Positions 1-30,735 of a DNA stretch of 30,735 bases are shown piece after piece. Each line of letters starts with the position of its first letter. Positions within the stretch are counted from its first letter, which is position 1. A program made the translations under genes and the position numbers. Source of the DNA: Fidelibacterota bacterium (GTDB taxonomy: Bacteria; Fidelibacterota; UBA8477); assembly GCA_021734045.1 (NCBI GenBank), contig JAIPJR010000031.1, forward strand, positions 1 to 30,735, given 5' to 3'. Below the pieces are notes generated by a model. That model was not told the DNA's origin, did not search any database, and saw only the letters and a list, made by a program, of their open reading frames with translations.

Positions 1-691
1 CTTTGGTGCGGGAAATGATGGGTGCCAGAGATGATTTTGGCAGGGTGTAATATTCCTGCAGCACACCATCTACGCGAAACCGGACCCGGACATTATTGCG
101 GCGGGGCTCAATATGAACATCACTGGCTCCGATGCGCACCGCCTCTTCGAACAACAGATCCACCGCTTCCATGGCGGACTGGTCTTCACCCAGCTCTTTG
201 GAAATGACGCGTGGGCCAACTTTTTTGCCTGCCTCATCTTCTGACTTTGCCTGATATTTCTCAGCGTTGTAGTACAGATCAATGGCGCGTTCAATATCCG
301 ATTCGGTGGAAATGACCAGGTTCACATCCATTCCGGAAATTTCTGTCACCGCATCCACCATCTCCACATCAAGGGGATCGTTTGTGGCAACAGTTACCTG
401 TTTATCCAAAGAAAAGATGGGAATGATATTGTATTTTTGGGCAGTTTCCTCAGGGATGATTTTCAAAACGGCGCTGTCAATGTCGTAGTTACTCAGTTTC
501 AGATAGGGTACCTGAAGAAATTTACTCAGGTGTTTAGACAACTGCTCTTCAGATAAGAATCCCAGCTGAATAACCGCTTTCCCGAGGTAGATATTATGAT
601 CCCTGCGGTAATGAAGTGCTTCGTCCAGTTGTCCGCGTGTCAGCAGTTTTTTCTCGACTAAATATTCGCCCAGTTGTTTTTTCTCTGCCAT
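1..691 (-). CDS. pilB: Type IV pilus extension ATPase PilB/GspE family, N-terminal part (cut by window edge)
   Basis: The frame is open from an ATG at 691 to the window edge and gives 230 residues starting MAEKKQLGEYLVEKK. Residues about 5-70 form two helical repeats of the MshEN type (LGEYLVEKKLLTRGQL, then LGKAVIQLGFLSEEQL), followed by a linker. Near residues 190-210 the start of the GspE/PilB core appears (IGASDVHIEPRRNNVRVRFR, then VDGVLQEYY). Walker A, Asp box and Walker B would lie beyond base 1, so ATPase competence cannot be checked. PilB-type enzymes hydrolyse ATP at the cytoplasmic face of the inner membrane to drive pilin polymerisation. It lies 63 bases after the prepilin peptidase and is the last visible gene of the pilus operon. 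There is no clear Shine-Dalgarno before the ATG. GspE of a type II system is the alternative, but the neighbouring PilT genes favour a pilus. Confidence 0.9.
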   Translation of the reverse strand, partial: MAEKKQLGEYLVEKKLLTRGQLDEALHYRRDHNIYLGKAVIQLGFLSEEQLSKHLSKFLQVPYLKLSNYDIDSAVLKIIPEETAQKYNIIPIFSLDKQVTVATNDPLDVEMVDAVTEISGMDVNLVISTESDIERAIDLYYNAEKYQAKSEDEAGKKVGPRVISKELGEDQSAMEAVDLLFEEAVRIGASDVHIEPRRNNVRVRFRVDGVLQEYYTLPKSSLAPIISRTK

Positions 692-754
692 ATCAATATC
701 TGATTTTCATTGGCTTAGCGCTCCCTGATGAATGGTTACCGGAACGCAATCGTT

Positions 755-1528
755 TTAAATGAACACAAAGGTTGTGAGATACCAGTTCAGGAGCATTTCC
801 CCGAAGAGCATACCCAGAAACATTCCTCCCGCTAAAAACTGCCCGAAGGGTACCTCCTGGCGGAATCGGACTTTCCCAAACGCCATCATGGTCAGGAATA
901 CCACCGTTGCCAGTACAAATCCCAGCAGCATGGAGATCAGGCCTACCTGCCACCCCAGAATCAGCCCCATCCAGCCGGCGAACTTCACATCACCGAACCC
1001 CATTACCTCCTGCTTGTAAATTTTCTTCCCGATAATGGAAATCATCCACAAGCCACCACCCAGAACCACCCCGCCAATGAGGAATTCTCCAATTTCGCCT
1101 GAGTAAGTGGTAAACCACAATCCGGCCATGGGTAGCAGTCCAAAGACCAACAGCGAATCCGGAATAACCTGATAGCGAACATCAATAGCTGAAATGGGAA
1201 TCAGTGCAGCGACAATCAGCAGGTACCACAATGTTTTCCACTCCAACCCAAACGCCTGTACCACCACCAGAAACAAGACCGTGGTGGTTAATTCCATCAG
1301 AATTCCCTGCCGTCCAAACACATGCCCGCATTGCGTGCATTTTTCAGCACCCAGGTGTCGCAGGATGGGTAGCCAGCCACGAATGCCATTGCGACCGGCA
1401 CCACATTCCGGACAATTGCCTGGTGGATTCCATTTCTCTTCCCGAGGCATTTGGGACACCAACCAATCCAGAAAAAATCCCACCGCAAGGCCGGCGAAAA
1501 TCATGAGGATGTAGAGTTGTACGGACAA
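755..1528 (-). CDS. pilD: Prepilin peptidase / N-methyltransferase (PilD/GspO, A24 family)
   Basis: A 257-residue polytopic membrane protein of normal family length. It should cleave the leader of type IV prepilins and methylate the new N-terminus. Two CxxC pairs (C39/C42 in CPECG, C64/C67 in CTQCG) match the zinc-binding cytoplasmic loop of bifunctional enzymes. The two catalytic aspartates are visible: D116 in IDVRYQVIPD and D180 in GFGDVK, 64 residues apart as in PilD. The open frame begins with TTG at 1528, only 16 bases after the receiver gene. The next in-frame ATG at 1504 would leave a very short N-terminus before the conserved first membrane helix, so TTG is preferred although neither has a good ribosome site. 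It is the single peptidase in view and would process pilins encoded outside the window. Confidence 0.93.
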   Translation of the reverse strand: MSVQLYILMIFAGLAVGFFLDWLVSQMPREEKWNPPGNCPECGAGRNGIRGWLPILRHLGAEKCTQCGHVFGRQGILMELTTTVLFLVVVQAFGLEWKTLWYLLIVAALIPISAIDVRYQVIPDSLLVFGLLPMAGLWFTTYSGEIGEFLIGGVVLGGGLWMISIIGKKIYKQEVMGFGDVKFAGWMGLILGWQVGLISMLLGFVLATVVFLTMMAFGKVRFRQEVPFGQFLAGGMFLGMLFGEMLLNWYLTTFVFI

Positions 1529-1544
1529 AAGGAAGGTGCTTTAC

Positions 1545-1907
1545 TTAAGGTAAATGTTTTTCAATGATTTTCACCAACTCCACCGGACTAATGGGCTTGG
1601 TAACATACTCATCCGCGCCGCTCTGCTTACCCATTTCCCGGTCTTTTTCCGTATCCTTCGCGGAACAAATAATGATGGGGATGTGGCGATAGTCTTCATC
1701 AAACTTCAACATGCGACTCACCTGATATCCGTTTAAAGCCGGGAGCATCAGATCCATCAGAATGACGTCCGGTGTCACCTCCCGTGCCATATTCAGTCCT
1801 TCCATGCCATCCGCAGCCACGAACACCTCATGCCCATTTCGCTCCAGAAACATCTTGATGGGCTGGGAGAAAAAACTTTCATCATCAACAATTAGTATCT
1901 TGGCCAT
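1545..1907 (-). CDS. Receiver-only response regulator (PilG/PilH/CheY-like)
   Basis: A 120-residue single receiver domain with no output domain. The acidic pocket is D8-D9, the phospho-acceptor is D52 (ILMDLMLP), followed by S82 and K104 (YVTKPISP), so all key residues are intact. An AAGGG site sits 6 bases before the ATG. The gene lies inside the pilus operon, 14 bases after the PilU-like ATPase gene and 16 bases before the prepilin peptidase gene, which suggests it tunes pilus extension or retraction, as PilG/PilH do in twitching motility. No dedicated kinase lies beside it. The large histidine kinase at 26114-29464 or a CheA-like protein elsewhere could phosphorylate it. The family call is firm; the pilus link is inferred from position. 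Confidence 0.92.
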   Translation of the reverse strand: MAKILIVDDESFFSQPIKMFLERNGHEVFVAADGMEGLNMAREVTPDVILMDLMLPALNGYQVSRMLKFDEDYRHIPIIICSAKDTEKDREMGKQSGADEYVTKPISPVELVKIIEKHLP

Positions 1908-1921
1908 ATTTTACCCTTACC

Positions 1922-3040
1922 TCATTCATCCATCTCATCAATGTCTTCGATTTCAATTCGCTCCGTAAAAACCGGTTCATCATCAGCATGGAGCCTGACC
2001 TTCAAATCCGTCGCCCGGTCGGCATTACGCATCACCTGGTCAAACGAAATATTACCGGCTTTATACAGCCGTTCTAATGAAAGATCAAATGTAATCATAT
2101 TTTCAGCCAGACCGGCTTCCATGGTGTGGCGCAGCATATTGATGTCGCCCTTCAATAACAGGTCCCTTATTCGTGCCGTAGAGAGCATAATTTCCATGGC
2201 AGCTACCCGACTGCCATCCTGTGCAGGGATTAGTCGCTGGCCGATAATACCTTTCAAATTCTGACTCAATTGCATTCGTATCATTTCGTGCTGAGCTGCG
2301 GGAAACATGCTCATGATGCGCTGGAGGGTCTGACTGGCGTTGGTGGCATGTAGTGTACTGAGCACCAGATGGCCCGTCTCGGCAAAATTCAGCGCTGCCT
2401 GCATAGACTCCATATCCCGGATTTCACCCACCAGAAGCATGTCCGGCGCTTCCCGCAATGCACTGCGTAGCGCGCTGGCATAGTTGGCAGTATCTGTTCC
2501 GATTTCGCGTTGGTTCACCACACTTTTTTGATGACGATGCAGAAATTCAATAGGGTCTTCAATGGTTAAAATATGGCCCGTTTTGACTGCATTCCGGTGG
2601 TTGACCATGGCCGCCAGGGTGGTGGATTTTCCTGAACCCGTAGAACCAATCACCAAAATGATTCCCCGGTCCTCTTCCGCCAGAGGTCCCAGAATCGGAG
2701 GCAGGTTCAACTCTTCCAGGGTCTTGATTTCACTCACGATCCGCCGGGCCACAAAGGCATCTGAGCCACGCTGCTTGAAAAAATTTATTCTGAACCGTCC
2801 CACCCCGGGTAAGCTGTGGGTGAAATCCAGTTCATTATGCTCTTCGTAGATTTTTTTAAGTCTTTCCGTTAGCAATTCAGCTTTCAACGCACCAATCATA
2901 TCCGGTGTGAGAATTTCTTTTTCCAGCGGAACGGTTCCACCTTTGATGCTTAGCATGGGATAAGCACCCAGCGAGACATACAGATCACTGGCGTCTGCCT
3001 CAACCATGAGTCCCAGGAGTGTATTAATGGTATAACTCAT
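1922..3040 (-). CDS. PilT/PilU-type pilus retraction ATPase (second paralogue)
   Basis: A 372-residue hexameric secretion-ATPase family protein. Walker A is GSTGSGKS (132-139), the Asp box is TIEDPIEFLH (from 159), Walker B is LLVGEIRD (catalytic E206), and the His box is GHLVLSTLHATNA (from 223), so it looks catalytically complete. The C-terminal AIRNLIRE signature of PilT is replaced by a divergent ARIRDLLLKG, and there is an acidic tail (EDIDEMDE), which resembles PilU. PilU works with PilT to boost retraction. Its ATG overlaps the PilT stop by four bases (ATGA, 3037-3040), so the two are translationally coupled. Being a second PilT rather than PilU is possible. Confidence 0.9.
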   Translation of the reverse strand: MSYTINTLLGLMVEADASDLYVSLGAYPMLSIKGGTVPLEKEILTPDMIGALKAELLTERLKKIYEEHNELDFTHSLPGVGRFRINFFKQRGSDAFVARRIVSEIKTLEELNLPPILGPLAEEDRGIILVIGSTGSGKSTTLAAMVNHRNAVKTGHILTIEDPIEFLHRHQKSVVNQREIGTDTANYASALRSALREAPDMLLVGEIRDMESMQAALNFAETGHLVLSTLHATNASQTLQRIMSMFPAAQHEMIRMQLSQNLKGIIGQRLIPAQDGSRVAAMEIMLSTARIRDLLLKGDINMLRHTMEAGLAENMITFDLSLERLYKAGNISFDQVMRNADRATDLKVRLHADDEPVFTERIEIEDIDEMDE

Positions 3041-4086
3041 CCTTCGGATGCCTTTTCAATCTGCTTTTTGATTTCCTCACTGTCTGCGGCGATATGCAGG
3101 GCGTCCTTTCGATTAACTACGCCCTTGCTAATCAGCGCCAGCAGCGACTGCCCCATGGTCACCATACCCAGTTTCCCGCTGGTTTGCTGCACCGATGGAA
3201 TCTGGTAAGTCTTGCTTTCCCGGATGAGGTTACGAACCGCCGGTGTTCCAATCATGATTTCATAAGCCGCTACCCTGCCGCCCCCCTGCTTGGGAAGCAA
3301 GACCTGGGATACAATGGCCAAAATCGACTCGGATAGCATGGTGCGAATTTGACTCTGGCGATCTGCCGAAAACTGATCAATAATCCGGTCAATGGTTTTG
3401 GCGGCGCTCATGGTATGCAGGGTACCGAAAACCAGGTGTCCGGTTTCTGCGGCAGTGATAGCCAGACTGGTCGTCTCCAGATCCCGCATTTCCCCCACCA
3501 CAATAACATCCGGGTCTTCCCGCAAGGCGGATCGCAACGCCCGTGTGAATGATTTAGTATTGGGACCTACCTCCCGCTGATTGACCAGCGCCCGTTTCGA
3601 CTCATGGACGAATTCCACGGGATCTTCAATGGTGATGATATGCCGCCGAAAATTCTGGTTTATATAGTCAATCATGGTATTGAGCGAGGTGGATTTTCCG
3701 GATCCGGTAGGACCGGTAACCAGAATCAGACCCTTTTCCCGACTGATTAAATCCTTTGTAACATCCGGGAGTCCCAGATCGCTGAAGCTATAGAGGCTGT
3801 CGGTGACGGCCCGCAACACCGCGGTGTCTCCCCGCAAACCTTTAAAGACATTTACACGATAACGCCCCACACCTGTGTACTCATAAGCAAAGTCCAACTC
3901 CAGCTCTTCTTCGTATTTTTTCCGCTCCTCATCGCCCATAAGGTTATACACCAGCATGTGCACATCTTCCGGCATTAATTCCGGCAGTTTGGCGCGCAGC
4001 ATCCGGCCGTCCACCCGGACGATGGGCGGTGAATAGGGACTCAGGTGCAGGTCTGAAGCGCCATACTCCCTGGCCATATTGAGCAA
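3037..4086 (-). CDS. pilT: Type IV pilus retraction ATPase PilT
   Basis: At 349 residues it matches classic PilT length. Walker A is GPTGSGKS (125-132), the Asp box is TIEDPVEFVH (catalytic E154), Walker B is VIVVGEMRD (E199), the His box is GHLVFGTLHTMSA (from 216), and the retraction signature is AVRNLIRESKTYQIPS (283-298). PilT depolymerises the pilus from the cytoplasmic side. The annotated start is TTG at 4086. The open frame continues upstream as IIDLL and aligns with the normal PilT N-terminus, but contains no ATG, GTG or TTG before the secretin stop at 4125, so the true start is unsettled. An AAGGGG lies at the secretin stop codon, 7 bases before an in-frame ATC (4111-4113). Confidence 0.95.
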   Translation of the reverse strand: MLNMAREYGASDLHLSPYSPPIVRVDGRMLRAKLPELMPEDVHMLVYNLMGDEERKKYEEELELDFAYEYTGVGRYRVNVFKGLRGDTAVLRAVTDSLYSFSDLGLPDVTKDLISREKGLILVTGPTGSGKSTSLNTMIDYINQNFRRHIITIEDPVEFVHESKRALVNQREVGPNTKSFTRALRSALREDPDVIVVGEMRDLETTSLAITAAETGHLVFGTLHTMSAAKTIDRIIDQFSADRQSQIRTMLSESILAIVSQVLLPKQGGGRVAAYEIMIGTPAVRNLIRESKTYQIPSVQQTSGKLGMVTMGQSLLALISKGVVNRKDALHIAADSEEIKKQIEKASEG

Positions 4087-4124
4087 ATCGATTATGTCAC
4101 CACGCCAGGCGATTGCTGTACCCC

Positions 4125-5886
4125 TTATGGTCTGTTTTCTGAAATGATGTTCGGTGTTATGAAAATGAGCAGTTCCCGCTGCTTGGTGACATCATTGGTA
4201 TTCCTGAATAATCCACCAATGAAGGGGATGCTCCCCAGTAAAGGCAGCCGGGATACATTCTTGCTCTCTTCTTCAAAAATTAGCCCCCCGATAAGCAGCG
4301 TTTCCCCATTCCCAACCCGCACCTGTGTGGTGGTGGTTCGTTCGGAGATAATGGGCCGGTCAGCATTGGGTCCGGCAAACCCCACCACAGCCTGGACCTG
4401 TGCGCTGATGTTCATGGTGATAAAAACTTTTTCATTGATACGCGGTTTTACATTGAGGCTGATTTGTACCTCCTGGTCTTCGAAGGTCAATGGCTGCGTC
4501 CCCACCAGACCGCCCTCCCCGCTGGGCACGGCTACCGGGTAGGTGGTTCCCACGGAAACCATGGCCATGGCATTATCAGCTGTGGTTACCTGGGGTTCCT
4601 GAATCAGGCGGGTTTGATTATCACTGGACAAAATATCCAGAACAGCAGAAAAACTGAGAATATCCAGCGTCGCCATGCTGATACTGCGCCAGTTTCCAAT
4701 GGGAAATCCTTCCCCCTGATCACCACCCACCAGTGAGGCGCGCATATTCCAGTCAATCCCCAGTCGTTCATTCATGTCCAGATTGGTTTCGATGAATTTG
4801 ACGGCAATATTGATTTGCGGAACAGCCTGATCCAGCTCGTCAATGACCCTTTCAATCTCGGTGAAGTTATTGTGTAAATCCGAAATGAGGAGAATATCCA
4901 TACCCATTTGGCCAGCTGCACCTCCAGCCGCGCCACCGGCTCCACCAGCAGCTCCCCCGGCAGCACCTCCAGCGGCACCACCACCGCCACCGGCCATACC
5001 CATCAATGCACCGATTCCACCTGCTGCGCCACCGGCACCTCCGGCCCCGCCGCCACTGGCACCACCTGTGGCCATACCTCCGGCCATGACTTTGGAGAAG
5101 GTCTGAATCTTCCCCTTCTCGGTGAGTACATTGGTGAGCGCAGCAGCTATCGCACCCGCGTCAACGTATTCCAGTTTATAAACCCGGGTTTCCAATTCGC
5201 CCTGCAGCTCCTGGTCCCGGGGCTTTACCACAATGATATTTTCTTTAATAAACCAGTCGTAACCATTCACTTTCAGTAAGGCATCCAGCGCATCTCCCAG
5301 ACTCACATCCCGCAGATTGGCCGTCACCGTCCCGGTCACTTCCTCACCGGCAATGATATTCAAATCATTCTGCTTGGAAATCAGGCGGAGGACATTCACC
5401 AGTTCGGCGTCTTTGAAATTCAGGGTCACCGTAATATCAAATTGATTCACTTCCCGCACCCTGGCACGCTGTTGAATTTCGGTCGCCGTTGGAACCCAGG
5501 AAAATATCAGATTGGTGCCGTTCCGATCAGCCTGAATTTCCACCAACCTGTCCATATCCAGGCGAATCCGAACCTGCTTACCCTTGCCAGCCAGGTTCGT
5601 GCGAGCCTGTACCCGGTAAACCGGTGGCAGGTGGATATATTTGAGGAATTCACCCTTCATCCCGTAAATAGCTTTATCAAAGAAAATATCGATCTGGGGC
5701 GGACTTTGGCGCTGTTCAATCCGGTATTCCAGAGGCTCGGTAGCACTCACATAAACCCCCATGACGATCCCGGGACTCAAAGGTATTGATCCCCTGGATA
5801 ACCGGTTCATCTTTGGCATAGCTCATCGCCACCAAAAGCAAAAGCGACAGCCTGCTCACCCATCTAATTCTTCCTTGGACTCTCAT
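4125..5886 (-). CDS. pilQ: Type IV pilus secretin PilQ/GspD family, with a one-base frameshift near its 5' end
   Basis: Forms the outer-membrane ring through which the pilus passes. The uninterrupted frame runs 4125-5819 (564 residues) but begins with unrelated residues. A signal peptide (MRVQGRIRWVSRLSLLLLVA) followed by the start of an AMIN domain (VIQGINTFES) lies in another frame from an ATG at 5886. Removing one base in the C5 run at 5756-5760 joins them into a 586-residue protein. In corrected numbering: signal peptide 1-24, AMIN about 30-130, N0-like 148-226, N1 234-354 interrupted by a Gly/Ala loop (268-328), secretin barrel 355-583 with the QEPQVTT and LPLLGSIPFIGGLF motifs. The 5886 start lies 10 bases after the PilP-like gene, as expected in this operon. 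Either a real lesion or a base-call error. Confidence 0.88.
4902..5084 (-). repeat. Low-complexity Gly/Ala-rich repeat tract inside the secretin N1 domain
   Basis: About 61 codons encode almost only Gly and Ala, with repeated GGAAGGAAGGA units and a few Met, Ser, Thr and Leu. The tract sits between the two halves of the N1 domain (ending QTFSKV and resuming GMDILLISDL). It is therefore a loop insertion rather than a domain linker. On the plus strand the same bases give a misleading proline-rich reading frame. Confidence 0.85.
5756..5760 (-). other. Frameshift site in the secretin gene (C5 run, G5 on the coding strand)
   Basis: Upstream of this run the signal-peptide and AMIN frame reads sensibly to residues SRDRH, then continues as nonsense to a TGA about 40 bases on. 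Downstream the sensible frame (GVYVSATEPLEYRI) is shifted by one. With four bases in the run instead of five, the protein reads ...SRDRHGVYVSATE... without a break. The span 4125-5886 is 1762 bases, one more than a multiple of three, which agrees with a single inserted base. Confidence 0.75.
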
Positions 5887-5896
5887 TTTTCCGCCA

Positions 5897-6394
5897 CTAA
5901 TTCTCCAGGTTTATCCGGAGAGGTTGATTACCCTTTTTCAGGATTACAAAATTTGCCTCAATCTGATCGACAACAAATCCGGCAATACGGTCTCCTTCCG
6001 TAACCACTTCGTCATTGATAATGGCCATGCCACGTGTACCCCGCAGGGAGATTGCTGTTAATTCGATGGCCGGCTGACTCCCGTCCAATCCGAACAAGGA
6101 GGAGACCAGCCCATTATTCTGAGCGTCCAGTTCCTCAGCCGTTAGGTAGTAAAAGGGATCTGATGCCCACTCCCCGTCGTACTGAAAGCTTTTCAGTCGG
6201 TCGGCAGCTTGATAACTGGCACGATCCGCTTCCACGGTTCTCTGCTGATCTGCTTCCATTATCTGGCTTGATTGCCGGTCCGCAATGCTGCCACCTGCTG
6301 AGTCTCCGCCACTGAAAACGCCCTGGTCGACCAAATAAACCACCAGTAAAATCGCCAACACCAAAAACAGTATTTTCTGTCGGTTTTTACCCAT
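5897..6394 (-). CDS. PilP/GspC-like inner-membrane protein with secretin-contacting domain
   Basis: 165 residues from the ATG at 6394. A longer frame begins at 6436, but the 6394 start follows a GGTGG site and directly precedes the membrane helix. Residues about 7-21 (ILFLVLAILLVVYLV) form one transmembrane segment, then a polar linker. The C-terminal 55 residues form a small beta domain (IELTAISLRGTRGMAIINDE, then VTEGDRIAGFVVDQI) typical of the HR domain of GspC and the globular domain of PilP. This family links the inner-membrane alignment complex to secretin N0. It overlaps pilO by 8 bases (ATGGGTAA) and is followed 10 bases later by the secretin. It lacks the lipobox of classical PilP, so a GspC-like form is likely. 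Confidence 0.75.
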   Translation of the reverse strand: MGKNRQKILFLVLAILLVVYLVDQGVFSGGDSAGGSIADRQSSQIMEADQQRTVEADRASYQAADRLKSFQYDGEWASDPFYYLTAEELDAQNNGLVSSLFGLDGSQPAIELTAISLRGTRGMAIINDEVVTEGDRIAGFVVDQIEANFVILKKGNQPLRINLEN

Positions 6395-6959
6395 TGTTGT
6401 CCACCAGCATGTATGCAAATAACATGCATTTGGCATTCAGAGTTGCTTCACTACCCAGTTCTGAAGTCAACTCTAAACGACCAATGTTAAATTCAAACGG
6501 CCCATCCCTGAGCGCTTCCAGAAAATAACCAATGGTCAGGTAATCACCTTCGAACGCCAGGGATATCGGAAATTTTTCAATATGCAGGGAAGTAGTTATG
6601 AGATTGGATTTGATATTGGGCCAGGCGTCATTCAAATCCGGCACAATGGTGAATAAATTCACGCCCTGCTGATTAGCCGTATTCCGGATGAAATTCATTG
6701 CTTCTATAAACCCGGTACGGTTGGGAACCCGGGTTTCAAGTGAACGAATTTGGGTTACTGTTTCATCAAAGCGCGCTTTCACCGCATCATAGGCTTCCAC
6801 GCTGGCATTAATCTCCTCATATCGCTGATTCACATCTTCCAGTTTAGCCTCGGTGAGGCGAATTGTGAGACCGGCATTCATAAAATGCTGCCACACGAAG
6901 ACCAGCAGCATGAGTACCACGGCACCCAGAGAGGCAATTAATTTGGCGCGGGAATTCAT
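6387..6959 (-). CDS. pilO: Type IV pilus alignment protein PilO
   Basis: 190 residues: a short cytoplasmic start, one transmembrane helix (about 8-24, IASLGAVVLMLLVFVW), a coiled-coil region (about 32-75, rich in E, R and V), and a ferredoxin-like periplasmic domain with the family phrase GDYLTIGYFLEALRD near 140-153. PilO pairs with PilN to form the inner-membrane ring that couples the motor to the secretin. Its position between the PilM-PilN fusion (33 bases upstream) and the PilP-like gene (8-base overlap) is the canonical pilMNOPQ order. A GGAG site lies about 10 bases before the ATG. PilO is poorly conserved in sequence, so the call rests on topology, motif and synteny together. Confidence 0.85.
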   Translation of the reverse strand: MNSRAKLIASLGAVVLMLLVFVWQHFMNAGLTIRLTEAKLEDVNQRYEEINASVEAYDAVKARFDETVTQIRSLETRVPNRTGFIEAMNFIRNTANQQGVNLFTIVPDLNDAWPNIKSNLITTSLHIEKFPISLAFEGDYLTIGYFLEALRDGPFEFNIGRLELTSELGSEATLNAKCMLFAYMLVDNNG

Positions 6960-6992
6960 CCGGTCAGGTGCTCCATTTGGTAATCTGTTTTG

Positions 6993-9755
6993 TTAAAATT
7001 CACAATCCATCTCGAAGAACAGCCGACTGGGTTGATTCTTATCCCGCGGTTTCACATTCAGCTTGATGTTCCGAAACGCCCGGGTCTTCTCCAGGTTCAT
7101 GCGGAAATTGGTCAGCCGGATATCCGCTACACTGGGGTCGGATTCCACAAAACCCACAATCTGGGCGTAATCCCTGAAATTTGAGGCCGCCATCGCTGTC
7201 GTTGCAGCATCCTCTGAGCCCGTCGTTGTTTCACCCCCCAGAAGTTCACGGTCAATGGTCAGGCCGGTGAGCCTGATCTCCTCAGGCACAACATTGGATA
7301 AAAACTTCATTACCTTTAGGTAGTTCTGGGTCTTCAAGCTGTCGGTTTTCAGAAAATCTGTGTACTGGCTCAGAATCCTGATATCCTTTTGATACCCAAG
7401 GTATTGCTCCGTTTTGGGTGAAATATTTCGTAAGGGCGCCTCTTTCCTGATTAATTCTTCCTGAAGGGCGTCAGCACGCATTTGTTCAAAAACCACAGTA
7501 AGGAGTATAATCGGTACTAAGACGGCCGCAGCAACCGAACTGATTGTGGCATAGGGAATCAGGGTTTGATCTTGTACGATATGATCGGGCAATAAATTGT
7601 ATTCGTCATTCCCCGGCACATTAAGCAGCGCAAAAAGTGTGGTATAAAGCGGCAAATCCTCATAAGGAATGGTCTTCTCTTCATCTTCGTAAACAATATT
7701 TTCTGCCCGGATAGGATTGAACAGACTAAGCTCAATACCCAGATTTTCCTGCAATGCGTTACTCAGATTAGGAATAGCCCCGCCTTGACCTGAGATATAA
7801 ATATGATCCCAATTGAGTTCGTTATATTGCTTCTTGAAAAAATTGATAGAGCGTTGAATTTCACTGGTAAGTCGCTCAATCACCGGTCGCAAGAAAATGG
7901 AGACACGATACAATGTCAGGCCATGGGGTTTGATTTTACCGGCAGGTTTACGGGGAATGCCGAAATCCGTTACAATTTTCGCGGCTTCTTCCCGGGTGAG
8001 CGTCACCGACTTGCCATCAATATTGACCTTTTGCTCCAGCGCCGTCTCAAAATCTTCAACACCCACCGACATTTCCCGGGTAGAGAGTAAAACCCCCTTA
8101 TGAATGACCACTAACGTGGTGTTGGATTGTTGCATGTGGAGCAAAATTGTGGTCTGTTCGTTCTGATCCGGATATTCCTTTTTAAAACTATTCCAGAGCA
8201 AGACCGGCAACTGACTGGTGTATCGGATTTGCATGCCGGCCTTACGAAATGCCGAATAGGTCTGTTTGGTTTTTTCCTTGTCAGCGCCGACTAAAATCAC
8301 ATGATCCTTGCCTGTTGCTGTGGCAGAGGGGTGAACATCATAGCGTAAAATGCCGCGTCCGTCCCCTAAATTCATGTTTTTCGTGGCCTGCCAATTCACC
8401 AGTTCGGATAAATCTTTTTTCCCCAGGGAGGATGGTGCCTGGAAAAAATGGGTCCGACCCTCAAATTGTCCCGAGTACACACTGGTGTAGAGCTTTTTTA
8501 GCCCTTTTTTCCCAATCACGCGGGGAAGTGCGACTTCGGTAAGCGTGCGTACATCGCGAATGACGGTGGTTTCATCAAGTTTGTAGGGGACCTTCAGGTA
8601 CCCGAATTTTTCCACCCGGATACTGGTACCACCCAGTCGTGCCTGCAGGTAGCGAATGCCTTTGTCCGTAACCTCAAGACAGAGCCTGCGGCTGGATTTG
8701 GTAATGCGGCGCATAAGGTTGGCGCTGAATTGGTCCGCCTGCAGACTGGGCGCCAGCGATTCGGCCATTTCAAATAAATCCGGAGGGGCGCTAACGGGTA
8801 ATGCCCACCCTTCATCATCCACCTCAATTTCCGTGGATCCAGACTTTTCCCTGGCTTCTTCAGCCAGTTGGGCTTTAATAACATCGGTAGCTTTTTTGGA
8901 TTTTTCCGCATCAATGAAGCGCTTCCGTCGATCCAGCAGATTTCGGGCTTCCCGGCGCTTCCGGCCAGGGTCCTCCTCATCACTCTCAGGATCTGAAGGT
9001 GGTAACTCTTCACCACCGATATCTTCCTCGGACGCCTGATCGGTCTCATCAACCTTCCCCAGGTAGGAACCAATCGGTTTGGTTCCCAACAATTCATCCT
9101 CTAAAGGTGACTCATCACCCACTGGTGAATCAGGAGCATCAGATTCAGAAGACTTAGAGGAAGGTTTTTCGTGTTCCGTGCTTGTGCCGGCTTCGTCAGC
9201 CTCACTTGTACCGGTTGGTGCTTTTTCACCTTCTTCCATGTTGGCCAGCAGGTCCATGAGTTTGTTCTGGGTTTCCGGTGAGGGGGTAAATTTTGGTTTC
9301 TCGGGAGCATGTGCTTCCGCGTTTTCACTGGCTTCGAAGGTGGTGGATTCGCTGGGGGATTCTGACTGTGTTGTTGGAGAAGGCTCAGGCGCTTTGTCTT
9401 GTTCTATTTCGTCTTCAGGGTCGGCCGATTGTGTGGCTGAATCTTCCTTACGAATATCCGGCTTTTCGGAAGAGGTTTCGGGTACGGATTCAGATTTTTC
9501 ATGAACAGGTGGTTGCTCTTCCGGTGGCGAAGTTTTCTCCTTCTCCACGTCCTCTACCGGTGCGTCACTGCGTGATTCCGCCGTTGGGGGCGACGGCGGG
9601 CTTGTGGCTTCCGCTTCTTTTTTACCCGCTTCAGAGTCCGCTTTCCCCCGTTTACCTTGTTTTTCTTCAATCTCAACATTGCCTGCCTGCTGAGATCGCA
9701 ATAAATCCAGTAACCGGGTGGTCGCTAATTTCCTATTTTCGTCTTTTTCGGCCAT
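6993..9755 (-). CDS. pilMN: PilM-PilN fusion protein with long N-terminal acidic disordered region
   Basis: 920 residues, far longer than PilM (about 350) or PilN (about 190). Residues 1-350 are hydrophilic and low in complexity (rich in E, S, P, D, T), with short hydrophobic motifs RLLDLL (14-19) and KLMDLL (165-170). Residues about 356-715 look like the actin-like PilM ATPase fold, including VTDKGIRYLQARL and a nucleotide-site phrase ISGQGGAIPNL (654-664). A YNLLP motif at 719-723 matches the INLLP peptide by which PilN docks onto PilM. It is followed by one transmembrane helix (736-754) and a coiled-coil and ferredoxin-like PilN periplasmic domain (to 920). This tethers the cytoplasmic ring to the membrane in one chain. 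An AGG site lies before the ATG, 18 bases after the ExeA-like gene. Confidence 0.85.
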   Translation of the reverse strand: MAEKDENRKLATTRLLDLLRSQQAGNVEIEEKQGKRGKADSEAGKKEAEATSPPSPPTAESRSDAPVEDVEKEKTSPPEEQPPVHEKSESVPETSSEKPDIRKEDSATQSADPEDEIEQDKAPEPSPTTQSESPSESTTFEASENAEAHAPEKPKFTPSPETQNKLMDLLANMEEGEKAPTGTSEADEAGTSTEHEKPSSKSSESDAPDSPVGDESPLEDELLGTKPIGSYLGKVDETDQASEEDIGGEELPPSDPESDEEDPGRKRREARNLLDRRKRFIDAEKSKKATDVIKAQLAEEAREKSGSTEIEVDDEGWALPVSAPPDLFEMAESLAPSLQADQFSANLMRRITKSSRRLCLEVTDKGIRYLQARLGGTSIRVEKFGYLKVPYKLDETTVIRDVRTLTEVALPRVIGKKGLKKLYTSVYSGQFEGRTHFFQAPSSLGKKDLSELVNWQATKNMNLGDGRGILRYDVHPSATATGKDHVILVGADKEKTKQTYSAFRKAGMQIRYTSQLPVLLWNSFKKEYPDQNEQTTILLHMQQSNTTLVVIHKGVLLSTREMSVGVEDFETALEQKVNIDGKSVTLTREEAAKIVTDFGIPRKPAGKIKPHGLTLYRVSIFLRPVIERLTSEIQRSINFFKKQYNELNWDHIYISGQGGAIPNLSNALQENLGIELSLFNPIRAENIVYEDEEKTIPYEDLPLYTTLFALLNVPGNDEYNLLPDHIVQDQTLIPYATISSVAAAVLVPIILLTVVFEQMRADALQEELIRKEAPLRNISPKTEQYLGYQKDIRILSQYTDFLKTDSLKTQNYLKVMKFLSNVVPEEIRLTGLTIDRELLGGETTTGSEDAATTAMAASNFRDYAQIVGFVESDPSVADIRLTNFRMNLEKTRAFRNIKLNVKPRDKNQPSRLFFEMDCEF

Positions 9756-9773
9756 AGAACCTGAACGATTGCC

Positions 9774-10601
9774 CTATAATTGGGTGAACTGTTTATTGGA
9801 AAGGTAGCTGTTCACCATGTTGGCAGTCACCGACTCCCGCTTCGCAATCAGCATCTCCAACAGAAGGTTATGACAGAGTACGACCATCTTGCGCGGGTAG
9901 CCTTGCGTTTCAGTGAAAATCATTTCTTTGGCATCATCGGTAAACAATTCTCCCGGCGCCGGATGCCCCGCCACACGCAGGCGATAATCGATGAACTGCT
10001 TTGATTCCTCCCGATCCAATGGCTGCAATGTGTAAGACATGGCCACACGATCCTTTAGATTCGGCATGGCATTCAGTGTCTCACGAAATTCCGGCTGGGC
10101 CAAAATCACCACCTGTATCAATTTTTTCTGGTTCGTTTCAAAATTGAGCAGGGAGCGAATCAATTCCAATTGCTCCGTCCCCAATTTCTGTCCCTCATCG
10201 ATGATTAACACAATTTGCTTGTTCGCCTCAATGGACATATCGATGAGAAAATGTTCAATCACATTCATATAACCCATCACATTGTCTTGGGTAATACGAA
10301 TGCCAAACAAACGAGCAATGTATTGGATGAATTCCAGATTGGATTCAAATCCGGGATCGATAACCAGAAAAAACTTAAAATCCCGACCAAAATCAGAAAA
10401 CCGGCTCAACAAATAGCGTGATAGCGTCGTTTTTCCCAGCCCGATTCCGCCTACCACGATGTTCAGTCCGCGCGCCAAACGCAGTGATATTTCTAACCGG
10501 TCCACACAATGGGTGTGGTGCCTGGCTTCGAAATAAAAATCCGGATCGGGTGTCATGGAGAAGGGCTCTTTCTCCAACCCTATGAGCTCATAATAATTCA
10601 T
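9774..10601 (-). CDS. ExeA/GspA-like AAA ATPase, first gene of the pilus operon
   Basis: 275 residues starting with the family's N-terminal phrase MNYYELIGLEKEPFSMTPDP. Walker A is GGIGLGKT (51-58), Walker B is IVLIIDEGQ (130-138), and a sensor-like ILAQPEF follows, then an AAA lid with GYPRKM. There is no membrane segment and no peptidoglycan-binding domain, so it is the short soluble MshM/ExeA-core form. ExeA with ExeB helps place the secretin through the cell wall; MshM is found in pilus loci. Here it heads the pil operon, 18 bases before the PilM-PilN fusion, and may aid secretin or pilus assembly. DNA-transposition ATPases (TniB-like) share this fold, but no transposase is nearby. Confidence 0.82.
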   Translation of the reverse strand: MNYYELIGLEKEPFSMTPDPDFYFEARHHTHCVDRLEISLRLARGLNIVVGGIGLGKTTLSRYLLSRFSDFGRDFKFFLVIDPGFESNLEFIQYIARLFGIRITQDNVMGYMNVIEHFLIDMSIEANKQIVLIIDEGQKLGTEQLELIRSLLNFETNQKKLIQVVILAQPEFRETLNAMPNLKDRVAMSYTLQPLDREESKQFIDYRLRVAGHPAPGELFTDDAKEMIFTETQGYPRKMVVLCHNLLLEMLIAKRESVTANMVNSYLSNKQFTQL

Positions 10602-10723
10602 CTAAAGCCAATCCCTGTATGTCAGGATTTCAGACATCTTTCCCCATCATAGTAAAGTAAAACATGAATGCCATTAATTAAATAGCTTAATTTCATAGAT
10701 ATATCGGATTTACACTGCTAAAA
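10602..10723 (-). promoter_or_regulatory. AT-rich leader of the pilus operon
   Basis: 122 bases separate the regulator remnant from the ExeA-like start. The region is clearly richer in A and T than its surroundings and holds an inverted repeat AATTAA-N5-TTAATT (10676-10692). A TATGAT hexamer on the minus strand could be a -10 box, but no matching -35 is found. A TGGCA with TTTTA at sigma-54 spacing is present but lacks the required GC at -12, so I do not call a sigma-54 promoter. It is the likely promoter region of the operon by position only. Confidence 0.35.
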
Positions 10724-10858
10724 TCATTCCTTTTTTTGCTGGTCTGAAATGCCATAACGCGCCATTTTCCGGTACAATGTGGACCGGCTGATGCCCAGCA
10801 TTCTTGCCGCCGGGGCGATTTGATACGAGGCCTGCTCCAATGTCCTTAAAATTGCAAC
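10724..10858 (-). pseudogene. Severed Fis-type helix-turn-helix of the NtrC-family regulator
   Basis: Directly after the TGA stop of the regulator, the same reading frame continues for 44 codons to a second TGA (10724-10726). It encodes VAILRTLEQASYQIAPAARM, then LGISRSTLYRKMARYGIS, an unmistakable Fis/HTH_8 DNA-binding domain. With one sense codon in place of the TGA at 10859-10861, the full gene would be 10724-12112 (462 residues), the usual NtrC-family length. A CGA (Arg) to TGA change would suffice, and Arg is common at this site. In the present sequence the domain is not translated unless there is readthrough or re-initiation. Confidence 0.85.
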
Positions 10859-12112
10859 TCACTCAATGTTTTCCAGTCTGGTTGGCAGACCATCCAGCTT
10901 GTGAGGTGAATATTCTATTTTTTCTTCAACCGTCCCCTTAATTTCTTCCGGTAGATGCTCCGCATCCAGAACATTTTCCTCTAACATAAAAAGCGCTCTG
11001 CGGGCTGTATTTTGCAATTCCCGTACATTTCCCGGCCAGTGATAGGCAGTCAATGCCTCCCTGGCGCGGTTAGTCAATTCCTTCACCCGCGGCTGATCCG
11101 GCTGGCGATAGGCGCCTAAAAAATGATACATCAAATCTATAATATCCTCCCGCCGCTCCCTTAAAGGTGGGATGTGTATAGGGAAAACCGATAACCGGTA
11201 ATACAAATCCTCTCGAAATGTGCCGGCAGAAATGGCCTCCCGCAGATTTTTATTGGTGGCAGCGATCACGCGCACATCCACATTAATTGGTAGCGTCCCT
11301 CCCAACCGATGGACTTCACCCTCCTGTAAGACCCTTAATAATCTGGATTGAGATGAGAAGCCCATGTCACCAATTTCATCCAGAAACAGGGTACCACCAT
11401 CCGCTTGCTCAAATTTTCCCGCATGGCGTTGAGCGGCGCCGGTGAAAGCGCCCTTTTCATAGCCGAAAAGCTCGCTCTCGATAAGTGTGTCGGGTAATGC
11501 CGCACAATTGACGGCCACGAAGGGTTTATTCGCCCGCGAGCTGTTCTCGTGGAGCATCCGGGCAATGAGTTCCTTCCCCGTGCCACTTTCACCACTGATG
11601 AGTACGGTAAACTCGGATTGAGCCAAGCCTTTGGCCAGTTTTAACAACTCCTGCATCGCGGGCGCCTGGGCTACGATCTCCCGGCTACCCCGTTGTCGCC
11701 GTTCTGATTCCCGTAACTGCGCCAACTCTCGCAACGATCGGGCGTAATCAATTGCCCTGCCGATTGCTCCCAGAAATGAGTCTTTCTCGAGGGGTTTCAC
11801 CAGGTAGTTTAACGCCCCATCCTGGATGGCCTGTACCGCCATAGAAACCGAATCATTTGCCGTGATAACGATGATGAGTGGCAATTCGCCACGACGGGTA
11901 ACCGTTTTTATCAACGACTCCACGGACACACCCGCCAGGGACAGGTCCAACAGGATTAAATCCGGATTTGTTTTTCTGATCGTGGTCTCTACCTGCCGGG
12001 GTTGGGATTCGAATTTGATTTCAATCTGAGGGATGTCTCGGAGATAAAAACGGTACAGACGCTGCATTTCCACATCGTCTTCAACAATCAGGATTTTTAT
12101 TTCTACCTGCAT
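10859..12112 (-). CDS. NtrC-family sigma-54 response regulator, truncated before its DNA-binding domain
   Basis: 417 residues. The receiver domain (1-120) has D12/D13, phospho-acceptor D56 (LILLDLSL) and K107. The AAA+ domain has Walker A GESGTGKE (174-181), an intact sigma-54 contact loop GAFTGA (221-226), Walker B TLFLDEIGD and the HWPGNVRELQN signature. These proteins use ATP to open sigma-54 promoters. The frame stops at TGA 10859-10861, just where the Fis domain should begin; that domain follows in the same frame. As written, the protein could hydrolyse ATP and touch sigma-54 but not bind an enhancer. It faces away from the HPt gene across 68 bases and lies just upstream of the pil operon, so a PilR-like role is plausible but unproven. 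Confidence 0.92.
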   Translation of the reverse strand: MQVEIKILIVEDDVEMQRLYRFYLRDIPQIEIKFESQPRQVETTIRKTNPDLILLDLSLAGVSVESLIKTVTRRGELPLIIVITANDSVSMAVQAIQDGALNYLVKPLEKDSFLGAIGRAIDYARSLRELAQLRESERRQRGSREIVAQAPAMQELLKLAKGLAQSEFTVLISGESGTGKELIARMLHENSSRANKPFVAVNCAALPDTLIESELFGYEKGAFTGAAQRHAGKFEQADGGTLFLDEIGDMGFSSQSRLLRVLQEGEVHRLGGTLPINVDVRVIAATNKNLREAISAGTFREDLYYRLSVFPIHIPPLRERREDIIDLMYHFLGAYRQPDQPRVKELTNRAREALTAYHWPGNVRELQNTARRALFMLEENVLDAEHLPEEIKGTVEEKIEYSPHKLDGLPTRLENIE

Positions 12113-12146
12113 TTCCTCTATGGTGGTCCTGGCGGTTAATTATCCT

Positions 12147-12175
12147 TTTTCATTCAATAGCTTCTTATGTACATT
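12147..12175 (+). promoter_or_regulatory. Candidate promoter of the HPt gene, implying a leaderless mRNA
   Basis: TTTTCA (12147-12152), 17 bases, then TACATT (12170-12175); each box matches four of six consensus bases. The -10 box ends five bases before the ATG at 12181, so transcription would start at or next to the start codon. No Shine-Dalgarno is present. Weak on its own. Confidence 0.25.
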
Positions 12176-12180
12176 CAGCC

Positions 12181-12468
12181 ATGGCCGAAGATTATTTGAA
12201 CGATCCGGATTTTTTGCCCATTCGAAAAGCCTACCTGGACGACCTCCGTGCCAAAGCGCCGGAAATGTTAACGGCGGCTAAAAGCGGTGAGTATGAACCC
12301 GTGCGTTCCTTTGGTCATAATCTGAAGGGTAACGGTACAAGTTATGGTTTCCAATCCATTTCTGAATGGGGAGCTGAGATTGAGCAGGCTGCCATCCAAT
12401 CGGATAAGGAGACGCTGTTGGATCGTTTACCCCGGCTAATTGACTTTTTAGAGACGGTATCACTTTAA
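12181..12468 (+). CDS. HPt-domain phosphotransfer protein
   Basis: 95 residues forming a single HPt helical bundle. The phospho-accepting histidine is H46 in SFGHNLKGNGTSYGF, the HxxKG motif of the family. Flanking helices carry the usual amphipathic pattern (LPIRKAYLDDLRAKAPEML and a C-terminal LLDRLPRLIDFLE). Such proteins pass phosphate from a hybrid kinase's receiver to a final response regulator in the cytoplasm. It is divergent from the NtrC-type regulator and 64 bases before the receiver-GGDEF gene, both possible phosphate acceptors. No hybrid kinase with a receiver domain is in the window, so its donor is elsewhere. There is no Shine-Dalgarno before the ATG. Confidence 0.9.
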   Translation: MAEDYLNDPDFLPIRKAYLDDLRAKAPEMLTAAKSGEYEPVRSFGHNLKGNGTSYGFQSISEWGAEIEQAAIQSDKETLLDRLPRLIDFLETVSL

Positions 12469-12532
12469 CCTGAACGACACATAACAGCTGGGGAAGCTTG
12501 CGAGATATTTCCGGCTTAAGAGGATGACTGTT

Positions 12533-13438
12533 ATGACTCAGGACAAGCTGCGTCGTATCATTGTCATTGATGATGATAAGCATTTTGTTGAATTACTGAA
12601 GTATCAATTGAAAGATGCCGGGTATGAGGTTGAGGGCATTTCATCGGATGTCATTCTAACTGCTGACATCTCCGAATACCGACCGGATTTGGTTATCTGC
12701 GACCTAATCATGCCGGTGCCGGGAATGGACATTCTCCAGCATGTAAAATCCACGCCACGCCTTCGCCAGGTTCCCTTCATTTTTGTCTCCGCGTATCACG
12801 ATCATGAACACAAAATCCGAGCTTATCTCAGTGGAGCGGATGATTACATGGAAAAGCCAATTCATTTCCCCGTATTGCGCGCTAAAATCACCGGTATGTT
12901 CAAGCGGCTGGAGCTGATACAGAATGACATTTTTCGCGATCCCATGACCAATCTATACAATCGCCGTTTTTTGGAGCATGAAATGCCGCGGCTGGTGAGT
13001 TTTCACCAACGCCATGACCAGAAATTGGTGGTAGGCATTTTGGATATTGACCATTTTAAAAAGGTAAACGATACCTATGGCCACCTAATCGGCGATATCA
13101 TTTTGGAAAATTTTGCTGCCCAAGTGCAAACCGCCGTACGAGCCTCTGATTATGTGGTGCGATTCGGTGGCGAGGAAATTGTGGTGATTCTCACAAACTC
13201 CAATATTTCCGGCGCCAAAACCACGTTAGAACGATTATTGGTCCATCTGGAGCAGGAGCCATTGTTTGAAAATCCGGAGAAAGACCTAAAAATTCACATC
13301 TCCTTCAGCGCTGGATTGGCCGAACTGCCGACCCATGCCGCGGATGCCAATGGATTACTGAATCAAGCAGATAAAGCATTGTACGCCGCCAAATCAGCGG
13401 GCCGCCACCAGGTTCAGCTCGCCGGTTTATCCGGTTGA
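12533..13438 (+). CDS. Response regulator with GGDEF diguanylate cyclase output (PleD-like)
   Basis: 301 residues from the ATG at 12533. An ATG at 12524 is also in frame, but AAGAGG ends at 12523, giving a good 9-base spacing only to the second. The receiver (1-125) has D13-D15, phospho-acceptor D57 (VICDLIMP) and K108. The GGDEF domain (about 135-298) has metal-binding D171 in ILDIDHFKKVND, active-site GGEE (212-215) and an RASD inhibitory site (203-206) exactly five residues before it. It should make c-di-GMP from two GTP when phosphorylated and be inhibited by its product. It follows the HPt gene by 64 bases and probably shares its transcript. A c-di-GMP link to the nearby pilus genes is an inference. 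Confidence 0.94.
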   Translation: MTQDKLRRIIVIDDDKHFVELLKYQLKDAGYEVEGISSDVILTADISEYRPDLVICDLIMPVPGMDILQHVKSTPRLRQVPFIFVSAYHDHEHKIRAYLSGADDYMEKPIHFPVLRAKITGMFKRLELIQNDIFRDPMTNLYNRRFLEHEMPRLVSFHQRHDQKLVVGILDIDHFKKVNDTYGHLIGDIILENFAAQVQTAVRASDYVVRFGGEEIVVILTNSNISGAKTTLERLLVHLEQEPLFENPEKDLKIHISFSAGLAELPTHAADANGLLNQADKALYAAKSAGRHQVQLAGLSG

Positions 13439-13468
13439 ATCCACTTTTCGAAGCAATCTAAAGGAAAT

Positions 13469-15796
13469 TTACGAGGACTGACTCATCCCCAGACGGGATT
13501 GGAGCTCTTGTGTGGCCGCCACCAACGGCAGGATAGGATCGGCGGATTGAATCAATTGGTTTAAAACTTTCACCACATTACGCGCTTGGCTTGTTTCTCC
13601 CCGGGCGAGATAGGCCTGTGCCAGAGTATAATAAGCTTTCATATCTTTTGGATGCATGACCAACCGCGTTTCCAGTGAATTCTGTGCTAAATCGTATTCC
13701 TGCATGACGATGCGCATTTCCGCCTCTTCCACTAAATAATTGTAGGCAGAAGTTTGTCTTAACCGATTCAGATACGCTTTGGTGCTTTCGTAATCTTCTC
13801 GCAAAAAACTAATCCGCGCCTGGGCAAATAAATCTTCCTCCACAGTGAAGCGGCTCATCATGTTTTTAAACCCGGATTCCAGATTCAATGTCTGCCAATA
13901 GGTTTCCAGACTATCGGCATTCTCTTTTTCCAGGTAATATGAAAATTTTGCCAGGGCGGTGATTTCCTCTCCCAAGATACGCAGATTTCGCTCCATGGTC
14001 TGGATGATGAAATTTGCTTCATTATCCAGATTCATGCGTGCCAAATCCTGAATCAGGGGGACCCAGTTAGTGTAATAGGCCAGCGGCATCCAGACCGTGC
14101 GCCCCACCTCCATCATTTTGCGATAGAGTTTGAATGCATCAATATAATGTCCCTGATCCTTCTCCAAATCATACAGCAGGCGGTAGAGCTGCACTTTGTC
14201 CCGGGGAGCTGATCGGGTTTCCAACATCTCTTCAACCTGTGTTACCACCTCCGGTAAATTTTGCTGGCGCGCCCGCTCCCGCGCAACCGCAATCCAGTTA
14301 GTGATTTTTTGAGGGTCATTGGCATAAGCCTGCTCATAAGCATGGTGCGCACCGGAATAATCCCCCATGATCCGTAAGGCATTACCTTTTAGCACATAAC
14401 CACGATCCAGGCCCGGATGGTCGTTGATGAATTGGTTCGCGTATTTAAGCGCCTCCTCCGGTCGACCAAGGGTCAGATTGATTTGACTCAGTGACGCCAG
14501 GGCTTCTTCATTTTCCGGACTCATGCGATAGACACTCAGGAGGTTCGCCAGGGCTTCCTGGCGCCGTCCTTCCCGCGCCAGATTATTTGCCCTAAGGATG
14601 TAGGGCTGGGGATTATTGGGCGCCAGGGCGATCCAGCGATTCAGCGCATGCTCTGCCGCTTCTTTTTTACCCTGGGTTTGAAAATAATTATACTCAACGT
14701 ACTGGCGGTTATTATCACTAAGCCGGTCTTTGAACCGCATGGCCGCTTCCAGATGTTCCACATAGTCGGGACGATTCAACATAAAACAGAGTTGCCATGC
14801 AAGAAAATGGGCCAGCGCAAATGTGGGGTCGGCCGATACGGCGGTCTTGATATGGCGCAATGCCGCCTCCCGATCATCCCCCCAGGTGATGTTGGCCCAA
14901 TATTGACTATAGTTTTTAATTGCCTCCACATCATAGCTCATGAGTTCACGGACGGGCAAATCGGGAAAGGCGTGAATCTGTTTATCCGATAAATTCACCG
15001 CCTCCTTCACACCGGGAGACATTTTGTCAATAAGATCAATGGGATTGGTATCGATGAAATTTTCATCCATGACAAGTTGCCCCTGGGGGACTTTATAAAC
15101 CCGCACCTGTGTCCGCCACAGATTCCTTTCTTTGTGAAAATCGCCATTTACCAGATATTTTGCACCACTATCCTGAGCCCATTTTAACTGAATAGAGAGC
15201 GGTACACGGCTGGGACGTTCCATTTCCAGGGAAAAAATCGCCTGCTGATTGATATATTGATTGATGAAATTGAGGTAGTTATTCTGTGTCAGGTCTTCCA
15301 GGAGGCCGTCCACGAACCAAAACTCCAGCCAATCATTTTCCGGATTACTCGTCTTGTTTTGGAAGAGCCAGAGCATGACGGGGGTCTGGAATTGGGGCCG
15401 CACCAGCGTCCTTTCGGTCACATCACCGCTGGACTCTTCATACTTCACCTTCATCACCGCCGCGTCGGTTGAATCGGTTGAGGAAAAAGTTTCCGGTGGC
15501 AGAAATACCAGGATAAGAACCACCACAATCACATTGATCGGAATAAAAATCTTCTCGGTTCGCGAAACCGGGTCCTTGCCGGGGCGGCCATGGAAATAGG
15601 CAATTAACGCGGCGGTGGGGAAAAAGGCGGCCAATAAGGTCAGGGCGGTGAGTTTCCAGGCGGGCGACAGATTCAAAGTATCTACCACAAACCCAAAAAA
15701 TTCTAAAAATACCCAACCACCGCCAAAATAAGCTGCCAGAATGGGAAAAAACCGCCGCTCCCGCAAATCATTCCAAATTTCGATTGGTCTGGTCAT
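13469..15796 (-). CDS. Membrane-anchored TPR protein with FlgO/TolB-N-like segment
   Basis: 775 residues. The N-terminus has three hydrophobic helices (about 18-38, 47-68, 84-100). Residues about 140-255 resemble the FlgO-like/TolB-N nucleotide-cyclase-associated module (FVDGLLEDLTQN, AKYLVNGDFHKERNLWRTQV, GQLVMDENF). From about 300 to 760 there are many tetratricopeptide repeats (for example NPQPYILRANNLAREGRRQE, PEEALKYANQFINDHPGLDR and MKAYYTLAQAYLARGETSQA). Related proteins often carry a kinase, cyclase or HTH domain before the membrane part; here only the helices remain. It likely scaffolds or senses in the periplasm, partner unknown. It converges on the diguanylate cyclase gene, with 30 bases between the stops. 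No true Shine-Dalgarno is seen; the start is the first ATG in frame. Confidence 0.75.
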   Translation of the reverse strand: MTRPIEIWNDLRERRFFPILAAYFGGGWVFLEFFGFVVDTLNLSPAWKLTALTLLAAFFPTAALIAYFHGRPGKDPVSRTEKIFIPINVIVVVLILVFLPPETFSSTDSTDAAVMKVKYEESSGDVTERTLVRPQFQTPVMLWLFQNKTSNPENDWLEFWFVDGLLEDLTQNNYLNFINQYINQQAIFSLEMERPSRVPLSIQLKWAQDSGAKYLVNGDFHKERNLWRTQVRVYKVPQGQLVMDENFIDTNPIDLIDKMSPGVKEAVNLSDKQIHAFPDLPVRELMSYDVEAIKNYSQYWANITWGDDREAALRHIKTAVSADPTFALAHFLAWQLCFMLNRPDYVEHLEAAMRFKDRLSDNNRQYVEYNYFQTQGKKEAAEHALNRWIALAPNNPQPYILRANNLAREGRRQEALANLLSVYRMSPENEEALASLSQINLTLGRPEEALKYANQFINDHPGLDRGYVLKGNALRIMGDYSGAHHAYEQAYANDPQKITNWIAVARERARQQNLPEVVTQVEEMLETRSAPRDKVQLYRLLYDLEKDQGHYIDAFKLYRKMMEVGRTVWMPLAYYTNWVPLIQDLARMNLDNEANFIIQTMERNLRILGEEITALAKFSYYLEKENADSLETYWQTLNLESGFKNMMSRFTVEEDLFAQARISFLREDYESTKAYLNRLRQTSAYNYLVEEAEMRIVMQEYDLAQNSLETRLVMHPKDMKAYYTLAQAYLARGETSQARNVVKVLNQLIQSADPILPLVAATQELQSRLGMSQSS

Positions 15797-15813
15797 GTGG
15801 TCAATTGATTCCG

Positions 15814-15930
15814 ATGGACGATGGTGCCAACTCCTTGGTTGGTGTGATGTTTCACCCCGATGATTCTACCAATGTAGATTGGGCGGAAATTATTGGCAAG
15901 GACAAAGAAAATAATTCCTCGTCCATCTAA
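15814..15930 (+). CDS. Doubtful small ORF (38 residues)
   Basis: A short frame from ATG 15814 to TAA 15928-15930, with protein-like composition (starts MDDGANSLVGVMFHPDD and ends KENNSSSI). The open frame also extends a little upstream without a start. There is no Shine-Dalgarno, and a good promoter for the divergent TPR gene lies inside it. I do not recognise it. It may be chance, or the tail of a decayed gene. Confidence 0.15.
   Translation: MDDGANSLVGVMFHPDDSTNVDWAEIIGKDKENNSSSI
15871..15899 (-). promoter_or_regulatory. Candidate sigma-70-type promoter for the TPR gene
   Basis: On the minus strand, TTGCCA (15894-15899, five of six consensus bases), 17 bases, then TACATT (15871-15876, four of six). 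The TPR start codon is about 75 bases downstream. The 162-base gap between the outer-membrane protein gene and the TPR gene holds no other clear element, and I see no terminator hairpin. Confidence 0.45.
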
Positions 15931-15958
15931 TCACTTCAAAACTTTATATTTATTGTAT

Positions 15959-17161
15959 TTAGAACGCCGTCTTGAGTTGGAGGAAGACCTGATCGGCGTC
16001 AGCGCTGTTCCCAAAATCCGAACCCGGAGGACCATCGAATAGGAGCGCACCCATGGTAAGATGGGTTGCGTCGGCGATTTCCCAATTCAAAAATGAGAGC
16101 CAAAACCAATCCTCATCTGCCATATTGAAAACCGCAACGCTCTGGAGGTTGATGAAATTGGTGAGATTGTATCGGATGAGTTTGGAAAAGGAATAGTTCG
16201 TCGCGGTAATTGTCGTGGGGGCTATTCGGGGGTCGGCCAGGTCCTGTATTGCCTGCCGTTCCGCCTCAGGATCCAGATTTAAATAATGGCGCACAATGAT
16301 TTGGATATTCAAGGAAAAATCCTGGCCTGGAATCCAATCCACACCCAGTACACCATGAATATTATCATTGTCAACCAATGGATCATCACCCTGCCGATCG
16401 GAGGAGAAGTTGATCACCCCCTCTCCCTTGATCGCCCACTTTTCTCCCGGAAATATAAAATCCCCACCCAGCATGGTGAGTTCACTATACGGAAAATCCA
16501 GCGATTGGAGAAAAGGCCTGACTTCCGGGTACTTTCGCCAGCCGCGATAAGCATAGACTGACCAACCCACGCGACTCAAATCATTGGCATAGCGGAGTCC
16601 GTATTGGGATTTTCCAAGGCTGCTGTCTGTAACGGAAGCGATGAGTGGTGTGGGAATTTCATTGGGGACCAGCCTGGGTGTATAAATCACCTCCCAATGC
16701 CCTGATGTCGGAAAGATAGATAGCTTCAAGGCTGGTATGGGTATGCGGTAATCCTCAATATCCGAAGACATATTGGCGTAGTCCCAGGGAATAAAAACAT
16801 CGGTGGGGTTAATCCAGTCTGCCCGCCCCCAGAACAGGTATTGCTGGCCGACCCTCACATCCAGCCAGTTGCCATAGTAATCTACATACAATTCAGCGGG
16901 ATAGAGTGCGAGTGCCTCGGTTCGATCCTTGATGCGATAATTATAACGGCCGATCAGGTCAGCCCGGTAACCAATCCGGTCGCCTGTGCGTCCGGAAATT
17001 TGCATCTGAAGATGGCTGTACAGGCGCTCACTGCTGGTTAATTGGTGAGTATTCACACCAGCAAAAGATTTCAAAAATCCCTGAAAATGAACATCAGCCC
17101 TGAGCCGGGACACCCCTGCACAAAGAAGCAACATTAGCATAACCAGCAGTTTTCGCATCAT
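15959..17161 (-). CDS. Putative outer-membrane beta-barrel protein (DUF1302-like) of the RND export operon
   Basis: 400 residues with a clear signal peptide (MMRKLLVMLMLLLCAGVSRL, cleavage likely after RLRA). The mature part shows alternating aromatic beta-strand patterns (RVGQQYLFWGRADWINPTDV, SVYAYRGWRKYPE) and ends in VFLQLKTAF, with the terminal Phe needed for barrel insertion. The phrase GQQYLFWGRADWINPTDVF recalls the DUF1302/alginate-export class of barrels often encoded next to MMPL exporters. The ATG at 17161 shares its A with the upstream TGA (TGATG), so it is translationally coupled. A TTG one codon earlier is less likely. It is last in the TetR-RND-LolA-like operon and probably provides the outer-membrane end. 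The substrate is unknown. Confidence 0.8.
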   Translation of the reverse strand: MMRKLLVMLMLLLCAGVSRLRADVHFQGFLKSFAGVNTHQLTSSERLYSHLQMQISGRTGDRIGYRADLIGRYNYRIKDRTEALALYPAELYVDYYGNWLDVRVGQQYLFWGRADWINPTDVFIPWDYANMSSDIEDYRIPIPALKLSIFPTSGHWEVIYTPRLVPNEIPTPLIASVTDSSLGKSQYGLRYANDLSRVGWSVYAYRGWRKYPEVRPFLQSLDFPYSELTMLGGDFIFPGEKWAIKGEGVINFSSDRQGDDPLVDNDNIHGVLGVDWIPGQDFSLNIQIIVRHYLNLDPEAERQAIQDLADPRIAPTTITATNYSFSKLIRYNLTNFINLQSVAVFNMADEDWFWLSFLNWEIADATHLTMGALLFDGPPGSDFGNSADADQVFLQLKTAF

Positions 17162-17946
17162 CAAAGTCCCCGCTGTAACATCCTCGGTGTAAAAAAGCTA
17201 TCGGGAATTGGATTATTTACCTCCAGATTCTCAAAAATCATCCGGCTGGTGTGATCGATTATCACATCATGCATTACCATTTCCGTTGCAAAAGGAAATC
17301 CGTTGACCCGTTCAAACTTTTCCACATTCAGGCGCTTTTTCAGCTCTCCCGATTGGTCGAAATATTCTGAATGGTAGATACGCAAATCATCTTTGGCGAC
17401 CCAGTGGATGATTTTGCTGTAACCGGTGTCTTCACGAACCTGAGATGTCCCGGGTGTTGCCTCAATGACATAAGCATCAATACCATCAAACGATTCTTCA
17501 CGCAACAATGCATAGGTCCAGTCCGCCAGCTCAGGCGTGCCAATGTCGTAGTAGGTAAAATCACTGGACATAAAATTCCCACCGCTGCCACTGCTGGCAA
17601 TTTTTTTAATTCGCCGCAGGGCAGGCATGTACAAAAACCGGTCATCGGGACGATCTGCATATTCCAGCGTCAAAAATCCGGTACCACGTACATCCTGTGG
17701 GTAGACAAACCGCATGAGCATTTTGGTCAGATCGGTACCGGGATCGGTTTTGGAGTAGAACTTGATTTCCCGCTCCCGCGTGTCACCGGTGCCGGTCTGC
17801 AGGATGAGTTTTAAATCCGCTTCCATGGATTGAATTGTGGTGCGATTGAGGGCATTTTTCATAATGTCATACCCCGTCTCTTGACCAAATGCTCCCCCGA
17901 CTATCCACAGGATGATGGGTATTGAAATGATGACTTTGGGTCGCAT
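17161..17946 (-). CDS. LolA-like periplasmic outer-membrane lipoprotein-sorting family protein
   Basis: 261 residues from the ATG at 17946, chosen because it follows a strong GAGGAGGT and opens a signal peptide (MRPKVIISIPIILWIVGGAF, then GQE). The frame is open back to 17997 without such support. The mature protein has the half-barrel pattern of the LolA_like family (COG2834/PF17131 type): DVRGTGFLTLEY, RFLYMPALRRIKKIASSGSG, FMSSDFTYYDI, and the C-terminal VEKFERVNGFPFATEM. The fold carries lipidated or lipid molecules across the periplasm. Its start is 10 bases after the RND stop and its stop is fused to the barrel gene's start. The likely role is ferrying a hydrophobic cargo from exporter to outer membrane. 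Confidence 0.88.
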   Translation of the reverse strand: MRPKVIISIPIILWIVGGAFGQETGYDIMKNALNRTTIQSMEADLKLILQTGTGDTREREIKFYSKTDPGTDLTKMLMRFVYPQDVRGTGFLTLEYADRPDDRFLYMPALRRIKKIASSGSGGNFMSSDFTYYDIGTPELADWTYALLREESFDGIDAYVIEATPGTSQVREDTGYSKIIHWVAKDDLRIYHSEYFDQSGELKKRLNVEKFERVNGFPFATEMVMHDVIIDHTSRMIFENLEVNNPIPDSFFTPRMLQRGL

Positions 17947-17956
17947 GAGCACCTCC

Positions 17957-20320
17957 TCAGCGGGCAAGTGATTTGGGTTGAAAAACCAGAAATACACCGG
18001 GTAAAATGGTCAGGGCACCAAACGCTGCGGTAAGCATGGTGAGGGTAATCAAAATTCCCATCTCCTGGATGGCTACAAACTGGGACAGGGCGATGATAGA
18101 GAAACCGGCCGCCACGGTAATGGAATTGAAGAAAATGGCGAGCCCGGCCTCCCGCATCGTAGCCGGAACAGCTTCATCATACCCCATTCCTTTGCGTAAT
18201 TTCATCCGGTATCGGTGCACGAAATGAATCGCGTAATCCACGCCCACACCAATAGCAATACTGGAAGTGGTCAGTGTTTCCAGATTCAGGTTGATGCCGG
18301 AAAATCCCATGAAAGCGAAATTCAGAAACAAGGCAAAGAATAGCGGGATGGTATTTAACAAGCCGATAATGGGCGATTTGAACATGATCCAGGTAATCAG
18401 CCAGACCAACCCCAGCGAGGTGAGGATACTCCAAATTTGTCCCTTTACAATTAATTCGTCCACAACCATGAACAGTTTGGCCATGCCGGTGATGGCAGCA
18501 GTAACCTGGGAATTCTGGTTGATATTTTCTTCAATATACCGGGTCAATTCCGCATCAATAGCGCGTAGTGTGGATTGTTGATCTGTGTTCAACATGACAC
18601 TGATCTTGGCGTGTTGGTACTGGTAATCCACCAGATTGGCCATATCCTGTGGTTTGCCGGACATTTCGAATAGCTGCAGGTATTGGGCTACCAGTTCCCG
18701 GCCTGAAACGGTGTAGGTTTTCGTCACCTCAACCCAATTCCCGTCTTGCTCTACCCACTCAGTGCCCGTCACCTGCGCCTGAACCGGTGGAATCCGGTCA
18801 AAAGCCGGATCCTCCGCATGGAGAACCTTGTTGATTCGCTTGATGAAATCAGCCAATGACTGGACACTGCCCACATGATCCATCTTCAGTGCCAACTGCT
18901 TCAACTCATCCATTCGTGACAATAATTGAGGATCGATAATGGCATTGGGCTCCTTGCCTTCAATCATAATGGCGAAGGAGGTTGTACCGGCAAAGTGCCG
19001 ATTTACCAGATCATTGGCTTCCCGGACTGGATGATCCTCCGGAAAATTCTCGATGGAGCTGAAACTGTGTTCCAGACGCGTGATGCCCCAGATGGAAATC
19101 AGAATGACAAGGCCAATGAAGGGCATTAACAATTTCTGACGCCTTACCAAAAATTGCCCCCAGGTTTCCACCCAATCTGCCACCAAATGGTGTTTAGACT
19201 GGTGCTGGTAGCGTTTCGGTATTTTTAAAATAACCAGGAAGGCCGGAATCCAGGTGAGACTGATGATGAGTGCTGAAAATACACCAAAAGCGGTAAAATA
19301 TCCTAATTCTGATATGGATTCGGCACCCACAGTGCCCAGCGCCATAAATCCCACCATGGTGGTGAGTGTGGTCATAATCACCGGAGAACTCATTTCCTGC
19401 ATGGTAATCCGGGTAATCGCCCGGGATTCCGGTTGCTGATTCTCACCCGCGTGGTGGTAAAAGTGGGACAAGATGTGGATACTGTCTGCCACGGCGATGG
19501 CCATTATCAGAATCGGCATAATTTCCGTGGCATGACTCATGGGGCGACCCAAAAGCGCCATGAGCCCCATGGTCCATATAACCGAAAATATTACCACAGA
19601 AAGCGGCAGAAAAATGCCGCGCAGGTTGCGGAAGATCAGTGCCAGCAAAATAAAAATGATGCCAATACCAGACAGGAAAAAGACAGCCATATCCCGCTGC
19701 ATGCCCTGACTCACATAATAATTCAAGATGGGCTTACCCGTCAGGAGCACCGTCAGGTCTGTTTGGGAATCAAATTCCTCCACCGCCGGAATGAGCGCTT
19801 TCACATACGCCTTCACATCCGCTGTGTTTTTCAGAAAGATCATTATTCCGAACGCCTGTTCATCCTTCGAGAGCAGATTCCCCAAGGCTAAATCGCTATT
19901 CAAGAGGTCAGCTTTGAACTGTTCAATTTCCGCTGCACTCGTTGGTGGTCTGGCCAGAATGTCACGGACCTCCATGCCTTCAGGCGTCCCCAGAATCAAC
20001 GAGATATTGGTGGGTGAAATGACCGAATACACGGCGCCGTCCCGCTCCAGTTTTTTGGTCAGATCCCAGACGGTTTGCAGGTGTGCCGGTGTGAAAATAT
20101 CCGCTCCGGACAGGCCGATGAAGACAAACTCCTTGCTGGGGAAAATCTCCCCCATCTTGTCATACAGTCGCTTGGCGGGAATCTTTTGCGGTAATGCCTG
20201 GGTTACATCCGGTTCCATTTTGATGTAACGGTTCGCATAACCCAATCCCAGGGTTATCAGGGCAATAACTAAAATGATGCTCCGGGGATATTTCAGGACA
20301 AACTCGATATAGCGTTGCAT
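17957..20320 (-). CDS. MMPL/RND-superfamily exporter (COG1033 type)
   Basis: 787 residues in two similar halves, each with a leading membrane helix (about 14-30 and 397-412), a large periplasmic domain, and a cluster of helices (from about 209 and 628), giving about 12 transmembrane segments. The transmembrane-4 and -10 proton-relay motifs are present: AIAVADSIHILSHF (D279) and IGVGVDYAIHFVHRYR (D695). MMPL-type pumps use proton flow to move lipids and other hydrophobic molecules. AGGAG stands 6 bases before the ATG, inside the end of tetR, which it follows by 3 bases. At about 790 residues it is shorter than antibiotic-efflux RND pumps (about 1000) and of the lipid-exporter size. A hopanoid or fatty-acid-derived cargo is possible; nothing here specifies it. 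Confidence 0.93.
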   Translation of the reverse strand: MQRYIEFVLKYPRSIILVIALITLGLGYANRYIKMEPDVTQALPQKIPAKRLYDKMGEIFPSKEFVFIGLSGADIFTPAHLQTVWDLTKKLERDGAVYSVISPTNISLILGTPEGMEVRDILARPPTSAAEIEQFKADLLNSDLALGNLLSKDEQAFGIMIFLKNTADVKAYVKALIPAVEEFDSQTDLTVLLTGKPILNYYVSQGMQRDMAVFFLSGIGIIFILLALIFRNLRGIFLPLSVVIFSVIWTMGLMALLGRPMSHATEIMPILIMAIAVADSIHILSHFYHHAGENQQPESRAITRITMQEMSSPVIMTTLTTMVGFMALGTVGAESISELGYFTAFGVFSALIISLTWIPAFLVILKIPKRYQHQSKHHLVADWVETWGQFLVRRQKLLMPFIGLVILISIWGITRLEHSFSSIENFPEDHPVREANDLVNRHFAGTTSFAIMIEGKEPNAIIDPQLLSRMDELKQLALKMDHVGSVQSLADFIKRINKVLHAEDPAFDRIPPVQAQVTGTEWVEQDGNWVEVTKTYTVSGRELVAQYLQLFEMSGKPQDMANLVDYQYQHAKISVMLNTDQQSTLRAIDAELTRYIEENINQNSQVTAAITGMAKLFMVVDELIVKGQIWSILTSLGLVWLITWIMFKSPIIGLLNTIPLFFALFLNFAFMGFSGINLNLETLTTSSIAIGVGVDYAIHFVHRYRMKLRKGMGYDEAVPATMREAGLAIFFNSITVAAGFSIIALSQFVAIQEMGILITLTMLTAAFGALTILPGVFLVFQPKSLAR

Positions 20321-20323
20321 GCG

Positions 20324-20947
20324 CTACTCCTGTGCGTATTGGAGCATGAAGCGATTGATTAAATCAATCTCTACATGCAGTTGAGCCGATGGTATCTGGC
20401 GAAGAAGTTTTTGATTCAAGCCCATGAGGAATGTCCACAAAACCTGCATCAGTAATTCCCGTTTCACCGCGGGAATGGGAGCCAGTTTAGATTGAAGCAG
20501 CTGGTCTAATGCTTCTCGGTGATGTTGACTTAACTGTTGAACTTCAGGGGATGTGAGTAATGCCATGGGTGCGCTGCGTCCCAACGGGAAAAATATTTTG
20601 AGAAAGTCCGGGTGTTCGTGCATGTAATCCACGTAAAACCGGAACATGGTACGGAATAATCGGTCAATGGGTTCAGCTTCCAGGACTGGCATCATGGCGG
20701 CGTAATAGGCATTGGTACCCGAGACATAAACCGCCTGGTAGAGGGCATCTTTGTTGGGGAAATAGTAGTACAGCGTCGCTTTACCAAGGCGCGCTGCCCG
20801 GGCGATGTCTGCCATACTGGTCCCGGCATAGCCCTTTTGTGCAAAAACCTGTAGCGCTGCATCCCGGATGAGCCGGAGGCGTTGATTTTTTTCCTCCGTC
20901 TGGCGTTGCACCACCTGACTCCGACCACTTGGTTTATTTTCGACCAT
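20324..20947 (-). CDS. TetR-family repressor of the RND export operon
   Basis: 207 residues. The helix-turn-helix lies at about 43-65 (TSMADIARAARLGKATLYYY, then FPNK), the TetR signature. The remaining 140 residues are helical ligand-binding sequence with no recognisable subfamily; a TetR_C-like MMPVLEAEPIDRLFRTMFRF is seen. It is the first gene of the operon, 3 bases before the exporter. Its ATG lies inside a perfect palindrome (20937-20958), so it very likely represses itself and the three genes behind it and is released by the exporter's substrate or a related molecule. This autoregulation is inferred from position and symmetry. Confidence 0.93.
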   Translation of the reverse strand: MVENKPSGRSQVVQRQTEEKNQRLRLIRDAALQVFAQKGYAGTSMADIARAARLGKATLYYYFPNKDALYQAVYVSGTNAYYAAMMPVLEAEPIDRLFRTMFRFYVDYMHEHPDFLKIFFPLGRSAPMALLTSPEVQQLSQHHREALDQLLQSKLAPIPAVKRELLMQVLWTFLMGLNQKLLRQIPSAQLHVEIDLINRFMLQYAQE

Positions 20948-20958
20948 ACGGTCGAAAA
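20937..20958 (-). promoter_or_regulatory. Palindromic operator overlapping the tetR start codon
   Basis: TTTTCGACC, four bases, GGTCGAAAA: a perfect 9-base-arm inverted repeat of the GACC-N4-GGTC type used by many TetR proteins. The ATG of tetR (20945-20947) sits at its centre. It lies in the 142-base gap before the divergent cyclase gene and downstream of the probable tetR promoter, so binding would block transcript elongation or initiation. Confidence 0.7.
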
Positions 20959-21008
20959 CTTATCATTAACCATTCCAAGACACAAGAAAATTTACCGGCA
21001 CTCCGGAT

Positions 21009-21044
21009 TGTCAACTTGGACGACAGGCCAATCAGAACTATTTT
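21009..21044. promoter_or_regulatory. Candidate divergent promoters between tetR and the adenylate cyclase
   Basis: On the minus strand TTGACA (21009-21014) is a perfect -35 box. The best -10 at proper spacing is a weak AATTTT (16 bases), though TAAATTTT also resembles the TAnnTTTG element of Bacteroidota. On the plus strand TTGGAC (21016-21021), 17 bases, and TATTTT (21039-21044) form a weak promoter toward the cyclase. Confidence 0.3.
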
Positions 21045-21089
21045 CCGCCAACAATCACACATTTTCATGGCAAGGGTATCGATTATTGC

Positions 21090-23369
21090 ATGACCGGTGT
21101 TAATAAAAATCAATCCAAACCCATCCGATTCTGGTCCAGCCTGTTCCGCCGACGCATTTCAGGCACCTACCGTACCTGGTATGTGGGTCTTTTGTTCGGT
21201 GTGCTGGCCGGCTTCATTGCGTTTTGGATTAACCAAATCCCCTTAGTTCAAACCATCGAATCCAAAACAGTGGATTTGCGGTTTACCCGCTTCCCAATCC
21301 CGGAACGAGCCGATACTTCCATCGTCCTTGTGGCCATTGATAATAACAGTCTTGACTTTTTCGCTGCCAATGGCATCAGCTACCCATGGCCTCGGTCATT
21401 CTATGCCCATATCACGCGTTATCTTAAATTGGATGGTGCGGGCCCGGTGCTTTTTGATATGCTGTTTTACCAACCGGACGGCGATTACGCAGCATCAGAA
21501 TCCGAGCAAACGGATGGCGCTTTTTCAAAAGCCATTGCAACCAATGGACGCGTGATTCTGGGTGCGGAATTGACCCTGGATTCGGCCACAGTCAATCCTC
21601 AATTCCGCGAAAGCCGTTATCGCACTGTACCGGCTGATATCGGGAAATTTGCGCTAAAAATAAAACCGGGTACCGTTCCGGCTTTTCCCAGATTCAAAGG
21701 CATTAAAGCCCCCATTGACACGCTCCGCCATAAAATCCGCGCCATTGGCATTACCAACATACTCACCGATCCGGATGGTGTATTCCGGCGGGTTCCCCTG
21801 GCGTATCGTTTGGGCGAACATTCGTTACCGATCCTGGCACTTAGCGGATGGTTGAGCGAGCAACCGGGCGCTGTGGTGAAAGCGGTTCCCGGAGCACTTC
21901 AGGTGGGTACTCACGCCATTCCCATGGATGAGGAGGGGCGCTACCTGGTTAATTGGTATGGCCCGGGTGGCAGCGATGGTGTCTTTCGCTATGTGACGTT
22001 CAGTTCCGTCATCCAGTCAGCCTCCGCCCGTGAGTATGGTGGAGAGCCTGCCCTGGCTCCCGGATTTTTCAAAGGCAAAACCGTCATTGTGGGCGCGGAA
22101 GCTTCCGGACTAAAGGACCTGAAACCAACGCCCTTTGCCAGTGAGGGTGATTACCCCGGAATGGAGATATGGGCGACCATTTTAAGCAATTTTCGCCAAC
22201 AGGACTTTATCACGCTGGTTCCGGATTACCTCAATGTTCTTATCACCATTCTGGTGACACTTTTAGCATTCTGGGTATTCAGCCGATTCCCGCCTCGCTA
22301 CAGTTACCCTGGTCTGGGCCTGGTGTTGGTCGGAACGGTTGGTCTGGCTCTGCTACTCTGGGGGACGGAACGCATCTTAATGAACATCACCATGCCGCTG
22401 ACCGGCTTCCTGTTTGCCTATGGGTTTATCTTCTTCAATGAACAGAAGGATAAGCTTTTTCTGAAAAAAGCCTTCAGTACCTATATCTCGCCCGATTTGA
22501 TTGACATGATGTACGCCAATCACGAGGAGCCGCAACTGGGTGGTGAGACAACAGTTGGAACACCGTTCTTCACCGACATTCAGCGATTTTCGTCTTTCTC
22601 CGAACTCATGTCGCCCCAGGATCTGGTGTCGTTGTTGAACGAGTACCTTACCGACATGACGGACATTTTACTGGCGGAGCGGGGAACCCTGGATAAATAT
22701 GAAGGAGACGCGATTATCGCATTCTTCGGGGCTCCGGTCCATCTGCCTGATCACGCCGAGCGGGCTGCCCATGCGGCTATCCGTATGCAACACCGACTGG
22801 GGGAATTACGGGAAAAATGGCGTCAGGAGGCCGACCGCTGGCCGGGAGTGGTGCATCAGATGCGCATGCGTATCGGCTTGAGTTCGGGTGAAATTGTAAC
22901 CGGAAATATGGGCAGCAAGACCCGGATGAACTACACCATGATGGGTGATACGGTAAATACGGCAGCCCGGCTGGAATCCTCAGCCAAAGCATATGGTGTT
23001 TATACTCAAATCAGCCATCATACAGCCGCCCTTTTAGGTGATGAATTTGCCCTGCGGGAATTGGGCACGACACGGGTCTTTGGGAAGCAGGAACCTCTCA
23101 CCACATTTGAAATTTTGGACTATACCCGGGAGCTTAGTGATGCTGACCGTGAGCTATTGGAGCTCTGGTCCCAAGCCCTGGCACAGGTAAAAGCACAGAA
23201 CTGGCATGCCGCCCGGGAAATTTTTCAAAAAACATCCGCACTGGAACGGGATTTTGAGGGTCGTCCTACCACACCCAGTCGGGTTTACCTGGAGGAGCGG
23301 ATTCCGCACTGGGAGGCGAACCCGCCAGGGGAAGATTGGGATGGTGTATGGGTATTGTCTGGAAAATAG
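21090..23369 (+). CDS. CHASE2-domain class III adenylate cyclase
   Basis: 759 residues. One membrane helix (about 31-48) leads into an extracytoplasmic CHASE2 sensor (about 50-370: TVDLRFTRFPIPERADTSIV, VLFDMLFYQPDGDY, GITNILTDPDGVFRRVPLAY). Three helices follow (about 378-398, 405-425, 430-449), then a class III cyclase domain (about 485-680). Metal aspartates are D496 (FFTDIQRF) and D540 (KYEGDAIIAFFGAP), 44 apart as usual. K536 and T616 fit ATP selectivity, and N623/R627 in MMGDTVNTAARLE are the transition-state pair. It should make cAMP in the cytoplasm in response to an outside signal. The C-terminal 75 residues are helical. An ATG start is used; the ribosome site is weak (AAGGG 13-15 bases away). 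It stands alone, divergent from tetR. Confidence 0.93.
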   Translation: MTGVNKNQSKPIRFWSSLFRRRISGTYRTWYVGLLFGVLAGFIAFWINQIPLVQTIESKTVDLRFTRFPIPERADTSIVLVAIDNNSLDFFAANGISYPWPRSFYAHITRYLKLDGAGPVLFDMLFYQPDGDYAASESEQTDGAFSKAIATNGRVILGAELTLDSATVNPQFRESRYRTVPADIGKFALKIKPGTVPAFPRFKGIKAPIDTLRHKIRAIGITNILTDPDGVFRRVPLAYRLGEHSLPILALSGWLSEQPGAVVKAVPGALQVGTHAIPMDEEGRYLVNWYGPGGSDGVFRYVTFSSVIQSASAREYGGEPALAPGFFKGKTVIVGAEASGLKDLKPTPFASEGDYPGMEIWATILSNFRQQDFITLVPDYLNVLITILVTLLAFWVFSRFPPRYSYPGLGLVLVGTVGLALLLWGTERILMNITMPLTGFLFAYGFIFFNEQKDKLFLKKAFSTYISPDLIDMMYANHEEPQLGGETTVGTPFFTDIQRFSSFSELMSPQDLVSLLNEYLTDMTDILLAERGTLDKYEGDAIIAFFGAPVHLPDHAERAAHAAIRMQHRLGELREKWRQEADRWPGVVHQMRMRIGLSSGEIVTGNMGSKTRMNYTMMGDTVNTAARLESSAKAYGVYTQISHHTAALLGDEFALRELGTTRVFGKQEPLTTFEILDYTRELSDADRELLELWSQALAQVKAQNWHAAREIFQKTSALERDFEGRPTTPSRVYLEERIPHWEANPPGEDWDGVWVLSGK

Positions 23370-23477
23370 AAGTTTTGTGTGAAAACATACAGCAGGTCAA
23401 TCTGCTATGCGTTATACTAATAAGTTGCTGGAGACAGCGCATTGAACAATCAAACCTTGTGAGCGCAGGAGCTTAGC

Positions 23478-24695
23478 ATGTTAAAAAGAGGACTTATCCT
23501 TGGCGTGGTAGTCGTGTGTTTAATAGCCGCTCAATCCGATACGGTAAAACGGAACCGGGCAGAGTTACGGGAAGGACCCGGCGCTTGGTTCCCGTTAAAA
23601 GCCGAACTTCACGCCGGCACGGAGATTGAAATTTTAGAAACCACCGAAGAGGGGTGGCTGAAAGTCCGCACAGGCAATCTCACCGGCTATGTTTCCCAGC
23701 GCGCAACCGAGGGGAAAGCGGCTGAAAAAGACATTTTTGCCCAGATGGGCCAACAGCAGACCACCACTGAAATCGCTCAATCGGGTGTCTCTGCTGCCGT
23801 GAAGGGCTTTGCCGAGAAATTTGCCAAACGACTGAACGGTGATCCAAAATTCCTCACCGAACTCTACCAATACCACTTGAATGCACGGGATTTTTACACA
23901 TTCAGAAATTCCACCTATGCAGATATGAACCTGCGTCGCATCCAGCGTAAAGTGAAATTACCCAAAATTAAAAAAGTACCAGAATTTACCTTCTCTGAGG
24001 AAGGGATGGGTCAGGGCATTGCCGCCAAAATCGCCAGTCAGGGACTGTATCACAACCGACCGGTTCAAGATTACATCAACAAGGTTGGGCAATTGGTTGT
24101 GGCGGCGAGTGACGCCTATGATGTGGGATTCAAATTTTTTATCCTCGATCTGGATGCGGTGAATGCCTACGCCTGCCCGGGTGGGATTGTATTCGTTACC
24201 CGTGGCGCTTTACAGCACATGGGGTCAGAGGCTGAGCTGGCTGCGTTTTTGGGACACGAGATTGCCCATGTGACCCGGAAACACGGCATGAAGGAGATGG
24301 AAGAGCGCAAGGAGATGATTATGGCCGACAATGTCTTCATGGGAATGGACGCGCCTACCAATCCTGATGTAGCGGCCGTCTCCCAGGATTTGGATGATAT
24401 GGCACTGGAAAGCTATGAAACCATTTTCAGTGGACGCTTAAAAGGCTACGAAGAGGAAGCGGATGAGATGGGCTTGCGCTATGCCGCCCGTGCAGGATAT
24501 AACCCTCGGGCTATGCTCACCTTGCTGAACCGATTGACCAGCGGACCCAATCTTTCCAACAATGAGCATTACACCAAGAGCCAAAATTTGTTGCGCGTGG
24601 ATCGTATCGAACGCTATCTGAAAGATCAGCGCTGGCCAGATGACCTTTTAACCCATGAACAGCGTTTCAAGGAAATGCAGCGTCTTATTCGCTAA
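23478..24695 (+). CDS. Secreted M48-family zinc metalloprotease with N-terminal bacterial SH3 domain
   Basis: 405 residues. A signal peptide (1-18, MLKRGLILGVVVVCLIAA) is followed by an SH3b domain (about 21-76: RAELREGPGAWFPLKAEL, EGWLKVRTGNLTGYV) that may bind cell wall. The peptidase domain (about 175-385) has zinc motif HEIAH (260-264) and third ligand E325 in YEEEADEMG, the ExxxD of M48. CPGGIVFVTRGAL and the flanking region match BepA/LoiP-like peptidases that survey outer-membrane protein assembly. AGGAG lies 6 bases before the ATG. The 108 bases upstream hold a TATACT hexamer but no supported -35. The 3' end overlaps the convergent phosphoesterase gene by 11 bases. A periplasmic quality-control role is the likely one. 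Confidence 0.92.
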   Translation: MLKRGLILGVVVVCLIAAQSDTVKRNRAELREGPGAWFPLKAELHAGTEIEILETTEEGWLKVRTGNLTGYVSQRATEGKAAEKDIFAQMGQQQTTTEIAQSGVSAAVKGFAEKFAKRLNGDPKFLTELYQYHLNARDFYTFRNSTYADMNLRRIQRKVKLPKIKKVPEFTFSEEGMGQGIAAKIASQGLYHNRPVQDYINKVGQLVVAASDAYDVGFKFFILDLDAVNAYACPGGIVFVTRGALQHMGSEAELAAFLGHEIAHVTRKHGMKEMEERKEMIMADNVFMGMDAPTNPDVAAVSQDLDDMALESYETIFSGRLKGYEEEADEMGLRYAARAGYNPRAMLTLLNRLTSGPNLSNNEHYTKSQNLLRVDRIERYLKDQRWPDDLLTHEQRFKEMQRLIR

Positions 24696-25920
24696 TCGGC
24701 TGGGATCGTTGTCCTTCCGGTTCCGTTCTCGTAAAGCGCAATTTTAACGAAACAACCTCCGGAACACTGCCGGTTCGGATTGGTGGTCCCCAGGTGCCTA
24801 CCCCGCAAGACACATAGAAATGGGTGGCACCTTTTTTCATATAGCCCCAACTTTTTTCATAAACCCGGTTGGTGATATGGTTAAAAGGCCATATCTGCCC
24901 ATGATGCGTGTGTCCTGAAACCTGGAGATCAACGCCCTGCTCCTCAGCGTTTTTCAAATTAAAGGGCTGGTGATCCATGAGAATTAAAGGACGCGATTTA
25001 TCAAGGGGTCGGATTAATTCACCCAACGGACGACGCGCCACACCAGTGAATCGCTCTCCGGAACGATCGGTTCGGCCAACGATATAAAATTTTTGATCAA
25101 CCAGTCTCACACCATCCTCCAGAACCGTAATTCCGGCCTCCTCCAGATATTGTACTGCCATACGGGGATTCCCACTGATAAACTCATGATTACCGGTCAC
25201 GGCGTAACAGCCCAAGGGTGCCCGCAGTTCTTTCAGGACCGTCGCCATATCCTGCTCCATCAGTTTATCCACATCTTCATCCACAATATCCCCCACTAGC
25301 AGGATCACATCCGGATTCAGGGAATTGATGGTTCGCACTATGTGGCCCAGGCGGGTGGTATCGATTATTGTGCCCATGTGAATATCCGATGCCATCACCA
25401 CATTGAGTGTGTTCATATCCGGAACCGATTTTTGGATAGGAATTTCCATTGTCCGGATGCGAATATGCCGGGCATTCACATGGCCAATTACCACACCAAT
25501 AAGGGCGAGCACGAATATTCCCATCCGCCAATTTTTACTCACAACATCTATCCAAGGTCGCGCAAGGAAGGTTTTCGGCGCTATTAACGCTATGAGACGC
25601 ACCAAGTCTCCGGCAATGAAGCCAACGAGCAGAAATACCATCAACCCTAAGTAATAGGACCCAAGCCAAATGAGAATAGAGGAGGTCTGACATTTGATCC
25701 AGGCTTCCAGAATCCGGCCCATTGGATAGGCCAACATCAGAAAGACAATGCCCCAGGCTACGGGCTGTCCGGGCCAGCCAAAGCGCAGCAATTCACTGCG
25801 TACATGCATGAGGATATAACCGTTTACGACGACATAAAGAATCAGGACGATAAAGATAAACAGGGGCATCAAAAATCTCCGGTTATGGCGTCGCGCCACG
25901 TGTTCACTCATTTCAGCCAT
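24685..25920 (-). CDS. Membrane-anchored metallophosphoesterase (YaeI/YkuE-like)
   Basis: 411 residues. Four hydrophobic segments (about 17-37, 55-75, 85-105, 132-148) precede a calcineurin-like phosphoesterase domain with all metal motifs: D179xH181 (ASDIHMG), GD211 (LLVGDIVDED), GNHE (243-246), MDHQP (H317) and GHTHHGQ (H337/H339). Relatives are two-metal hydrolases, some acting on UDP-sugar lipids or phospholipids at the membrane. The long multi-helix anchor is typical of a Gram-positive and FCB subgroup. An ATG at 25911 (fourth codon) is an alternative start. It converges on the M48 protease gene, the two 3' ends sharing 11 bases. The substrate is not predictable from the sequence. Confidence 0.9.
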   Translation of the reverse strand: MAEMSEHVARRHNRRFLMPLFIFIVLILYVVVNGYILMHVRSELLRFGWPGQPVAWGIVFLMLAYPMGRILEAWIKCQTSSILIWLGSYYLGLMVFLLVGFIAGDLVRLIALIAPKTFLARPWIDVVSKNWRMGIFVLALIGVVIGHVNARHIRIRTMEIPIQKSVPDMNTLNVVMASDIHMGTIIDTTRLGHIVRTINSLNPDVILLVGDIVDEDVDKLMEQDMATVLKELRAPLGCYAVTGNHEFISGNPRMAVQYLEEAGITVLEDGVRLVDQKFYIVGRTDRSGERFTGVARRPLGELIRPLDKSRPLILMDHQPFNLKNAEEQGVDLQVSGHTHHGQIWPFNHITNRVYEKSWGYMKKGATHFYVSCGVGTWGPPIRTGSVPEVVSLKLRFTRTEPEGQRSQPISE

Positions 25921-26071
25921 TTTTCATTCCAGCGCCATTTCACGAAAATATATCTCCTGCCATGATGAAAGCATCCCAGCGATGTGAGATTTTTTTTCGG
26001 TAGTCCAACTCATTATTGAGCCACCCAAGATCACGATAAAACCAAGAGTTGAAATCCAGGCAAAATTATGA

Positions 26072-26084
26072 ATTACACTGTAAT
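26072..26084. promoter_or_regulatory. Perfect 13-base palindrome upstream of the phosphoesterase gene
   Basis: ATTACA-C-TGTAAT in the 193-base gap between the histidine kinase stop and the phosphoesterase start. No T-run follows, so it is not a rho-independent terminator. It may be an operator. No convincing promoter is found in this gap, and the rest of it shows nothing I can name. Confidence 0.3.
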
Positions 26085-26113
26085 ATCTGAAGAAATCTAA
26101 CTTTAGTGGCTAA

Positions 26114-29100
26114 TCAGGTGAGAGGGAGCGTGATGTAAAATAAATTTCCGGTCGGGTTATTGGGCAACACACCTACCCGGGCGTCGTGAGCTTCGGCAAT
26201 CCTTGTCACGATGGCCAATCCTAAGCCCCTGCCACGCTTATTTTTCGTTCCTAATTGCACATTACGAAGAAAAACTCGCTCTCTTTCGGACGCGGGAATC
26301 GTCTTGCCAAAATCAGCTACGAAAACCGTAATCTGTTTTTTTTCATATTTGGCGGTAATGCGAATCCTTTTGCCCTGAGCTGCATATTTGATGGCATTGC
26401 TGATGTAATTATTAAAAACCTCCGAAATGATGGGGTTGGCTGGCAGGGTCAGTGGCTTTTTTAGATCGATTTCCAAGTTCATGCCTGCGCTGCGTAAAGG
26501 AACGGAGAAGCTGGCTGCCACATTTTCGATAATCTCGACCAGATCCACTTCCTGTTTGTCAAGCTTCCCTTCCGTCATCAATTGGGCCAGGGAACTTGCG
26601 GAAGCAATGATTTCCAGGAGGGTGTCACTGGCCATGCGAATGACCTGCACCGGCTCTTCATCCGGCATATCCCTGGCCATCAACTGCGACATGCCACTAA
26701 TGGTGGCGGCAGGATTTTTCAAATCATGGCTGATAATGTCCAGCATCATCTCTTTCATGGCATGCGCTTCCTGCAATTCGCGCTGAGCTTTTTTCTGCAG
26801 GGTAATGTCACGCATAATCACCGTCGCCTGGAGCCCTTGATCCGTTGTCAACAGAGAGATGGATAATCCCACCTCAATGGCACTGCCATCTTTGTTTTTG
26901 CCAATCAATTCCAGAACTTCACCGCCTTGCGCAATCTCTCCGGCAGCGATTTTTCGCAGGACGGTCTCAATTTTTCCCACCCCGGCCTCACCAAAAATGA
27001 GCGCCAGACTTTTCCCCTCCACCTCTTTGGCGGCAAAACCAAATACCCGCACAGCAGCTTGGTTCCAAATCACCACCACATGTTGGCTATTCAGGGTGAC
27101 GATGGGCTCAAATGCATTATCCACGATCTGTCGATAACGGGTCTCCGACGCTACAATCGCACGGCGAGCCCGCCGGCGCTCAATCACCCGGGCAATTTCA
27201 CCGGCGATGATAGAGAGGACATCCCGATGCTGTTCCGTATAGATGACCTTCTTATCGTAAGTCTGCACCACCAAGACACCGATGACATTGTTCTCAATAT
27301 TCATGGGTATGCCGATCCAGTAAAACGGCAGTGTCCCAATCCGCTCCACACCTTCTGCCCGGTAAATAGCTTGAACGCCACGGCGGTTTACCAGCAACGG
27401 TCGATTGGTCTTTATCACGTACCCGATGAGCCCCCGCACCGGATATTCTCCCGCCGGTCGCTCGTCATTTTCGTCGCGGAAAAAGGGATACCGAATCGTG
27501 CCCTTCTCGCGATTGTACAGCGTAAGGACAAAATTGCGGGCGTCAATAATCCGATTAATAATGCGATAAATCTCCTCATAGAGATCGTCGATGGAATCGG
27601 TGAAATTGGCAGCGCGGGAGATTTCGTATATTATTTGGTGTTGCTGCTCATCCATCCGCTGCTTGGTGATATCACGAAATAGCCCATATGCCCCAAGGAC
27701 TTCACCTTCATCATCGTATAGCGGCGATACACTGGAACTCACTACGATTTGCCGGCCACTTACATGGCGCAATGAAAATTCATATGTCTCAGGAAAGCCC
27801 TTCCGGCGGCGTTTTGTGGCTTCATCAATGATTCTTTGATTGGCTTCATCCACAAATTCAAACAGAGATTCACCTTCCAGATTTTCCGCGTGCGGTAAAC
27901 CCAACATCTGAGCCATCCGGTCATTGGTCATGGTGATGAGATTATTATTATCCACAACCATAAACCCGTCGTGCATGTGGGAAACCAGGTTGCGATAGCG
28001 CTGTTCATTGGAGGCCAACTGTTCCACCAGCGTCAAATTGGTAATGGCTGTAGCCATTTGAGTACAGACACTCACCAGCATGTCCACATCCCGCTGAGTG
28101 AACGCATGCTTCTTCTTGTGCTGAAAAATCACAACCCCGGAAACTTCATGCTGCTTACTCAGCGGTACATATAGTGTGGACCCCGCCATTTTCCGGGATC
28201 CGATTTCAACCCTGTTTCGCACCGATTTCATGTGTTGAGGGAAGTTATTAATTAAAACCGGCTCACCGGAAATGGCCGCCAGGCCATGCCCTTTACTTTT
28301 CGGGTTTCGGGCCAGAGGCTCGGCATCACGGATATCTGGCTCCCTGCCATCTTCGTTGAGATAAACGGTTTGGAAAACATCGTCCCGCTTATTCCACATG
28401 GTAACCCAAAAAGCCATGAGGGGAATGGTTTCGTTGATAACTTGATAAACTGAACGGTACACCGTGAGCAGGTCAGTCGCGGAGAGCAGCTTTGTATTCA
28501 CAGCCTGCAATATCTCCAGATGAGCGGCTTTGTGCGTCAGTTCGCGCTGTTCCTGTTTCAGTGCTGAGACGTCATTCAACAACACATGCAGGTGGTATTC
28601 ACCTTCTACCTCCATGCGGGTCAGGTTCACATGAAAATTAAGTATTCTGCCGTCGGGGCGGGTGTAATTATACTCAATCGTGAGTACACCTTCCGCGTAA
28701 GCGGTTTCCAGCAAGTCTTCGATTTCTTTCTGAACTTCTTTGGTGGAGAGGCTCTCGTCCTGAACCAATTTCCAAGGTTTGCTGTCCAGGATGTACTCCC
28801 GTGGATATCCCAGAATTTCGGCCGCCTGGGCATTACACTGGATAATGACGTCCCGTCGTAGAATCAGCATGGGTTCAGTTGTTTGCTGAAACAACTGACG
28901 AAAGAGCTCACCCGATAGCTCATCACCATGGGTGTAAATCTGCTGCATTGCGGCAAAACAAATTTCCAGGCAGGCGTTCAACAACGCCAGTTGGCTCTTC
29001 TTATTCGCTTTCAGCGCTCGGGTGTAGGAAAACACCATAAAGCCGTTTGGCGTGGCGTCAGAATCGGTGGGAAAAACCAGAATGGTCTTAACATTTTCCC

Positions 29101-29464
29101 GAATCAAGTTAGCGGTGAGTAAATCTCGAAGTTTATTGATATCTTCCGGTTTTGAAAGCATGGTCAATTGATGCGGCGGGAGGGATTGCAGAAAGCCGGC
29201 TACAATTTTTTTGGGAATTTTACTCCGAGTTTGAATGTTGCTACGCTCCGGTCGCCACCAATCCGGCTGGATGAAGAAGCGCAGGGTGCGTGTCTGGATA
29301 AATAAATCACACTCAGCATATTGAAACGTTGATTGCAGGAGTGAATTCACCTCAGCCACTGCTTGGGAAAAGGGCTTTACGGTAAGGAATATTTTTGCAA
29401 TCCGGGCTGTAAGCGGGGATGCCTCAAGAGGCTGGGAATTGTGAGTAGTAGTGGACTTATTCAT
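26114..29464 (-). CDS. Soluble multi-PAS/GAF sensor histidine kinase
   Basis: 1116 residues from ATG 29464 (a TTG at 29494 would add ten). No membrane helix is seen. In order: an N-terminal GAF-like region (about 20-185), PAS (190-305), GAF (325-485), PAS (490-610), GAF (615-765), PAS (770-895), HisKA with H913 in DIISHDLKNPAA, and an HATPase domain (about 1010-1116) with N-box FNNYISNAIKY, G1 box DFGKTIP and G2 box GRGLGLAI. The second Gly of the G1 box is Thr, mildly unusual. It probably senses cytoplasmic redox, ligand or small-molecule cues and phosphorylates a separate response regulator. No receiver is fused and no regulator gene is adjacent. A good promoter lies about 80 bases upstream. 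Confidence 0.92.
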   Translation of the reverse strand: MNKSTTTHNSQPLEASPLTARIAKIFLTVKPFSQAVAEVNSLLQSTFQYAECDLFIQTRTLRFFIQPDWWRPERSNIQTRSKIPKKIVAGFLQSLPPHQLTMLSKPEDINKLRDLLTANLIRENVKTILVFPTDSDATPNGFMVFSYTRALKANKKSQLALLNACLEICFAAMQQIYTHGDELSGELFRQLFQQTTEPMLILRRDVIIQCNAQAAEILGYPREYILDSKPWKLVQDESLSTKEVQKEIEDLLETAYAEGVLTIEYNYTRPDGRILNFHVNLTRMEVEGEYHLHVLLNDVSALKQEQRELTHKAAHLEILQAVNTKLLSATDLLTVYRSVYQVINETIPLMAFWVTMWNKRDDVFQTVYLNEDGREPDIRDAEPLARNPKSKGHGLAAISGEPVLINNFPQHMKSVRNRVEIGSRKMAGSTLYVPLSKQHEVSGVVIFQHKKKHAFTQRDVDMLVSVCTQMATAITNLTLVEQLASNEQRYRNLVSHMHDGFMVVDNNNLITMTNDRMAQMLGLPHAENLEGESLFEFVDEANQRIIDEATKRRRKGFPETYEFSLRHVSGRQIVVSSSVSPLYDDEGEVLGAYGLFRDITKQRMDEQQHQIIYEISRAANFTDSIDDLYEEIYRIINRIIDARNFVLTLYNREKGTIRYPFFRDENDERPAGEYPVRGLIGYVIKTNRPLLVNRRGVQAIYRAEGVERIGTLPFYWIGIPMNIENNVIGVLVVQTYDKKVIYTEQHRDVLSIIAGEIARVIERRRARRAIVASETRYRQIVDNAFEPIVTLNSQHVVVIWNQAAVRVFGFAAKEVEGKSLALIFGEAGVGKIETVLRKIAAGEIAQGGEVLELIGKNKDGSAIEVGLSISLLTTDQGLQATVIMRDITLQKKAQRELQEAHAMKEMMLDIISHDLKNPAATISGMSQLMARDMPDEEPVQVIRMASDTLLEIIASASSLAQLMTEGKLDKQEVDLVEIIENVAASFSVPLRSAGMNLEIDLKKPLTLPANPIISEVFNNYISNAIKYAAQGKRIRITAKYEKKQITVFVADFGKTIPASERERVFLRNVQLGTKNKRGRGLGLAIVTRIAEAHDARVGVLPNNPTGNLFYITLPLT

Positions 29465-29541
29465 TTTTTTTGACACACGACCGATGATCCCCAATCCGAA
29501 TGGATTTTCCCTGAATGTCTTTCACGGTCGGTCTGAGAGTT

Positions 29542-29570
29542 ATTATAACAGCACGCAGGAAAAAAGTCAG
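29542..29570 (-). promoter_or_regulatory. Sigma-70-type promoter for the histidine kinase
   Basis: On the minus strand, CTGACT (29565-29570, four of six), 17 bases, then a perfect TATAAT (29542-29547). The predicted leader is about 70 bases to the ATG at 29464. The 157-base gap between the phosphate transporter and the kinase shows no terminator hairpin. Confidence 0.5.
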
Positions 29571-29621
29571 CAGGTTTATCCGGTAATTATTGACCAAGCC
29601 TGCCCCCTGAGAAAGTAATTG

Positions 29622-30735
29622 CTATGGCTGCCCGTCCGGTAAATTCATCTGCCGATGGAGCACTTCACACACCAGGTCTAAATCCTGCTTGAGCCGGTTC
29701 GTGGTCTTGTTGACATCAGACAATCGCCACGCAGGCGATACATCCGCCAGGGCTTCGCCTAACTGCCAGCGATGTCGAAACACTTCACCAGCCAAACTGA
29801 GAACTGCATCAATCTGCTCCGGGGTTAAATCCTTCTCCACCGCATGTCGGAAGCGGGCAGAATCCGTGAGTGTCAATACCTCCACACGGCCATAATCCAT
29901 GGTGATTGAAATTTCTTCTGCAGACAGTGTCGTCTCCCGGATTAATGCCATTTTACACGCTACACCGTTCTCGTAGGTGTACTTCCACAGGGATTCAGGC
30001 AGGGATATTCCTGCCTTTTCTAACCGGTTACGCACATCCTGGGAAAATTCATACGGCACCTGTCGGTGGACCGGTTGGTCAAAGACATTCTGCATGAAAA
30101 ATAGCGCTAAAAAGGTAATTAATGCTGCCGCTACCGGCGTGTAAATCCACCCCAGACCAATGCGGGTCAGCGTTCCAAAATGGATATTCCGTCCGCCATG
30201 CACCAACCCGATACCCACCACGGCACCGATGACCAATTGGCTGCTGGAAATAGGCACCAGGGGAATTCCCGGCAATCCCACCGAGCGCATCCAATCCTGC
30301 AATCCCTGACTGGCGAAGAGGAAGAGTACCACACTGTGGGACAGAACCACGACCAACGCCGCCTGGGGTGTTAATTTCACAATCCGGTTTCCCACCGTCT
30401 CCATGACACGCTCAGAATAGGTTAAAATTCCCACGGCAATCGCTAAACCGCCCAGTAAAAATAGCTGATGCACACCGGTAAGAACAAAAAGTCCGAACAC
30501 ATCAATGGAGCGGAAGGGTGAGACCGGGACAAACACGCCCATGACATTAGCAATATTGTTGGCGCCCAGTGAATAAGCTCCGAACGCGCCCACCAGAATC
30601 AGTCCGAGACGGGTGTAGAGATCAATACGGAAAATATGGATGTGGACTTTTTCGGTTATTTTCTGAAAGAGGAAGTATAGTATAATTGAAAAAAGTGTGG
30701 CCAGAAATGGACCGGCAACCCAGCTACCAACGATT
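29622..30735 (-). CDS. PiT-family inorganic phosphate transporter, C-terminal part (cut by window edge)
   Basis: The frame is open from the window edge to a stop at 29622 and gives at least 370 residues; the GTG at 30593 is internal, not the start. The family signature is clear: LVGAFGAYSLGANNIANVMG (the GANNxAN substrate motif), later GVHQLFLLGGLAIAVGILTY, SSQLVIGAVVGIGLVHGGRN and WIYTPVAAALITFLALFF. PiT carriers move phosphate, often as a metal-phosphate complex, across the inner membrane with H+ or Na+. After the last membrane helix a hydrophilic tail of about 150 residues follows (EISITMDYGRVEVL, AWRLSDVNKTTNRLKQDLDL), longer than usual and helical; I do not recognise a domain in it. The N-terminal repeat with the first signature lies outside the window. 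Confidence 0.93.
   Translation of the reverse strand, partial: IVGSWVAGPFLATLFSIILYFLFQKITEKVHIHIFRIDLYTRLGLILVGAFGAYSLGANNIANVMGVFVPVSPFRSIDVFGLFVLTGVHQLFLLGGLAIAVGILTYSERVMETVGNRIVKLTPQAALVVVLSHSVVLFLFASQGLQDWMRSVGLPGIPLVPISSSQLVIGAVVGIGLVHGGRNIHFGTLTRIGLGWIYTPVAAALITFLALFFMQNVFDQPVHRQVPYEFSQDVRNRLEKAGISLPESLWKYTYENGVACKMALIRETTLSAEEISITMDYGRVEVLTLTDSARFRHAVEKDLTPEQIDAVLSLAGEVFRHRWQLGEALADVSPAWRLSDVNKTTNRLKQDLDLVCEVLHRQMNLPDGQP

Follow-up and report, generated by a model that had tools for sequence, protein, structure and literature searches.

A PilM-PilN fusion gene, almost certainly genuine, in a pilus operon of an uncultivated bacterial lineage

Gene neighbourhood of the fusion

The stretch of DNA analysed here (the window) comprises 30,735 nucleotides from a Fidelibacterota bacterium. 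The lineage, part of a marine phylum that has received little study, is uncultivated and known through genome assemblies. Its central feature is a 920-residue reading frame at 6993-9755, termed pilMN. The earlier note had described this frame without naming its strand; the frame is real and lies on the minus strand, the plus strand across the same interval being full of stops. The pilMN gene and its neighbours are:

9774..10601, minus: ExeA/MshM-type AAA_22 ATPase gene, 275 aa, upstream of pilMN (domain search; phylum-conserved neighbour)
6993..9755, minus: predicted pilMN fusion gene, ATG to stop, 920 aa
6387..6959, minus: pilO (PF04350 above cut-off)
5897..6436, minus: pilP-like or T2SSB-like gene (weak PF16537 match, conserved position)
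4125..5819, minus: secretin, pilQ (PF00263, 2e-43)
3037..4086, minus: pilT (TIGR01420, 455 bits)
1922..3040, minus: second gene of the pilT/pilU type (TIGR01420, 403 bits)
1545..1907, minus: single-domain response regulator (PF00072, 9e-27)
755..1528, minus: prepilin peptidase, pilD (PF01478, PF06750)
2..691, minus: 5' part of pilB, truncated where the contig stops

The position of pilMN between an ExeA-like gene and pilO, as first read from the sequence, was confirmed by domain searches for both neighbours. A sister genome (G002) has the whole operon, with a full pilB followed by pilC at the same place. Taken together, the window and G002 contain the type IVa set PilB, PilC, PilD, PilO, PilP, secretin and PilT, in which PilP is assigned by weak similarity and position. 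Within its N domains, near residues 245-310, the secretin has about 65 residues rich in Gly, Ala and Met. The best scores of the PilP-like gene at 5897-6436 were to T2SSB, CdsD_C and Y4YQ_C, all below cut-off.

Two further genomes of the genus encode the pilMN chain as well (82% and 57% identity), and so do independent public assemblies. This recurrence rules out an accidental reading frame or a misjoined assembly. A scan of named genomes with pilMN returned only two further genus members and one weak PilM-like match, and identity of the core across the phylum is 16-33%.

The same genome holds two further pilus gene sets. Contig C117 encodes a separate pilM (351 aa) and pilN (200 aa) together with pilin, pilT, pilO, pilP, pilQ, pilB and pilC, and contig C55 (L100, 1259-5323, minus) encodes separate pilM-like, pilN-like and pilO-like genes with a secretin, prepilins and a prepilin peptidase. 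The earlier note had named separate pilM and pilN genes elsewhere, combined with a gene unrelated to pili, as grounds against its reading. The separate genes do exist, on C117 and C55, and pilMN itself stands in a pilus operon. Since separate pilM and pilN occur twice elsewhere in the genome, the fused gene is assigned to an additional machine. The likely reading is a genuine PilM-PilN fusion that forms the platform at the inner membrane for an extra pilus machine, type IVa-like and able to retract.

Domains of the fused chain

The features of the 920-residue protein, from the N-terminus to the C-terminus, are:

9681..9755, minus: residues 1-25, conserved N-terminal peptide MAEKDENRKLATTRLLDLLRSQQAG (motif in 33/33 complete non-giant fused chains)
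9696-9725, minus: residues 11-20, the motif in its window version, ATTRLLDLLR
8970..9680, minus: residues 26-262, acidic low-complexity linker, presumably disordered (genus identity, composition)
8721..8969, minus: residues 263-345, conserved charged segment before PilM (RREARNLLDRRKRFIDAEK...; genus identity 95% / 74%)
7620..8720, minus: residues 346-712, PilM (actin-like) domain (TIGR01175 2.2e-25, PF11104 1.9e-11, PDB PilM 2.8e-46)
7587..7601, minus: residues 719-723, YNLLP, PilN docking motif (aligned to the NLLP of the 5eou chimera)
7485..7544, minus: residues 738-757, single membrane helix (hydropathy maximum, 738-756)
6996..7484, minus: residues 758-920, PilN-like coil and periplasmic domain (hhalign, 3jc8, PF05137)

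The assignment of the actin-like domain to PilM by sequence comparison is secure, in agreement with the PilM-like fold first proposed for residues 356-715. The protein matches PF11104 above cut-off, and TIGR01175 covers residues 355-684 with 89 bits, below its cut-off of 133. A family profile built from 23 pilMN members matched the solved PilM chains of Myxococcus xanthus (3jc8; 2.8e-46, over profile positions 6-366), 2ych (6.9e-32) and 5eou (8.1e-25), the last alignment running through the C-terminal NLLP of 5eou. Profile comparison of the fused PilM domains with separate PilM of the same phylum gave an E-value of 4e-51. Within the genus the domain is 93% and 67% identical.

PilM has been described as a nucleotide-binding protein. 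In the window protein the first phosphate loop reads LEVTDKG, with EVT in place of DIG, and the DIG signature of the ASKHA fold is thus absent; the domain is therefore called a PilM homologue without this feature rather than a canonical PilM. DxG was present at this loop in 15/15 separate PilM that could be read and in only one of 27 fused chains (L062), having been lost in the other 26. These substitutions suggest that the PilM domain of the fused chain has probably lost the ability to bind nucleotide. GspL, too, is not known to be a nucleotide-binding protein.

The YNLLP motif lies where it had been placed initially, after the PilM fold and before the membrane helix, as its position and the hydropathy profile confirm, and an NLLP-type motif is retained in nearly all fused chains. 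The periplasmic domain is a divergent PilN and not a PilO by profile comparison, an assignment that is weaker for the single protein and holds at the family level. Comparison of the family with 31 canonical PilN of the phylum by hhalign gave E-values of about 1e-6 (probability 81-90%), against about 1% probability for PilO; the family-level match to M. xanthus PilN (3jc8) had an E-value of 0.006. PF05137 (PilN) was matched by 9 of 22 family members (best 9.7e-7) and fell below cut-off for the window protein itself. Domain searches, profile-profile comparison and the pilus operon thus bear out PilM, docking motif and PilN in one chain, and pilMN is almost certainly a genuine PilM-PilN fusion. 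AlphaFold2, run with three homologues in the input, returned a mean pLDDT of 33 for residues 346-920 and 44 for residues 706-920, values too low for either model to be used, also for the circularly permuted ferredoxin fold expected of PilN.

In the proposed arrangement, the NLLP peptide would dock back on its own or a neighbouring PilM, and the docked fusion would, like GspL, provide a stator whose cytoplasmic and periplasmic parts stand in a 1:1 ratio. The suggestion in the earlier note that fusion makes the cytoplasmic ring permanent, with consequences for PilM exchange, was overstated, because fusion does not prevent PilB and PilT from competing for a fixed PilM; published models have the two motors compete for just such a stator (PMC11656802) and are compatible with the fusion.

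Comparison with known fusions and related systems

The fusion as such is already known, so that the premise that PilM and PilN are normally separate needs qualification: GspL/PulL of type II secretion systems (T2SS) unites the two, and so do the type IV pili of Clostridium difficile (PMC6916266). Compared by description, the C. difficile fusion differs in belonging to a monoderm organism, without secretin or PilP. GspL/PulL resembles pilMN in having an actin-like cytoplasmic domain, one membrane helix and a PilN-like periplasmic domain, whereas pilMN stands in an operon with two PilT genes, has detectable PilM and PilN similarity, carries a long motif-bearing leader and keeps NLLP. That pilMN is simply GspL and that its operon encodes type II secretion and not a pilus is nevertheless a reading to consider, as the domain order is the same and the PilP-like gene scores best against T2SSB. 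GspL would be expected in a T2SS operon without PilT, however, and the window operon holds two PilT-family genes (455 and 403 bits); moreover, it is PilM models, not those of GspL, that match the protein, and the two fused domains are similar to the PilM and PilN that occur as separate proteins in this phylum. The GspL identity is therefore very improbable.

Three other systems resemble parts of the locus. The 608-position model of the Amuc_1101 family (NF045709, Akkermansia PilM-like pilus protein) is colinear with pilMN residues 434-826; this match extends through PilM past the membrane helix, and Amuc_1101 is therefore probably also a fusion, although pilMN itself, at 71.9 bits against a curated cut-off of 650, is not a member. 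The crystallographic 5eou is a laboratory chimera of PilM and a PilN peptide whose NLLP aligns with that of the pilMN family, whereas in the natural protein the chain goes on through the membrane helix to PilN. MSHA loci with MshM (ExeA-like) likewise place an ExeA-like ATPase beside equivalents of PilM/N/O/P/Q; the window locus differs from them in the PilT genes of its operon.

PilM is thought to be the socket at which extension and retraction motors compete (PMC11656802). With PilM welded to PilN, the nucleotide signature lost and two PilT genes kept, the role of nucleotide binding and of PilM-PilN dissociation in motor exchange becomes testable.

Relatives in the phylum and the conserved N-terminal peptide

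Public records of the two genus relatives give their phylum as Ca. Neomarinimicrobiota. The fused core was matched in 106/245 genomes of this phylum at E 1e-6. The survey of related genomes for the same fusion, suggested in the earlier note, yielded long PilMN-type frames (500 aa or more) in about 80 of the 245 (count from table), and most of the remaining core matches are separate PilM, about 350 aa long. A tree built from 44 PilM domains has an arbitrary root and several long branches. In it, separate PilM fall on one side of a branch (99/97), which leaves room for a single fusion event.

Wherever the flanking sequence is long enough, an ordinary fused gene has an ExeA-like gene upstream of it, in nearly all cases as its direct neighbour. 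In five loci (L058, L059, L060, L102, L104; family f19) ExeA, PilM and PilN form one chain of 962-983 aa, and the ExeA-fused chains that were checked carry a version of the N-terminal motif after the ATPase. They form a group of their own in the tree (100/100).

Giant frames of 1,815-2,797 aa were found in 14 genomes; in G079 they are fragments. Eight loci (L050-L054, L056, L057, L101) encode giants of 2,112-2,797 aa, and the sequences read run in the order ArsR-like winged helix, basic linker, PilM, coil, LN[LI]LP, membrane helix and PilN. The winged helix matches HTH_20 at 3.3e-10 in L050 and more weakly or below cut-off in others, while the coil spans 1,292-1,906 residues with a 3.5-residue hydrophobic periodicity and <1.2% proline. 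Giant loci have PilO, PilP and secretin genes downstream, and in L103 also PilB and PilC; neither the N-terminal motif nor an adjacent ExeA-like gene is present. The giants form one group in the tree (100/99), placed with the ordinary fused chains (100/99), and genome G117 encodes an ExeA-PilM-PilN chain, a giant and a separate PilM. In L055 (3150-10919, minus) and L103, of about 2,450-2,590 aa, the order differs: a long, repetitive helical region stands ahead of the winged helix and not after PilM; its start is unsure because frames were taken from stop to stop.

The leader (residues 1-345) of the window protein contains 17% E, 12% S, 10% P and 8% D, with a net charge of -46. It had been described as an acidic disordered leader, a description that is too simple: across the phylum, the first 20 residues are conserved and the rest varies in length and charge. 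Within the genus, residues 1-25 are 96% and 72% identical, against 53% and 33%, with many gaps, for the linker (26-262). Phylum-wide, the linker measures about 120-590 aa and its net charge ranges from -116 to +34, so acidity is not the conserved property. As some homologous leaders are basic, acidity was dropped as an important feature.

What is conserved is A-T-N-[RK]-L-L-[DEN]-[LIV]-L-R or a close variant, present in 33/33 complete ordinary fused chains, the ExeA-fused ones included. The search itself specified no more than [KR]L[LF]xxL[RK], and the flanking A, T and N outside it were nonetheless found in 31/33, 29/33 and 29/33 chains. The pattern matched 10 of 12,200 shuffled N-termini and no unrelated open reading frame, the sole other match among 349 frames being a split-off pilMN leader; the window's genome has no second copy of the motif besides that in pilMN. 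ATNRLLDLLR is likely to form an amphipathic helix, and the long leader would act as a flexible tether presenting this short peptide to a partner.

Which partner is meant can be approached through co-occurrence. Synteny and co-occurrence allow the tentative proposal that the leader tethers the ExeA-like ATPase through the motif and keeps it at the pilus base. In the Aeromonas T2SS, assembly of the secretin depends on ExeA together with ExeB (PMC4098917), and the MSH pilus model counts mshM among its mandatory genes (PMC6668835). The motif persists where ExeA is already fused beside it, however, and the partner could therefore be PilB, PilT, PilC or a polar marker. That the peptide recruits not the ATPase but one of the motors, PilB or PilT, or a marker of the cell pole is possible, if doubtful: PilM homologues contact PilB (PMC8389850), yet the giants lack the motif even with PilB and PilC in the locus (L103), and the motif is found together with an ExeA that is either adjacent or fused. 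The LLxxLL pattern would also suit a membrane- or self-associating helix with no dedicated partner, but the polar A-T-N, conserved in 29-31 of 33 chains, goes beyond what amphipathicity needs and makes this unlikely.

Returning to the tethered ATPase, a wider reading would make PilMN a nucleotide-independent covalent hub, in which the motif holds ExeA and the coil of the giants is an SMC-like hairpin, possibly directed towards the nucleoid; this is quite improbable. The coil lies between PilM and NLLP and, if NLLP still docks, would fold back as a hairpin that extends at least tens of nanometres into the cytoplasm. A limited literature search returned nothing on the motif, the triple fusion or the giants, nor on any PilM with coiled coil and winged helix. 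The 10-residue motif ATNRLLDLLR ahead of a variable linker, the fusion of the upstream ATPase in some relatives, the giants with winged helix and coiled coil, and the loss of the PilM nucleotide signature in fused chains are all apparently new. The peptide, the triple-fusion chains and the giants with their coiled coil suggest that the base of the pilus has partners yet to be recognised.

At one locus (L039, 902-3159, minus; genome G230), a motif-bearing leader (214 aa) and a core (573 aa) overlap in different frames, consistent with a frameshift or sequencing error.
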